In this document: positions 1 through 43,883 of the stretch, one piece after another
Layout of the letters: every line of letters begins with the position of its first letter
How positions within the stretch are numbered: the stretch's first letter is position 1
Source of the DNA: a virus
Virus record (IMG/VR): IMGVR_UViG_3300020215_000082
Location: 1 to 43,883 of that record
Strand: one strand, 5' to 3'
DNA: 43,883 nt
Position numbers and translations under genes: made by a program
Notes under the pieces: model-generated
Databases searched by the model: none
What the model saw: the letters and a program-made list of their open reading frames with translations, nothing else
What the model was told of the DNA's origin: nothing

Positions 1-126
1 GGCACTCCTGCTGGAAGCGAATTAGTGCAAATTAGAGTATCCCGAGACACATCAGACACATTGAATGCGGATGCGCGGTTGATTGCTGTGAAACTTGAAT
101 ATACGACTTCAACTTTTTCTGACTAA
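1..126 (+). CDS. C-terminal end of fibre-like protein (3' part; full copy at 42749-43867)
   Basis: The first 41 codons read GTPAGSELVQIRVSRDTSDT and onward to a TAA at 124-126. They are identical, apart from one Ser/Gly change, to the end of the 372-residue fibre-like protein encoded at 42749-43867. This is the same gene seen again because the genome is circular, not a second gene. Its stop overlaps the next start as TAATG. Confidence 0.9.
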   Translation, partial: GTPAGSELVQIRVSRDTSDTLNADARLIAVKLEYTTSTFSD

Positions 127-142
127 TGGCTAACAGATATTG
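1..142. repeat. Terminal direct repeat (circular closure), left copy
   Basis: Bases 1-142 match bases 43742-43883 at every position except one: A at 16 versus G at 43757, which changes Ser to Gly in the fibre protein. The repeat runs through the end of one fibre gene and the start of the next in the same frames, so it joins the two ends. It is best read as overlap of a circular or circularly permuted genome. The one mismatch suggests population variation rather than a strict assembly k-mer overlap. A true short terminal repeat cannot be excluded from sequence alone. Confidence 0.9.
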
Positions 143-2501
143 GGTGGGCGGTTCAGGTAACTGGAGCGATGATGATAACCACTGGGCAACAAGTAGTGGA
201 GGCTCCCCTGGCGATGGGAATATTCCTACTGCCAGTGATAACGCTATTTTTGATGCTAACTCGAACGCAACGGCTTATACAGTAACGATAAACAGCACAG
301 CGGTTTGTTTAGATCTAAATTTCTCGGCTGCACCATCCGTTTCAGGAACAATCACCTGGGCTGGAACTTCGCAGGTTACTGTTTCCGGTAATCTCATCAT
401 GTTGGCTGGTATGACAGTCTCATCGCAGGGATCAGTTGCATTTAATGCGTCTTCGGGAACAAAAACAATCACCTCTAATGGTGCAACATTAAATAGAAAT
501 GTAACCATTCAGTGTTCGGGTGCAACTTTGCAGCTTGCAGATAATCTTACTATGGGTTCAACCGCGAGTATTACCTATCAAAGTGGCACATTTGATCCGA
601 ATGGGAAGTTACTTATTATGAATGGCACATCGCAATCGATTAGTGGGGGGCTCACACTTTATGATTTGACGAGAACGGGTACAGCTGCAAAAACTGATAC
701 TTTTCAGGTTACAAATGGAAATCTCACAGTAACAAACTTACTGACGATTAATGGTAATAGTGCCATAAACAGGATTTTAGTTAGTTCTGGTGTCAGAGGT
801 ACTTCTCGTACGATAACAGCAGCATCTTTATCTTGTTCCAACCTCGATTTCCAAGATATTACAGCCGCAGGAGCTGCTTCTTGGGATTTATCCGCAATCA
901 CCGGAGGAGCAGGTGACGCCGGTGGAAACTCTGGCATTACATTTACAACCTCGACAACGCGTTACGCGGTCTCTGCAGGAAACTGGGATCAAACTGCACG
1001 TTGGGCAACTTCGTCTGGTGGAGCCAGTGGTGCCAGTGTTCCGCTTTGTCACGATGATGTGGTTTTAGATGGAAATTCAGGGACAGGCACGATTACGCAG
1101 AATATGCCGCGTGCAGGTAAGAGCATCAATTGTACAGGATACACAGGCACACTTACGACAAGCACGACCGCTTCTGTTTTTGGTAGTTGGACAATGTCTG
1201 CAGGAATGACCCTAACGGCATCAACGCAAGGTTATACGTTTGAAGGTAGGTCAAGCTATACCATAACAATGGCAGGGAAAGCATTTACGAAGCTAATTAC
1301 CCTTGATGCTCCAGGAGGTACTTATACTCTTCAGGATGTGTTTACTAATACGGGCAATGTAATTTCTGTTACTAGAGGATCGTTTATAGCCAATGGTAAT
1401 AATATAACTGGAGATTCTATATCATCTTCTAATTCGAATACTCGCGCAATCGATATTAGTAATGTTACGGTAGAACTAACGGGAGTCGGTACGCCGTGGA
1501 ACGTTGCAACATCAACGGGGCTGACGTTAACTGCGACAGGCTCTACTATCAAACTAACTAATAATTCTGCCAGCAGCAAAACGTTCGCAGGAGGAGGCAA
1601 AACCTACGGTACGCTGTGGTTTGCTCCTAGCACTGGGACTGGATCACTGACTCTCACAGGAAGTAATACATTCACAGAGTTGAAGGACGATGGAACGGCG
1701 GCGCATAGCTGGTTGTTCACCGCGAGCACTACAACAACGTTCACGACATGGAATATTAGCGGATCTGCCAGTCATACTATAACTATTGGAAGTCCTACTG
1801 CAGCTAACCATACACTCTCAAAGTCTGCGGGTACTGTTCAAGTTCAATATCTCAACATCTCTCGCTCTACTGCTCAAGGTGGAGCTACCTACGATGCGTA
1901 TACGTTGTCAGGTAATGTAGATGGAGGAAACAACTCTGGTTGGCAATTTACTGCTCCCGTAGTTCAGTCTACACGATCTCCATCAGGAGGCGCCTCCTAT
2001 GGTGCGCCTATGATGTACGGCATTCTGCTCGGACTATTATTCCTGCCTCAGCTTGCTTTCGGATCCACTCGTTTTGACCGCGCACAGGATATTGCCGCCG
2101 AGCATTTAGCGGATCATAGGATAGAAGTAGATGCCAATGTAGAGATCATTGGAACAGGTGCGCATTATTACTGCAACGGCGATTTTATAACAATTTCGAA
2201 GGAGATTGCTGAGAAAAGAGATTTCCCAAATCTCGTAGCTGTTTTAACACATGAATACTTACACTCGATTGATAAACGTCTGTGTGAAGAACACACAAAA
2301 ACAGAGCAGTTGATCTATGAAGAACTTACCGATTATGTCATGGTTCGTATTTTGGAGGAACGTTGGGGAAAACACGTTAAACCCACGTACGACATTTCGA
2401 AATGGAAGAGACGATTAGACACGCAGAACCTTTGGGGTGTGGTGTTTATTTTTCGTCACTACACACGAGAGCAAATACTTGAACTTATTTACACTAAATA
2501 A
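126..2501 (+). CDS. Fibre-like beta-rich protein with C-terminal zinc metallopeptidase (gluzincin-like) domain
   Basis: This is a 791-residue product. Residues 1-620 are Ser/Thr/Gly-rich and beta-prone, with two copies of a motif of the form RYxVxxGNWxxxxxWATSSGG (about residues 4-25 and 287-306), as in virion fibres or adhesins. Residues 629-648 (MMYGILLGLLFLPQLAFG) read as a signal peptide or membrane segment with an AFG-S cleavage-like site. The last 145 residues contain HEYLH at 709-713 and, 19-20 residues later, EELTD, which is the HExxH-x18/19-ExxxD spacing of thermolysin-type gluzincins. A peptidase fused behind a signal-like segment in a fibre is very unusual. Met629 or Met630 could serve as an internal start for a separate secreted peptidase of about 162 residues. 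The gene overlaps the preceding stop (TAATG) and ends 3 nt before the adaptor gene. Peptidase activity is inferred. Confidence 0.75.
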   Translation: MANRYWVGGSGNWSDDDNHWATSSGGSPGDGNIPTASDNAIFDANSNATAYTVTINSTAVCLDLNFSAAPSVSGTITWAGTSQVTVSGNLIMLAGMTVSSQGSVAFNASSGTKTITSNGATLNRNVTIQCSGATLQLADNLTMGSTASITYQSGTFDPNGKLLIMNGTSQSISGGLTLYDLTRTGTAAKTDTFQVTNGNLTVTNLLTINGNSAINRILVSSGVRGTSRTITAASLSCSNLDFQDITAAGAASWDLSAITGGAGDAGGNSGITFTTSTTRYAVSAGNWDQTARWATSSGGASGASVPLCHDDVVLDGNSGTGTITQNMPRAGKSINCTGYTGTLTTSTTASVFGSWTMSAGMTLTASTQGYTFEGRSSYTITMAGKAFTKLITLDAPGGTYTLQDVFTNTGNVISVTRGSFIANGNNITGDSISSSNSNTRAIDISNVTVELTGVGTPWNVATSTGLTLTATGSTIKLTNNSASSKTFAGGGKTYGTLWFAPSTGTGSLTLTGSNTFTELKDDGTAAHSWLFTASTTTTFTTWNISGSASHTITIGSPTAANHTLSKSAGTVQVQYLNISRSTAQGGATYDAYTLSGNVDGGNNSGWQFTAPVVQSTRSPSGGASYGAPMMYGILLGLLFLPQLAFGSTRFDRAQDIAAEHLADHRIEVDANVEIIGTGAHYYCNGDFITISKEIAEKRDFPNLVAVLTHEYLHSIDKRLCEEHTKTEQLIYEELTDYVMVRILEERWGKHVKPTYDISKWKRRLDTQNLWGVVFIFRHYTREQILELIYTK
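1985..1998. repeat. Perfect palindrome AGGAGGCGCCTCCT before possible internal start
   Basis: A 14-bp perfect inverted repeat lies 12-25 nt upstream of the ATGATG codons (2010-2015) that open the signal-peptide-like segment of the fibre/peptidase gene. Its left arm is a perfect Shine-Dalgarno sequence, but it is 19 nt from the ATG and would be hidden in a hairpin. It could regulate internal initiation, or be only a Gly/Ser codon effect. Confidence 0.4.
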
Positions 2502-2504
2502 CCT

Positions 2505-3143
2505 ATGAGCACTTTAGGCGATCTCCAGACTAAGCTCAATCACTCTCTCATGAATGCAGAGACGAATCTCTATACAAATGAGAAGCGTATTGACGCAATC
2601 AATCGTTCCATAGAAACAATTCTCAAGAAATTTGATGTACCGTGGTATACGCTCACGAGCTCAATCTCGTTTACATCCGGAGCTGCGACGCTGCCTGCAA
2701 CGTTTCTGCGTGCGATCAAGGTATTCAATAGCAGTGATCTGGAATACACGCAAGTGAGTCCGAATGATTTTGATAATGACATTTCTAACACTTGGACAAT
2801 CAAATGGGACGGCACATCCGCGTTCAAACTCTACATCTATCCTGCGTCAACAACCTCGCTCACGTACCGCTACATCGAGTATCCCACACGGCTCTCTGCC
2901 AGTAGCGATACTGTGCGTTTCCCCGTGTATTGGGATGAAGCAATCGCGGAGTTGGCGGCATTCACTCTTTTGCAGCAATCTCGCAACACAAGTGACGCGC
3001 AGGTGAAAAAAATGATTGCAGATGACAAGATTGCAGAAGCTTGGCAACAGGATGCAAAACTAGTAGACGGTCCAGTCGGTATGCGTTTGAAATCACTGTA
3101 TGAAGATTATTCCTTTTTACGAACCTCCCCACGATGGCGGTAA
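2505..3143 (+). CDS. Head-to-tail adaptor-like protein
   Basis: A 212-residue protein starting MSTLGDLQTKLNHSLMNAET, predicted mostly helical with a beta insertion around residues 50-130. Its size and position (between fibre/portal functions and the nozzle protein) fit the podoviral adaptor that sits under the portal ring, such as P22 gp4 or T7 gp11-type proteins. That family assignment is from general fold features and synteny, not from a diagnostic motif. The start at 2505 follows TAACCT with no Shine-Dalgarno. The 3' end overlaps the next gene by 10 nt, suggesting coupled translation. Confidence 0.6.
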   Translation: MSTLGDLQTKLNHSLMNAETNLYTNEKRIDAINRSIETILKKFDVPWYTLTSSISFTSGAATLPATFLRAIKVFNSSDLEYTQVSPNDFDNDISNTWTIKWDGTSAFKLYIYPASTTSLTYRYIEYPTRLSASSDTVRFPVYWDEAIAELAAFTLLQQSRNTSDAQVKKMIADDKIAEAWQQDAKLVDGPVGMRLKSLYEDYSFLRTSPRWR

Positions 3144-4726
3144 AATCAAACAAACTTGATTACATTTCGATTGATGACTTCTCGCCAGGGTTAAATACGC
3201 TGGACGATGAGCGATCTTTAGGAATAGGGGAGAGTCCCTACATGTTGAACGTGGATATTACACAGAAAGGGCAGATCATAACTCGCTTTGGGTATGAGTT
3301 GTTTGCTTCGATCAGCGGGGCTACTGGAACTATGCGAGGACTGTTGCCTTTCTATCGCACGTACGGTACGGATAGCGGGGATTACCTGCTTTTGTTCCAT
3401 AGCAACGGGAATGCGTACTACGTCACGAATAATCAAACTACTCCGCAGTCGATCAGTTCTTATGGCACCGACAGCGGGAAAGTACGCGGTACTGTATTCA
3501 ACAATCTTGCAATCTATGGTAACGGTTTGGCAGCTAATACGATCCAAACCTGGTCGGGGACAGGGGCGAGCTCTAATCTAGGCGGTTCACCGCCAGATGC
3601 GAAGTATTTTTCTACGTTTCAGAAGAGACTTGTTTTATCAGGAGTCAGCGGCGCTCCGTCGAGAGTTGATTATTCGGACACTGATAATCAAGGGGCAGGC
3701 TGGGGCGCAAGCAATCAAATCAATGTCAACGTCGGTGACGGACAAGACTGCACCTCCTTGATTGCACACAACGACTTCTTGCAAGTATTCAAAGAAGATT
3801 CCATATACGGCATAAACTTTTCCTTCGATTCCTCCTATGCACTGACGATTCCTCAGCTACAACCGATTGTAACGCGCACCGGCGGAGCAATAGCTCCCGA
3901 TAGCGTACAGCCGGTGTATGGCTACAGCTACTTCCTCTCGGACAAAGGATTTCAAGGCTACGGAGTTGCGCCCAGCGGAGTAGATCGTCGTGAGCCAATC
4001 GCACTGTCTTGGAAGATCAACCCGACCGTGAATAAGATCAATAAGCAATACATGGATAGCGTGACATCCACATTTTTCAACGAGAAGTACCTTTGTACCG
4101 TTCCATTTGCGAATAGCTCTACCAATGATTACACCTTTGTATATAACGAGATTTATAAATCATGGTCGCTCTACAACAATATCCCTGCATACCAGTATGC
4201 TATTTTTAGGGATTCTCAAAAGAATAAACAGCTATACTTTGCTTCGACGCAAGAAGCTAAGGTTTTCAGGTTTAACAGCTCTTTTTCGGATGACGGGGTC
4301 GGTTACACCCGTTCGTGGCGAAGTAAGACTTTTACGCTTGGAGAACGTACATACTGGCGCTGGCTGGATGTTGAAGGAAGTATTGCACAAGGCACCACCT
4401 TGAATGTATATATAACCGTGGATGGAATAACCAGGAGTTTCACCATAGACAGAGACAATTTTGTCTCTACTGCTACAGGTGAAGGCCAAATCGGAGATAA
4501 CTACATAGGCGATGCCTATATAGGGTCTGCCGTTGGAAGCGATACAGCAACACCGCTGTACCGCTTTAAAAAACGTATCCATTTTCCGGACACGATCAGC
4601 AACGGATACGAAATGTACTTTGAATTCTCGAATCAAGCAGTGGGAGAAGGTTGGAAGATATCAAGGGTTGGTATCGCCTACGAAGGGCAACCGATTGATC
4701 CTTCCTACAACAGAGTTTACACCTAA
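3134..4726 (+). CDS. Tail nozzle / stabilisation protein (P22 gp10 / T7 gp12-like)
   Basis: A 530-residue beta-rich protein. It opens with a motif of the form DYISIDDFSPGLNTLDDERSL followed by a segment on the pattern SPYMLNVDITQKGQIITRFGYEL, which is typical of the phage proteins that form the beta-propeller nozzle of short tails. The remainder alternates beta strands with Tyr/Gly/Asp turns and has no transmembrane segments. The position directly after the adaptor gene, overlapping it by 10 nt, supports a portal-adaptor-nozzle order. The family name is inference from pattern and context. Confidence 0.65.
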   Translation: MAVKSNKLDYISIDDFSPGLNTLDDERSLGIGESPYMLNVDITQKGQIITRFGYELFASISGATGTMRGLLPFYRTYGTDSGDYLLLFHSNGNAYYVTNNQTTPQSISSYGTDSGKVRGTVFNNLAIYGNGLAANTIQTWSGTGASSNLGGSPPDAKYFSTFQKRLVLSGVSGAPSRVDYSDTDNQGAGWGASNQINVNVGDGQDCTSLIAHNDFLQVFKEDSIYGINFSFDSSYALTIPQLQPIVTRTGGAIAPDSVQPVYGYSYFLSDKGFQGYGVAPSGVDRREPIALSWKINPTVNKINKQYMDSVTSTFFNEKYLCTVPFANSSTNDYTFVYNEIYKSWSLYNNIPAYQYAIFRDSQKNKQLYFASTQEAKVFRFNSSFSDDGVGYTRSWRSKTFTLGERTYWRWLDVEGSIAQGTTLNVYITVDGITRSFTIDRDNFVSTATGEGQIGDNYIGDAYIGSAVGSDTATPLYRFKKRIHFPDTISNGYEMYFEFSNQAVGEGWKISRVGIAYEGQPIDPSYNRVYT

Positions 4727-4734
4727 TACTTACT

Positions 4735-6336
4735 ATGGCTGATATTGTACCTCAGTGGGCTGAAACAAATTTGATAGGATACCTAGACGCAACCGCATCC
4801 GCTTCTGCTTCCTCGATTACCGTTAAGTTTTATGACAAGGTAACTGGTGCTGCGAGAACACCGCATGCGAAAACTAAGATGTTTGTGATCGATAAGGGTA
4901 CCTCTACGCAGCCTAATCAGAATTATGAGATTATATTGTGTGCTTCGCATTCAACCAGCGCAGGAGTAACCACACTGGCGAGTGTAACCAGAGGATTAGC
5001 TTATTCCGGGACTTCCGTTGCAGCAGGCACGGGGAAGATTCACAGCGCGGGCGCTGAGATCGGACCTGTAGACGTACATTATCTGACCACGCTCTTAGCC
5101 AGTATACTCGATGGCACAGCTTCCCCACCTGCTGATCTTGATCTTGGAAGTCATAAAATAACAAATCTTGCTACACCTACCTTAAATACGGATGCAACCA
5201 CCAAAGCATATGTTGACGGTGTAGCTCTAGCGGGTGTACCGGATGCGAATGCTACAACAAAAGGTGCTGTGGAAATCCCAAGTGATACTGAGGCAAAGGC
5301 TTTTGCTGCGGCCGGTAGCGGTAGCACAACAGCCGAATTTGCACTCACGCCTACCAACCTGAAATCTTTTTGGGATATGGTTGTGACTACGGACTATACC
5401 TATGGAGCTACAATAGCCGCGGGCAACGCATTGTACTTAGATACGGCAGATGCCAAGTGGAAACTTGCGGATGGTGATGCAGCCGGCACGTCGGATGCTA
5501 CATTTGGTATTGCTTTAGATGCAGGTGTAGATACAGACACGGGAAAACGTGTTCAAATTGCTGGTGTTGTTACAGGATTATCTGGACTTACTGCGGGGCT
5601 TCAGTATGTAAGTGCAACTGCAGGAGCTTTGACTAATACTGCGCCTACGTACAAAAAAGTGGTTGGATTTGCACCGAATACAACGACGCTTATTTTAAAA
5701 CCAGCATATAGAGTTGAGGAGCTTGCAGGAACAAATTCTTCGACGACCACGGCCAACTTCAACGAGGCGATGACTTTTTTTGCCAATACCTCTATGACTG
5801 GGGCGCAGGCAGAGGCGATCAAGGGAGGCATTCGACTTGATACTGTGACCACGAGTGTCACTGTTAGCAATAGCACTACAGAGACTACAGTTGAAACTCT
5901 CACGTTAAATGCTAATACGCTTTCGACTAACAATGTAATTCATGGGTATGTACACTTTTCCGATTGGGATGTTGACAATACGGATGCTAAAACCATACGC
6001 GTCAAGTTGGGAGGTTCCACGGTGTGTTCTGCGGTGCTTACAAATGATGCGGGTGTAGCTAAAACGAATGGAACCGGTACATTCCACTGGTACATACTTG
6101 GCGCTGGCGCTACCAATGCGCAGGAGGGCTCAATTTCCGGATGGATTACCTTCAACAATGGCTCTATTAACACAGGCAACAATCTCACATTTGGCTTGGC
6201 TGAAGGCAGTGGTACAGCCGCAATAGATACTACATCGAACCAGACTCTGCTTGTGACCGTACAGAACAGCGATACAGGTGCAGCGAATGCATTCACTGTT
6301 AACCATGCTTATATCGAAAAGATAATCTCCGCATAA
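4735..6336 (+). CDS. Tail fibre / virion appendage protein
   Basis: A 533-residue, Thr/Ala/Ser-rich, beta-prone protein. About residues 135-165 carry the LDLGSHKITNLATPTLNTDATTKAYVD signature seen widely in phage fibre shafts. The C-terminal 170 residues resemble a jelly-roll-like receptor-binding or capping domain. There is no signal peptide or enzymatic motif. The gene starts in an ACTATGGCT context without Shine-Dalgarno and ends 1 nt before the next start. It probably attaches to the nozzle. The exact receptor role is unknown. Confidence 0.75.
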   Translation: MADIVPQWAETNLIGYLDATASASASSITVKFYDKVTGAARTPHAKTKMFVIDKGTSTQPNQNYEIILCASHSTSAGVTTLASVTRGLAYSGTSVAAGTGKIHSAGAEIGPVDVHYLTTLLASILDGTASPPADLDLGSHKITNLATPTLNTDATTKAYVDGVALAGVPDANATTKGAVEIPSDTEAKAFAAAGSGSTTAEFALTPTNLKSFWDMVVTTDYTYGATIAAGNALYLDTADAKWKLADGDAAGTSDATFGIALDAGVDTDTGKRVQIAGVVTGLSGLTAGLQYVSATAGALTNTAPTYKKVVGFAPNTTTLILKPAYRVEELAGTNSSTTTANFNEAMTFFANTSMTGAQAEAIKGGIRLDTVTTSVTVSNSTTETTVETLTLNANTLSTNNVIHGYVHFSDWDVDNTDAKTIRVKLGGSTVCSAVLTNDAGVAKTNGTGTFHWYILGAGATNAQEGSISGWITFNNGSINTGNNLTFGLAEGSGTAAIDTTSNQTLLVTVQNSDTGAANAFTVNHAYIEKIISA

Positions 6337-6337
6337 C

Positions 6338-9300
6338 ATGGCTAATTTTAAACATTTATTCGATCCGAAAAAACCTATCGTCATGGGCGGTAATTTTGAT
6401 GTTGCCGATGATGAAATGGCACAAATCAAAAGCATTGGCGCAAAACGGTTTGCAGGACTGGATGAGAATAAGCTACTACGCCTGTACTTGCAACAACGCG
6501 GCGAGGGTCATCAGGGCGGGTTATTTGAAGCGGTGCAACAAGGACTAGGCAAAGGGAAATTTGCGAAGGCTCCGGAAGCTGTTACGGCATACAACAAGGA
6601 ACAGTCTGAAGCTGCCAAGAAAGCTGCAGATGCTGCACGTAAGGCTGAGTTTTATAAAGACCCTCAAAAAAAAAGTAAGCAATACTATATCCTGGGTGGA
6701 AACATTTTATATGAAGGGGAAGAGAGACAAACACGCGGTCCTGCAGAGGCGAGTACTGCGACAAGGATATTGAGACACGACCACAAGACAGGTGAGCCTA
6801 TCTACGGACCCGAAAAGCCGAGTCAAGGCGCTCCTGCCCAACAATTTACAGATTCAAGTAACGGTAACAAAACAGCTATGCCAGATCAAGGAACAAGCGC
6901 GCCGTGGTTTACACCGGACGGCAAAGTAAATCCAGGCATGGAGGGTAGTCTGGCCGGAAAGAGTACCGCGCAGCCAGCGGGTATGTTTGATGCCAACGGA
7001 AATGTGCTTACCCCAGGTGTGTTTGAGAAACCAGTACAACCGCAACCTACGGGTAATGCTACAGCAGATGCAGAAGCACAACGCCAGTATCAGGAACAAT
7101 TACGTATCAATGCAACAAATCAGGATAAGACGCTACGTGGGACCGACCCGAGGTATGGTGATACAGGTGACCAACCCTATTATCAGATACCTGGTGAAGA
7201 TACAACACAAGCGGGAAATCAGAGAGATATGGGGTATGGGGATGTTCCAGAGAGTGCGCCGGATGGTACGGGCAATGCTTTAGGTAATGCGGACGGTCCT
7301 AGGGTTCCGGAAAATACCTCGCCCTCCTTTTCGAAGGAAATGGAACCCGTCAACGAGCCCGCCGCGAATCAGGAATACATCAATCAGCTCACTTCTTCTG
7401 CCTACGGCACGAGCTTAGACATCGGAGACGGCAGCCCAGCAGAAGACACGTTCGGTTCTGGCTTGGCTTTAGATGACCTGACAAAATATCAGATCGATCT
7501 GCAGATTAAAGGATACAACGACATTGCTTCAGCACTCGGCCAGCGTATTCAGTTAGCACAAGCTGAGTTTGAAGCGTCTAAGGCACGGTATGAGGCAGAC
7601 AAGGTGAAATGGGGTAGCGTTTTGGCTCATAAAGAAGAAATGGCACTAGAAGCCAATAAACTGGCATCGGATGAAGCCAAAGCTAAATATGGCACGCAAT
7701 TGGCAGTGATGCGGGATAACAACAGCCGTTTGGAAGGATATTTGAAAGCCAAGCTCGCTTCTATGGGGGCCTTGGATAGTGGCGCAGGCTTGTCGTACCT
7801 CTCCAAGGCTATGGCAATGTCTGACTTGGCGATCTCCGAAGTAGAACGCGATTCGGAACATGCGCAGAGATACTACAACCTGCAAGGACGTGAGATCATG
7901 ATGGATTACACGACTAAAGCAATGCAGTTGCAGGACGATTATAATACAAGGATTGATTCGCTGACGAGTAATTTCATGGGGCAGGTAGCGGAAGCTCAGG
8001 AATCGCTTGTGTTATCCGAGACTACGAAAAATCAGAATATTGTAAGCATTATCAAAGATTTCAAGAAGCAGGAAGTGGAACAGAAAAACGAACTGTTCAA
8101 GCAGAAAATGGATTTGCTGCGATTCAGCTTAGATGAAGCCAAGTTCAATCAGGAAGTTGTGATGGATGCGGTGAAAGCGGATCAGTGGGAGAAAGAATTC
8201 GGATTCTCTCAATTTCAATTTGAAGCTAACTACGGCTTGGATGTTGCGAAGTTTGAAGAGGACAAGACACAGTTTGGCATGAATTATGCCATGAATCAGC
8301 AAAAGTTTGCATTCGATATGGCAAACGCAGATCGACAATACGCTCTCAGTGCGGCCGAGTTTGAACAAGGCGTGTATGAGTCAGACAGAGATTATGAACT
8401 ACGAGTCGGAGAGTTCAATCAGGCTGCTTCTAAAGCAGAGATGGATCGCGTACAGAAACTCGTGGATTCTGGTGCTTTACCAGCTTCGGCCATGAATCAA
8501 TTCATGAGTCCGGAGGATGTAATCACGTCCGGTGAATACGTAAGCGGCAAATACGAATTCAATCTTGGCGATGAGCTCCAAAAGATCGTCCAAAAGGTTA
8601 CGACAAATCCGGCCAAACTGTATAAGAGCGGATATCAATGCGTTCAATTTGTTCGTGATGTGGTTAAAGACCTTCCTAAAGGTTTGACTAGCTTGCAGGA
8701 CAAGATAACTAAGTTAGTAAAGTCTAAATATGCAATTCCGGAGCCAGAACCAGGTGCAGTGCTTGTCACCAACGATGGCAAGTTTGGACACGTTGCATTG
8801 GTTACATCTGTGAATAGAGCGAATAACACATTTACCGTCTCAGAGTTTAATTACAAGAAGGGTCGATATGGGACTCGTACAATTTCCATGAATGATCCGA
8901 AGATCGAGGGGTATTGGAAGAGTCCAAAGGTCAAGAGTGGTGGAGGGATGCAACAGTTGGATGTTTTGACGGGTGGTAAAGCAACAAAGGAACAGCAAGC
9001 TGCATATCAGAGAGCAGTCGAAGGTGGATACGAGCAAGAATTTCTCAACACAATTAAGACGCAGAGTGAAAAACCAGCGTCGGCTGAATCTGCAAAAGTC
9101 CGTGAAATTGCGAATTCTGGTTTGCGGCAGTTAGATAATTTAGAGAGCCTCATCATTAATTCCAGCGGTGGGATAGATAAACATCGCATGATAACCGAGG
9201 GGCCACTTAATACAGACGTGAAATTTGCTTTAGATGATCTAACGGATTTGATCGGTCGTTTGCGTTCGGGCGGTGCAATTAACTCTGATGAAGAAGCCAG

Positions 9301-9517
9301 ATTTAAAAGGTTACTTCCAAATATATGGGATAGCGATGAAACAATACGCGGAAAACTTGCGGAATTTAGGACAAAGTTTCAGGGAGTAAGTGACGGTCTT
9401 TCTGGCGGACAAAATGGAGGAACGATGCAAGTGCGATCTCCTGACGGTACGGTAGGAACTATTCCCTCTGAAGATTGGTCGGCAGCACAGCAAGAAGGTT
9501 ATACACTCGTAAATTAA
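6338..9517 (+). CDS. Large internal/ejection protein with CHAP peptidoglycan hydrolase domain
   Basis: A 1059-residue protein. Residues 1-370 are low-complexity (Pro/Gly/Gln/Asn). Residues 375-740 form long helical, Glu/Lys/Ala/Gln-rich coiled coils. Residues about 760-870 match a CHAP amidase/endopeptidase: Cys768 in GYQCVQFVRDV, then GAVLVTNDGKFGHVALV with His818, then an acidic/Asn position in SEFNY. The C-terminal 190 residues are helical and end in a segment of the form SPDGTVGTIPSEDW. Its size, coiled coils and muralytic domain fit a podoviral internal virion protein that is ejected and opens the cell wall. Translation starts in ATAACATGGCT. The next gene begins 8 nt downstream. Confidence 0.8.
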   Translation: MANFKHLFDPKKPIVMGGNFDVADDEMAQIKSIGAKRFAGLDENKLLRLYLQQRGEGHQGGLFEAVQQGLGKGKFAKAPEAVTAYNKEQSEAAKKAADAARKAEFYKDPQKKSKQYYILGGNILYEGEERQTRGPAEASTATRILRHDHKTGEPIYGPEKPSQGAPAQQFTDSSNGNKTAMPDQGTSAPWFTPDGKVNPGMEGSLAGKSTAQPAGMFDANGNVLTPGVFEKPVQPQPTGNATADAEAQRQYQEQLRINATNQDKTLRGTDPRYGDTGDQPYYQIPGEDTTQAGNQRDMGYGDVPESAPDGTGNALGNADGPRVPENTSPSFSKEMEPVNEPAANQEYINQLTSSAYGTSLDIGDGSPAEDTFGSGLALDDLTKYQIDLQIKGYNDIASALGQRIQLAQAEFEASKARYEADKVKWGSVLAHKEEMALEANKLASDEAKAKYGTQLAVMRDNNSRLEGYLKAKLASMGALDSGAGLSYLSKAMAMSDLAISEVERDSEHAQRYYNLQGREIMMDYTTKAMQLQDDYNTRIDSLTSNFMGQVAEAQESLVLSETTKNQNIVSIIKDFKKQEVEQKNELFKQKMDLLRFSLDEAKFNQEVVMDAVKADQWEKEFGFSQFQFEANYGLDVAKFEEDKTQFGMNYAMNQQKFAFDMANADRQYALSAAEFEQGVYESDRDYELRVGEFNQAASKAEMDRVQKLVDSGALPASAMNQFMSPEDVITSGEYVSGKYEFNLGDELQKIVQKVTTNPAKLYKSGYQCVQFVRDVVKDLPKGLTSLQDKITKLVKSKYAIPEPEPGAVLVTNDGKFGHVALVTSVNRANNTFTVSEFNYKKGRYGTRTISMNDPKIEGYWKSPKVKSGGGMQQLDVLTGGKATKEQQAAYQRAVEGGYEQEFLNTIKTQSEKPASAESAKVREIANSGLRQLDNLESLIINSSGGIDKHRMITEGPLNTDVKFALDDLTDLIGRLRSGGAINSDEEARFKRLLPNIWDSDETIRGKLAEFRTKFQGVSDGLSGGQNGGTMQVRSPDGTVGTIPSEDWSAAQQEGYTLVN

Positions 9518-9525
9518 TACTCTTT

Positions 9526-11379
9526 ATGGCAGTTCGATTTACTCCGCAATCAGATAAAACGTCAGAAGTGCGATTCTCTCAGAAAAAATCAGATAATCGT
9601 ACAGCTCAGCAAAGGGCGAAAGATATCTTTAAGGATTCTGCAAAAGTTAACGCTCCTCTGAAATATGACCAAACAAAGGGGTCAAGAGATCAATCCGACT
9701 GGCTTATGCGCGCAGCAAATCCGTTCAATGTTGCGGGAGATCTTCTTAAGGGGGCTGCAAAGACAACTCTTGCGGGAGGTTTGAATCTTGCAATAAACAC
9801 TGGGGATGCCATTGATGCCGCAGGAAGAACTATCGTGGGAGCTGTTACAGGAAAGGAAGATAAGCCCCGTCAGAATAGTATTCGTGATGCGATGGTAGGG
9901 ACTTCGCAGGCTATTGATAGTTCTGAGTATTTAAAGGCTACTGTTTTGCCGCAGTGGGCTGCTGATCTAGGTGGTTCTCTTGTCCCATATGGATTTGCAT
10001 CTGCCGCTGCTATAAAAGGTGCTGGGAAACTAGCGTCCTACTCTCCGTACTTTCAAAAAACTATAGGAGCTATTTTAGGTATTGCAGGCGAAAGTGGGCT
10101 GGCTGCTGGAACTGCAAGTCCGGAAAACCGAGTGGTAGCTGGTGGTGGAACTGCGGTGATTATGACTGCTTTGTATGGAATATCTCCTGCATTCCGAACA
10201 ATTGCGAATCCGATCATGCGTAACATATCGGAAAATCAAACATTAAAATTCCTCCTTCCAAATGCTACCAAAGATACAAAAATTGCAATTGAACGATTTG
10301 GGGGAGTGAAACAGTTTTTAGAAGAGTACTCGGATCTTGCTTTAAAGCCGGGAGGATATAACAAAATGCTGCCGCAGATAGATAATCAAATGCGGCAGAT
10401 CAGTGGCGAGTTAGACAACGTAATAGAACGGAGTGGATTTGGTGGCAATAATGTTGATTTATCAGATATCAATAAGGGGCTATCTTCCTTAAAGGTTCAA
10501 CAAATATTAAAGGGATCTGAAGAAGGGATAGAAGCGGTTACCAAAAATTTTGTTCGTGTTTCCGAGGAGTTTAATACAAGGTTGCAGATGATGGGTATTG
10601 ATCCTACATACGCCACCGTCAAAGATGCTCAAGCACTCAAACGTGCGTACAGCAGTGTATATGAAGGTTTGGCGACAGACGAAGCGCCGAAGGCAACAAA
10701 AGCAGCGCTCAAATATATCCATGACACGCTTCTTACCAAGGTAGACGATGCGACAAATGGTGCGACTAAGCCCTTGAATAGAAAGCTTCAGACGCTCTAT
10801 ATTGCCAAAGAGTCGATGGAGCGTCAATTAGAGAAACAAGTTTATAATGTAAATGATAATGTTCTATCCATTTTCACAGCCTTCGGTGGATTAGGTGCAA
10901 GTCTTGCAGGACTGCCCGTTGTTGGGGCGACAGCTGGAGCGTACGCAGTAGCTCGTTTAGCCTTGAAAAATCCGACAGTTAGATCCGCTTTTGCTGAATC
11001 CTTAAAAAAAGGGTCGAAGTTTTTCAACTCATTAGCAAACGCTACCGACCCTAATATTATCAGTAGTAAAATTTTGAAATTTGCTGAGAAGAATAAGGAG
11101 CTTTCTGGAGCAATCTCGTCAGCGATGCAAAGTGCAGACGATAAGACCCCTCAAGGAATTGCGAAGTATTTTGATGATGTGATTAAGAAAGTTGAAAAAG
11201 GGGATATAAAAATACCGAACTATCCGAAAATGGATAAACGGTATGCTAAGGAGAATGTACGCGGACCTCAATATAGTTCTAATGAGGGACTCGGATTTAC
11301 AATGGGTGAGCCACAGAAACTGTTAGAAGCGCCTACCTATTCAAATAAACAACTTTTTAGAGATAAGGTGCTTAATTAG
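9526..11379 (+). CDS. Internal virion (ejection) protein with hydrophobic segments
   Basis: A 617-residue protein starting MAVRFTPQSDKTSEVRFSQ; I chose the ATG at 9526 because an upstream in-frame start would lie inside the preceding gene. Hydrophobic Gly/Ala-rich stretches occur near residues 65-115 and 160-230, and another at about 460-490 (GGLGASLAGLPVVGATAGAYA). Helical charged regions separate them. There are no catalytic motifs. Its position after the CHAP protein and its amphipathic character suggest a second ejection protein that inserts into the host envelope. The stop overlaps a convergent small gene by 4 nt. Confidence 0.6.
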   Translation: MAVRFTPQSDKTSEVRFSQKKSDNRTAQQRAKDIFKDSAKVNAPLKYDQTKGSRDQSDWLMRAANPFNVAGDLLKGAAKTTLAGGLNLAINTGDAIDAAGRTIVGAVTGKEDKPRQNSIRDAMVGTSQAIDSSEYLKATVLPQWAADLGGSLVPYGFASAAAIKGAGKLASYSPYFQKTIGAILGIAGESGLAAGTASPENRVVAGGGTAVIMTALYGISPAFRTIANPIMRNISENQTLKFLLPNATKDTKIAIERFGGVKQFLEEYSDLALKPGGYNKMLPQIDNQMRQISGELDNVIERSGFGGNNVDLSDINKGLSSLKVQQILKGSEEGIEAVTKNFVRVSEEFNTRLQMMGIDPTYATVKDAQALKRAYSSVYEGLATDEAPKATKAALKYIHDTLLTKVDDATNGATKPLNRKLQTLYIAKESMERQLEKQVYNVNDNVLSIFTAFGGLGASLAGLPVVGATAGAYAVARLALKNPTVRSAFAESLKKGSKFFNSLANATDPNIISSKILKFAEKNKELSGAISSAMQSADDKTPQGIAKYFDDVIKKVEKGDIKIPNYPKMDKRYAKENVRGPQYSSNEGLGFTMGEPQKLLEAPTYSNKQLFRDKVLN

Positions 11380-11519
11380 TAACGAGATTTTTCAATTATG
11401 CTTATCCCCCAAAAGAGTGCAATTAATGGAAGTATTATACCCAAATTACCAGTCACCCAAATAAACATAGAAAGAAATGACCCTAAAAGTCCCCAACCTA
11501 TAGTTGATATAACCTCCAT
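11376..11519 (-). CDS. Small membrane protein on the opposite strand, upstream of lysis genes
   Basis: A 47-codon leftward gene reading MEVISTIGWGLLGSFLSMFI and onward, with two hydrophobic segments (about residues 4-23 and 26-42) and a basic/acidic tail EKSRY. It has one of the clearest Shine-Dalgarno sequences in the window (AAGGAG, 5 nt before the ATG) and a plausible promoter at 11564-11592. The repeat element at 11528-11547 lies 8 nt upstream. It sits between the virion and lysis genes but faces the other way, so it could be an antiholin, superinfection or regulatory membrane protein. Function unknown. Confidence 0.65.
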   Translation of the reverse strand: MEVISTIGWGLLGSFLSMFIWVTGNLGIILPLIALFWGISIIEKSRY

Positions 11520-11527
11520 TGTTTCTC

Positions 11528-11547
11528 CTTAAAAAATAAAGTTACGC
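11528..11547 (-). promoter_or_regulatory. Copy of repeated pre-start element (site d)
   Basis: Plus-strand CTTAAAAAATAAAGTTACGC resembles elements at 19388-19412, 21575-21599 and 24397-24414, sharing the core AATAAAGTT (on the gene strand AACTTTATT). As at two of the other sites, exactly 8 nt separate it from the leftward ATG (11519). The function is not known; a -10-like promoter element or a translation operator are both possible. Confidence 0.45.
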
Positions 11548-11563
11548 AAATCTCGAATGTTCT

Positions 11564-11592
11564 AGCATACGCCGGGCAAACACTCATTGCAA
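11564..11592 (-). promoter_or_regulatory. Candidate leftward sigma70-type promoter
   Basis: On the minus strand: TTGCAA (11592-11587), a 17-nt spacer, then TATGCT (11569-11564). This gives a leader of about 40 nt to the small membrane protein gene starting at 11519. The match is moderate (4/6 in each hexamer). Confidence 0.4.
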
Positions 11593-11631
11593 CACACACT
11601 ATACCATACATAAGTACCTAATGCAAGTTTT

Positions 11632-11883
11632 ATGGGCAGGCCACAATACGTCGATCAGAATACTATTGATATTGCCACTATGAAGGAACGACTAGATAAC
11701 CTCTGCGAGAGATCGGAACGCATCGAGAAGATGCTAGAAACTCATATTGAATACTGCGAGAACGGTATGGACAAGCGTTATGCCAGTAAGATCGTAGAAA
11801 AGATTGTGTATGGTGCTACCGCGTTGATCTTAACCGGTGTTTTTACGGCTCTCGTTGCTTTAGTTCTTAACAAACCCACATGA
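11632..11883 (+). CDS. Small membrane protein with C-terminal transmembrane segment (lysis-associated, XhlA-like architecture)
   Basis: An 83-residue protein. Residues 1-45 are a charged helix (DIATMKERLDNLCERSERIE), and residues about 58-78 are a single transmembrane segment (YGATALILTGVFTALVALVL). An N-terminal coiled coil plus one C-terminal membrane span is the architecture of XhlA/hemolysin-type phage lysis accessory proteins. It lies 45 nt upstream of the amidase gene and opens the lysis cassette. There is no clear Shine-Dalgarno. The assignment is architectural. Confidence 0.6.
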   Translation: MGRPQYVDQNTIDIATMKERLDNLCERSERIEKMLETHIEYCENGMDKRYASKIVEKIVYGATALILTGVFTALVALVLNKPT

Positions 11884-11928
11884 AAAAACGCAAAGGCGGC
11901 CGTTGTTAGTTTAGCTCCTAATCTTTCT

Positions 11929-12612
11929 ATGAATCGTTTCATCAATAAGATTATCATTCACCACAGTATTACTCCGCGCGACCTTGCCGCGGATAAATCG
12001 ATCAGGTCGATTGATCGCAACCATGGGTTGCGGCTACATAAGACCCGCAATGGCCTTGGTTTGCATGTCGCCTATCATTTCGTTATATCCGGTGACGGGG
12101 TAGTACATGAAACCCGTCCAGTCAATGAGATTGGATACCATGCGAGTAACTGGTACGCAAACCTGACATCGATCGGGATCTGTTTACTAGGTGATTTTGA
12201 TAATGAAGATCCCTCCATTGCACAATGGAATGCTCTCGATAATCTCGTGGCGAAACTTCGAAAGAAACACAATGTTCCTGCAGCAAACGTCAAAGGACAT
12301 CGCGCGTATTCTTCTAAATCTTGTCCTGGCCGAAATATCAGTGAAAAGGAGATCGGAGAAATTGCTCTCGGCATTCGAGAAGTTGTACCAGCGGATGACA
12401 CACCGTCTGACTGGGCTGCTTCAGTATGGAACAAGGCAATCGAGGAGAAGATTGTTACCAAAGATCCGAAAGGTGAGCTCCTGCTGCGGGACGCAGAGAT
12501 TATTCTGCACCGACTCGGGGGAATAAGTCAGTTAGAGGGGAAACTCAGTAGAGAAAGATTTTTAGTCGCACTTAGCAGGCTAGGTGTAACCATTAAAAAT
12601 ATTAACTCATAA
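11929..12612 (+). CDS. Endolysin: N-acetylmuramoyl-L-alanine amidase (Amidase_2/PGRP family)
   Basis: A 227-residue protein that should cleave the bond between N-acetylmuramic acid and L-Ala. The zinc-site pattern is intact: IIIHHS at 8-13, GYHASNW in the middle, and KGHRAYSSKSCPG with a His-x7-Cys spacing as in T7 lysozyme. A C-terminal extension after residue 150 (DWAASVWNKAIEEKIVTKD and onward) looks like a small helical wall-binding or S-layer-like module. No signal peptide is present, so it would need the nearby holin for release. It lies 3 nt before the following gene. Confidence 0.9.
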   Translation: MNRFINKIIIHHSITPRDLAADKSIRSIDRNHGLRLHKTRNGLGLHVAYHFVISGDGVVHETRPVNEIGYHASNWYANLTSIGICLLGDFDNEDPSIAQWNALDNLVAKLRKKHNVPAANVKGHRAYSSKSCPGRNISEKEIGEIALGIREVVPADDTPSDWAASVWNKAIEEKIVTKDPKGELLLRDAEIILHRLGGISQLEGKLSRERFLVALSRLGVTIKNINS

Positions 12613-12615
12613 TTT

Positions 12616-12885
12616 ATGTCTCACGAACACGACAAAATGCTTTTAAATCCGGAGATCCACCATAGAGAAGATGCTAAGCGTAATCTTCGGAAGGTCTGTG
12701 CGGAGGTGGTAAAAGAGTCCGGAAGCATTCGGACCAACATGCTCGACTTCGATTATATGGTCAAAGTGGCCAAATGGCGCGCCGAGGAAACACTAAAACA
12801 GTCCGAAGTCAACGCAATCATTGCGGAATTCGATCATAAGATGCAAAAAGTACTAAGACCGGATCGCCAGCAAGATCGCTTGTAG
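12616..12885 (+). CDS. Hypothetical protein in lysis cassette
   Basis: An 89-residue charged, helical protein starting MSHEHDKMLLNPEIHHREDA, with His-rich N-terminus and a basic C-terminus. There are no membrane segments or known motifs. It sits between the amidase and a holin-like gene, 3 nt after the amidase stop, so it is probably co-translated with lysis genes. Function not recognised. Confidence 0.65.
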   Translation: MSHEHDKMLLNPEIHHREDAKRNLRKVCAEVVKESGSIRTNMLDFDYMVKVAKWRAEETLKQSEVNAIIAEFDHKMQKVLRPDRQQDRL

Positions 12886-12962
12886 AAGCCCTCCCCCCGT
12901 CATTCTACTTCGTACAACTAATATTGTCCGAAGTTACATTAACCCCTTCCCTTAGCCCTTTT

Positions 12963-13193
12963 ATGAAAAAAGTTCAAAACTATCCGGACTGGAAACGTTA
13001 TGCAATTAGCATTACAGAAACATTTGTTAGTGCGGCGCTCGGATTCATTTTTATCAATATCGAGATGCTGCAAACCGACTTTACCAAAGCGACGGTATTA
13101 TCTTTGCTCACCGGAGCTGCCATTGCTGGCATCAAAGGAGCGATTAAGGTACTGCGCGAAGAATTACCCGAACTGTATGGAAAAGAAGAGTGA
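12963..13193 (+). CDS. Holin-like membrane protein
   Basis: A 76-residue protein (MKKVQNYPDWKRYAISITET) with two hydrophobic segments, about residues 13-33 (AISITETFVSAALGFIFIN) and 43-60 (TVLSLLTGAAIAGIKGA), and a charged C-terminal tail. A class II holin is the likely role given the neighbouring amidase. I chose the ATG at 12963; an in-frame TTG at 12924 would add 13 residues. The gene is 77 nt after the preceding one and overlaps the next small gene by 17 nt. Confidence 0.65.
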   Translation: MKKVQNYPDWKRYAISITETFVSAALGFIFINIEMLQTDFTKATVLSLLTGAAIAGIKGAIKVLREELPELYGKEE

Positions 13194-13338
13194 TACTTCG
13201 TATTCTCGGCCCAATACTGGACACAACAAACGCTCCCAGGCGAACAAAGCTAAAGAGGAAGTAGCTGAGTTGCTCGCGCAGGGAGCGCTTACACAAGGGG
13301 ACATTGAATATGTCTTCCAGAACAGTATTGAGGATTAG
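13177..13338 (+). CDS. Small hypothetical protein at end of lysis cassette
   Basis: A 53-codon gene reading MEKKSDTSYSRPNTGHNKRS, then a helical Ala/Glu-rich segment and DIEYVFQNSIED. It overlaps the holin-like gene by 17 nt in another frame and its stop overlaps the stop of the convergent RadA-like gene by 4 nt. The amino-acid composition is natural (charged, no rare residues), which supports it as real. No family recognised. Confidence 0.55.
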   Translation: MEKKSDTSYSRPNTGHNKRSQANKAKEEVAELLAQGALTQGDIEYVFQNSIED

Positions 13339-14141
13339 GTTTCGAACGGAATCAATCCCCTATCGGTCATCTGGAAGTATACTTCTCTGTCACTCGGACC
13401 GAATCGGTTTTTGTAATCAATATAGAGTTTCCGTTCGTCACTTCCCTTCTCACCCTCGAACTTGAGTAATACGTCGACGTCGTGCGCGAGGGTTTTCGGG
13501 CCTGCGGTGTTTCCATCCTTGATTACGTGACAGATTATGAGTACTGCGATGTTGTAGTTCTTGGACAGGTTCATGACCGTGCGTGAGGCATGGCGAATTT
13601 GATTCACATTACCTGCTCTACCATTGATTCGCGGTGAGGTAATACATTGGATAGAATCGATCACAAGTAAGTTTGGTTTTTCAATTCTCGCTGTTTCTAC
13701 GATGTCTTCCAAGGTGGTGCTGTTCAACACTGCCAAGTCCATTGAAACATTCAATCTTTTGGCACGATTGGCAATTTGACTGGGTGCCTCCTCCCCTGCT
13801 GCGTAGAGTATTTTTTTTCCTGCGCGGAGCATGTTGTCACATATCTGCAGGGTCAGAGTGGACTTCCCTATTCCAGGATCGCTGGAAAAGAGCGTTACCG
13901 AGTTGGAAGCAAATCCACCCCCGAGCAATTCATCGACCTGCGGGATTCCTGTAGAGAACCGTTCTATATCACAGTCCACTTCTGCAAGTTTGATGGGCGT
14001 GAGTTTGTTACCTACGAATGGATCAATCAGTACTTCTTCCTCATTCATTGTGTTTGCTTCACCACACCGAGAACACTGAGGCATCCAGTAGCTCGACTGC
14101 TTTTCACATTTACTACATACGAATTTGTTTTGATTTTTCAT
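13335..14141 (-). CDS. radA: RadA/Sms-like ATPase lacking the C-terminal Lon-like domain
   Basis: A 268-residue protein. Residues 8-30 form a zinc finger (CSKC-x10-CSRC) with the NTM that follows it in RadA. The RecA-like core has a Walker A SSDPGIGKST near residue 85 and a Walker B LLVIDSIQ near 157. The RadA-specific KNRFG motif is present near residue 243. Bacterial RadA is around 450 residues with a C-terminal Lon-protease-like domain; here the protein ends right after the ATPase core. RadA drives branch migration and D-loop extension in recombination. In a phage without a DnaB-type helicase, this stripped form may act in replication or recombination. It ends the leftward 13.3-15.5 kb block. 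Confidence 0.88.
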   Translation of the reverse strand: MKNQNKFVCSKCEKQSSYWMPQCSRCGEANTMNEEEVLIDPFVGNKLTPIKLAEVDCDIERFSTGIPQVDELLGGGFASNSVTLFSSDPGIGKSTLTLQICDNMLRAGKKILYAAGEEAPSQIANRAKRLNVSMDLAVLNSTTLEDIVETARIEKPNLLVIDSIQCITSPRINGRAGNVNQIRHASRTVMNLSKNYNIAVLIICHVIKDGNTAGPKTLAHDVDVLLKFEGEKGSDERKLYIDYKNRFGPSDREVYFQMTDRGLIPFET

Positions 14142-14184
14142 GGTGTTAAGTTATAGGTTCGGGCGACTCCCTGACTGGTTCGGG

Positions 14185-14808
14185 TTAGTTCGGGGAATGG
14201 CTGGGGTATGCGGTTCGGGCGGTCGTGGGGCGAAGAGGTCGGAAAACTAACGGATTCACAATTTCTGGCTGTTTTTGCGAGCTCAGAAGTTTCTTGATCT
14301 TCTCTCTGGTATCGTACTCTTTTTGATTGAGTACCCAGCTGCCATTCGGGCCGTTGGTGAGTAGCCCAGTGGCTATGAATAATGTTTTGAGTTCGTCGAA
14401 CTTTGCTCTCCTGCTTTGATCTGACTCACCTAGCCTGTCTCTCCACATTGCAAACACTGGATCGCGACCAAACGTTTGTCCTGACAGGAGATATGTTACT
14501 AACGCTTCAATTGGAATGCCGAAGAAATATTCTTCTTCCCGTGGCGTCCCCTCCCCTACTTCCTTGTTTGTCTTTTGCTTTTGATCTTTATATTCCATCC
14601 AGGTACGATGTGCGGGCTCAACTCCCAAGATGCAAAACGTACCTAGTAAGAATATAGACCAATGAAGCGCGAACAGGAGATAGAGGTTCACCATCCAAGC
14701 CATTGCATAGCAGAACATATGGAACATCGAATGATCACGGATGAAGGTTGCGATCTTGTCGTATATCGCTAATTTGACTGGATTGATTTTTGGTGTTTGT
14801 GTTTCCAT
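14185..14808 (-). CDS. Membrane-anchored hypothetical protein
   Basis: A 207-residue protein with a short cytosolic N-terminus, then two adjacent transmembrane segments at about residues 30-70 (FHMFCYAMAWMVNLYLLFA and HWSIFLLGTFCILGV). A soluble C-terminal part of about 130 residues follows, with a winged-helix-like look (ALVTYLLSGQTFGRDPVFAMW ... EYDTREKIKKLLSSQK) and a Pro/Arg-rich tail. No family recognised. It lies between the RadA-like gene and a small gene, 43 nt and 11 nt away, so they are probably co-transcribed. A membrane-tethered replication or DNA-contact role is possible but not shown. Confidence 0.65.
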   Translation of the reverse strand: METQTPKINPVKLAIYDKIATFIRDHSMFHMFCYAMAWMVNLYLLFALHWSIFLLGTFCILGVEPAHRTWMEYKDQKQKTNKEVGEGTPREEEYFFGIPIEALVTYLLSGQTFGRDPVFAMWRDRLGESDQSRRAKFDELKTLFIATGLLTNGPNGSWVLNQKEYDTREKIKKLLSSQKQPEIVNPLVFRPLRPTTARTAYPSHSPN

Positions 14809-14819
14809 GCTGTTTAAGG

Positions 14820-15116
14820 TTAAGAGGATCTCCGAACGCTATCATTGTCCCGGCGATAGTAGTACTTGCGATTACCGCCCACGTTCCAGCCCTTTTGACG
14901 TTTTGTTTTATCATGGTTGATTGGTAAAATGTTAAATGGAGGTATCGCGGTTACACGCGCTACAATCTCCTGCTGGATCAGTTTAAGTTTTATAGCTATG
15001 ACTTTCTGATCCAAAATACTTCCCAGCGGAAGTAGAGCCTGGAGTTCCTGACATTCGTCATGGAGCTCCTCTTGGCTCATCTCTTCCAATTCCTGACTAT
15101 ACAGTGTTGTTATCAT
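14820..15116 (-). CDS. Hypothetical protein
   Basis: A 98-residue soluble protein. Residues 1-60 are a Glu/Leu/Gln-rich helix pair (LEEMSQEELHDECQELQALL). The C-terminal 30 residues are strongly basic and aromatic (KRQKGWNVGGNRKYYYRR). A helical front and basic tail would suit nucleic-acid or acidic-membrane contact. It begins 1 nt after the preceding stop. No family recognised. Confidence 0.6.
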   Translation of the reverse strand: MITTLYSQELEEMSQEELHDECQELQALLPLGSILDQKVIAIKLKLIQQEIVARVTAIPPFNILPINHDKTKRQKGWNVGGNRKYYYRRDNDSVRRSS

Positions 15117-15117
15117 G

Positions 15118-15348
15118 CTACGATAGGTTAATTGAATTACTGTCTCCTTCGATTTGAACGTAAGTTGTTTTTCGAAATAGGTAGAACTCCTTGATTGAGT
15201 TATCTACCCTATTGTCCATACGGTGATCGTCCCTTTGTTTGCTGCTCAATTTGTTCTGTGATTGAGACATTGGAACCTGCGTGTCCTGAAAAACAATCAC
15301 CCCCTCCTTTTTGAAGAATCCCTTTTGGGTTTCAACAAGTCTGCTCAT
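15118..15348 (-). CDS. Small hypothetical protein
   Basis: A 76-residue charged and polar protein (MSRLVETQKGFFKKEGVIVF start), without membrane segments or motifs. It overlaps the upstream gene by 4 nt (ATGA), which indicates translational coupling, and is followed by the next start after 1 nt. Function unknown. Confidence 0.55.
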   Translation of the reverse strand: MSRLVETQKGFFKKEGVIVFQDTQVPMSQSQNKLSSKQRDDHRMDNRVDNSIKEFYLFRKTTYVQIEGDSNSINLS

Positions 15349-15548
15349 TCCCTCACCCCCCTTCTGCAGCCCATCCCAGGCGCCACAATTTCATCCGGAA
15401 AATATACCCCGTGCTGAGGTGGGTATATGCAATTGACACTCTCCTCTTTCCGTTTCGGATCAGTCTTCTTGCGGTACTCAGTCTCACCTATTGACGCGAG
15501 AGATAAAATAGCGAGTACTACAAGAACAAACCAAACAATGTTTTTCAT
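15345..15548 (-). CDS. Small membrane or secreted protein
   Basis: A 67-residue protein with an N-terminal hydrophobic segment (NIVWFVLVVLAILSLASIG, about residues 3-21) followed by a charged part with two Cys (NCIYPPQHG and GMGCRRG). It could be a signal anchor or a cleaved secretion signal. It is the first gene of the leftward block and starts 80 nt from the repeat array, so its promoter probably lies in or beside the array. Confidence 0.55.
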   Translation of the reverse strand: MKNIVWFVLVVLAILSLASIGETEYRKKTDPKRKEESVNCIYPPQHGVYFPDEIVAPGMGCRRGVRE

Positions 15549-15628
15549 GTTTGTTTTGGATTGGGATATAAAATACGCGGGTCAAATAAATATCTCCCGA
15601 GACGACCTTTGTAGTTATTCTCGGAAGA

Positions 15629-15840
15629 TGTCGGGCGTTATATTAACATGTCGGACATGTTATGTCAAGTGTCGGGCATTGGCTTTGGCTTGCTCATTAG
15701 GTTATGTCCGACCATAATTTATACATGTCGGACGTGATTGTTGTACATGTCGGGCTCATTGTGCAATAAGTCGGGCATTCTCGCATTATCATCGGGCATG
15801 ATTTGCTTGCATGTCTGACATGCGTTGTATATTGTCGGGC
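15629..15840. repeat. Iteron array: nine direct repeats of TGTCGGRC at about 21-bp spacing
   Basis: The core TGTCGG(G/A)C or a one- or two-base variant starts at 15629, 15649, 15670, 15726, 15748, 15769, 15790, 15812 and 15833. Intervals are 20, 21, 56, 22, 21, 21, 22 and 21 bp; an inverted copy (GGTCGGAC on the minus strand) occupies 15706-15713 inside the long gap. The phasing is two helical turns, as in plasmid iterons. Many copies are flanked by CAT, forming dyads such as CATGTCtGACATG at 15810-15822. The array fills the 314-nt gap between divergent operons. It could be a replication origin, a partition site, or a multi-site operator for both promoters. The likely binder is the HTH protein encoded immediately downstream. 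Confidence 0.85.
15644..15662. promoter_or_regulatory. 19-bp perfect operator-like palindrome within the array
   Basis: TAACATGTCGGACATGTTA is a perfect dyad around a central G and is the most symmetric repeat in the array. It would bind a homodimer. A weaker relative, CATGTCTGACATG, falls in the spacer of a possible rightward promoter (TTGCTT at 15804-15809, 17 nt, TGTATA at 15827-15832). Confidence 0.6.
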
Positions 15841-15862
15841 AAGATTACATCCAACATCCCAC

Positions 15863-16765
15863 ATGGCAAAAGACGCACCTATTTTCTCGTCCGACGATGA
15901 TTTCGTTTATCTACAATCCGAGGCTGCCTTGATTATAAAGAAGACGCCCCGGACAATTACCAGATACTACGCGGACGGTATCAAGTCGAAGGATAAGCTG
16001 TATAGTCAGTCCGATCAAGATGCGAAGAAAATGCACTCTTTTATTTCAGCTAGCTCCTTGGTTGAATTTGCCAAAAAATATCCCGAGCGCATTGAGTCGA
16101 TTGATTACGACAGGGTAATTGAATACACGCCGGACAACATGACTAAATTTCTCGAACAATTCAAGGAAGTGTCCGATATGATAACGTCGGTTAGACAGAC
16201 AGCCCCAGAGCCTGTCCAATCTGACACCCCGCAACGTCCGACATTAAATTCTGCTGGGGATCGTCAGGAGGTTGTTGACCTGTACCGCGAAATGTTAGAT
16301 AAAGCCAATGAGGAGCTTAAGGTGCTGAAACGTCAAAATGCCGACCTGAGCGATGAATTGCTTGATACCATCCGAACTGAATCTAAACAGTACCAATTGG
16401 TGGCGATACAGAAAGAAAACGTTGTTGCGCAGATGCGGGCTCTGATCGATCGTTTCAACGATAAGATTGAACAGAGGAACTCTTTACTGGAATCGGCAAA
16501 GAAGGGGACGATTGATTACAAGCGCCTTCCTCCCACACCGTTGATGGATACGAATGGTGAGTGGATAAGGATCGAAGGCCCGCAACAAACTAATATGTTT
16601 GGGGATAATCAACCAAGAGCTCGGCAAGTCTATGATGCCGAAGTAATCGACATAACTCCGCGCAAACGGAACTGGAAGAGGGGAGTGGCAATAACTGGAG
16701 CAGGTCTTTCAGTAGTTGGATTGCTCGTTTGGGCAGCTTATTTCTTTCAGTGGGTGAGATTTTAA
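15863..16765 (+). CDS. Membrane-anchored DNA-binding protein (N-terminal HTH, coiled coil, C-terminal TM)
   Basis: A 300-residue protein starting MAKDAPIFSSDDDF; I chose this ATG since an upstream in-frame start at 15803 would put coding sequence into the repeat array. Residues 13-70 look like an excisionase/MerR-type HTH (YLQSEAALIIKKTPRTITRYY ... ISASSLVEF). Residues about 130-215 form a coiled coil. Residues about 273-295 are a transmembrane span (GVAITGAGLSVVGLLVWAAYF) preceded by basic residues. This would tether array-bound DNA to the cell membrane, a plausible role in replication, segregation or repression. No known family is matched. It is the first gene of a three-gene rightward operon. 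Confidence 0.75.
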   Translation: MAKDAPIFSSDDDFVYLQSEAALIIKKTPRTITRYYADGIKSKDKLYSQSDQDAKKMHSFISASSLVEFAKKYPERIESIDYDRVIEYTPDNMTKFLEQFKEVSDMITSVRQTAPEPVQSDTPQRPTLNSAGDRQEVVDLYREMLDKANEELKVLKRQNADLSDELLDTIRTESKQYQLVAIQKENVVAQMRALIDRFNDKIEQRNSLLESAKKGTIDYKRLPPTPLMDTNGEWIRIEGPQQTNMFGDNQPRARQVYDAEVIDITPRKRNWKRGVAITGAGLSVVGLLVWAAYFFQWVRF

Positions 16766-16773
16766 ACTTTTTT

Positions 16774-17328
16774 ATGGATCCCAAGAAACTTGGTCAGAGC
16801 TATCCGATAGGTCGAGATGATACACATTCTTTTAAGAATATTTTATTTCAAGTCTTTGTAGATAAACAGCTACGTGTAAGTACCTATCTGGTAGGTGACA
16901 ATACTGCAAAATTACCGTACGAACGTGAAATTGATCAAATGATAAAACACTTGCAGGCGCTAAAGGCGTGGGGAGACGAGAATATATTTGAGTACAATGC
17001 CGCGCGTGAAGCTAGTCTTCTATCACCGTCAGCCTCCCGTTCACAGGGGGTGCGCACCCCAATTTCACGTCCAGGCTTTATATATGTCATTAGATCGGGA
17101 CGGTTTTACAAAATTGGCAAAACAAGTAACCCAAAAACTCGCATAGAAACCTACATAACCGAGAATCCAAACAAAGTTTTTGTAGAGCTATGCCAGAAGG
17201 TTGATGATTATGACCGAGCAGAGGCGGTGCTTCATGAACGGTTCAAAGAGAAACGACACTCCCGTGAATGGTTTAAACTAGAAAAAGAGGACCTTTGCTG
17301 TATTAAAGATTTTCTCTCAGCAAAATGA
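16774..17328 (+). CDS. GIY-YIG-like / T5orf172 (MUG113) domain protein
   Basis: A 184-residue protein. The N-terminal 90 residues are an unrecognised helical domain. Residues about 100-180 match the T5orf172-type GIY-YIG fold: GFIYVIRSGRFYKIGKTSNPKTRIETY, then a conserved Glu in DRAEAVLHERFKEKRHSREWF. This family contains nucleases and DNA-binding proteins of phages and mobile elements. The start at 16774 follows the preceding stop by 8 nt, and the stop overlaps the initiator start as ATGA. Between two replication-type genes, it may nick or bind the origin region; this is inference. Confidence 0.75.
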   Translation: MDPKKLGQSYPIGRDDTHSFKNILFQVFVDKQLRVSTYLVGDNTAKLPYEREIDQMIKHLQALKAWGDENIFEYNAAREASLLSPSASRSQGVRTPISRPGFIYVIRSGRFYKIGKTSNPKTRIETYITENPNKVFVELCQKVDDYDRAEAVLHERFKEKRHSREWFKLEKEDLCCIKDFLSAK

Positions 17329-18404
17329 AATACTCGATTGGCATCAATCAATTAGTCCTAGAAAAGTACGACGTCGATCTTGCGGATGGTGCTTTGCTCG
17401 ACTTCATATACGATTTTTGCATTTCACCCAATGAGGAGATAGAACGAAATAGAATTCGAGATGAGGATGGTTCTGTATGGACTTGGATTGATTACAGTAC
17501 GGTTTTGCGTGAATTGCCTTTACTTCGAGCCAAAGAAAAGTCAGTCATTAGTCGTCGGTTTAAACACCTGGAAAAGGTTCTAATATCCGAAGCGGTAAAA
17601 GATGAATCTGGAAAAGTCATAAAGGAGGCAGAGCATGGGTTTATAAAAATGAAGACTGTAAATCAAAGGGTATACATAAAGATGCTTCCTGTTATGCATA
17701 CCTTAGCTTTCAAGGATGACGGAGCCGTTGCCGTAAAGCAACGGGGGCAAAAGAAGCCTACACCAAGCCCCAAAACAAATGCCGTTGCTTTGGAGCAACG
17801 GTTGTCTGAAAGCAACAACTCGTTGCCTACGGACAACGGTAGTGTTGCTTTTGAGCAATCAGGCAGTTCTCCAAAAGCAACAGAACAAGATATAAGTGAT
17901 TTAAATACTATAAAACAACAGGCCCTTGCGTTGTTAAATTCTTTTAAATTTTCTGGTAAAGACAGGGAAACTCTTTTAACCAAGTATGGTCCCGATAGAA
18001 TCGTTGAAGTAGGGGAGGCGTGCAAAGAGAAGCAGGACACCATACCAAACCCGATCGGATGGATAAAAAAAGCTCTCACGGAAAACTGGGCGGTAGGAAA
18101 AAAACTCGAGGAAGCACTCAGGGAGAAGGAACGGCTACGAAGGTTAAAACAACAACAAGAGGACGAGGCCAGAGAGAAACAAAGACTGGAAGAACAGACC
18201 CGCCGCGCCGCGATTACGAAATGGTGCAAAGATCATGAAAAGGAATTCGCTGACTTGTGCCGAGAAGAACTAGAGAAAATGCGTGGCTCTATCCTGGAGG
18301 GGGATAATTTAATGGCTGTTACACGGGCAAGAGTGAGAGTAGGGGAGATGCTGCAAAATAACACCGCGGAGCCTGTTGAAGGAAATGAGTGGCATGTTCT
18401 CTAA
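17325..18404 (+). CDS. Replication initiator-like protein with in-gene origin repeats
   Basis: A 359-residue protein. Residues 1-125 look like a winged-helix initiator domain (WTWIDYSTVLRELPLLRAKEKSVISRRFKHLEK). Residues 130-190 are a low-complexity linker encoded by the dyad repeats at 17725-17861. Residues 195-250 resemble a DnaD/replisome-organiser helical unit (LLTKYGPDRIVEVGEACKEK ... NPIGWIKKAL). The remainder is a charged coiled coil. The domain order, binding domain then linker carrying iterons then host-contact domain, is that of lambda O. It is the last gene of the rightward operon, coupled to the previous one by ATGA, and its stop overlaps a convergent small gene. Confidence 0.75.
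   Translation: MKYSIGINQLVLEKYDVDLADGALLDFIYDFCISPNEEIERNRIRDEDGSVWTWIDYSTVLRELPLLRAKEKSVISRRFKHLEKVLISEAVKDESGKVIKEAEHGFIKMKTVNQRVYIKMLPVMHTLAFKDDGAVAVKQRGQKKPTPSPKTNAVALEQRLSESNNSLPTDNGSVAFEQSGSSPKATEQDISDLNTIKQQALALLNSFKFSGKDRETLLTKYGPDRIVEVGEACKEKQDTIPNPIGWIKKALTENWAVGKKLEEALREKERLRRLKQQQEDEAREKQRLEEQTRRAAITKWCKDHEKEFADLCREELEKMRGSILEGDNLMAVTRARVRVGEMLQNNTAEPVEGNEWHVL
17725..17861. other. Candidate replication origin: four dyad iterons inside the initiator gene
   Basis: Two near-identical inverted repeats, CCGTTGCCGTAAAGCAACGG (17725-17744) and CCGTTGCTTTGGAGCAACGG (17782-17801), are followed by degenerate copies at 17820-17839 and 17842-17861. Copies 1, 2 and 4 share a codon phase, but copy 3 does not, so the repetition acts at DNA level. 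An AT-rich stretch follows at about 17886-17965, matching the iterons-then-unwinding-region order of lambda ori. Origin function is inferred. Confidence 0.65.
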
Positions 18405-18577
18405 TGTCCGGTGTGGGGCATAGTAATTCTGTCCTTATTCATATAATGCCTCCTACACACATCACACTCCCGCACGTGATTCTCCGGAGCTCCCTTCTTC
18501 CCGGGTTTCAATGGTTCCTTCTTTTCTGGAACCTCTGGCCACTGCCATTGCTGATCGTAGTCGTCTTGCCAAGTCAT
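18401..18577 (-). CDS. Small Cys-pair protein, last gene of leftward block
   Basis: A 58-codon gene: MTWQDDYDQQWQWPEVPEKK, then a Pro/Lys region, then HVRECDVCRRHY and a His-containing end. The CxxC and neighbouring His residues suggest a small metal-binding unit. The start overlaps the stop of the upstream membrane gene as ATGA, and its stop overlaps the stop of the convergent initiator gene by 4 nt. It is under 60 codons. Function unknown. Confidence 0.55.
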   Translation of the reverse strand: MTWQDDYDQQWQWPEVPEKKEPLKPGKKGAPENHVRECDVCRRHYMNKDRITMPHTGH

Positions 18578-18747
18578 ATGTTTATTATGACAACTAAAAT
18601 CCCCACTATAAAAGCGGACCGTTCAATAAACCGATCAGACTCTCCATTCGCTAGCTGATCACGCCTGTTCGCTTCTACCAACATTACGTAGCTCGTGACG
18701 GAATACGCCAACAAATACCACGCCGATAATTTTAGAATCGTTAACAT
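18574..18747 (-). CDS. Small two-span membrane protein
   Basis: A 57-codon gene with an N-terminal hydrophobic helix (LTILKLSAWYLLAYSVTSYV), a charged middle (EANRRDQLANGESDRF) and a C-terminal hydrophobic helix (SAFIVGILVVIINI). Its stop overlaps the next start (ATGA), so the two small proteins are probably made together. It might be a holin-like or host-envelope-modifying protein; nothing more is shown by the sequence. Confidence 0.5.
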   Translation of the reverse strand: MLTILKLSAWYLLAYSVTSYVMLVEANRRDQLANGESDRFIERSAFIVGILVVIINI

Positions 18748-18758
18748 ATAACATATAT

Positions 18759-18980
18759 TTATTCCCCCTGCTTGGGGTGAGGAAGTAAAGGTCTACCATA
18801 TTTCTTTCTAAGCATATCATCTATCTTCATTTCATTCTCCACACGTTCGATCATATGTTCTAACAGAATCAGAAATTCTGCGAAGGTTCTCTTATTATTC
18901 TCTCCCTCCTTGCAGTACGACCGTATCATCGCTAGCGTCTCCTTTTTTGCCTCTTGGCAACACTGCTTCTCCATATCCAT
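18759..18980 (-). CDS. Small helical hypothetical protein
   Basis: A 73-residue helical, charged protein (MDMEKQCCQEAKKETLAMIR start) ending in a Pro/basic tail (YGRPLLPHPKQGE). One CC pair near the N-terminus. No family recognised. It lies 11 nt from the next downstream gene and 5 nt from the upstream one, in a dense string of small leftward genes. Confidence 0.55.
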   Translation of the reverse strand: MDMEKQCCQEAKKETLAMIRSYCKEGENNKRTFAEFLILLEHMIERVENEMKIDDMLRKKYGRPLLPHPKQGE

Positions 18981-18985
18981 CTAGG

Positions 18986-19171
18986 TTATTCCTCTTTCGA
19001 GGGAGGTAAATAAGCTTCTTTGAGTAGATTTGCTGCCTTCTCGCAACAATAGAAACACGCTTCCCTTGTACCGATACTGCTCATGGGTTTAGGATACTCT
19101 TCTCCATCGCCCAATATGTTTGAAATTTCTACGTTACAAAACGAACATATAAACTTAATAATTCTCGTCAT
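18986..19171 (-). CDS. Small zinc-ribbon-like protein
   Basis: A 61-residue protein with CSFC near residue 9 and CFYCC near residue 38, the two CxxC knuckles of a treble-clef or zinc-ribbon fold. A short helix follows (EKAANLLKEAY). It is one of several similar-sized Cys-pair proteins in this block. The upstream GAAGAT before the ATG is a weak ribosome site. The partner or target is unknown. Confidence 0.6.
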   Translation of the reverse strand: MTRIIKFICSFCNVEISNILGDGEEYPKPMSSIGTREACFYCCEKAANLLKEAYLPPSKEE

Positions 19172-19211
19172 ATCTTCTCATCAGTTAGTGGCTGGGAGTA
19201 ATATATCATGG

Positions 19212-19379
19212 TTAATCTAGGTCAATGTACCCCATTCCTCCGTAGGGGCATTCTTTTCTTTTATGCTCTCGGCAGACTACAGCACTACAACACATACACA
19301 TAAATTCTGCGTCTTCTTCACAATCCCTTTTATTGTCAAAATCTAAGTTTTCACACCTGTCTTTGATCGCCTTTGCCAT
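19212..19379 (-). CDS. Small Cys/His-rich protein
   Basis: A 55-codon gene: MAKAIKDRCENLDFDNKRDC, then CMCCSAVVCREH and KECPYGGMGYIDLD. The arrangement of six or more Cys with a His resembles a B-box or zinc-finger-like metal site. The 25-bp repeated element (19388-19412) ends 8 nt upstream of its ATG, which supports this start. Function unknown. Confidence 0.55.
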   Translation of the reverse strand: MAKAIKDRCENLDFDNKRDCEEDAEFMCMCCSAVVCREHKRKECPYGGMGYIDLD

Positions 19380-19387
19380 ACCCCTAA

Positions 19388-19412
19388 GTTAAGAAATAAA
19401 GTTGCTGGCGGT
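19388..19412 (-). promoter_or_regulatory. 25-bp repeated pre-start element (site b)
   Basis: This 25-bp segment is identical at 21 of 25 positions to 21575-21599; both share the core ATAAAGTT and end in TGGCGGT. Both lie exactly 8 nt upstream of a leftward ATG (19379 and 21566), and in both the GGCGGT is followed by an ACCGCC on the same strand (here at about 19437), able to form a stem. Function unknown. Confidence 0.55.
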
Positions 19413-19420
19413 GTGGAACC

Positions 19421-19828
19421 TTATGGGTGATTTTCTACCGCCCTGTGGTGTCTTTGACATAGCCATCTTACATCCAACGGTTTGCTATAATCGTCATGGT
19501 GGGCATCTGTCTTAGTTTCTTTGCAAACTTCGCACGATTGCCTTACTAGTAATCCTTTTTGTAATGCGGATCGCACTCGGTCGTGAGCCGCATATTTGTG
19601 CTTGTTTACTTTGTAACGCACCTTGCTTTTTCTGAGAAGTTCCTCGCGATGATTTCTATAATATCTATCATCCTTGCTTTTGAAAGCCTGAGGACGTCTT
19701 AACCGTCTCTCCCTACGATTTAATCGGTAACACCCCTTACAGACACTCTTTCTTCCATCCTTATGCGTAGCGTCTCTACAATACTCTTCAAGCATCCTCA
19801 ACTCCCCACATTGTGTACATTTTTTCAT
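19421..19828 (-). CDS. HNH endonuclease
   Basis: A 135-residue protein. An N-terminal zinc-knuckle pair (CTQCGE ... CKGCYR) precedes a basic helical segment (RERRLRRPQAF, HREELLRKSKVRYK). The HNH core is CEVCKETKTDAHHDDYSKPLDV followed by WLCQRHH, with the histidine pair and the two CxxC-type metal ligands intact. The size matches small phage HNH nucleases, which act in packaging or as homing nucleases; the distance from the terminase genes favours homing or another role. Confidence 0.85.
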   Translation of the reverse strand: MKKCTQCGELRMLEEYCRDATHKDGRKSVCKGCYRLNRRERRLRRPQAFKSKDDRYYRNHREELLRKSKVRYKVNKHKYAAHDRVRSALQKGLLVRQSCEVCKETKTDAHHDDYSKPLDVRWLCQRHHRAVENHP

Positions 19829-19860
19829 AAGAGTTTCAGTTACACCGCCGCGCCAGCGTG

Positions 19861-20334
19861 TTAGTTAGATAATTCCTTTTTCTTTTGTTCGATCCAAAAC
19901 CTAAATATATGATTAGATAGTTCTTTATATAGAGAGAATTCCTTTTCAATTTCTTCCAGCATTTCGAGCTTTGCCTCCCTAGTTACCATCTCAATCGTTT
20001 TCTGACACTCTTCCAGAACACTTCCGTGTTCATAGCCTCTAGAAACGTTAAGCAAGTGCATGAGTTGTTTTGAGATTCTAGCCGCAACTTTCACCTTATC
20101 TTCTTTGTCATCGGGCTTACCGAACCAATCTGATTGATCTGCTGTTTTTAGGTATTCATGCTTCATATTCGGGCTATCGAGCACAACATCATCATATGTA
20201 CTCACTTTGTATCCTTTTGGTAATTTCTTCCCCTCACTGACGGGGGCGGGAGGGGTACTTGAACTATTGCATAGCAGACAGCAGCACATGCATGGATCAG
20301 AGCACGCCGTACTTCTTTTACAGTGGTTTATCAT
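19861..20334 (-). CDS. Hypothetical protein with Cys-rich start and coiled coil
   Basis: A 157-residue protein. Residues 10-23 are strikingly Cys-rich (CSDPCMCCCLLC). A polar linker and then a long helical region with coiled-coil character follow (EECQKTIEMVTREAKLEML ... EEIEKEFSLYKELS), ending WIEQKKKELSN. The Cys cluster could bind metal or be a lipid/disulfide site. It starts 2 nt after the preceding gene. No family recognised. Confidence 0.55.
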   Translation of the reverse strand: MINHCKRSTACSDPCMCCCLLCNSSSTPPAPVSEGKKLPKGYKVSTYDDVVLDSPNMKHEYLKTADQSDWFGKPDDKEDKVKVAARISKQLMHLLNVSRGYEHGSVLEECQKTIEMVTREAKLEMLEEIEKEFSLYKELSNHIFRFWIEQKKKELSN

Positions 20335-20336
20335 AT

Positions 20337-20762
20337 CTACTTATCGTTAAGATTTAAACCGATCTCGGAGGCACGCTTGAGTATTTCGCCTATACAATCG
20401 TTATATGCCATTGTCGCCGTGACATCCATTTGTGTAGGTATAGCTGTATCGGGTACCAAATCCCTCACCAATTCCTCCGCGAAGGATTTGAGCAAATCGG
20501 CCTTTCTCCTGTCCGCTTCTACGGTGCTTATTGAGTCATCATTCACGATCAGGTTTACGTTCTCAAAGAATTCCTCAACTCTCTGTTCTAGTGTTTGCAT
20601 GGATTTATTTATCGCACCTTTTAGCCCTGTACCGTTAGAGGGCTGCTGCTTTATAGACTGCGTCGTGATAGCTGACGTGCCTGGTATCGTTCCACTGCCG
20701 AGCCCCTCATGAGTGCATTCACCTACGCACTGAAAGGCTGACCCTTGTAATTTACATTCCAT
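20337..20762 (-). CDS. Hypothetical protein
   Basis: A 141-residue protein with three Cys in the first 16 residues (ECKLQGSAFQCVGEC), a Gly/Ser/Thr-rich linker, and a helical second half (LEQRVEEFFENVNLIVND ... KADLLKSFAEELVRDLV). No membrane segment. The layout, Cys-containing head, flexible linker and helical tail, is similar to that of the next downstream gene. Function unknown. Confidence 0.55.
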   Translation of the reverse strand: MECKLQGSAFQCVGECTHEGLGSGTIPGTSAITTQSIKQQPSNGTGLKGAINKSMQTLEQRVEEFFENVNLIVNDDSISTVEADRRKADLLKSFAEELVRDLVPDTAIPTQMDVTATMAYNDCIGEILKRASEIGLNLNDK

Positions 20763-20767
20763 GATAT

Positions 20768-20962
20768 TTAGTTATGAGATATATCTGCGATTCCGTGTTC
20801 TAAGTAAAACCAGTTCACACCTTTTCTTTTCTTGTCATCTGGATTCTTTGATGTACATTGAAGGCAAAAGTTTACTCTAGTGCCTTTCTTGCCGGCATAA
20901 GCGATATAGTATTCTTTGTATTCAAATGCTTTATCGCAAAGATCGCATCTATACTTTTTCAT
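20768..20962 (-). CDS. Small zinc-finger-like protein
   Basis: A 64-residue basic protein: CDLCDKAFEYKEYY near the start and FCLQCTSKN near residue 33 give two CxxC knuckles about 22 residues apart. A basic stretch (KKRKGVNW) follows. The start overlaps the end of the upstream 42-codon gene by 14 nt. It is one of the repeated small Cys-pair proteins of this region. Confidence 0.6.
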   Translation of the reverse strand: MKKYRCDLCDKAFEYKEYYIAYAGKKGTRVNFCLQCTSKNPDDKKRKGVNWFYLEHGIADISHN

Positions 20963-21077
20963 TGGGTTTTGTTTTAAACATCGATTTCAACTTATTGTCT
21001 AAACTCTTTTGAAACTTAGGGTTTATCTTGTATTTCACCTGAGATAACAGCTTCAGTGCGGCGATAAGTTTCTTCAT
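20949..21077 (-). CDS. Small basic protein
   Basis: A 42-codon gene: MKKLIAALKLLSQVKYKINP, then KFQKSLDNKLKSMF and a short polar end. It is highly basic and helical, with an amphipathic N-terminal helix. Its ATG overlaps the stop of the upstream gene (ATGA) and its 3' end overlaps the next start by 14 nt, the tight packing expected of a real gene. It may bind nucleic acid or membranes. Confidence 0.45.
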   Translation of the reverse strand: MKKLIAALKLLSQVKYKINPKFQKSLDNKLKSMFKTKPNEKV

Positions 21078-21370
21078 TTCCTTACGATTATCGCATGTAA
21101 AAAGTCCCAAAGATCCGGTGCCTGGCCGTCGAGGTCTTTCGTGAGATCCCAGGTGGGGTACGTTCCTGTAGGGTCTTTAAGCTTTTCGAACCGCCCGTGT
21201 GTACAGACTATCCAATTATCTTCTGGATTAAGTAGCAAATCCATTGCCCGCAGTACGTCGGCCAGGGTAATTGGGAATTGTTCGTTCGTAGCGTCGTTAC
21301 CGCACGTACAAAAGAACTTATCACGGAGTGCCGCCCATATCGCCCTTTTCAATTCTTCTAGTTTGGTCAT
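21074..21370 (-). CDS. Hypothetical protein
   Basis: A 98-residue protein beginning with a helix (KLEELKRAIWAALRDK). CTCG near residue 21 and an isolated Cys near residue 56 are the only metal-ligand candidates. The middle has LADVLRAMDLLLNPEDNWIV, followed by an acidic, Trp-containing C-terminus (TWDLTKDLDGQAPDLWDF). No known family. It couples to the downstream small gene by ATGA. Confidence 0.55.
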   Translation of the reverse strand: MTKLEELKRAIWAALRDKFFCTCGNDATNEQFPITLADVLRAMDLLLNPEDNWIVCTHGRFEKLKDPTGTYPTWDLTKDLDGQAPDLWDFLHAIIVRK

Positions 21371-21392
21371 AGTGTGTGTTATCGCATGTAAA

Positions 21393-21566
21393 TTATTCTT
21401 TAGGTACGAGTTTTGGAAACTTACTATTTACCCATTTCTGGAAACAGGCGGGACAGGACACCGAAGTGACATTATCGTCAAACATAAACATCGACGTTTT
21501 GTAGTCACACTTGGGACACACGAACGTCCGTACAAGCTTAAAATCCTTTTTATTAGTATCATTCAT
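21393..21566 (-). CDS. Small zinc-ribbon protein
   Basis: A 57-codon gene: MNDTNKKDFKLVRTFVCPKC, then DYKTSMFMFDD and SCPACFQKWV. The CPKC and CPAC knuckles, 18 residues apart, form a classic zinc ribbon. It is preceded, after 8 nt, by the 25-bp element at 21575-21599. Small zinc ribbons in phages often bind nucleic acid or host proteins; the role here is not known. Confidence 0.6.
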   Translation of the reverse strand: MNDTNKKDFKLVRTFVCPKCDYKTSMFMFDDNVTSVSCPACFQKWVNSKFPKLVPKE

Positions 21567-21574
21567 ACTTCCAT

Positions 21575-21653
21575 GTAAAGATATAAAGTTCTTGGCGGTA
21601 GAGGGTCGTTATACGTATATCCATCCTCCTCGTGTTTCGATTGAACCGCCAAG
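21575..21653 (-). promoter_or_regulatory. 25-bp repeated element (site a) joined to a 9-bp inverted repeat
   Basis: The element at 21575-21599 ends in CTTGGCGGT (21591-21599), which pairs with ACCGCCAAG at 21645-21653. The 45-nt loop contains the palindrome TATACGTATA (21610-21619). The element stops 8 nt before the leftward start at 21566. The structure fills the gap between the small zinc-ribbon gene and its upstream neighbour and could be an operator, a transcription start region or an RNA control element. Confidence 0.5.
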
Positions 21654-21658
21654 TTAAA

Positions 21659-22018
21659 CTACTTCTTCCTCCCCACAGGTGCGGGGATGACTAGGATTAC
21701 ATCTACAACCTTCTTTATCTTCCTCCACTTCGGCTCTATTGTGGGCTTTTTGTCATACACTGCCATTGCCCCATTCTTTTTAGTTTTTGTAGCGTAACAA
21801 AGACGATCACGGGGTTCCTGTTTATCTATAATTGCGTAAAGACCATCTGCCAACACCTTCTGCGTCTTGGGCTTCTTTGCGTTTTTGCCACTACATGTCT
21901 TGTATCCACAGCCTTCTGTTATACAGTACCGACCCTCATGTCCACAAACACTGCAATAAGAGATTGTCCGGCTATGGGATTCGTTGTGCGTCTTCTTTGC
22001 TTTCGTTGGTTTGGTCAT
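21659..22018 (-). CDS. Small Cys/Lys-rich hypothetical protein
   Basis: A 119-residue very basic protein (MTKPTKAKKTHNESHSR start). CSVCGHEGRYC and GCGYKTC form a likely zinc-binding site in residues 22-42, followed by Lys-rich segments and a hydrophobic strand (VVDVILVIPAPVG) near the end. The start lies within the 3' part of the methyltransferase gene, with a 47-nt overlap. Charge and zinc site suggest nucleic-acid binding. Confidence 0.6.
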   Translation of the reverse strand: MTKPTKAKKTHNESHSRTISYCSVCGHEGRYCITEGCGYKTCSGKNAKKPKTQKVLADGLYAIIDKQEPRDRLCYATKTKKNGAMAVYDKKPTIEPKWRKIKKVVDVILVIPAPVGRKK

Positions 22019-22748
22019 AGGTAGAAATTATTGATTTAAAGATTTGGTACGCAACTTGTGGCACAATGGCGTTTCCGTATGCTTTTATTTCATTTCGAGC
22101 CATCGTGACGGATAACCCATCGCCGTTGCGTACACCTCCGGTACATCCTGCCATCTCATCCCACGTTCTAGGGAAATAGTTGCGATGCTTGGAGAATGCC
22201 TCTTTCTTGAACTTAGGTACGCCGTTGTTCGACTCAAATCTCGGTAGTCTCTCGCAATTGGCGTCGGCAGCGATAATCCACAGTCTTTCCCGTTTGTGTG
22301 GGGCATTGACGGCGCGAGCTGGAATAACCAACGGTTGTACCTCGTAGCCCTCTGCTTCCAAGTCAGAGCACACCTGCTCGAATACCATTCCGTTGTTCCA
22401 AGTAATGAGTCCAGCAACATTTTCGCCCACAACCCATTGCGGTTGTACCTCTCGTATAACTCTAAGCATTTCCGGCCAGAGATAGCGGTCATCTTCTGTG
22501 CCTTGTCTTTTTCCTGCTTGGGAGAAAGGCTGACAAGGGAATCCTCCAGAAAGAACGTCAATTGTCCCTCTAAAGGGCGTACCGTCAAATTGTTTGATAT
22601 CAGTGAATCGTTGGACATTCGGGAAATTCTTAGTTAAAACTTTCTGGCAAAACGGATCGATCTCTACCTGAAACACATTTTCAAGCCCTGCCCACTCTGC
22701 CGCGAGGTCAAAGCCGCCAATACCGCTGAATAGTGAGGCGTGAGTCAT
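21972..22748 (-). CDS. C5-cytosine DNA methyltransferase
   Basis: A 258-residue enzyme that would methylate cytosine C5 in DNA using S-adenosylmethionine. All key motifs are present: I (FSGIGGFD at 7-14), IV with the catalytic Cys72 (GGFPCQPFSQAG), VI (GENV, Glu109), VIII (KRERLWI) and X (YGNAIVPQ). The target-recognition region between VIII and X is short, giving a compact enzyme. The start overlaps the upstream stop as ATGA. It probably protects the phage from host restriction; no cognate nuclease is next to it. A second-frame ORF of 177 codons lies wholly inside this gene (22085-22618). Confidence 0.95.
   Translation of the reverse strand: MTHASLFSGIGGFDLAAEWAGLENVFQVEIDPFCQKVLTKNFPNVQRFTDIKQFDGTPFRGTIDVLSGGFPCQPFSQAGKRQGTEDDRYLWPEMLRVIREVQPQWVVGENVAGLITWNNGMVFEQVCSDLEAEGYEVQPLVIPARAVNAPHKRERLWIIAADANCERLPRFESNNGVPKFKKEAFSKHRNYFPRTWDEMAGCTGGVRNGDGLSVTMARNEIKAYGNAIVPQVAYQIFKSIISTYDQTNESKEDAQRIP
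22085..22618 (-). CDS. Overprinted ORF nested in the methyltransferase gene (second frame)
   Basis: A 177-codon frame, offset from the methyltransferase frame and entirely within it. The product has sensible composition and contains SPKQEKDKAQKMTAISGRK, LTWKQRATRYNRWLFQLAPS, LSLPTPIARDYRD and an ending MGYPSRWLEMK. I recall phage proteins with the same LTWK / LFQLAPS / LPTP-RD / MGYP-W signature order, but this cannot be verified here. Because the methyltransferase motifs are conserved, its second frame will also look conserved, so coding must be shown independently. The start at 22618 lacks a ribosome site; an internal Met (22492) has AAGG 8 nt upstream. Confidence 0.4.
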   Translation of the reverse strand: MSNDSLISNNLTVRPLEGQLTFFLEDSLVSLSPKQEKDKAQKMTAISGRKCLELYERYNRNGLWAKMLLDSLLGTTEWYSSRCALTWKQRATRYNRWLFQLAPSMPHTNGKDCGLSLPTPIARDYRDLSRTTAYLSSRKRHSPSIATISLERGMRWQDVPEVYATAMGYPSRWLEMK

Positions 22749-23239
22749 TTATCCGAATTAAGTTCCTCAATCTTGGATAAAATATCGTCGAGGGCTGCTG
22801 CGTAACACTCACAACTTGCCCCGTCGTTAAATGCACATGCGTGATCTTTATAAAAGTCCCGTCTTTTCTTCACCTCTTCAATCAGGGCAGTGCGCTGGCG
22901 GGAGAGTTCCGTACGGATAAAGTCTCTAGCATTGTCTCTCAGCATTGAATTTGCTTCATACCCAGGTAATTGCTCAAACCGTTCCTCCCACTCCGCTTTC
23001 TGGGTGGGTTGATGCCCACAAAAACACTCATGATTTTTGCAGCCTGTTTCGTCGCCTACTAACACTTTACAATCGTCGCAGCAGTTATTCGTGTCCCCAT
23101 TCTTGCCTTCTTTGGACACACCTTTCTGGGCAGGTTTTGGATCAGACGGGTGCTGACACGTAGTACAGATATAGCAACTTGTTCCTTCGTCTCCTGTAGA
23201 GACTGTTAGAGGAGCGTTACAGCATTTGGAGTTATTCAT
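22745..23239 (-). CDS. Cys-rich protein with helical C-terminus
   Basis: A 164-residue protein starting MNNSKCCNAPLTVSTGDEG; I chose the ATG at 23239 because it begins right after the upstream gene. The first 75 residues contain at least 12 Cys in several pairs (CYICTTC, CCDDC, CFCGH), pointing to two zinc-binding units. The remainder is helical and charged (RDFIRTELSRQRTALIEEV), ending with a helical DILSKIEELNSDK. The stop overlaps the methyltransferase start (ATGA). No family recognised. Confidence 0.65.
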   Translation of the reverse strand: MNNSKCCNAPLTVSTGDEGTSCYICTTCQHPSDPKPAQKGVSKEGKNGDTNNCCDDCKVLVGDETGCKNHECFCGHQPTQKAEWEERFEQLPGYEANSMLRDNARDFIRTELSRQRTALIEEVKKRRDFYKDHACAFNDGASCECYAAALDDILSKIEELNSDK

Positions 23240-23240
23240 A

Positions 23241-23693
23241 TTATTTAATGTTATATGCGGCTTTGATAAGACGGATGCGCTCGAGTTGGTCTTCGCCAGA
23301 GGCTCTTTCAGGCAATATAAATCCACAATGGTAATCAGCACGGTCACGTGGGCATTTTTCAAATGTGTTACCCTCAATATGCAAATACGAAGTAATAAAC
23401 CGGTAAAACTCATCCTTCTCCGGCATCGGAAACTTGTATATATGCTTCTTCAGGTCTACTACAGCCTGGGCTTGTTCATGCGTGCGGTAGATGTTGCCAA
23501 TTGCTTGTCGAAGCTCATCATAAAACAAAGCATCATCCCACTGTTTTTCTCTAACAATGCCACTATCAGAAATGCAATAGTACGAATCTCCCACCTTAGG
23601 CCACTCCTGGCTGTCCTCCTGTTCGAGTTGTTTTATGTATTCTCCGAGTCTTTCGTAATCCTTGCGGGCTTGTTCTAGTGTGATTTTAGTCAT
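23241..23693 (-). CDS. Hypothetical protein
   Basis: A 150-residue soluble protein. It starts with a coiled-coil-like helix (LEQARKDYERLGEYIKQLEQ), then a segment of the form WPKVGDSYYCISDSGIVREKQW, which is a recurring phage N-terminal pattern of unknown function, and a mixed alpha/beta remainder with CPRDRADYHCGF. It is 1 nt from the next gene and overlaps the VRR-NUC stop by 4 nt. Function unknown. Confidence 0.65.
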   Translation of the reverse strand: MTKITLEQARKDYERLGEYIKQLEQEDSQEWPKVGDSYYCISDSGIVREKQWDDALFYDELRQAIGNIYRTHEQAQAVVDLKKHIYKFPMPEKDEFYRFITSYLHIEGNTFEKCPRDRADYHCGFILPERASGEDQLERIRLIKAAYNIK

Positions 23694-24046
23694 GTGAGTT
23701 GGTAATTAAATTTATATCCCCGCTTGGCGAGCTCTCCGGTTACATCTTCGAGAGAACGTGCCACTATTGCGATTGCTCCTGCTTCTTTTAACCGCTGTTG
23801 AAACCATTCTTGCTCTGGTCTGACATCTTCATCTGGACGCTTTACCTCGATAAATATGGCCTTCCCATCTATTACTCCGGTGATATCTGGTTGTCCCTTA
23901 AAATCGTAAATATTGTTAGATTTTTGCCATATACCTTTTTTTTCGTTGTAGTGGCCTTTTACATTTACCTTCCACGCGAATATTCCCACGGCGTTTAACC
24001 AACCGAGAATCTGATATTCGATGTATTTTTCTTTAATCGGCTCCAT
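23690..24046 (-). CDS. VRR-NUC domain nuclease
   Basis: A 118-residue protein equal to a stand-alone VRR-NUC module (PD-(D/E)XK superfamily). The core reads GQPDITGVIDGKAIFIEVKRP, with the catalytic Asp and the E-x-K of the active site, followed by the helix QEWFQQRLKEAGAIAIVA that is conserved in this family. Phage VRR-NUC proteins act on branched DNA, often as Holliday-junction resolvases. The start lies inside the upstream gene by 14 nt. It fits the recombination set with the exonuclease, SSB and RadA-like protein. Confidence 0.88.
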   Translation of the reverse strand: MEPIKEKYIEYQILGWLNAVGIFAWKVNVKGHYNEKKGIWQKSNNIYDFKGQPDITGVIDGKAIFIEVKRPDEDVRPEQEWFQQRLKEAGAIAIVARSLEDVTGELAKRGYKFNYQLT

Positions 24047-24260
24047 GTAGTGCTTTTTTATTTTCTAAGGTATTCCGTACAGTCATATGATTGAACTTGG
24101 ATTGTTCTAAGTGCCAATCCCACTCTCCGAGAGCCAAAGCGCGGTGACCGCATTCTGAGCAGTGGTTTACCCACAAGCCGCGGTAGCCGCGTACGACGAG
24201 TCTTGCTTTGCAGCATTCACTCGGACCATCACGTTTAGGATAGCGTTGCATTATTGCCAT
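24033..24260 (-). CDS. Small zinc-binding protein
   Basis: A 75-residue protein with CC (residue 16), CSEC (about residue 34) and nearby His residues (HCSECGHRA), a plausible zinc site. Trp/His-rich middle (WDWHLEQSKFNH). It overlaps the VRR-NUC start by 14 nt and is overlapped at its start by the 51-codon gene upstream. Possibly a nucleic-acid binder accompanying the nuclease; not a recognised family. Confidence 0.6.
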   Translation of the reverse strand: MAIMQRYPKRDGPSECCKARLVVRGYRGLWVNHCSECGHRALALGEWDWHLEQSKFNHMTVRNTLENKKALHGAD

Positions 24261-24390
24261 TGGATTGAAGTATTATGTTGTTATAAATTAAAAGTTTGAT
24301 TCTGTTTCTGAAATTTGCGGCTGTTGATTTAACTGGGTCTTGCTTCCAGATGCGGCCAAACATGAACATTTGCGTCGCACGTTGTTTCAT
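24235..24390 (-). CDS. Small basic hypothetical protein
   Basis: A 51-codon gene: MKQRATQMFMFGRIWKQDPV, then KSTAANFRNRIKLLIYNN and a polar end. It overlaps the next gene by 26 nt. The repeated pre-start element at 24397-24414 lies 6 nt upstream of the ATG, as at three other small genes, which supports this start. No motif recognised. Confidence 0.4.
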   Translation of the reverse strand: MKQRATQMFMFGRIWKQDPVKSTAANFRNRIKLLIYNNIILQSNGNNATLS

Positions 24391-24396
24391 TAAACC

Positions 24397-24414
24397 GTAA
24401 AGATATAAGGTTGC
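24397..24414 (-). promoter_or_regulatory. Copy of repeated pre-start element (site c)
   Basis: GTAAAGATATAAGGTTGC matches the first part of the element at 21575-21599 at 15 of 18 positions and lies 6 nt upstream of the leftward ATG at 24390. Unlike sites a and b it is not followed by TGGCGGT; instead the strongly structured element at 24420-24527 begins 6 nt farther out. Confidence 0.45.
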
Positions 24415-24419
24415 GCCGC

Positions 24420-24527
24420 TACTTGTCCCATTGCTCCCAGTAGCGAAGGGAGGCTAATTTGCATTGCAATGCATAGGTGCTTCCGACAATGGGATCAGAA
24501 ACGTGAGTTTCCTAAGTGGGACAAGTA
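24420..24527. ncRNA. Strongly structured intergenic element (candidate structured RNA or cis-regulator)
   Basis: An 11-bp perfect closing stem pairs TACTTGTCCCA (24420-24430) with TGGGACAAGTA (24517-24527). Inside are a CTCCC/GGGAG hairpin (24434-24452), a 14-bp palindrome TGCATTGCAATGCA (24460-24473) and a GAAAC-GTGA-GTTTC hairpin (24498-24511), a GNRA-type tetraloop on the plus strand. TCCCATTG (24426-24433) can instead pair with CAATGGGA (24487-24494), so two exclusive folds exist. The direction of transcription is uncertain; neighbouring genes are leftward. It does not fit a tRNA. Possible roles: riboswitch-like control, small RNA, or a DNA cruciform or origin signal. Confidence 0.55.
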
Positions 24528-24595
24528 TGAACATGTCCTATTAGGGCTATGATGATAATAAATATTGCTGTCCATATAAGAATTTTGTCCTCCAT
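24512..24595 (-). CDS. Putative 27-residue membrane peptide
   Basis: A very short frame reading MEDKILIWTAIFIIIIALIG followed by HVHTCPT. It is a single hydrophobic helix with a charged N-terminus, typical of small phage membrane peptides, and it starts 5 nt after the upstream stop. Its 3' end runs into the structured element at 24420-24527. Without expression data it remains tentative. Confidence 0.35.
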   Translation of the reverse strand: MEDKILIWTAIFIIIIALIGHVHTCPT

Positions 24596-24600
24596 CGTAC

Positions 24601-24807
24601 TTAGTTATCAAAATCAATTTCAGGTAAATGTGTTCGCACAACCTCACGTGTACGTTTCAAAGTAACGTGGTATTCAGCATCTGTAATCTGGCCTCTCTCT
24701 GTCCATTTTTTTAGCGGGCCAAAAGTGCGTGCGAGATCATCATCAGGGAAGGGATGAATGGAGATAGGTTCTCCGTTTAGGGTTGCCATAGATTGGGGAT
24801 TATTCAT
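24601..24807 (-). CDS. Small hypothetical protein
   Basis: A 68-residue soluble protein (MNNPQSMATLNGEPISIHPF) with a helical segment of the form KWTERGQITDAEYHVTLKRTRE and an acidic end. No motif recognised. It overlaps the upstream gene by 8 nt. The start may be Met1 or Met7. Confidence 0.55.
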   Translation of the reverse strand: MNNPQSMATLNGEPISIHPFPDDDLARTFGPLKKWTERGQITDAEYHVTLKRTREVVRTHLPEIDFDN

Positions 24808-25087
24808 GAATTATTTTTGATATCGAAGTGAGTTCTAATGTGTTTTTGGGAGGAGTTGGGCCTCCTACACTGTATTCAATTGTTGAGCTATTAATTAGAC
24901 AGTTAAATTCACCCGTTTTGGAATCAGAAAACTCAAAAAAACAAAATTCACCTTTTTTCATTTTTTTTATACGAGCTATAACTGCCCAGTGGCTAATTGG
25001 ATCAACAAAGAGTTTATAGCCATCAGAACAGCGCAATATATATGCAATCATATTTTTTGTAGCGATTGATAGTATTCTTCCTTCCAT
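24800..25087 (-). CDS. Hypothetical protein, beta-rich
   Basis: A 95-residue protein predicted to be mainly beta (ILSIATKNMIAYILRCSDGYKLFVDP ... GEFCFFEFSDSKTGEFNCLI), resembling a small barrel. The gene starts inside the 3' end of the initiator gene, a 40-nt overlap. No family recognised. Its position suggests an accessory of the replication module. Confidence 0.55.
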   Translation of the reverse strand: MEGRILSIATKNMIAYILRCSDGYKLFVDPISHWAVIARIKKMKKGEFCFFEFSDSKTGEFNCLINSSTIEYSVGGPTPPKNTLELTSISKIIHE

Positions 25088-25863
25088 TTTTTAATTTTCT
25101 CTTCAGGGGGATCGAGATTTAAATTGTTCTTGTAACGTGCGATTCTATCTTTGACCTCAGGAGGAAGTTCGTCGCTTTCTTTAACAACTACCTCGTTTTT
25201 CCAACACTCCTGGTTAAGCCAAGTAACTGCGTGACGCCATGGTGGCTGCCAAACATTCCGCTTCTTGTTCTCTTCGTACACATCGATTTGCTTTAAAAGT
25301 CCTCCAAAAATCTCGCCGCACACTTCTGCCGACACGGCAACACGCTGGTAAGACTCCAACGTCTTCTTCTTCGATTGGTTGGTTTTGTCAGGATATGTTT
25401 TCCAGAATTCTTCAAAATAAGAAAGTAATTCGAACCCTTTATTATTCTTTTCTTTTACTTTACTTTTATTTTTATTTAATAGCATTACATTCGTATTCCG
25501 GTCTGCATTCGTTCGTAATACGTTCGTATCCTTCTGTTTCCAGCGTCTGTTAACCGATTTTCGAGCCTTGTCACTTTTTTCTTGTCGTTGAGTTAGGCGT
25601 AATAAAATTGAGACGCTCCAAAACTTTTTTTCATCATGTTCAAATAAATCAGATTCGATTATCGTTTTTACAAAGTCGTTATTCGTTCGTAATTCGAACG
25701 CAATACGATCGTATTCCGAGATGTCCAAAGTGCCTCCCGCCTCGTATAGCATTTCGAAGATACACCAGACTGCACCAAGTCCAGCTAATCCATGCTGCAT
25801 GAGAATACGTTGCAGCTTCTTATCATTTCGAGCGCCGTAGTCGTGGCTGAAGTATTCTCGCAT
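25048..25863 (-). CDS. Second replication initiator-like protein (DUF4373/Lin1244-type N-terminus)
   Basis: A 271-residue protein. The N-terminus MREYFSHDYGARNDKKLQRI, then HGLAGLGAVWCIFEMLYEAGG matches the DUF4373-type domain of phage replisome organisers. Residues 95-145 are a Lys/Asn-rich linker. The C-terminal part (YFEEFWKTYPDKTNQSKKKTLESY ... WQPPWRHAVTWLNQ) resembles the helicase-loader-contact region of phage initiators. The gene contains two clusters of 11-bp iterons (25485-25713), in the linker and in the N-terminal domain. It probably binds them and recruits the host helicase. It is unusual to find two initiators in one small phage. Confidence 0.75.
   Translation of the reverse strand: MREYFSHDYGARNDKKLQRILMQHGLAGLGAVWCIFEMLYEAGGTLDISEYDRIAFELRTNNDFVKTIIESDLFEHDEKKFWSVSILLRLTQRQEKSDKARKSVNRRWKQKDTNVLRTNADRNTNVMLLNKNKSKVKEKNNKGFELLSYFEEFWKTYPDKTNQSKKKTLESYQRVAVSAEVCGEIFGGLLKQIDVYEENKKRNVWQPPWRHAVTWLNQECWKNEVVVKESDELPPEVKDRIARYKNNLNLDPPEEKIKKWKEEYYQSLQKI
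25485..25713. repeat. 11-bp iterons in two clusters within the second initiator gene
   Basis: Cluster 1: TTACATTCGTA (25485), a degenerate unit (25496), ATTCGTTCGTA (25507) and ATACGTTCGTA (25518). Cluster 2: ATTCGTTCGTA (25681), ATTCGAACGCA (25692) and ATACGATCGTA (25703). Units follow each other in an exact 11-bp register. Eleven is not a multiple of three, so protein repeats cannot explain them. This suggests sites for a protein on one face of the DNA, most likely the initiator encoded here. Origin function is inferred. Confidence 0.65.
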
Positions 25864-25864
25864 G

Positions 25865-26131
25865 TTAGTTGTAGGTTTTTGTCATGGGAAATAAAGTTCG
25901 CTGCAACTGCTCAGGGGCAGTCGAGGAGAAGTGTGCAATCGGAACTTCTCGGATCAATCGATAGCGGGCGGTTTTCTTGCCTTCTTGGCGCTCGGAGAGG
26001 ATGTGGTAATGGGCATCACGCAATTCGCTTATGCGGTTCCGGAAACTCCATCCCAGGTGGATGAATTCTTCTGCGCCGTGCCATTTACCATCATTGAGAA
26101 TATTGAGTACTTCCTCCTTCATTGTTTTCAT
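25865..26131 (-). CDS. Winged-helix domain protein
   Basis: An 88-residue protein whose first 60 residues form a compact winged helix: EEVLNILNDGKWHGAEEFIH, LGWSFRNRISELRD, then HILSERQEGKKTARYRL as the wing. This pattern is common in small phage DNA-binding proteins. The stop is 1 nt before the initiator start, so the two are probably co-translated. It may help at the origin or regulate transcription. The C-terminal 20 residues are variable-looking. Confidence 0.7.
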   Translation of the reverse strand: MKTMKEEVLNILNDGKWHGAEEFIHLGWSFRNRISELRDAHYHILSERQEGKKTARYRLIREVPIAHFSSTAPEQLQRTLFPMTKTYN

Positions 26132-26274
26132 GGGCGTTGGTTGGTTACGTGATTGGTTGTTGTGGGGTGATTGGCTTCCAGTAGCTTCTTGATCAGAAAC
26201 CAGTGGGTTCCCATACCCGTCAGGAAGCCAATGAAGAACGGGTTGCTGAGTAAGTTGGTAATGGTGTCTTGCAT
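26128..26274 (-). CDS. Small membrane protein
   Basis: A 48-residue protein (MQDTITNLLSNPFFIGFLTG start) with one hydrophobic span (about residues 11-30) and a polar tail rich in Thr/His/Asn. I prefer the ATG at 26274, since an upstream in-frame start would add a charged, unlikely N-terminus. The stop overlaps the next start by 4 nt. Function unknown. Confidence 0.5.
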   Translation of the reverse strand: MQDTITNLLSNPFFIGFLTGMGTHWFLIKKLLEANHPTTTNHVTNQRP

Positions 26275-26417
26275 GGGGGTAATAAAAACAAGGTAAATAG
26301 TGTGATCCCTGTTTTTATTTTTGTTTTGTTCGTGCCGGCTGACCATCTATCGTTGCCTTCAGGTCATTTATCTCTGCATCCCTTGTTATGGTACGCAACA
26401 GGGCAGAGCACCAGCGA

Positions 26418-26570
26418 TTACGCGTTATTTGTACAGTGGGGTAGGTGAGTATCTTTCATGCCGCTGCCGCAGTTCTGGCAGGAATACTTTCGCTTCTGAT
26501 CGCGTTCTCTGCGTTCTGCCTGCTGCTGGAGTCTTTCTATATGTCGGATTGGTTTGATTTCGAAGATCAT
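26418..26570 (-). CDS. Small zinc-knuckle protein
   Basis: A 50-codon gene: MIFEIKPIRHIERLQQQAER, a basic stretch RERDQKRKYS, then CQNCGSGMKDTHLPHCTNNA. CxxC plus HLPHC gives four likely zinc ligands after a helical basic front. It is 9 nt from the next upstream gene. The 26275-26417 interval downstream of it holds no gene I can support. Function unknown. Confidence 0.5.
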   Translation of the reverse strand: MIFEIKPIRHIERLQQQAERRERDQKRKYSCQNCGSGMKDTHLPHCTNNA

Positions 26571-26579
26571 AGGGGGTGA

Positions 26580-26978
26580 TTAGGGGATAGATTTAAGGGC
26601 TTTGCGTATCTGTTCGACAACTGGTTGCAACTCTTCCTCGGTCATATCGCTAGCATGTGCGCCTTGCAGGAATTTTTCATTGAACGCGTCTTTGTCTAAT
26701 CCTGTTTTTTTGCAGTACACTGCGCGGAGTGCGAAGAAATCTTGGAAGAAAGTCGGTTGCTTTTCGAGGTACTCTACGGGCAGGAATTCGTCATTCTGCG
26801 GCTCCTCCTTTTGGTCGATCTCTACTGTGACCTTTAAGTTGATTCCATTCAGTGCAGGAGATGTGAGCGGTATGAAGTTTTCATACTCCGAATCTGGTAC
26901 ATCAAGTTCAACTCTGTGCGAACTGTCGGTTCGCAGTTTCTTGACAAACGGTGAATGGGCAAGAAAGGTCAGTTTCAT
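26580..26978 (-). CDS. Hypothetical protein in replication module
   Basis: A 132-residue protein. The N-terminal half is beta-like and acidic (RVELDVPDSEYENFIPLTSP), the C-terminal half helical (FFQDFFALRAVYCKKTGLDKD ... EELQPVVEQIRKALKS). It starts 3 nt after the SSB stop, so it is probably co-expressed with SSB and the exonuclease. No family recognised. Confidence 0.65.
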   Translation of the reverse strand: MKLTFLAHSPFVKKLRTDSSHRVELDVPDSEYENFIPLTSPALNGINLKVTVEIDQKEEPQNDEFLPVEYLEKQPTFFQDFFALRAVYCKKTGLDKDAFNEKFLQGAHASDMTEEELQPVVEQIRKALKSIP

Positions 26979-26981
26979 GGC

Positions 26982-27533
26982 TTAAAAAGGTACATCTTCG
27001 ATTGAGACTTCCTTTTTGTTTGGTACGACGGTTCTGTTTTCGAGAACAGGTTTTCCTTCGAACAGATTTTCCAGGTTGAATTTCATCAGGTTGAATTTTT
27101 CAAGAATTTCTGGTTCAAGTTCTTCTTTCGGCTGTGGGAATACCTGGTATTCGGTATCGAATCCTTCTCCGGATCGAATGATGTTGATGTCATACGAAAG
27201 GGGAGAGCCCCACTTGGGATTCTTAGCTAGCGCCATAACAGCACTTTGGATACCTTTTTGGGTTACTTCGAGCAGATGGAATGCATTGTCCTTGCGGGAA
27301 TAGACAATCATTGCCCAGAAGTGACGTGCGGGATTTTTTTCTGATGGCACAAAGTCAAAGGTTCCATCCATTCGGATGTGTACAGGTTTACGTTTGTCAC
27401 CATCATCCTTCCAAGCGACCATTCCAAGTACTGGCTTGGTCATGATGCGGATTTCATTGTCGCCTTCTTCCAACTTCATCGTGAAGTTATTGGAAGGGAC
27501 ACTGTAATCGTTGGGTAAAAAGTCTTGATTCAT
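26982..27533 (-). CDS. ssb: Single-stranded DNA-binding protein (phage type)
   Basis: A 183-residue protein. Residues 14-130 are compatible with an OB fold (LEEGDNEIRIMTKPVLGMVAW ... HFWAMIVYSRKDNAFHLLEVTQKGIQSAV). The C-terminus VSIEDVPF is the acidic, hydrophobic-ended tail through which SSB proteins recruit partners. The segment with RHFWAMIVYSR is reminiscent of phage SSBs related to T4 gp32/T7 gp2.5-type proteins. It lies between a predicted exonuclease and replication proteins, as expected. The family is recognised by pattern and tail rather than by a full alignment. Confidence 0.75.
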   Translation of the reverse strand: MNQDFLPNDYSVPSNNFTMKLEEGDNEIRIMTKPVLGMVAWKDDGDKRKPVHIRMDGTFDFVPSEKNPARHFWAMIVYSRKDNAFHLLEVTQKGIQSAVMALAKNPKWGSPLSYDINIIRSGEGFDTEYQVFPQPKEELEPEILEKFNLMKFNLENLFEGKPVLENRTVVPNKKEVSIEDVPF

Positions 27534-27541
27534 GAGTAGGG

Positions 27542-28279
27542 TTAGGTTAATGCGAGCGATGTAGGATAGTCTTTCTGGGAAGGTTTCTGTCTACTGGATT
27601 CTTCTTCCCAGATAGCTTTTGCAGCGAGGAATAAAGGAAACTTGTCTTCAACTTCGGTGTACTTGTAGTGCTTCTTGTTGAGCTTGTATCCGAGTTGAAG
27701 GATTGCGAGTTTGTCGATCTTTTCCACTTTCTTTTCTTCGAGAGCTGCTTTTTTGAGAGCGGATACCTGGAGTTCGTGACTTGGCCAGATGTACTGGGAA
27801 GTTTTTATGTCGATCAGCACGATTTCGTCCTTTATCAGCGCCATTATGTCGCCAGTACCAGCGTAGCCGTGCTCATCGGAGAAAACTGTGAATTCAGAGA
27901 GCAGGAATTTGGGTTTCATTTCGTTGGCCCAATCTACAAAGGACATGAGGCATTCGTACTCGGATACAGTCAGTTCTTCTTCTTTTGCGGTATCGGGATT
28001 GAGATACTTCGCATCCATCGTGATTTTCTTACCAGCTACGAGGTCTTCAATAGCTCTATGAACCTTTGAGCCACGGCTGCCAGCTAGAGTTTTAATTTCT
28101 TCTGCTTCGTCCCAGCCCTTGGAAGCCAACCACTTGAAGTATTCCTTCCCCTTCGGGTAGTGGCTGCAGATCCAAGTGACAGAAGGGATAAAGGTCACGT
28201 TATCTTTCGAATACCAACGTTCGTCAGTTGTCGTGATTTGGATCTTATCGCCTATAATGTTGCGTATTTGAATTTTCAT
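27542..28279 (-). CDS. PD-(D/E)XK exonuclease (RecB/Cas4-like)
   Basis: A 245-residue protein starting MKIQIRNIIGDKIQITTTDE. I chose the ATG at 28279, as an upstream start would invade the preceding gene. Motifs: GSKVHRAIEDL (motif I, His/Glu), EFTVFSD with AGTGDIMALI (motif II Asp), VLIDIKTSQ (motif III D-x-K) and ELQVSAL (the Gln helix). These are the RecB-nuclease family positions. With SSB next to it, it probably resects double-strand ends or trims recombination intermediates. No helicase domain is attached. Confidence 0.85.
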   Translation of the reverse strand: MKIQIRNIIGDKIQITTTDERWYSKDNVTFIPSVTWICSHYPKGKEYFKWLASKGWDEAEEIKTLAGSRGSKVHRAIEDLVAGKKITMDAKYLNPDTAKEEELTVSEYECLMSFVDWANEMKPKFLLSEFTVFSDEHGYAGTGDIMALIKDEIVLIDIKTSQYIWPSHELQVSALKKAALEEKKVEKIDKLAILQLGYKLNKKHYKYTEVEDKFPLFLAAKAIWEEESSRQKPSQKDYPTSLALT

Positions 28280-28295
28280 GGAGTTCCCTTTCTTG

Positions 28296-28589
28296 TTAGG
28301 CCAGTTGCGGATGTGCAAAGGCTTCCTCCTTGGAAGTAAGATCACAATCAGCACAAAGTTCGTCGTCTTCTGTACTTACGCCATGGCATTCAATGCAGCC
28401 GTAACCGAGCACTTCGTTCAATGCGATGATTTCTTTTTTCAACGAACGTACGGATGCTTCTGCCATGCGAGAAAAGGGGCTGTTTGGATCATATGAGCAA
28501 AGAGCGTACTCATATGCAGACACAGTGGTGATACGAGCTTCTACCAGTAGAGAGCGTGGAACTTCGATGTATTGGGTTTTTTCGTTCAT
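28296..28589 (-). CDS. Hypothetical protein with C-terminal zinc site
   Basis: A 97-residue protein: a helical N-terminal part (VPRSLLVEARITTVSAYEYA ... RSLKKEIIALNEVLG), then YGCIECHG and LCADCDL, two CxxC knuckles about 17 residues apart. It begins 9 nt after a 23-residue membrane peptide and ends 16 nt before the exonuclease start. Probably an early accessory protein; function unknown. Confidence 0.6.
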   Translation of the reverse strand: MNEKTQYIEVPRSLLVEARITTVSAYEYALCSYDPNSPFSRMAEASVRSLKKEIIALNEVLGYGCIECHGVSTEDDELCADCDLTSKEEAFAHPQLA

Positions 28590-28598
28590 AGTCTGTAA

Positions 28599-28670
28599 TT
28601 AGAGAGTGATGAGAATTGCGAGCGCTAGGCCTATAGCCCAGCAGAGAGAGAATTTTTCGAAAGATGTCAT
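28599..28670 (-). CDS. Putative 23-residue membrane peptide
   Basis: MTSFEKFSLCWAIGLALAIL plus ITL: an amphipathic start followed by one hydrophobic helix. Its ATG overlaps the stop of the preceding gene (ATGA), a strong hint of translational coupling. Many phages encode such peptides near the start of the early operon. Tentative because of its size. Confidence 0.4.
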   Translation of the reverse strand: MTSFEKFSLCWAIGLALAILITL

Positions 28671-28897
28671 GCTAATGCTGGGTGAAGATGTCCTTTCAAG
28701 CGTTCCAGACGATGCGTAAGTAGCTCGATTTGAAGCTCGGCTTCCTCGCATTGTGCGGTTACGTGGGCTGGGATCGGATGATTGCGTTGTCGAAATAGCA
28801 TTTCGTAGTCCTCGCACTGCTTCATGACGAGTAGCCAATGTTCGAGCCGGCTTTCGATCTTCTGGATTTGAACTTGAATAAATCTTTTGTTTTGCAT
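28667..28897 (-). CDS. Small coiled-coil protein, first gene of the leftward early block
   Basis: A 76-residue protein of nearly continuous helix (MQNKRFIQVQIQKIESRLEH ... EEAELQIELLTHRLERLKGH), predicted coiled coil with heptad hydrophobics. I chose the ATG at 28897, because longer in-frame forms would run through the leader with its terminators. It is the first gene downstream of the promoter at 29191-29219. Possibly an early host-takeover factor; no family recognised. Confidence 0.6.
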   Translation of the reverse strand: MQNKRFIQVQIQKIESRLEHWLLVMKQCEDYEMLFRQRNHPIPAHVTAQCEEAELQIELLTHRLERLKGHLHPALA

Positions 28898-28921
28898 ATG
28901 ATGTAGATGATTGGTTAAAAG

Positions 28922-28950
28922 ACCGCATTTCTGACGAGGTGCGGTTTTTT
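28922..28950 (-). terminator. Bidirectional-looking hairpin terminator in early leader
   Basis: ACCGCA (28922-28927) and TGCGGT (28940-28945) pair across a 12-nt loop. On the plus strand the hairpin runs into T6. On the minus strand it is followed by C and TTTT, so it can terminate leftward transcripts 25 nt before the first early gene. Confidence 0.6.
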
Positions 28951-28980
28951 CGTGCAAATTTCTGTATTTTAGCAGAAAAT

Positions 28981-29010
28981 TTGACGAAATCGGTATAAAT
29001 GTGGTACAGT
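28981..29010 (+). promoter_or_regulatory. Candidate rightward promoter upstream of RHH regulator
   Basis: TTGACG (28981-28986), 18-nt spacer, and TACAGT (29005-29010) preceded by TGG (extended -10). It resembles the TTGAC-N17-TACAGA promoters at 30352, 30879 and 36072 and would transcribe the RHH gene at 29256. An inverted repeat AATTTCTG/CAGAAAATT (about 28958-28982) overlaps the -35 and is a possible operator. Confidence 0.45.
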
Positions 29011-29042
29011 AGTGGGGCTGCCAATCTCTTTTTTGCGTGTAT

Positions 29043-29127
29043 GCAAAAAAAGCCCGCACAAGGTAGATTACACCCGTTACACTTGACATCTAACACCGAT
29101 GGCTGATGAGAAGGATATGTGCGGGCT
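29043..29127 (-). terminator. Leader attenuator/terminator of the leftward early transcript
   Basis: In the leftward direction AGCCCGCACA (29127-29118) pairs with TGTGCGGGCT (29060-29051) across 57 nt, followed at once by T7 and GC. It stands about 60-130 nt after the predicted start of the transcript from the promoter at 29191-29219. The large loop contains smaller pairings (TAGAT/ATCTA), so competing folds are possible. It looks like an attenuator or an antitermination site. No ligand or protein is evident. Confidence 0.55.
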
Positions 29128-29190
29128 CCTGGATAGAGCATAGCAGCTGGTGTAAATAAATCAAGCATAACTGTGATGTAATCTGCAACA

Positions 29191-29219
29191 ATAATATATC
29201 AGAGTGATACATAAGTCAA
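29191..29219 (-). promoter_or_regulatory. Strong leftward early promoter
   Basis: On the minus strand: TTGACT (29219-29214), a 17-nt spacer, and TATTAT (29196-29191), a near-consensus sigma70 promoter. It faces the whole leftward block (28897 down to 18401) and lies just outside the start of the RHH regulator gene on the other strand, so that regulator may repress it. Confidence 0.75.
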
Positions 29220-29255
29220 CTAAATTGCATATATTTTAATCTGTTTTATATCACT

Positions 29256-29498
29256 ATGCAAAAAAGGGATGAAATACCAAAGGAACAGCCCGAATCCGAA
29301 CGCTTTATGGTTTCTATGAAGCGCGTGGTATTCGACCATATGGAAGAAACATGTCGACGTAAGGGGTACAGTCGATCAGAAATTTTGGCAGAGGCTTACA
29401 GGCGCCAATATATGCAGGACCCTCCGCCCGATCTCACGATCAAACATCCGGAAGGGCTTGATCCTAATTTTTGGAGAAAGAAGGAGGGCGAAAAATAA
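29256..29498 (+). CDS. Ribbon-helix-helix-type transcriptional regulator
   Basis: An 80-residue protein. After a polar N-terminus, residues 17-50 read FMVSMKRVVFDHMEETCRRKGYSRSEILAEAYRRQY: a short strand, then two helices with the conserved hydrophobic spacing and a GYSRSEI turn, as in Arc/CopG/MetJ repressors. The remaining residues are Pro-rich. The gene stands at the divergence point between leftward early and rightward late transcription. It is a good candidate for the repressor of these promoters. As an alternative, it could be the antitoxin to the NYN protein downstream. Confidence 0.65.
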   Translation: MQKRDEIPKEQPESERFMVSMKRVVFDHMEETCRRKGYSRSEILAEAYRRQYMQDPPPDLTIKHPEGLDPNFWRKKEGEK

Positions 29499-29532
29499 GC
29501 TGCTACAATGGCTTATATAACGTGAAAAAACA

Positions 29533-29560
29533 TTGACTTTGAAGTAAAAAAAGATATTAT
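29533..29560 (+). promoter_or_regulatory. Rightward promoter for NYN-domain gene
   Basis: TTGACT (29533-29538), 16-nt spacer and TATTAT (29555-29560), a near-consensus sigma70 site. It is located 35 nt after the RHH gene stop and 55 nt before the NYN gene start. Confidence 0.65.
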
Positions 29561-29572
29561 GTATACATACCC

Positions 29573-29605
29573 AAGGCGTTGAGCATATAATATGAGCAGC
29601 GCCTT
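29573..29605 (+). promoter_or_regulatory. Leader hairpin before NYN gene (possible attenuator)
   Basis: AAGGCG (29573-29578) pairs with CGCCTT (29600-29605). The loop holds CATAT-A-ATATG, a second small dyad, and a T-rich run (ATTTTG) follows. It begins about where the transcript from the promoter at 29533 would start and ends 9 nt before the ATG, so it could attenuate transcription or block translation. Confidence 0.4.
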
Positions 29606-29614
29606 ATTTTGTAT

Positions 29615-30268
29615 ATGAAAGCAGCATCCTTCGTTGACGGGTTTAACCTCTACTTTGCTATTACAAAGTCGTTTACTCATAGTAAGTATAAGTGGTTGAA
29701 TTTAAGGAAATTGGCTGAAAGATATTTGGAAAAAGGGGAGGAGCTGAAGCAGGTGCTTTATTTCAGTGCATATGCCTTTTGGGATCCAGAGAAAGTTCGA
29801 CGACATAAAACATATATCGCAGCTTTATCAGCAAGTGGATGTGATATTATTCTTGGTAAATTCAAAACCGTAAGTAAGACATTTGTTAAGAGCAAAATGC
29901 AAATAGTGTCAGCTAGTTTACCTGAGGCGGCATTACCTGAGCGGATGTCTTTTAAAACCTTTGAAGAAAAAGAGACTGATGTGAATATTGCGGTCAAAAT
30001 GATAGAGCTCGCATCTTCGAACCAATACGGTCATTTTTATATAGTGTCTGGGGACAGTGATTTTCTTCCAGCGATTAAGTACATCAAGAGAACCTATCGA
30101 AGTATAAAGTTTACTAATATCTTACCGATAAATGGTAAGGGTATATCTTTAGGGCAAGTGTGTGATGAGCAGGTAGAAATGAATGAGGAAGACCTTAAGA
30201 CAAGTCTGCTGGCCGACCAAGTGCCGCATGGAGTTGATGTAATTAGTCGTCCAATAATTTGGAAATGA
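29615..30268 (+). CDS. NYN-domain (PIN-like) RNase
   Basis: A 217-residue protein starting MKAASFVDGFNLYF. The acidic active-site positions of the NYN/LabA family are in place: VDGFNLY at 7-13, KETDVNIAVKM near residue 125, and SGDSDFLPAIKYI near residue 146. NYN domains cleave RNA using a metal ion. It is monocistronic, with its own promoter and leader hairpin and a terminator-like hairpin downstream, which is the layout of an independently controlled accessory (moron) gene, possibly for host control or defence. A TTG start 6 nt upstream is also in frame. Confidence 0.85.
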   Translation: MKAASFVDGFNLYFAITKSFTHSKYKWLNLRKLAERYLEKGEELKQVLYFSAYAFWDPEKVRRHKTYIAALSASGCDIILGKFKTVSKTFVKSKMQIVSASLPEAALPERMSFKTFEEKETDVNIAVKMIELASSNQYGHFYIVSGDSDFLPAIKYIKRTYRSIKFTNILPINGKGISLGQVCDEQVEMNEEDLKTSLLADQVPHGVDVISRPIIWK

Positions 30269-30322
30269 TTTTATAAATTTCTTATCTTTTTCTTAAGTTT
30301 TCATCATATTTAAGTGTGTAGT

Positions 30323-30349
30323 ATGGGCGACTTGCGCTCTATTTTTTTG
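30323..30349 (+). terminator. Terminator after NYN gene
   Basis: GGGCG and GCGCTC pair around ACTT (one G-T pair), followed by TA and T7 (30342-30348). It lies 55-80 nt after the NYN stop and immediately before the next promoter at 30352. Confidence 0.5.
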
Positions 30350-30351
30350 TG

Positions 30352-30380
30352 TTGACTTTACAACCTTCAAAGAGTACAGA
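30352..30380 (+). promoter_or_regulatory. Rightward promoter of the TTGAC-N17-TACAGA family (1)
   Basis: TTGACT (30352-30357), 17-nt spacer, TACAGA (30375-30380). The same hexamers and spacing occur at 30879-30907 and 36072-36100. It lies 20 nt before the HNH gene start. Confidence 0.6.
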
Positions 30381-30399
30381 GTGAAAAATTCGAAGCCTT

Positions 30400-30882
30400 A
30401 TGCAGGAAATTTGGATCAACATTGCAGGTTTTCGCGGTATATACCAGATTAGCAATCTTGGAAGGGTGCGATCTTTTCATAAGCGTGGAAGTAGAATCTT
30501 AAAACCTGGAATTAATAGTTGTGGCTATAAAAAAGTTTATTTGTGTACACCGTTCAAGACTAAAAATTATTATATTCATTGTTTGGTTGCGACTTATTTT
30601 GTACAAAACCCATATAATAAAAGGCAGATCAACCACAAAAACGGAATAAAGACTGATAACTCAATTCAAAATTTGGAGTGGTGTACTGCAAAAGAAAATC
30701 TAAGACATGCTCGAAGCACAGGATTGCTTAGATCTTGGTCAAAAGTGACAGATGATAGACGTGCTTTAGTACTGAAGGTTGCGTTAAATACCCTTTTGTC
30801 CGGATCCGAGATCTCCAATATATGTAATGTGTCACCGAAGTGCGTATATACTATTTTATTTTCGGCTTTGAAAACCGCTTGA
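30400..30882 (+). CDS. HNH homing endonuclease with NUMOD4 domain
   Basis: A 160-residue protein. Residues 2-30 ([23 protein letters not shown]) are a NUMOD4 DNA-binding unit. Residues 58-103 ([23 protein letters not shown], then [17 protein letters not shown]) are an HNH_3 nuclease core with the His and Asn ligands. The C-terminus has a small HTH-like repeat ([20 protein letters not shown]). This is the standard architecture of free-standing phage homing nucleases. It has its own promoter, and the next promoter's -35 overlaps its stop codon. Its base composition is AT-richer than its neighbours, consistent with insertion. Confidence 0.9.
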
Positions 30883-30914
30883 CCTTTATAAGGCAAAATG
30901 GTACAGAGGCCGCG
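30879..30914 (+). promoter_or_regulatory. Rightward promoter of the TTGAC-N17-TACAGA family (2), late genes
   Basis: TTGACC (30879-30884), 17-nt spacer ending TGG (extended -10), TACAGA (30902-30907) and then GGCCGCG. The 17-bp segment ATGGTACAGAGGCCGCG at 30898-30914 recurs exactly at 36091-36107. It is the probable start of late transcription into the packaging genes. Confidence 0.65.
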
Positions 30915-30931
30915 GTTAACTTTTAAACCAC

Positions 30932-31294
30932 ATGCAAATCACACTCACGCTCACGGATCGAATCACACTTGGTAGTATTCTTCCGGTTACGGGGAATGCT
31001 ATCGATTTGACTATTTTTGAATCTATTCGCAACAAGGTAGCTTTGAAAGTAGAGGAAATTGAGAAGTATGAAATCAAATCAGAGCCGAAGGACGGAAACA
31101 CGATTTACACGTGGAACGCTGATGGACGAGTGGCTGAATTTGAGTCTGAATTCTCTCCATCTGAACTAGAGAAGATCAATTCTGCACTCGATAAGTTAAA
31201 TGCAGAGAGCAAGCTTGATCCCAATTCGTTCGCTTTATTTAAAAAGTTCTGTTCGAAACCAATCCCAACTGAGGAATGCAGCGCAAACGCGTAG
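30932..31294 (+). CDS. Hypothetical protein upstream of terminase genes
   Basis: A 120-residue acidic, mixed alpha/beta protein (MQITLTLTDRITLGSILPVT start; SEFSPSELEKINSALDKLN helix). There are no membrane segments. It is the first gene after the late promoter, and the next gene starts inside its 3' end with a 19-nt overlap. Function unknown. Confidence 0.65.
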   Translation: MQITLTLTDRITLGSILPVTGNAIDLTIFESIRNKVALKVEEIEKYEIKSEPKDGNTIYTWNADGRVAEFESEFSPSELEKINSALDKLNAESKLDPNSFALFKKFCSKPIPTEECSANA

Positions 31295-31446
31295 TATTGC
31301 TTGAGTTTAGTATTCAGAAAATCGAAGGGGAACCTAACGTCTCTGTACTTGTGTTCCACAACCGTAAGCCAGCGACACGTATGCCGTTCGTGAATAACAA
31401 GGAAGATGCGATTGATAAAATTATTTCTTTGATTCAGGCGTTATGA
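31276..31446 (+). CDS. Small hypothetical protein
   Basis: A 56-codon gene: MQRKRVVLLEFSIQKIEGEP, then NVSVLVFHNRKPATRMPFVN and a helical end. Beta-rich and basic. It overlaps the upstream gene by 19 nt and its stop overlaps the next start as ATGA, so it is probably translated. No family recognised. Confidence 0.55.
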   Translation: MQRKRVVLLEFSIQKIEGEPNVSVLVFHNRKPATRMPFVNNKEDAIDKIISLIQAL

Positions 31447-31772
31447 AGATTGAGATTTCAGAAGCAGAGGCAAAATTCATTCTTTCAGCATTAGATAAAG
31501 CACCTGCGAAGGGTTTACGTAAATTCCAGATGGTTGTTGATCTGGCTGCTAAATTTCGTGGTGAAGATGTTACTTATCCGTTTGTTCCAACAGAGGCAAT
31601 TACAGTTCCGGAATCCTTAGTTAAAAACGCCAACTCCATCCATGATGAAATCAAAGCCCAACAGGCTGCGGGTCTTGCTCAGAAGAAGGCAGCTCAGGAA
31701 CGTGCGAAGACAAATACAAAGGTGAAAAAGTATGAAGTAGGAGGAGTTAAATACGAAGAAGAAGAAATATAA
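31443..31772 (+). CDS. Hypothetical protein
   Basis: A 109-residue protein. The N-terminal helix pair (SEAEAKFILSALDKAPAKGLR) leads to a Glu/Val-rich segment and then an Ala/Gln/Lys-rich coiled-coil-like helix (EIKAQQAAGLAQKKAAQERA), ending acidic (YEEEEI). It lies 3 nt before the small terminase gene. It could assist packaging, but nothing diagnostic is seen. Confidence 0.6.
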   Translation: MKIEISEAEAKFILSALDKAPAKGLRKFQMVVDLAAKFRGEDVTYPFVPTEAITVPESLVKNANSIHDEIKAQQAAGLAQKKAAQERAKTNTKVKKYEVGGVKYEEEEI

Positions 31773-31775
31773 CCT

Positions 31776-32264
31776 ATGCCAGCAGGACGTCCGTTAAAAT
31801 TTCAGTCAGTTGAAGAACTAGATAAAATGATATCTGCCTACTTTGAAAATACTCCAAGGGATGAGTGGACTTGGACGGGGCTTGCTTTGTATCTGGATAC
31901 TGATAAGTGGACGTTAACCCAATACGCAGATCGGCCAGAATTTACTGCCTCGATTAAAAATGCCTTACTGAAGGTCGAGAATGGTTATGAAATTGATCTC
32001 AAGAAACATGGTAGAACAGGCACGATATTCGCGTTAAAGAATTTTGATTGGAAAGACAAGTCTGAGGTCGAAAACAGTGGTGGACAGACTTTAACGTTCA
32101 CCTGGGAAAATAATGCAGGTAGTTATACCTTACCTCCCGCGAACACATTTCCTGTCGTTGCACAACAGCAACAAACGCTGGAAAGTTCTAGTAGCACACC
32201 GGAGAAGCGGAAAGACGGTGGCGACAATCAACCATCTGATACGGGACGCACTGCTACGGCCTAA
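31776..32264 (+). CDS. terS: Terminase small subunit
   Basis: A 162-residue protein starting MPAGRPLKFQSVEELDKMIS, followed by a helical HTH-like region (WTWTGLALYLDTDKWTLTQYA) and IKNALLKVENGYEIDLKKHG. This N-terminal pattern is characteristic of the Terminase_6/phage TerS group that recognises the packaging site. The last 50 residues are Gln/Ser/Thr-rich and overlap the large-subunit gene by 152 nt in another frame. Translation starts in ATAACCTATG without Shine-Dalgarno. Confidence 0.85.
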   Translation: MPAGRPLKFQSVEELDKMISAYFENTPRDEWTWTGLALYLDTDKWTLTQYADRPEFTASIKNALLKVENGYEIDLKKHGRTGTIFALKNFDWKDKSEVENSGGQTLTFTWENNAGSYTLPPANTFPVVAQQQQTLESSSSTPEKRKDGGDNQPSDTGRTATA

Positions 32265-33432
32265 TGGGCGGTATGCGTTTATTGCTCCGACGTATAAACA
32301 AGCTAAAAATATTGCTTGGGATTACCTGAAGCAGTTTTCTCGTGTCATTCCTGGCATTAAGATTAATGAGTCTGAATTGAAGATTGATTATCCGAATGGT
32401 TCACGTATCACTCTTTATGGTTCGGACTATCCGGATTCGCTGCGTGGTATTGGTTTGGATGGCGTAGTATTCGATGAGTACAGCCAACAGCCGAGTAATA
32501 TTTTTACTGAAATTATCTCTCCTGCACTAGCGGATAAGAAGGGGTATGCAATTTGGATTGGTACACCGAAGGGACACAACGAGTTCTTTCGGTTATTTCA
32601 GTATGCGCAGACACATGAGCAGGATTGGATGTGGTCGTTACTCACGGTAGAGAATACGGATGCCTTGAATGAAGAGGAATTGAAGGAGCAGAAACGTATT
32701 TTGAGTGAGGATGAGTACAATCAGGAGTTTATGTGCAGCTTTGAAGCAGCAATCAAGGGCGCAGTGTATAGCTCGGAGATAAATCAGGCGCGAGTATATG
32801 GACGGATTAAATCTTTTGACATTGATAGAACTATCCCAGTTAACACCGCATGGGATATTGGAGTTTCAGATTATACGAGTATCTGGTTTTATCAGGATGT
32901 TGGCCGAGAAATCCATATCATCGATCATTATGAACACTGGGGCGAAGGTGTCGAGTTCTACGCCATGAAACTGGCAGAATTTGCTCGTGATAGGGGATAC
33001 CGCTACGGTATACATTATGGCCCGCATGATTTGCGCAAAACAGAGTTTGGTACGGGTAAGACTATTTACGAGGTTTCAAAGAAAAATGGCTTGACTTTTG
33101 AGGTCGTAAAGAATACAGGGATTGCGAATGGAATTCAGGCTGTACGCAGTGTGTTTCCTCGGATTTGGATACACGCTGAGAACTGTGAGAAGGGATTAGA
33201 CAGCCTGACCCAGTATCAATATGAGTGGGACGAAGCGAAAGGATGCTTTAAACCAACCCCACTACACGATTGGTCATCGCACGCAGCTGATGCGTTGCGA
33301 TATTTAGCCGTGGCTCACACTGATCTGCAACCCCAGGTTGCAAGACAGAGCTACGCGATTGCACCAGCTAAAACCAAGCAGAGTGATTTAGATGAGTTAT
33401 TTGGAACACCGACAAAATTAACCTATGTCTGA
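32113..33432 (+). CDS. terL: Terminase large subunit
   Basis: A 439-residue packaging ATPase and nuclease. Walker A is AHRRSGKT at 28-35; Walker B is LDGVVFDEYSQ. The nuclease domain has AWDIGVSDYTSIWFYQD (first Asp) and a final motif HDWSSHAADALRYLA. The length and motif order are complete. It starts inside the small-subunit gene: the ATG at 32113 gives the expected N-terminus IPYLPRTHFLSLHNS, so the 152-nt overlap appears genuine. Its 3' end overlaps the portal start by 8 nt. Confidence 0.93.
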   Translation: MQVVIPYLPRTHFLSLHNSNKRWKVLVAHRRSGKTVATINHLIRDALLRPNGRYAFIAPTYKQAKNIAWDYLKQFSRVIPGIKINESELKIDYPNGSRITLYGSDYPDSLRGIGLDGVVFDEYSQQPSNIFTEIISPALADKKGYAIWIGTPKGHNEFFRLFQYAQTHEQDWMWSLLTVENTDALNEEELKEQKRILSEDEYNQEFMCSFEAAIKGAVYSSEINQARVYGRIKSFDIDRTIPVNTAWDIGVSDYTSIWFYQDVGREIHIIDHYEHWGEGVEFYAMKLAEFARDRGYRYGIHYGPHDLRKTEFGTGKTIYEVSKKNGLTFEVVKNTGIANGIQAVRSVFPRIWIHAENCEKGLDSLTQYQYEWDEAKGCFKPTPLHDWSSHAADALRYLAVAHTDLQPQVARQSYAIAPAKTKQSDLDELFGTPTKLTYV

Positions 33433-35482
33433 CATTGTTATACAGGAGGGAGATAGTACAGCAACACATGTTAAGCAACGCTTTCATGCGATGTGTATCC
33501 CCAAAACTGAGGTTTCTAACGTGTGGCAGGAGATGCTACGCTTGTATTACGTTTATGAGCCGTGGCTGGTAAACGGAGAGACTTGGACTAAACCAGTACG
33601 TTTTCCAACACTACGTGACGTGGTTTCTGCTTTAGTAGATCGTTTTATGCAAGACCCCCCAGATGCTTTGATTGAGGCTGTAGATGAAAAGGATAAAGAT
33701 GCAGCTATTGCATTGAAGATGTACATGGATGACATTAAGAATTCAATCCATGAGAAAAAGGTTCGTCGTCAAGTTTTGATCGATATGTTCATGTACGGTA
33801 AGGGATTTAGAGGAGTGATGTATCACAAACTAACTCGTAAATATGGCAAAGACGAAAAATGTCTCTTTGACAATGTTGCTACTGAGCGTATTCATCCTCG
33901 CGACATTTTTATTGATGACGCGGCTTATCAGTTACACGACAAACTCCGCTTGTCTGGTGCGCGGGATGTGATTCGTCGACGTGTGTACCCATACAGCACG
34001 TTCAAAGATATGTTCTCGGAGCAGGATGGATTTCATATTTCGAATGTTCGGCCAGTATCGTATTTCTACACAGATGATTCGTATCTGATTACCAGTGACC
34101 GCGAGAATACGGAGAAAAGTGGTGTGATGGCCGTGAAGACATACGAACTGATGGATCAGGAACAAGATTGGTATGCGATCGTAGCGAATGGGAATACAAT
34201 ATTCGAAGGTAAATTAAGTGAATGCAAAGGCACAACAGCAATTCCGGTGGTTGATTATACATTTGAGCCACGTAATGACAGCGTATGGGGAACATCTTTA
34301 GGAGAGCTCTTGGCACCGCATATTCTGTTGCGGGATACATTGATTAATCTAGAAATTCTTAATCTTAAATTGACCTTGCAGCCGGTATTGGCCGTGTCTG
34401 GCGAATTTGGATTCAATCCCAAAGTCCATGTATTGCAACCAGGAGGTGTGTGGCGTGCAGGTTCTACGCTGAATGGCAAAGTAGCAGATCACATCGAACC
34501 TATAGTTTCTGGTAACCCGAATACAAATTTCTACAATTTTCACCAGCTTATTCAGGGGGAAATGAGTGTTACCAGTCGTAGCGATATACGCAATCTGGAG
34601 TTTCAAGAGAATAAAACGGCGACAGAAACGATACAGCAGAGCCGGTCTATGAATGCTCATACTGAGCAGGTGGAGAGCATCAATGAGATCGAGGCAGAGG
34701 GTGTGCTTGTAGAAATCATGCTAGAGATCATGAAGTGCTACATGGGCGAAAAAGCGGGCGACACGAAGAAGAAAAAACGCATGGTTCATGCAGAGGGATA
34801 TGTGGTAAATCAGATGGAAGGTTCTAGCCCTCGCTTTATTGAGAAGTCGGGTGCGGAGGGATACTTTGCTATGACTGAAGAAGTAATCAACACCGACGTC
34901 GAGGTAAAGGTTGTGGACAAGCGTGCGAAGAAAGCGGCTGAGTTGGAGCGTGTTGGCCGTATTATGCAGGCATTACCATTAGTAGGTAATATGGCGCAGC
35001 TTGACCCGGCGGTGTTACAGAAACTAGATATTATTGGTTTGTTAGAACAACTCATTGAATCTATTGGTCTTGATCCGGAGAAATCATTTAAAGAAGACGT
35101 CATGGAATACGATGATGAGTTTGAGCTACTCAAGGAAGAGATTGTACTAGGCAATAAGATGGAGGTACCGCCAAAAGAAACGCGTAAAGATGCTCGTAAA
35201 CGTCTCAAATTCTTACTGGAAATGCGATACGACGATAAGAAGAAAGAGACCAAGCAATGGAAAGAGATGTCGAAAGAGTCTAAAGAGGCCTGGAACTATC
35301 ACTTGGCCAGAACGATGGATGCGATCATGCGTCCTCAGACTGAGATACAGGAAGAACAAGCAGCTATTCCTCCGGAAATGATGAATCCTGCTATGGCACA
35401 GCAACCGGTACAACAACCCATTGCACAGCCTGATAAAGGTTTACTTAACGTGAAGCAGGCACGTCCTAACCAGGTTGTGTAA
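33425..35482 (+). CDS. Portal protein
   Basis: A 685-residue protein directly after the large terminase. It opens with VKQRFHAMCIPKTEVSNVWQ, has PTLRDVVSALVDRFM, and the conserved FGVMYHKL-like and VATERIHPRDIFID blocks that recur in podoviral-type portals. A helical stem and a long Lys/Glu-rich C-terminus follow, ending Pro/Gln-rich. It forms the dodecameric gate for DNA. Its stop overlaps the next start as TAATG. The family assignment is from position, size and these blocks. Confidence 0.85.
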   Translation: MSDIVIQEGDSTATHVKQRFHAMCIPKTEVSNVWQEMLRLYYVYEPWLVNGETWTKPVRFPTLRDVVSALVDRFMQDPPDALIEAVDEKDKDAAIALKMYMDDIKNSIHEKKVRRQVLIDMFMYGKGFRGVMYHKLTRKYGKDEKCLFDNVATERIHPRDIFIDDAAYQLHDKLRLSGARDVIRRRVYPYSTFKDMFSEQDGFHISNVRPVSYFYTDDSYLITSDRENTEKSGVMAVKTYELMDQEQDWYAIVANGNTIFEGKLSECKGTTAIPVVDYTFEPRNDSVWGTSLGELLAPHILLRDTLINLEILNLKLTLQPVLAVSGEFGFNPKVHVLQPGGVWRAGSTLNGKVADHIEPIVSGNPNTNFYNFHQLIQGEMSVTSRSDIRNLEFQENKTATETIQQSRSMNAHTEQVESINEIEAEGVLVEIMLEIMKCYMGEKAGDTKKKKRMVHAEGYVVNQMEGSSPRFIEKSGAEGYFAMTEEVINTDVEVKVVDKRAKKAAELERVGRIMQALPLVGNMAQLDPAVLQKLDIIGLLEQLIESIGLDPEKSFKEDVMEYDDEFELLKEEIVLGNKMEVPPKETRKDARKRLKFLLEMRYDDKKKETKQWKEMSKESKEAWNYHLARTMDAIMRPQTEIQEEQAAIPPEMMNPAMAQQPVQQPIAQPDKGLLNVKQARPNQVV

Positions 35483-35772
35483 TGGTTTATATCATCTCTA
35501 AGAACAGCATTACTGGCAGAAAACCGATGCAAGATCGGGAGCAGGAATTATCTCGTAGGATTGAGCGCGGTACCATCAATGACCGAGATATTGCTGATAT
35601 TGTGGATCGAGGGTCTATCGGATTGAAAAAGAAATTGGATGAGAAGGTGGATCGTGAAATGAAGAACAAGGAACATTTGCAGCGTATACACGGCAATGTG
35701 GTAGATGGTAGAGATACTCAAGGACGTTTATATAAAAATATTTCTCTCAATGAAAAAAGCTTCGGTCTCTAA
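35482..35772 (+). CDS. Small hypothetical protein after portal
   Basis: A 96-residue highly charged protein (SRRIERGTINDRDIADIVDR, KKKLDEKVDREMKNKEHLQR). It is helical and starts in TAATGG overlapping the portal stop. It overlaps the next gene by 23 nt. In this position small head proteins or scaffold partners are common; nothing specific is recognised. Confidence 0.55.
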   Translation: MVYIISKNSITGRKPMQDREQELSRRIERGTINDRDIADIVDRGSIGLKKKLDEKVDREMKNKEHLQRIHGNVVDGRDTQGRLYKNISLNEKSFGL

Positions 35773-36010
35773 ACATTGTGACAACACCTGCAAGAAGTTG
35801 GACTTTGCACTACTCAATTCAGAGCAGTACCAGCTTTACGTAATTGATAGTGATCCTGCCTTAAAGAGTTTGTATCAGCAGTTCTTGAAGGAGAAAGTAT
35901 GTTTGGAAACTGCGAATTATAAATCTGCCTTAGACAAAATTCGAGCTATTGAGGCCCAGGAAGGGGAAGCAAAGGCATTGAAGAAGAAAAATTCTGATCT
36001 TGTGTTTTAA
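35750..36010 (+). CDS. Small hypothetical protein
   Basis: An 86-residue protein (MKKASVSKHCDNTCKKLDFA start) with a helical, Glu/Lys/Leu-rich body (QQFLKEKVCLETANYKSALDK). I chose the ATG at 35750 because it is the first with a sensible N-terminus. It is followed by a hairpin and a promoter before the scaffold gene. Function unknown. Confidence 0.55.
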   Translation: MKKASVSKHCDNTCKKLDFALLNSEQYQLYVIDSDPALKSLYQQFLKEKVCLETANYKSALDKIRAIEAQEGEAKALKKKNSDLVF

Positions 36011-36014
36011 CTTT

Positions 36015-36056
36015 CTAGCGGGCCAGGTTTCTCCCATTGTTTGCCTGGCCTACTAG
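36015..36056 (+). other. Intergenic hairpin before scaffold promoter
   Basis: GGCCAGG (36021-36027) pairs with CCTGGCC (36044-36050), flanked by CTAG on both sides (36015-36018 and 36053-36056). No T-run follows, so it is more likely a transcript-end or processing structure than an intrinsic terminator. Confidence 0.4.
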
Positions 36057-36071
36057 AGAGCTAAAATTACA

Positions 36072-36107
36072 TTGACTCTCTACGCGTGCCATGGTACAGA
36101 GGCCGCG
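36072..36107 (+). promoter_or_regulatory. Rightward promoter of the TTGAC-N17-TACAGA family (3), head genes
   Basis: TTGACT (36072-36077), 17-nt spacer ending TGG, TACAGA (36095-36100), then GGCCGCG. The 17-bp ATGGTACAGAGGCCGCG (36091-36107) is identical to that at 30898-30914. It lies 23 nt before the scaffold start and would boost head-protein expression. Confidence 0.65.
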
Positions 36108-36129
36108 TCAGTATATCATAACAGTATCT

Positions 36130-37065
36130 ATGGGTGATCAATCGAGTGGGGACTCCTTTGTTGCAGAGGGCGATTCAAAAGCTTTCGGACTCGGAGAGGC
36201 CACGGCGACGACAACGCCTCAAAAAACAACGGAACCTGTCGAAACTCCCAAAGCGGAGGAGAAGACGGAAACAAAGGAAGAACCTAAGGCCGAAGAGCCA
36301 ACGGAGAACCCTTTATCAGATGAGCTTAAGAACTATCGCCAAAAGGCTGATACAGCTCATCGCATGGTCATTGAATTACTTGGAGAGAAGTTTAACGAGT
36401 TGAAGGCCGGCCGTATGTCCGACAAGGAAATGCGTGCATGGTTTGATGCTCATCCGGACTTTGCAGAGGTAGCGAATCGATCCAAAAAATGGAAAGATTC
36501 TTATCGTACTCTCATGGAGCGCGATCCTGCTGCAAAATGGAAAGATGAGAGGCCTAGGGACGTTGAGCCAGAAGAAACGGTTGATGACGATGATCCACAA
36601 GATCGTACGGTCAATCCGGACAATAAGATTCTCACAAAGGACGATATTGTCAGCATTCTGGATGAACGGGAAGCTCGCTTGCTGGAAAAGCAATTGAAGC
36701 AAACTCAAAAGGCGCTTGCAGAGCAATACGCGATTTCTAGGGGATTGAAAGACGAGAAGTATGAACGTTTCCAAACAAACGTTGATGCTATCGCCAAAGC
36801 TAATCCAGACTGGGATAACGATCAAGTATTCGAAGCAGCCGCTAATGTGGTTGATCCAGGCAAAAAAACTCCAGTAAATCTCTCTAATCGAACAGCAAAT
36901 CTCAAAGAGGGTGAAAATGCAGTGAATGAAGGCGAGGTCTCTCGCCTACAAAAACTGTATAACATTCCACGGGAAAAAGCAGTTCGTATGTTGCAATCCA
37001 ATGATCAACTACAGAACATTACTGGCGCTGGTGTGTCGCTAATGTCGATGGACGATCTGAGATAG
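36130..37065 (+). CDS. Scaffolding protein
   Basis: A 311-residue acidic, helical protein. It begins MGDQSSGDSFVAEGDSKAFG, has a Thr/Pro/Glu/Lys-rich low-complexity section (residues 25-60), then helices (DELKNYRQKADTAHRMVIEL and EARLLEKQLKQTQKALAEQY). This composition and the position before the decoration and capsid genes identify a scaffold. I place the start at 36130 because the in-frame ATG at 36091 overlaps the promoter's -10 region. A terminator-like hairpin follows. Confidence 0.8.
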   Translation: MGDQSSGDSFVAEGDSKAFGLGEATATTTPQKTTEPVETPKAEEKTETKEEPKAEEPTENPLSDELKNYRQKADTAHRMVIELLGEKFNELKAGRMSDKEMRAWFDAHPDFAEVANRSKKWKDSYRTLMERDPAAKWKDERPRDVEPEETVDDDDPQDRTVNPDNKILTKDDIVSILDEREARLLEKQLKQTQKALAEQYAISRGLKDEKYERFQTNVDAIAKANPDWDNDQVFEAAANVVDPGKKTPVNLSNRTANLKEGENAVNEGEVSRLQKLYNIPREKAVRMLQSNDQLQNITGAGVSLMSMDDLR

Positions 37066-37105
37066 CACGCTAAAAAAAACAATAGGGGAATTCGGCTTGT
37101 TAGTG

Positions 37106-37139
37106 CGCTTTGTTTGAAAGAACAAGGTGGGCTTTTTTT
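37106..37139 (+). terminator. Terminator-like hairpin after scaffold gene
   Basis: CGCTTTGTT (37106-37114) pairs with AACAAGGTG (37121-37129) including two G-T pairs. GGC and T7 follow. It lies between the scaffold stop and the decoration gene, where partial termination would adjust scaffold against capsid levels. Confidence 0.55.
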
Positions 37140-37161
37140 ATTTGTATTTATTTTTACTTCT

Positions 37162-37602
37162 ATGGCTAAAGGTTTTGAGGTTTTGAGTCCTCAGAATACG
37201 GCGATGAAAGAATATGACGTTAAGTCCGGTTCTGCTGCTTCCATCAAAAACAAGATGTTGGTGAAGGAAGACGGTAGTAATGCAGGTTACGTCACGAAAT
37301 GCGCCAACGGTGAAACAACTAGTGCTAACATCATCGGTGTTGCATTGGCTGATTCTACTGACACTGCTTCTGCGGATGGCAAGGTATTGATTGCACGTGG
37401 TTTTCCTCTGCGCTGCCGCGCTAAGGCAACAACTGCTGCGAATCTCGCTCAGGCAACCAAAAACACGAAGGTGACTTTGGATGTCTCCAGCAATGACAAC
37501 ACGGTAGATGAAGATGATACCTCCAATGGTTTCATCAAGGTTGTCGATTACGACAACACGACCGATGGGAATGTCATCGTGGAAATTGACTGCGAGGTGT
37601 AG
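37162..37602 (+). CDS. Head decoration protein (DUF2190-like)
   Basis: A 146-residue protein (MAKGFEVLSPQNTAMKEYDV start), rich in Ala/Thr/Asp with short beta strands (IIGVALADSTDTASADGKVL, VIVEIDCEV). Size, composition and position immediately before the major capsid gene fit decoration or capsid-stabilising proteins of the DUF2190 type. I chose the ATG at 37162; an upstream in-frame start would extend into the terminator-like hairpin. No Shine-Dalgarno. Confidence 0.65.
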   Translation: MAKGFEVLSPQNTAMKEYDVKSGSAASIKNKMLVKEDGSNAGYVTKCANGETTSANIIGVALADSTDTASADGKVLIARGFPLRCRAKATTAANLAQATKNTKVTLDVSSNDNTVDEDDTSNGFIKVVDYDNTTDGNVIVEIDCEV

Positions 37603-37647
37603 TTCCAGAAAAACAATGGGGAACTTACTTTTTATCTGTAAAAAATT

Positions 37648-38568
37648 ATGAGTGCTACTGTTGCTCAGGCGAATCTCAATCAAGTAGATTTGCTGGTGAA
37701 AGAAGCATTTGATGGTGGCGCAACTGCGTACGAATCCAAATTTCAACAGGTCTTCGTTGTGGAAACTCCACAGCGCAAGGATGAGAAATTCGTTGTTGCT
37801 AAAACATCTAATGCGGTCGATGAAGTAGCCGATGGTGCAGATTCTCCGGAAGGCTCGGTGGTTGAGTTGGATGCCAACACGATCACTGTGAAAGTCTACA
37901 AATCTGCAATCAAGATCGGTGATCTTCCTGAACTGTTCGATAATTACGGCTTGATCCAACGCATTGGCGCTGGCAAAGGGCGGGATTTCAAGTACAAGAT
38001 GGATGAATTGGGCGCTTCCTTCTTCAATAACTCTACTAGCTCTACTGCTCCGTACGGATGCACAATCAGCGGGTCTCGTATTCCGTTGGTAGGTGATTCT
38101 CAGACGGTCGGTGATACTGGTACAACTCAGGACAATGACACGGAAGGTGCATTGACCAAAACAACCTTCAATACTGCCTATGTAAAAATGACGGAAATGA
38201 AGGGCCACAATGGTAACATTGCTGGTTTCCAGGTGAAACGCTTCTTGGTACCTGCTGATCTTCACTTAGCTGCATGGGAAATGCTCATGAGCTCTGGTGA
38301 ACCAGAAAGTGCCAATCAGAATAAGAACTTCGTCAATTCTCTCGGTATCGAATTGATCATGTGGCCTCTGCTTTCTTCTGCAACGGCTTCTTGGCTGCTT
38401 GCTAGCAAGTCTGAAGTAGGTGCATACGGTCTGCGCTATGAGGTGAAAGAACTGCCTCAGATGCGACGTGTGTTCGATCCTGATGCAGGTATCTGGAAAT
38501 ACCTGTTCCGTATGGTTGTGCAACCTGGTGTTGTCGACTATCTCGGTGTGCAAGGAATCAACAACTAA
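37648..38568 (+). CDS. Major capsid protein
   Basis: A 306-residue protein consistent with an HK97-fold coat protein of the Mu gpT-like size class. The N-terminal arm (VAQANLNQVDLLVKEAFDGG) is followed by an E-loop-like region and an A-domain. The C-terminal strand-rich part reads RVFDPDAGIWKYLFRMVVQPGVVDYLGV. It is the most codon-optimised-looking gene of the head module and is preceded by AAAAAATTATG. A long antisense frame over it is a shadow. The paired hairpins at 38569-38636 follow. Confidence 0.85.
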   Translation: MSATVAQANLNQVDLLVKEAFDGGATAYESKFQQVFVVETPQRKDEKFVVAKTSNAVDEVADGADSPEGSVVELDANTITVKVYKSAIKIGDLPELFDNYGLIQRIGAGKGRDFKYKMDELGASFFNNSTSSTAPYGCTISGSRIPLVGDSQTVGDTGTTQDNDTEGALTKTTFNTAYVKMTEMKGHNGNIAGFQVKRFLVPADLHLAAWEMLMSSGEPESANQNKNFVNSLGIELIMWPLLSSATASWLLASKSEVGAYGLRYEVKELPQMRRVFDPDAGIWKYLFRMVVQPGVVDYLGVQGINN

Positions 38569-38636
38569 TTGTAAGTAAAAAACTGGGCAAGGTGAGTTCT
38601 GGCCGTCTCTCAGACGAAAAAGACGGCCGCTTACAA
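38569..38636 (+). other. Nested hairpins after major capsid gene
   Basis: Outer stem TTGTAAG (38569-38575) with CTTACAA (38630-38636); inner stem GGCCGTCT (38601-38608) with AGACGGCC (38621-38628). No T-run follows, so it may protect the 3' end of the capsid mRNA or be a processing site rather than an intrinsic terminator. Confidence 0.5.
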
Positions 38637-38650
38637 CATTATAAAATATT

Positions 38651-39553
38651 ATGGCTGCTAGTGATCGATTGATTTTAAAGGGCTCTACCGGTCTCGTGGT
38701 ACGAACCGCAGCTGGAAACGAATCCGTCGTTATTTCAAACGAGGGTGTTGTTGCTTTTTCCGGTCTGTCATTTACGGGAAATATAACAATCGGTGATGCT
38801 GCAACTGATACACTTACAATCACCTCTCAGGTGGCTGCAAGTGTGGCTTTCGTGAAAGAAGCCAACTACACGGTTTCTGTCGCAACGTCTACTACTGCCA
38901 ACACGGCAGGCGGTAACCTGACCGTGGTATCTGGTGCTGGTAGCGGTTCTGCTGCAGGTGGTATAGCTTCACTTACCGGTGGCGTAGGTGGTGCAACTGG
39001 TGCAGGTGGTGTCTCTAGAATCGTAGGTGGTGCAGGTGGTGCAACCTCCGGAACTGGTGGTGCTGCTCAAGTGACGGGTGGTGCTGGTACGGCCGGCAAT
39101 GCAAACGGTGGTGATGTTGTCATCACAGGTGGTGCTGCTCATGGCACTGGAGTAGCTGGATATATTATGCATCGTTCGATGTTTAGTATCTCTCAGGGTG
39201 CTCCGACGGCTAAAACAACCTCTGCAACGTTGACCGCTGCCGAAGTTTTAGCTGGAATTATTACGGTGAATCAGGGCGCCGGCGCAACCTCTGCGCTGAC
39301 ATTGCCTCTTGCCACTGCAATGGATACGGCTTTGCCTGGATTTGCTGCTGGAGATGCCTTTGACTTCTCTGTGATTAACATTTCTACGGTGGATGCGGAA
39401 GATGCAAGTGTAGCAACCAATACAGGTTGGACCCTAGTTGGTTCTATGGACGTGCCTGCGAATAATTCGTCTTCGGTCACGAACAACTGTTCCGGCCGAT
39501 TCCGAGCTCGCAAGACTGGTGCAGGAGCCTGGACTCTGTATCGACTTTCATAG
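38651..39553 (+). CDS. Head fibre / glycine-rich virion protein
   Basis: A 300-residue protein. The N-terminal 50 residues are an attachment-like beta region. Residues 85-170 are a Gly-rich repetitive stalk (GGVGGATGAGG, GGAGGATSGTGG and so on, encoded by GGTGGTGCA-type repeats). The C-terminal 120 residues form a compact beta domain ending WTLYRLS. The architecture and position after the capsid gene fit a head fibre. The preceding hairpins and an AT-rich leader (TATAAAATATTATGG) may set its expression. Confidence 0.7.
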   Translation: MAASDRLILKGSTGLVVRTAAGNESVVISNEGVVAFSGLSFTGNITIGDAATDTLTITSQVAASVAFVKEANYTVSVATSTTANTAGGNLTVVSGAGSGSAAGGIASLTGGVGGATGAGGVSRIVGGAGGATSGTGGAAQVTGGAGTAGNANGGDVVITGGAAHGTGVAGYIMHRSMFSISQGAPTAKTTSATLTAAEVLAGIITVNQGAGATSALTLPLATAMDTALPGFAAGDAFDFSVINISTVDAEDASVATNTGWTLVGSMDVPANNSSSVTNNCSGRFRARKTGAGAWTLYRLS

Positions 39554-39563
39554 AGTTTTTTCT

Positions 39564-39585
39564 CTGCCCTCTTTCGGGAGGGTAG
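39564..39585 (+). other. Hairpin after head fibre gene
   Basis: CTGCCCTC pairs with GAGGGTAG (39564-39571 with 39578-39585) around TTTCGG. A purine-rich tail, not T-run, follows, so it is probably an mRNA-stability or processing hairpin. Confidence 0.45.
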
Positions 39586-39603
39586 GAATAAGAACTTTAC
39601 TAC

Positions 39604-40215
39604 ATGGAACAAAAAGTACTCGTCGGAATACCGAGTGGATCAGGACAATTGCCTTCTCAGGTGGTACTTTCTTTGCTTGGTTTAAAAAAGCCAAAAGGAA
39701 CCGTATTTGCCATTGTGTCGCGACAATTCATCGATACAGCACGCAATAGTATTGTGCAGTTGGCACTCAACAAAGGATTCACACATGTATTCTTTGTAGA
39801 TGACGATATGACCTTGCATCCTGATTCTCTAGTGAGGCTGCTCGCGCGGAAGAAGGACATTGTAGGTGGTGTATATAGAATTCGTGGGGAGACTAAGAAA
39901 TACGTCGCTTGCTTACAGCGTAAAGGGTGGATTTATCACAAGTTGGAAGGTTTCAAGAAAGAAGGATTACATGAAGTAGATGCTATTGGTACGGGCAGTT
40001 TGTTGATTACGCGTAAGGTGCTGGAGAAAGTCTGGAATAAGTATAAAGGATTTCCGTTTCAGATTTCTTACAAGAAGCATGGTGGGAAATTATACAGTCA
40101 AACCGAGGATGTGAACTTCTGTGAGAAGGCACAGGCGGTGGGTTTCAAGATTTGGGCCGATACAACGGTACGCCCGGGTCATATTCAGCATGAACCTCAA
40201 ATTCTTTACTACTAA
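39604..40215 (+). CDS. Glycosyltransferase (GT-A fold)
   Basis: A 203-residue protein. The nucleotide-sugar binding signature is present: IPSGSGQLPSQVVLSLLGL at the start, ARNSIVQLALNKGFTHVFFVDDDM with the DDD metal site near residue 68, then LLARKKDIVGGVYR and, near the end, YSQTEDVNFCEKAQAVGF. The length equals a minimal GT-A catalytic domain. Its position between two Ser/Thr/Gly-rich fibre genes suggests that it glycosylates virion proteins. The sugar is unknown. An ATG with no Shine-Dalgarno starts the gene. Confidence 0.8.
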   Translation: MEQKVLVGIPSGSGQLPSQVVLSLLGLKKPKGTVFAIVSRQFIDTARNSIVQLALNKGFTHVFFVDDDMTLHPDSLVRLLARKKDIVGGVYRIRGETKKYVACLQRKGWIYHKLEGFKKEGLHEVDAIGTGSLLITRKVLEKVWNKYKGFPFQISYKKHGGKLYSQTEDVNFCEKAQAVGFKIWADTTVRPGHIQHEPQILYY

Positions 40216-40217
40216 AC

Positions 40218-41765
40218 ATGGCAGAATTACTTAATAGAGAGCGGTCGGGAGGAGGCGTAACCGTTTCAGGTGATAATACTTGGACAGGTGCGCAGACGTT
40301 CCGTGATAACAAATTCACGATCACGGACGATAGTGATACAACAAAGGCGTTTGTATTTGAAGTATCAGGAGTTACTACAGGAACTACTCGAACACTAACT
40401 GTACCTAATGCCAACTCGACATTAGCAGTGTTGGGCTTGGCACAGACTTTTACCGCAGATCAGACAATTAACTCTAATACAAACCTTCGCATAGGTGGTA
40501 CGAGTAATAGCTTTGCAAAGATTATTTGGTCAACATCACAGACTCCGGACACGGTTTGTTTTGGGCCAGGAAGTACGGGAAATAGTTTTATATTCTGTGA
40601 ATCCGCGGATACAGGTTTTGATTTCGCGCACGCACAACAGACCAATCCAACGCTTTATGGACATTCAGCAGTACAGTCCACTACCCAATGGTGGGGCATA
40701 ACACACGATCAAACAAATGCAAGGTTTACTACCGGAACTGACGCGCCTTTTCATTTTACTGGCCCTGGCTCTACATCAGGTGTTCTTATTGGCAACTTTA
40801 CAGGGGTAGCTGACCGTGCCTTTGTCGGTGCAAATACCGGCTCTACCTACATGGTACATGGTACTGGTTCTACAGGCTTGCTTTGGATAAATAACGGCGG
40901 CAATACTTTCCTCGCCAGTTTGGGCAACGCTGGGAATTTTCGTGTGGGCGACTCTACAATCGGGACAGCACGCTTTGAGGTGGATAACCTTGCGGTTGCT
41001 CAGTCCATTGCCGTGTTTATGGATAACGGGACTCCGGTTGTTTCTATTCTGGATGGCGGTATTACAAGATTTAATAACTCTGGCAATGAAGGTATTATTG
41101 ATATAGGTAGTGCAAGTTCGTATACACGATTACAAGCGAATGGAACTTCTGGATTCTGGCAGGTTGATTCCAACTACGCGAATGTTAATTACTATTTCAA
41201 ACAAAACGCCGTAATAACGCAGCAATGGGGTGCGGCTGCTTCTGGAACGGATGCAAATGGAGTGGACACTATTCAGTCAGCTGGGCGTGGCACCGGTGCT
41301 GGTATCGGAGCAGGATATAAAATTCAAACCTCTCCTCCGATCGGTACAGGAACGACGCTGCAAACATTGGGGGATCGTGTAAACGTAATCGGAAAATATA
41401 CCACTCTCACCGAATCCTCTGCCACTGCATTTGCTTCGGTCACTGTAGCTTCTGGAACAGTGGCAGGCGGGCTTCTTGTGTATACCGTGGAAGCCAACGA
41501 TGCAACGGACTACCAAGCTCTATCCGGTTCTATTCCATATTCGATTGTGAATAAGGCAGGCACGCTAACGATAGTACTTGGCACCGATTCACAGGCTTCT
41601 TCTACGTCTACGGGAACACTCACAGGAACCATCAGCATGACGGACGCAGGATCGGGTGTTGCTCAATTCAAAATGAGCGCTGTTTCTTCGCTGACGCAAA
41701 CAACCTTACGGATTAACTGCCAGGTGTTGAAGAATTTCGGTACAGGTGCAATTGCAGCGGTTTAG
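40218..41765 (+). CDS. Tail fibre-like protein
   Basis: A 515-residue beta-rich protein. The N-terminal motif DNTWTGAQTFRDNKFTITDD and TRTLTVPNANSTLA is seen in many phage fibres and host-specificity proteins, followed by repeated glycine-turn strands. The C-terminal 130 residues (VTVASGTVAGGLLVYTVEA) are a separate beta domain of the receptor-binding kind. It starts 2 nt after the glycosyltransferase stop. It could be a substrate of that enzyme. Confidence 0.75.
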   Translation: MAELLNRERSGGGVTVSGDNTWTGAQTFRDNKFTITDDSDTTKAFVFEVSGVTTGTTRTLTVPNANSTLAVLGLAQTFTADQTINSNTNLRIGGTSNSFAKIIWSTSQTPDTVCFGPGSTGNSFIFCESADTGFDFAHAQQTNPTLYGHSAVQSTTQWWGITHDQTNARFTTGTDAPFHFTGPGSTSGVLIGNFTGVADRAFVGANTGSTYMVHGTGSTGLLWINNGGNTFLASLGNAGNFRVGDSTIGTARFEVDNLAVAQSIAVFMDNGTPVVSILDGGITRFNNSGNEGIIDIGSASSYTRLQANGTSGFWQVDSNYANVNYYFKQNAVITQQWGAAASGTDANGVDTIQSAGRGTGAGIGAGYKIQTSPPIGTGTTLQTLGDRVNVIGKYTTLTESSATAFASVTVASGTVAGGLLVYTVEANDATDYQALSGSIPYSIVNKAGTLTIVLGTDSQASSTSTGTLTGTISMTDAGSGVAQFKMSAVSSLTQTTLRINCQVLKNFGTGAIAAV

Positions 41766-41794
41766 TCTATTAATTATTTTTTTATCTTATTTTT

Positions 41795-42055
41795 ATGGCT
41801 AGCTATACGGTTTCAACGAATGCAGAACAAGAAGAAGCTCTCGATGCTGCTCTTGTGAAGCATAATGCAGATCTTCTTCTAAAAGATAAGGAGGCACTTC
41901 AGCTTACCAAGGAAGAATTCATTCAAGCTGAATTTGACGCACGCTGCGAAGATCGCTGCTCGCAACTGAAGGCATCGAAGATGAATAATGTTCTGACTGC
42001 GTACAATAACGCGGACGCCGAAAAGAAGGCAGAATTTGAAAACTTAACGAAATAA
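41795..42055 (+). CDS. Small hypothetical virion-region protein
   Basis: An 86-residue, Glu/Ala/Lys-rich helical protein (TNAEQEEALDAALVKHNADL). It is preceded by an unusually T-rich leader (ATTATTTTTTTATCTTATTTTT) rather than a Shine-Dalgarno. A small helical protein in the middle of fibre genes may be a chaperone or fibre-attachment factor. Unrecognised. Confidence 0.6.
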   Translation: MASYTVSTNAEQEEALDAALVKHNADLLLKDKEALQLTKEEFIQAEFDARCEDRCSQLKASKMNNVLTAYNNADAEKKAEFENLTK

Positions 42056-42056
42056 C

Positions 42057-42503
42057 ATGAAGTCAGCACCTCAACAAGTAACATTCTCTGGAAATTTCAC
42101 CTACACACTGACGCCCTCATACGTTAACAGTGATGTTCTAAGGTGTGATTTTGATGAAGCGATTACTGTTTACCCTTTTTATAGTGCAGGGTCGGGGGAA
42201 ACAAGTAATACGGTCAGCATTCAAGTACAGACTAATCCTCTTATCAGTGAAGAAGATACGGGAAATCTCTATTGGGCTAATGCCGGAGGGCAATATACGA
42301 ACTCTTCTGGAACATGGACGGAGGAAGATGCGACGTATACCGTTTCTCAGGGTGATGCTGGAACTTATGAACCTGGACAACCGATTGTATTGGGCAATAT
42401 GCACGCCCAGCAGATGAGAATTAAGGTAAAGGAAAATGGAGTAGCTACAAATGCCGGTTCCTTACGTTTGATTATTGTTCGTGAAGCTAATTTACGTGTC
42501 TAA
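42057..42503 (+). CDS. Fibre-associated protein, beta-rich
   Basis: A 148-residue protein of regular strands with Gly/Ser turns (VTFSGNFTYTLTPSYVNSDV ... GSLRLIIVREANLRV). The look is of a jelly-roll decoration or fibre-tip domain. It begins 1 nt after the previous stop. No enzymatic motif. Confidence 0.6.
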   Translation: MKSAPQQVTFSGNFTYTLTPSYVNSDVLRCDFDEAITVYPFYSAGSGETSNTVSIQVQTNPLISEEDTGNLYWANAGGQYTNSSGTWTEEDATYTVSQGDAGTYEPGQPIVLGNMHAQQMRIKVKENGVATNAGSLRLIIVREANLRV

Positions 42504-42513
42504 CTATTGAGTC

Positions 42514-42747
42514 ATGTTTTTATCTGCTCCTTACGATTACATTAAGGAAACCATGCGACAGGATGTTGTGGATGCTACTACAACCTATATCGGCTATGCG
42601 AAGCCGGCGTTGAGTATCGCTACATCTGCAGCTCAGTGGCACATCTGCAAAGTAACAAGTTCTGGAGGCAATGTGACTGCTATTCAATGGGCCTCGGATA
42701 GTTACGACAAAATCTGGGATAACCGTGCCTCTTTAAACTACTCCTAA
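42514..42747 (+). CDS. Small virion-region protein
   Basis: A 77-residue protein with pattern TTYIGYAKPALSIATSAAQWHIC ... DKIWDNRASLNYS. This TYIG-A-P ... WRI-K ... W-D-R-SL-YS arrangement is common in small phage proteins encoded beside fibre genes and reads as a small beta domain. Function unknown, probably structural. It precedes the next fibre gene by 1 nt. Confidence 0.6.
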   Translation: MFLSAPYDYIKETMRQDVVDATTTYIGYAKPALSIATSAAQWHICKVTSSGGNVTAIQWASDSYDKIWDNRASLNYS

Positions 42748-42748
42748 T

Positions 42749-43867
42749 ATGGCATATAAATTCAATCCGTTCACAAATAAACTGGATGATGTAGGCAGTT
42801 CTTCTGGAACGGTAACTGGGCCAGGATCGTCAACTGACAACGCAGTGGCGCGCTTCGATGGAGCAGGTGGTTCTACTCTTCAGAACAGCGGGGTAATTAT
42901 CGATGATTCTAATAATGTTACTGGAATTGCTTCAATAACGATCAACAATACTGGACTGAAGATTAAGGATACTAATGCAAGTCACAATCTCTCCATTGTT
43001 CCAGGATCTGATTTATCAGCCGATCGGACATTAACACTCACCACAGGCGACTCGGATCGAACATTAACAATTAGTGGGAATACAACGCTGAGTGGTGGTA
43101 CACATAGCGGCACGAATACGGGAGATCAGACAATTCAGCTTACGGGGGACGTTACGGGTTCAGGTACGGGGTCATTTGCAGCCACAATTGCGAATGATGC
43201 AGTAACGTACGCAAAAATACAGAATGTAAGTGCTACAGATAAGATATTAGGGCGTTCATCCTCCGGCGCAGGTGATGTGGAAGAGATTGATTGCACGGCT
43301 GCGGGGCGTGCGCTACTCGATGATGCAAACGCTGCGGCTCAGAGGACTACACTTGGGTTGAATGCAACTACACGCACAATTGTTCTCTCGGCAGCAGGTG
43401 GTTGGGGATCTACCACAAATGGAGCGGCCGCTGCGACGAAAGTGGAATACACGACTAACGATCAGGATTTACAATTGATGGATTTTGATCAAACGACTCA
43501 AGAGTATGCGCAATGGACGATAGTAATGCCCGATAGTTACGACGGAGGAACAATTACTGGAATCTTCTATTGGACAGCTGCATCTGGTACTGGAACGGTT
43601 ACATGGACACTTCAGGGGCGCTCCTATGCAGATGATGAGGCCATTGATCAAGCATGGGGTACTGCACAGAGTGTGACGGATACCTTACTTGCTACTGGTG
43701 ATGTGCATATTACCTCAGCAACTGCTGCGGTTACCTTGGCAGGCACTCCTGCTGGAGGCGAATTAGTGCAAATTAGAGTATCCCGAGACACATCAGACAC
43801 ATTGAATGCGGATGCGCGGTTGATTGCTGTGAAACTTGAATATACGACTTCAACTTTTTCTGACTAA
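42749..43867 (+). CDS. Fibre-like virion protein
   Basis: A 372-residue protein, Thr/Gly/Ser-rich. The N-terminus has MAYKFNPFTNKLDDVG followed by GPGSSTDNAVARFDGAGGSTLQNSGV, a frequent fibre signature; a shaft region with TLTTGDSDRTLTISGNTTLSGG follows. From about residue 230 a jelly-roll-like C-terminal domain leads to the end. It continues over the window end (1-126), where one residue differs (Gly to Ser). Confidence 0.8.
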   Translation: MAYKFNPFTNKLDDVGSSSGTVTGPGSSTDNAVARFDGAGGSTLQNSGVIIDDSNNVTGIASITINNTGLKIKDTNASHNLSIVPGSDLSADRTLTLTTGDSDRTLTISGNTTLSGGTHSGTNTGDQTIQLTGDVTGSGTGSFAATIANDAVTYAKIQNVSATDKILGRSSSGAGDVEEIDCTAAGRALLDDANAAAQRTTLGLNATTRTIVLSAAGGWGSTTNGAAAATKVEYTTNDQDLQLMDFDQTTQEYAQWTIVMPDSYDGGTITGIFYWTAASGTGTVTWTLQGRSYADDEAIDQAWGTAQSVTDTLLATGDVHITSATAAVTLAGTPAGGELVQIRVSRDTSDTLNADARLIAVKLEYTTSTFSD

Positions 43868-43883
43868 TGGCTAACAGATATTG
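43742..43883. repeat. Terminal direct repeat, right copy
   Basis: It matches bases 1-142 apart from a single substitution at 43757 (G) against 16 (A). See the left copy for interpretation. Confidence 0.9.
43867..43883 (+). CDS. Start of fibre/metallopeptidase gene (5' part; full copy at 126-2501)
   Basis: The last 17 bases, ATGGCTAACAGATATTG, begin the same gene as the one starting at 126 and overlap the preceding TAA. Confidence 0.9.

Follow-up and report, generated by a model that had tools for sequence, protein, structure and literature searches.

Of the enzymes so far described in phage fibres, most are depolymerases that cut glycans or serine chaperones that cleave themselves. The latter include the S74 intramolecular chaperones of fibres and tailspikes such as T5 pb1, in which a beta-structured fibre carries a C-terminal peptidase-type domain that relies on Ser/Lys (PMC4690869). 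Zincin-like domains with an HExxH motif are also found within multidomain phage proteins, namely the 'polyvalent' proteins and the N4-type RNA polymerase, which is packaged in the virion and injected (PMC5512222, PMC12633501). Minimal zincins of the SprT-like (PF10263) and IrrE-like/M78 (PF06114) types, encoded in phages and bacteria, have their HExxH helix after a short strand and the third ligand, a Glu, in a later helix. Among the uncultured Caudoviricetes, beta-solenoid proteins of the MANRYWVGG type (e.g. A0A6J5T8W4 in BFVD) share an N-terminal signature, a two-module solenoid, an end marked by GNNxGWxF and a setting among virion genes. Most of these proteins end 14-32 aa past the last GNNxGWxF motif, and none of those examined carries a gluzincin-type HExxH domain.

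A gene encoded in the window, by which the entire 43,883-nucleotide stretch of IMG/VR virus record IMGVR_UViG_3300020215_000082 is meant, may combine elements of these systems. The extra domain of its product would be placed as in the tailspike enzymes, and its chemistry would be that of the N4-type virion zincin domains; its tested membership is in the MANRYWVGG fibre family only. Unlike the S74 proteins, it has no S74 match and bears a zinc signature instead. The likeness to the N4-type protein is one of motif, and the carrier is a fibre rather than an RNA polymerase. Compared with the SprT-like and M78 zincins, the domain matches below the curated cut-off and is fused to a fibre.

The gene (126..2501, + strand) is a single uninterrupted open reading frame coding for 791 aa, as the preliminary description had proposed. 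Residues 1-609 (126..1952, +) form the fibre part, which is modelled by AlphaFold2 as two MANRYWVGG-type modules folded as parallel beta-solenoids, with support from BFVD matches. A Ser/Gly/Pro-rich spacer, APVVQSTRSPSGGASYGAP (residues 610-628; 1953..2009, +), and a signal-peptide-like hydrophobic segment, MMYGILLGLLFLPQLAFG (residues 629-646; 2010..2063, +), follow. The remainder, residues 647-791 (2064..2498, +), is an orphan C-terminal domain and a putative minimal zincin. SPSGGASYGAP and then MMYGILLGLLFLPQLAFG lead in frame from the fibre into approximately 145 extra residues containing the sequence VLTHEYLHSI. Taken alone, the in-frame fusion of a fibre and an extra domain is considered very likely.

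The ends of the window overlap over 142 bases (1-142 versus 43742-43883), so that the genome is probably complete and either circular or terminally redundant. The single mismatch in the end repeat (A against G at position 16) may reflect strain variation. When the ends are joined, the fibre gene comes straight after the last gene of the window. It is followed by a gene for an SU10-type head-tail adaptor (2505..3143, +; PF24175, E = 7.5e-13) in a virion operon context, a tail or internal-virion-type gene and a CHAP protein gene, with the terminase, portal and capsid genes further round the circle. The CHAP domain (E = 8.9e-9) is part of a 1059-aa protein (6338-9517) encoded in the virion operon, which is probably an internal virion peptidoglycan hydrolase. 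A Glycosyltransferase-2-like gene (39604-40215), slightly below the Pfam cut-off, also occurs inside the structural operon, and a similar gene is found near the fibre in the related loci L033 and L045. In these two loci, a fibre of the same type is encoded between the glycosyltransferase-like gene and a tail protein, among capsid and tail genes. The closest whole phage compared for synteny (G341) has neither this type of fibre nor a peptidase at that place. The contigs of five other fibre relatives (L178, L180, L169, L170 and L172) have been binned to Patescibacteria, a gammaproteobacterium, Bacteroidetes and Opitutae.

The fibre family is widespread in contigs of tailed phages from aquatic settings, and 544 or more of the viral-contig candidates belong to it. 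In an alignment of 25 sequences, the window fibre shares 33-46% identity with its 24 relatives, and as far as residue 610 the AlphaFold2 model built from this alignment has pLDDT values of 72-97 in blocks of ten residues, most of them exceeding 85, with a value around 90 for the solenoid. The model is rich in strands and has two beta-solenoid modules, and confidence drops at approximately residue 612. The nearest viral structures, in BFVD, include proteins from uncultured tailed phages that are named 'parallel beta-helix repeat' (E = 1.5e-25). A PDB fold search with the full model gave no match at E <= 0.001, and the weak matches resemble autotransporter, hemopexin-binding and tailspike beta-helices. 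The N-terminal M-A-x-R-Y-W-V-G-G signature and the beta-solenoid fold are both present, placing the protein in the MANRYWVGG family. Given this family, the solenoid model, the viral structure matches and the virion-gene neighbours, the product is predicted to be a fibre.

An end shortly past the last GNNxGWxF motif, which is common but not defining in the family, is lacking in the window protein, which continues in frame for approximately 180 residues beyond the usual family end. As most relatives, though not all, terminate 14-32 aa past this motif, the last ~170 aa of the window protein represent an addition. A fibre-type protein with an extra C-terminal region, as initially described, is therefore upheld by the solenoid reaching to about residue 612, the relatives that end there and the virion neighbours. 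The C-termini vary widely across the family, and a minority of relatives carry other repeats or C-terminal extensions; none of the extensions among the relatives examined contains a gluzincin-type HExxH motif or domain.

The junction between the two parts also has counterparts in the relatives, whose chains finish with a Ser/Gly/Pro-rich spacer and, in many cases, a few hydrophobic residues such as NFLMFF, GNFFMLF or APFFAMM. Such hydrophobic tails, defined as those in which five or more of the last nine residues belong to FMLIVYW, make up 20 of 31 tails against a background of 7%, where the 31 tails were listed by hand from the fibre genes of L008-L087 (e.g. L071:5037-7139 and L018:5001-7028) and are not all independent. 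At the position of this tail, the window protein has APVVQSTRSPSGGASYGAP, an in-frame spacer of the same Ser/Gly/Pro-rich type, followed by MMYGILLGLLFLPQLAFG. The latter holds the 17-mer with the highest hydrophobicity in the protein (mean KD 1.84) and, with A-F-G before ST, looks like a signal peptide between the fibre and the domain, although its n-region is without positive charge. Its location at the site of the relatives' tails provides a second explanation for this stretch: judged by position and not by alignment, it may be an enlarged form of the hydrophobic tail. In a full-length cytoplasmic fibre, a hydrophobic segment located 628 residues from the N-terminus would not be expected to direct export. 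The export-signal-like segment recognised in the preliminary description is real as a hydrophobic stretch, but its function as a signal is disfavoured both by this location and by the context of its start, which ranks among the lowest 5% of the gene starts.

The case for a zinc peptidase is derived from the C-terminal domain. The sole HExxH motif in the protein, HEYLH (residues 709-713; 2250..2264, +), supplies the putative zinc ligands H709 and H713 and the putative base E710. Downstream, E732, E733 and D736 occur in EELTD (residues 732-736; 2319..2333, +), with E732 as the putative third ligand, together with D736. In gluzincins, the gap between HExxH and the third-ligand Glu is 18 residues in M1 and 19 in thermolysin. 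The window protein has the pattern HExxH-x18-E-x3-D, which places E732 and D736 at gluzincin spacing, as had been noted at the outset. The sequence VLTHEYLHSI furthermore fits the strict zinc-peptidase consensus a-b-X-H-E-b-b-H-b-c in full, as in members of the zincin superfamily. Among the 4,302 other open reading frames compared, only five match this consensus and at least two of these are true zinc peptidases: L185 is an M1 aminopeptidase by its own sequence (HELAHSW...NEGF) and L190 has an M78 match above the Pfam cut-off. The other three are L143, with weak zincin matches (SprT-like/WLM/M78), L191, with a weak astacin match, and L084, an unclear case that is lysozyme-type in appearance. 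Of the shuffled versions of the domain, 0.09% contain the looser motif HExxH-x17-20-ExxxD, which the other open reading frames (824,000 aa) contain once. This single occurrence, in L230, breaks the strict consensus and lies in a phage structural protein. L230 is also the sole match in viral_contigs to the catalytic-core DNA pattern and was rejected as a domain relative as a chance match; the loose motif alone is therefore no proof of a peptidase.

In profile searches, the best Pfam match over the HExxH stretch is SprT-like (PF10263; E = 0.032), which scores 14.5 bits where the cut-off is 25.6. Neither M4 nor any other curated peptidase family of Pfam or NCBIfam matches the domain, and the Peptidase S74 profile finds no match in the protein. 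The initial designation as 'thermolysin-type' is therefore abandoned, as no M4 model is among the matches. Matches of the protein to phrog_1314 HNH and KNTC1 are weak and implausible. When the domain is modelled alone from its single sequence, AlphaFold2 gives a pLDDT of 38, and in the full-chain run the domain stays below 50. The order of elements in the single-sequence model (a helix, two strands, the HExxH helix and a long helix with E732) corresponds to the described zincin core (PMC5512222), but counts for little at this pLDDT. On the strict consensus, the E/D spacing and the sub-threshold SprT-like match, residues 647-791 are predicted, with reasonable confidence, to be a zincin.

No relatives of the domain, either split or fused, were found in 8-mer scans of viral_contigs and genome_contigs, in tblastn searches of phages and plasmids or in the 167 loci and 50 viral records examined. 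They were likewise absent from approximately 1,370 genomes of four phyla and 16 genomes with fibre-relative contigs, and a PDB sequence search returned no match to the domain. Since the 8-mer scans are sensitive to close relatives alone and the genome searches lacked a positive control, this absence is weak evidence. A literature search, with thin coverage of subscription journals, likewise gave no example of a zincin in a phage fibre. Free-standing zincin-like genes are carried by phages with a related terminase (L190:1858-2157, L191:18108-18659 and L143:8408-8890), the last of which shows no significant similarity to the window domain.

The site where the hydrophobic segment begins raises the question of whether two proteins are made, a fibre and a secreted zinc peptidase translated from ATG 2010 or 2013 with MMYGILLGLLFLPQLAFG as its signal peptide, either within one frame or from genes joined through a small sequence or assembly error. 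The h-region and the A-F-G/ST site begin exactly at these tandem ATGs, the approximately 145 C-terminal residues resemble a small free-standing enzyme, and the ATGATG at 2010 includes an ATGA overlap of a start ATG and a +1-frame TGA (2010-2013), the usual form for adjacent phage genes, such that a small change could join them. Upstream of this TGA, however, the frame that it ends stays open for just 16 codons, while the spacer shares the reading frame of the fibre and resembles those of the family. The n-region, moreover, lacks positive charge, and the other late genes are mostly 1-50 nt apart, rather than joined by ATGA overlaps. The preliminary description had offered internal initiation as one of two options and pointed to a palindrome with a perfect Shine-Dalgarno (SD) arm. 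This palindrome (AGGAGGC/GCCTCCT; 1985-1998) is present, but 19 nt separate the end of its AGGAGG from ATG 2010, perfect 14-nt palindromes number four against 2.7 expected, and RNA folding around the site is unremarkable (z = -0.99), so that both palindrome and hairpin are judged to be at chance level. An SD signal is moreover absent at 40 gene starts, which were picked from the open reading frame table and may include a few wrong ones, the mean longest match being 2.9 nt against 3.0 nt for 589 in-gene ATGs. The leaders at these starts have 69% A+T, compared to 30-40% upstream of ATG 2010/2013, and the contexts of ATG 2010 and ATG 2013 fall within the lowest 5% and 2.5% of the 40 starts, respectively, and are average for in-gene ATGs. 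The lack of SD signals and the A+T-rich leaders in the window suggest that the host of this phage has SD-independent initiation. With SD-less starts, the 19-nt gap, a chance palindrome and a poor ATG context, an SD-driven internal start was discarded as the leading view, and the production of a separate secreted peptidase by any of these routes is unlikely.

Two further explanations keep the protein as a single translation product. The domain may be a C-terminal processing or chaperone domain which acts on its own fibre, for instance by cleaving the hydrophobic linker once the fibre is assembled, and which is then lost from the mature virion in the manner of the serine-dependent chaperones on other fibres. 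The linker, with its hydrophobic patch and A-F-G site, does separate fibre from domain, and a mature fibre from which the domain had been removed would look like the relatives, which end there. The known cases of such processing are, however, of the Ser/Lys and not the zinc type, there is no S74-type match in the window protein and the fibre relatives do without any such domain, which makes maturation rather improbable, marginally more so than the production of a separate peptidase. Alternatively, the domain could be a non-enzymatic tip or receptor-binding domain with a chance HExxH and E/D, or a degenerate zincin retained for binding. The domain is without homologs, a confident fold or a family match, C-termini vary widely in this fibre family and L230 illustrates that a phage structural protein can acquire the loose motif by chance. 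Against this, the strict consensus, which mostly marks zincins, fits in full, the x18 spacing to E and the D at +4 fit gluzincins, and the predicted order of helix, strands, HExxH helix and E helix, in a low-confidence model, is that of the zincin core. A domain without peptidase activity is accordingly improbable, to the same degree as the two-product explanation.

The preferred reading, which is held tentatively and at somewhat less than even confidence as a whole, is that of a single chain in which a fibre ends in a tethered, probably zinc-dependent peptidase that cuts a host surface protein. The gene would give rise to one virion structural polypeptide, a two-module beta-solenoid (residues 1 to ~612) with approximately 180 in-frame residues behind it. 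Residues 647-791 would fold as a minimal zincin, with an N-terminal helix, a short beta sheet, the HExxH helix and a helix bearing E732/D736, and would bind zinc. With the Ser/Gly/Pro-rich spacer and MMYGILLGLLFLPQLAFG as its tether, the peptidase would then be located at the free end of the fibre, away from the conserved N-terminus, where it could cut a host surface protein during adsorption, by analogy with the glycan depolymerases borne by tailspikes. The zinc-peptidase assignment is on firmer ground than this surface-digestion role, and the fullest version of the proposal, a new family of zincin peptidases at the free end of a beta-helix fibre which digests host surface protein on adsorption, is possible but doubtful.

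Should a zinc protease be built into the fibre, some phages would cut a proteinaceous barrier or receptor, and the domain would represent a new type of virion-borne protease. Digestion of host surface protein would, if true, be the proteolytic counterpart of the tailspike glycan depolymerases. If the domain instead processes its own fibre, it would constitute a zinc-dependent alternative to S74 maturation.

Follow-up and report, generated by a model that had tools for sequence, protein, structure and literature searches.

A conserved second reading frame nested in phage C5 methyltransferase genes most likely encodes the small-domain subunit of a two-polypeptide enzyme

Background

The viral DNA analysed here (the whole stretch of 43,883 nt, hereafter the window) contains on its minus strand a gene for a C5 cytosine methyltransferase, part of which is also open in a second frame over 177 codons. 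Does this second frame encode a protein, and if so, what would that protein have to do with the enzyme in whose gene it lies? A preliminary description of the locus had taken the frame for a fully overprinted gene, whose product might be a control or target-selectivity partner of the methyltransferase or else an independent anti-host protein.

Canonical C5 methyltransferases consist of a large domain, which carries most of the conserved motifs, and a small domain with a variable recognition region and motif IX (PMC3404938). In M.EcoHK31I, motifs I-VIII and X reside in the larger subunit, in which the recognition domain has also been predicted to lie, and motif IX is found in the smaller polypeptide; the second subunit of M.AquI carries motifs IX and X (PMC3404938). 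A methylase gene may also harbour an unrelated out-of-frame gene, as exemplified by the HNH endonuclease of the ShiLan domain in a mycobacteriophage methylase (PMC11855218).

Results

The nested frame was found where it had been described, on the minus strand (Table 1). We refer to the product of frame 0 as alpha and to that of the second frame as beta. The ATG of beta at position 22618 is offset by 130 nt from the alpha start, which places beta one base forward of the alpha frame (+1), and with its stop codon at 22085-22087 beta lies fully within the alpha ORF. Its product contains the peptides LTWKQRATRYNRWLFQLAPS, SLPTPIARDYRD and MGYPSRWLEMK that had been singled out before. At its start alpha overlaps the upstream ORF by an ATGA (22745-22748), which is consistent with coupled translation. 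The window holds one other same-strand pair of nested ORFs, at 28599-29168 and 28667-29089 (189 and 140 aa).

Table 1. Features of the methyltransferase locus (positions in the window)
Feature	Position	Strand	Assignment or evidence
Alpha, C5 cytosine methyltransferase, 258 aa	21972..22748	-	catalytic large domain, motifs I-VIII and X, without motif IX
Beta, nested +1-frame ORF, 177 aa	22085..22618	-	predicted small-domain subunit (recognition and motif IX)
Beta motif IX, residues 154-174 (MRWQDVPEVYATAMGYPSRWL)	22097..22159	-	hhalign; four-fold identity 0.84-0.86
Conserved beta hairpin, residues 84-104 (ALTWKQRATRYNRWLFQLAPS)	22307..22369	-	AF2 pLDDT and invariant residues
Alpha unstructured linker, residues 163-215	22104..22262	-	occupies the place of recognition domain and motif IX in single-chain enzymes
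Alpha motif IV, GFPCQ catalytic loop	22530..22544	-	sequence; G69, P71, C72 and Q73 invariant in 48 relatives
Alpha motif X, GNAIVPQ	22056..22076	-	hhalign of alpha 218-248 to single-chain residues 285-315, E 0.001
Candidate beta start region	22559..22618	-	ATG 22618, TTG 22588, TTG 22561

Alpha matches the Pfam family PF00145 (DNA_methylase) with an E-value of 1.6e-53, though only over profile positions 1-179 of 324. Its AF2 model (pLDDT 83) superimposes on M.HhaI with a Z score of 24.5 and an rmsd of 2.6 Å over 212 residues and shows a confident large domain without a small domain; over most of the linker the pLDDT is about 50. Aligned with single-chain bacterial enzymes, the alpha profile covers their residues 5-176 and 285-315 only. 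The preliminary description had credited the methyltransferase frame with all catalytic motifs; by motif scan and profile alignment this holds for motifs I-VIII and X but not for motif IX, which sits in the second frame. Alpha therefore does not combine, as single-chain enzymes of the M.HhaI type do, a recognition domain and motif IX with motifs I-VIII in one chain.

The missing motif forms the C-terminus of beta (VPEVYATAMGYPSRW). Residues 154-174 of the beta profile align to motif IX of the single-chain enzymes (RKLTPRECARLQGFPETFK, their residues 259-279) with an hhalign E-value of 0.0027, as against 0.77 for a reversed-profile control, the match being a short one. Alpha and beta are thus complementary along the single-chain enzyme, beta supplying this segment and alpha the two named above. 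In the beta hairpin the AF2 pLDDT reaches 84-93 over most residues, and W87 and L101 are invariant in 79 sequences. Modelled alone, beta as a whole is poorly predicted (pLDDT 65), and no usable fold match was found in the PDB for this low-confidence model, which does not make the fold a new one. A PDB sequence search with beta gave no match, nor did beta match a domain in Pfam, NCBIfam or PADLOC, the first two yielding only scattered weak matches. Beta is, however, a member of PHROG_1008 (2.4e-19; all 79 aligned betas match), a family labelled 'DNA methyltransferase', although this label names a catalytic activity that beta itself does not carry.

Relatives were collected by tblastn with beta, which gave 80 phage records, and by a beta-profile search of viral contigs and bacterial genomes, which gave 106 loci. 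Because these loci had been chosen by beta itself, a second set (n=80) was picked by methyltransferase motifs only. Beta lay opposite alpha in the same relative frame in all of the first eight phage records inspected and likewise in 198 of 198 loci including the window, and in 193 of these the matched part of beta down to its stop falls wholly within the alpha ORF. No stand-alone homologue of beta was found among phages, plasmids, viral contigs and bacterial genomes; every beta inspected lies opposite a methyltransferase.

Most annotations inspected omit beta. Depositors did annotate the nested gene in the Paenibacillus larvae phages Lily (gp63, 'g62 internal gene') and Shelly (gp56, 'g55 internal gene'), assigning it an independent start, and in Escherichia phage K1G (ORF30, 'putative Mte8-like protein', nested with ORF31). 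The pairs gp62/gp63, gp55/gp56 and ORF31/ORF30 have the same nested arrangement as the window, and their records give no mechanism; a paper describing the nested gene of phages was not found in the literature searched. In two plasmid records it is the beta frame that was annotated as the gene (a hypothetical protein and a 'DNA methyltransferase'), and the overlapping catalytic alpha is unlisted (L199:1760-2851 and L201:2219-2968). The E. coli phage ChristineMuster_Bas80 contains an unannotated nested beta with 0 stops against 5.2 expected (L233:1104-1901), and at another locus (L177:2074-3696) the open beta frame extends over 541 codons within a 599-codon alpha ORF. At three loci alpha is broken by a stop codon and beta is open (L032:2174-2176, TAG; L044:1967-1969, TAA; L083:1964-1966, TAG), for which sequencing error, decay or recoding are candidate readings.

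Is beta preserved for its own sake or only carried along by the methyltransferase? We counted stop codons in the region that begins with motif IV and ends short of motif X, and compared them with the number expected after shuffling synonymous codons within each gene. Among 168 related genes the +1 frame contains 4 stops as compared to 514 expected, where the expectation takes codons as independent and the counts, coming from mutually related loci, are not independent events. The other same-strand frame of these genes is not depleted (2320 versus 2353), and the antisense frames show no depletion comparable to that of +1. The same is seen in 73 relatives selected by methyltransferase motifs alone, with 1 stop versus 229 expected in +1 and 1020 versus 1044 in the other same-strand frame. 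The frame is hence uninterrupted in relatives, which was one of two checks proposed in the preliminary description. The other, whether the methyltransferase is limited in its synonymous variation within the overlap, also came out in favour of a fully overprinted gene: identity at four-fold sites is 0.60 in the overlap as compared to 0.36 upstream of it and 0.33 in motif X, and it peaks at 0.84-0.86 over alpha codons 193-216, which are the codons of beta motif IX.

Conservation of beta moreover exceeds what the methyltransferase codons force. The beta of the window is on average 0.34 identical to those of 178 relatives (best 0.44), whereas 0.22 is expected from alpha alone with shuffled synonyms, and the expectation was exceeded in 300 of 300 random pairs. 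At alpha codons 193-216 the first codon position is the most variable (0.50) and the third is conserved (0.65-0.69), opposite to what an ordinary gene shows, and conservation is 0.57 in the beta frame as compared to 0.39-0.45 in the alpha frame. Because the codon-position pattern is reversed there, beta is the dominant frame in this segment; over motifs IV-VIII it is alpha that dominates (0.62 versus 0.42 for beta). The second ORF is conserved by selection of its own and is not simply forced by the methyltransferase codons, and which of the two frames dominates changes along the gene. Kinship of the loci notwithstanding, the effects are so large that hardly any doubt remains on this point.

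For comparison we examined the C5 methyltransferases of 24 bacterial genomes. Nineteen of them are single-chain enzymes, with 6-21 stops in +1, as shuffling predicts, and with motif IX in frame in most cases, a few divergent motifs having been missed by the pattern. Ten other bacterial genes contain 0-1 stop in +1; in frame no motif IX could be found in them, and in 9 of these 10 the motif (PxFVxEMMGFP-like) is located in +1. In this sample the overlap therefore occurs only where alpha is without motif IX.

The layout varies among actinophages (loci L238, L239, L242, L241, L234, L237 and L240). JewelBug, EagleEye and Phanphagia carry an AquI-like second ORF in +1 that comprises the recognition region and motifs IX and X. 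Shauna1, Phasih, Moonbeam and CheeseTouch have motifs IX and X in the alpha frame, yet the N-terminal half of beta is still open in +1. Shauna1 and Phanphagia, which are of the same species, thus carry motif IX in different frames. We take it as a lead, the loci being few and related, that motif IX switches frame among actinophage relatives.

As to its expression, beta probably initiates internally, with the ATG or one of the TTG codons as candidate start. An ATG precedes the conserved beta core in 131 of 142 loci; in the window a start scan detected no clear Shine-Dalgarno sequence upstream of the ATG at 22618, and TTG 22561 is preceded by GAGG. Family-wide, synonymous constraint sets in near alpha codons 49-60, somewhat upstream of TTG 22561. 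RNA structure at the beta start was nothing unusual (z 1.14), and a promoter scan gave no excess over shuffles.

Discussion

Very probably, both polypeptides of a two-chain m5C DNA methyltransferase are encoded by one and the same stretch of the window, and beta is its internally initiated small domain. Alpha would fold as the catalytic, SAM-binding large domain, and beta, initiated internally in +1 on the mRNA of alpha, would contribute the small domain with the recognition element and motif IX. The two chains would then associate into the DNA-binding cleft that is formed by one chain in single-chain enzymes, and activity would be expected to depend on beta. To judge from the motifs, beta is most likely the small-domain (recognition plus motif IX) subunit, since it carries motif IX and since the pattern of stops is reversed in single-chain enzymes. 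Of the roles considered in the preliminary description, that of a target-selectivity partner is the one which the complementary motif content of alpha and beta supports.

But could the second ORF not have arisen merely from the codon choice of the methyltransferase, without being translated? Part of the +1 peptide is indeed dictated by alpha, as the expected identity of 0.22 indicates, and chance ORFs are common in the window. These effects, however, would account neither for a frame-specific depletion of stops of about 130-fold nor for raised synonymous conservation that is confined to the overlap, nor for the excess in beta identity and the reversal of the codon-position pattern at motif IX; and single-chain methyltransferases of the same superfamily show no stop depletion. 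We consider this explanation extremely improbable. Somewhat less remote, yet still very unlikely, is that beta is a separate protein, such as a regulator or an anti-host or anti-restriction factor, which merely shares the methyltransferase DNA. Overprinted phage genes often have unrelated roles, and the lack of a database domain in beta would be in keeping with one. Against this, beta was never found apart from an alpha of the motif-IX-less type, its C-terminus aligns to precisely the piece that is missing in alpha, and in the bacterial sample the overlap goes along with that deficiency. The earlier proposal of an independent anti-host protein fares no better, given that all 198 loci have beta opposite the same methyltransferase and that no stand-alone homologue came to light.

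It is similarly unlikely that ribosomes switch frame inside the gene, so that the second product would be the alpha N-terminus joined to beta. The absence of an obvious Shine-Dalgarno sequence before ATG 22618 would fit such a mechanism, but the onset of synonymous constraint near the same alpha codons across the family, the ATG preceding the conserved core in the large majority of loci and the independent start given to the nested gene by the depositors of the P. larvae phages all argue for internal initiation.

How does the putative two-polypeptide enzyme compare with known ones? By motif criteria it is like M.EcoHK31I (YGGCCR), in that motifs I-VIII and X are in alpha and motif IX is in a small polypeptide. 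The likeness also extends to the layout, with beta in another frame within the large-subunit gene: Lee, Kam and Shaw are reported to have described in 1995 a beta protein of M.EcoHK31I of about 176 aa that is read from the alpha gene in a different frame, and both proteins were reportedly required in vitro. However, because the recognition domain of M.EcoHK31I has been predicted in the larger subunit, where nothing but an unstructured linker is seen in the phage alpha, the point of the split may differ. M.AquI (CYCGRG) is likewise a naturally split C5 methyltransferase, the break falling between motifs VIII and IX in its variable region; there the second subunit carries motif X as well, whereas in the phage enzyme motif X is retained by alpha, and the beta frame lies entirely within the alpha gene. 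The Mycobacterium phages JewelBug, Phanphagia and EagleEye are closer to AquI. With the ShiLan domain the locus has in common that a phage methylase gene encloses another gene in a different frame, but the ShiLan domain is a mobile insertion coding for a homing endonuclease and not part of the enzyme.

M.EcoHK31I is part of a restriction-modification system, whereas a scan of neighbouring genes at the phage locus revealed none that looked like a restriction enzyme. The phage enzyme is therefore likely a solitary, protective methyltransferase, which would shield the phage DNA from host restriction.

Previously familiar from one or two restriction enzymes, the nested two-frame arrangement proves to be the rule for this class of phage C5 methyltransferase, which goes beyond the M.EcoHK31I precedent. 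Individual phage cases had already been annotated; the scale of the phenomenon and the frame changes of actinophage motif IX are less expected. It is about an even matter whether the overlap is a reciprocal overprint, in which alpha is the older frame over motifs IV-VIII and beta the older one over the recognition region and motif IX, and in which the alpha linker is new, as if the recognition part had slipped by one base and been rescued by internal initiation. As part of the same evenly balanced reading, the two-frame layout may be normal for a large class of phage C5 enzymes, and beta may add a recognition module beyond motif IX, because in actinophages motif IX changes frame and the N-terminal half of beta stays in +1.

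Two subunits appear to make up the phage C5 methyltransferases of the nested-beta class, and most of the annotations inspected lack the second. If such a methylase were cloned as one ORF with optimised codons, beta would be lost, and the enzyme obtained could be inactive. As a natural instance of dual coding the overlap is moreover unusual for its length, which reaches 541 shared codons at one locus, and for its replication.

Two further ORFs of the window may be mentioned. A VRR-NUC-like protein is encoded near the methyltransferase at 23690-24046 (Pfam 1.3e-4, just under the cut-off), and such a protein is also found near the methyltransferase in an E. coli prophage (L198:2115-2408) and in a Bacteroides phage (L236:1-328). 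A 268-aa ORF at 13335-14141 matches the PADLOC mad8 model weakly and only in part, over 62 residues (2.4e-6).

Follow-up and report, generated by a model that had tools for sequence, protein, structure and literature searches.

A Putative Replication Origin of 11-bp Repeats within the Lin1244_N Initiator Gene of a Phage

INTRODUCTION

Why are DNA units of 11 bp repeated in tandem inside a viral gene that appears to encode a replication initiator? The window, by which we mean the whole stretch of DNA analyzed, is the complete virus record of 43,883 bp, and the record itself may be a fragment. Origins that reside within genes are already known from lambda O and from RepA_N plasmids. Lambdoid origins combine iterons with an AT-rich tract, midway through O (PMC7466680). 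The winged-helix N-terminal domain of pSK41 Rep binds Rep boxes located centrally in rep, within the code for the linker, and an in-frame deletion of this linker is tolerated if ori is supplied (PMC5703833).

The gene considered here belongs to the widespread Lin1244_N family, and Bacteroidota, Bacillota, enterics, and vibrios are all represented, by phages, prophages, or plasmids, among the loci collected. We came across no account of iterons inside genes of this family, a weak negative with most subscription journals outside the literature covered. The name "DUF4373" turned up in two listed papers, both dealing with iron in Bacteroidetes.

RESULTS

The gene and its product

The earlier assignment of the gene to the DUF4373 type is borne out by Pfam. 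Residues 4-86 of its product match the whole PF14297 profile (Lin1244_N, formerly DUF4373) with 36.1 bits, above the curated gathering cut-off of 25, and a Lin1244_N match at E≤0.01 is present in all 58 members of sequence set A5. The protein also matches PHROG 2562 (replication initiation protein; 7.9e-17), and its residues 92-225 match PHROG 9327 (primosomal protein; 7.6e-9). At E≤0.01, PF14297 was the only Pfam match, and neither a lambda-O-type nor a RepA_N model was matched.

An AF2 model built with 58 sequences has a block of residues 11-110 with pLDDT 90 or more, with helices at 15-41, 48-57, 62-69, and 84-110, and the linker has a disordered stretch at 121-141 (Table 1). A fold search with the N-terminal domain against the PDB gave winged-helix folds of middling score, with Z up to 6.7 among the 50 matches listed; pSK41 RepA was absent from these 50, a listing that excludes nothing. 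Foldseek gave no match at E≤0.001, no credible solved structure of the family came up in a sequence search, a single-protein scan of viral contigs found no relatives of the window protein, and Rfam had no match over 24,000-27,600.

The gene has SSB-like and exonuclease-like genes upstream in the same strand block. A C5 cytosine methyltransferase gene is located at 21972-22748; the match of its protein to the Pfam profile extends only over roughly the initial half (positions 1-179 of 324). The phage terminase is closest to those of Pelagibacter phages (48%), and the best-scoring relative of the initiator among loci L009-L248 is encoded on a Bacteroidales MAG contig (L172).

Table 1. Positions of the initiator gene and of the features within it
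Feature	Position in window	Strand	Description
Initiator gene, 271 aa	25048..25863	minus	winged-helix Lin1244_N domain at the N-terminus, then a disordered linker and a helical C-terminal domain
N-terminal domain, residues 1-110	25534..25863	minus	winged helix and long helix 84-110 (AF2)
Cluster A, 3 contiguous 11-bp units	25682..25714	minus	~codons 50-61, helix 2 and turn of winged HTH
Putative specificity segment, codons 96-108	25540..25578	minus	after winged helix; residues covary with iteron sequence across family
Cluster B, 4 slots of 11 bp, third degenerate	25486..25529	minus	linker, ~codons 112-126
A-rich tract, putative DNA-unwinding element	25434..25485	minus	directly after cluster B
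C-terminal domain, residues 142-271, helical	25051..25440	minus	AF2, less certain than N-terminal domain

Two clusters of units in one gene

When all 43,883 bp were searched, every exact ATWCGWWCGTA site proved to reside in the initiator gene, within a span of 25507-25714. There are six strand-matches at only four places, because two of the places are palindromic. The expectation is 0.18, and none of 100 shuffles of the 43,883 bp gave at least six. Tandem pairs of units with up to three mismatches were matched five times, always in the initiator gene and not once in any of 100 shuffles. A looser search for single units with two mismatches gave 80 matches across the window against 62 +/- 9 by chance, which is barely above the chance level. 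The repeat signal is the clustering of units, rather than the number of loose matches in the window as a whole.

On the gene strand, cluster A reads ATACGATCGTA TTGCGTTCGAA TTACGAACGAA and cluster B reads ATACGAACGTA TTACGAACGAA TGCAGACCGGA ATACGAATGTA, the fourth slot of cluster B carrying a mismatch. Cluster A codes for helix 2 and the turn, and the linker is encoded by cluster B together with the A-rich tract. The original prediction of two clusters in 11-bp register within the DUF4373 gene is thus upheld, and the register is exactly 11 bp in both. Its description of the iterons themselves as exact slightly overstates the case, because the copies differ.

That these units constitute a signal at the level of DNA, and not codon repeats, had also been proposed, and comparison with 5000 synonymous recodings of each cluster's own amino acids agrees. 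The 11-bp self-match is 17/22 in cluster A (P=0.0018) and 20/33 in cluster B (P=0.0016), and the relatives described below agree as well. An array model applied to the window gene gives p=0.01 for the linker array of cluster B. When in-gene periods of 7-30 were scored in 56 ORFs of the window, the initiator gene was the strongest, at period 11, with z 3.8 and p=0.003 over the 24 periods, a value that is the floor of this test; the runner-up ORF reached p=0.05. Because 11 is not a multiple of 3, consecutive units fall in different reading frames. Short 9-bp repeats of the GGTGGTGCA type are present in a plus-strand ORF at 38978-39043, and their period, unlike that of the 11-bp units, is a multiple of the codon.

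One recognizable initiator gene

Two initiator genes in one phage, both with repeats of their own inside, had been taken as a hint of two origins or two modes of replication. Comparison of 38 ORFs of the window with Pfam and/or PHROGs left the gene discussed here as the sole initiator-family match, and no comparable in-gene period turned up in the other 55 ORFs of the period scan. An unrecognized initiator might hide among the ORFs without a family match, but these, too, lack comparable in-gene repeats. Besides the initiator gene, a single helicase- or initiator-type match came from the 38 ORFs, a DnaB/KaiC-like ATPase at 13335-14141. This ATPase gene is on the same strand as the initiator gene and far from it, and its top match is a PHROG of unknown function (9.6e-46).

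A version confined to one gene can also be imagined, in which clusters A and B fire separately as independent origins, and the occurrence of one motif in two clusters 185 bp apart in a single gene would fit such an arrangement. However, the A-rich tract adjoins cluster B only, and a unit-matrix scan of the window detected single sites and no second cluster elsewhere. With unit clusters nowhere else in the window and no second initiator gene among the 38 ORFs, two origins or two modes, in either version, are without support, and we regard them as very improbable.

An 11-bp period in many family members

Relatives provide a broader view of these repeats. To the 247 relatives collected we added the window gene, and 73 of the 248 were dropped as near-duplicates, as incomplete, or as shorter than 180 aa, which left 175. 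The best window of 33 matches was determined in every gene at all periods of 7-44 and compared with 200 synonymous-codon shuffles of that gene, with windows of less than 33% GC masked. Period 11 is the strongest of all (mean z 1.44), reaching p≤0.01 in 49 and p≤0.05 in 73 of the 175 genes. Its harmonics 22, 33, and 44 also stand out. At p≤0.01, period 22 is found in 25 genes, 10 in 22, 33 in 19, 20 in 11, 15 in nine, and 25 in eight, and the remaining periods are found in 0 to 4 genes each.

Of the 73 genes significant at p≤0.05, 58 have their best 11-bp window starting at codons 100-139, 11 have it starting at codons 40-59, and four have it elsewhere. Both places occupied in the window gene, the code for the linker and the code for the winged helix, are thereby shared by relatives. 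By the array model, the linker array is significant (p≤0.05) in 108 of the 175 genes. The other 67 lack one at this level, among them the gene of a Porphyromonas phage with p=0.80 for its linker array and p=0.02 for cluster A. Arrays in the cluster-A region reach p≤0.05 in 28 of 175 genes, compared with about nine expected (binomial 5.7e-8). The sequence of the unit varies between lineages, and the layout is kept in many relatives.

The original prediction had pointed to homologous genes as the place to look for the same period, with its absence there counting against the idea. The period and both positions recur, not only in the 175 genes but also in a hold-out set drawn from 140 loci, of which 135 had complete ORFs, 22 were new and dissimilar to the first set, and 18 carried a usable array. 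In these 22 genes period 11 again ranks first (mean z 2.2; p≤0.05 in 16), followed by 22, 33, and 44, with windows at codons 106-145 in 13 genes and codons 42-46 in three.

A mundane explanation would be that the pattern is a by-product of an Asn/Thr/Lys-rich linker, a conserved helix, and codon bias. The linkers are indeed of low complexity, and without the GC mask multiples of 5 dominate the scan because of A-rich stretches, period 10 then reaching p≤0.01 in 45% of the 175 genes. However, synonymous shuffling holds both the protein and its codon usage fixed, and only 11, 22, 33, and 44, together with the multiples of 5 of the A-rich tract, stand out from it. The rotation of the units through the reading frames also argues against such a by-product, as does the positive control: the same scan applied to lambda O recovers periods 20, 23, 24, and 44, corresponding to the annotated iteron spacing (20, 24, 23). 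Lambda O relatives were reduced to one gene by dereplication, so they were used only in this way, and A118-like initiators, with three genes left, were too few for a comparison family. We consider compositional bias the least probable of the explanations weighed here.

The adjoining A-rich tract

The tract that follows cluster B comprises 52 nt with 32 A, 11 T, 8 G, and 1 C on the gene strand. For the relatives, 100 linker-array genes were used after eight of the 108 with GC <30% were dropped (L003, L007, L049, L181, L190, L210, L230, and L242). The densest-A 40-mer in these genes begins a median of 6.5 nt after the array, and 79 of the 100 have this start between -20 and +80 nt. When synonymous codons were shuffled in the A-rich stretch only, period 5 reached p≤0.05 in 43 of 175 genes and period 10 in 40, with periods other than multiples of 5 reaching this level in at most five. 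Pentamers of the AAAGA, AAAGT, and TAAAG kind are common. A 5-nt single-strand footprint of the DnaT kind was considered as the cause of this period and rejected: DnaT binds a 2-base unit per protomer (PMC4132743).

Several tracts are of interest individually. Those of E. coli-type genes, including that of phage mEp515, look 6-bp periodic by eye. L008 and the E. coli alleles L413-L419, which are of this type, retain four GGTCA units at 11 bp, followed by a tract whose length differs between alleles by multiples of 3 bp. On a Paenibacillus cellulosilyticus plasmid (L421, 2229-2690), the annotation gives the Lin1244 gene as a 153-aa piece with its stop inside the A-rich tract; the tract runs on past this stop and a second ORF follows, an indication that the gene is split or carries a frameshift.

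A probable origin bound by the gene's own product

We think it likely that the replication origin of the phage lies inside the initiator gene and is bound by the product of that gene. The protein, a putative initiator with a winged-helix N-terminus, a flexible linker, and a helical C-terminal domain, would bind the near-palindromic 11-bp units through its N-terminal domain. On cluster B this domain would assemble in steps of 11 bp beside the A-rich tract, the tract would melt, and the C-terminal domain would bring in the helicase machinery. Cluster A would serve as an accessory block of the same sites, placed in the code for the binding domain itself. That the units are read along one helical face, as originally predicted, is likewise plausible.

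Nucleotide skew lends this proposal soft backing. Between 18 and 30 kb, cumulative GC skew has its minimum at 25,829, within the initiator gene, and the third-position skew of same-strand genes differs across this gene (p=2e-5). The backing is soft because minus-strand genes at 24.0-25.1 kb already show positive third-position skew, which does not fit a sharp switch. Other points count against the proposal: the 67 relatives without a significant linker array, the middling scores of the winged-helix matches, and the E. coli-type alleles, of which 22 are distinct and 21 were aligned (L109 was left out), where variability in the iterons is not clearly below that of the remaining gene.

The same sites might instead be operators: bound inside the gene by the initiator or by another regulator, they would serve to shut off transcription, and no origin would be present. 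Units that are nearly palindromic fit dimeric regulators, self-complementarity reaches p≤0.05 in 37 of 100 arrays (p=0.07 in the window), and cluster A stands apart from the tract. However, the usual site is in mid-gene beside an A-rich tract, as in the lambda ori, and ladders of three to seven units at 11 bp would seem to exceed what an operator needs. Relatives also occur on plasmids: genes closely related to that of EF62phi are found on 18 plasmid records of E. faecalis, and inspection by eye shows both clusters and the tract in Crassaminicella pCT01, a circular plasmid record. An operator alone therefore seems to us unlikely, and operator and origin roles could coexist.

Residues that track the unit

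The motif similarity of gene pairs was compared with identity at each residue, with overall identity controlled. The strongest covarying residues are W108 and V104, and values are also high at 96, 97, 99, 100, 103, and 107. Mean partial r is 0.16 for residues 96-108, 0.03 for residues 84-95 of the same helix, -0.03 for residues 60-71, and 0.10 for the N-terminal arm (1-13). Among groups with similar winged helices, segment 96-108 still tracks the motif with r=0.62 (null 0.20 +/- 0.09, P=0.001), compared with r=0.35 for residues 1-90. The pairings can be read directly: KARxSAxKRW occurs with TGCRNNYGCA, KRSEAGKKGA-KRW with TAGC..GCTA, K[LM]SEAGKRG with TAGCCACCC, and AGKKSAEKR[AK] with CAACG..CGTTG.

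The canonical recognition helix (60-71) was rejected as the specificity determinant, since it does not track the motif once overall identity is controlled (Mann-Whitney p=0.99); within tight clusters it has a weak link to the iteron (r=0.13, P=0.017). In the 18 hold-out genes, taking the motif of the training gene nearest in segment 96-108 gives a motif similarity of 0.713, against a baseline of 0.509. Prediction by the recognition helix gives 0.588 (segment better, p=2.7e-4), and prediction by residues 1-90 gives 0.632, the segment being better in 10 of 18 cases and worse in six (p=0.035). Segment 96-108 lies directly upstream of the iterons, and the two may be exchanged jointly as modules. 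Residues 84-95 are almost as near and yet do not covary, which argues against pure hitch-hiking.

Cluster A in relatives

Each of the 100 genes had its linker motif scored on its own codons 46-64 in competition with the motifs of the other genes. The gene's own motif fits better than theirs, with ranks far from uniform (KS 3e-8). The effect is absent or marginal in the control regions, with KS values of 0.82 at codons 4-17, 0.052 at 20-33, 0.052 at 72-85, and 0.91 at the C-terminus. This rank test is partly confounded because relatives have common ancestry. Against synonymous shuffles, the wider cluster-A region reaches p≤0.05 in 20 of 100 genes, with five expected. Judged by its sequence, then, cluster A is the same motif as the linker array. 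The window's own group and Bacillota with TGCAAATGCA-type units show it most clearly. Codons 4-17 (HDSNAR) were also considered, as a third site, and were rejected on their negative own-motif result.

DISCUSSION

Comparison with known systems

The arrangement resembles the lambda ori, in which iterons also occupy the middle of the initiator gene (codons 117-145 of lambda O, compared with codons 112-126 here) and are followed by an AT-rich tract. It differs in that the annotated iterons of lambda measure 18 bp and recur at steps of 20-24 bp, against 11 bp here, and the Pfam families are different. To our knowledge, lambda has neither a second cluster in the code for its DNA-binding domain nor a 5-bp period in its tract. 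RepA_N initiators such as pSK41 Rep share the placement of binding boxes within DNA coding for the linker, but the repeats in pSK41 rep are about 22 bp by eye, and the window protein lacks the RepA_N match.

Within the Lin1244_N/DUF4373 family, EF62phi and E. coli phage mEp515 both carry 11-bp linker arrays with p≤0.05. Their units, TAGC..GCTA-like in EF62phi and GGTCATGA-like in mEp515, are unlike that of the window, and neither has a significant cluster A. A different parallel is provided by PLE RepA and Odn of Vibrio cholerae and ICP1, in which the DNA-binding domain of the initiator covaries with the origin iterons (PMC8263062). Lin1244_N initiators share this covariation, but the PLE RepA/Odn iterons are semi-palindromic and about 30 bp long, the origin is intergenic, and the initiator has a RepA_N domain.

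Implications

What is new here is cluster A, the 5-bp tract, and the covariation of the repeats with residues 96-108 instead of the canonical recognition helix. Together they suggest a bolder proposal, to which we give somewhat less than an even chance. The basic segment 96-108, not the canonical recognition helix, would select the 11-bp iteron, such that segment and iteron change together and each is predictable from the other. In part of the family the code for the DNA-binding domain would itself be a binding site, so that two stretches of the gene serve both protein and origin, and the 5-bp-periodic A-rich tract beside the array would carry a further signal of its own at the level of DNA, perhaps read in single-stranded form.

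Dual coding of this kind would account for the unusual linker repeats of Lin1244_N proteins, which rotate through the reading frames. The 11-bp ladder and its A-rich tract would also offer a sequence rule for finding origins in unannotated phage contigs. Finally, the covariation of segment and iteron would provide a direct test of how initiators shift origin specificity while protein and origin share the same DNA.
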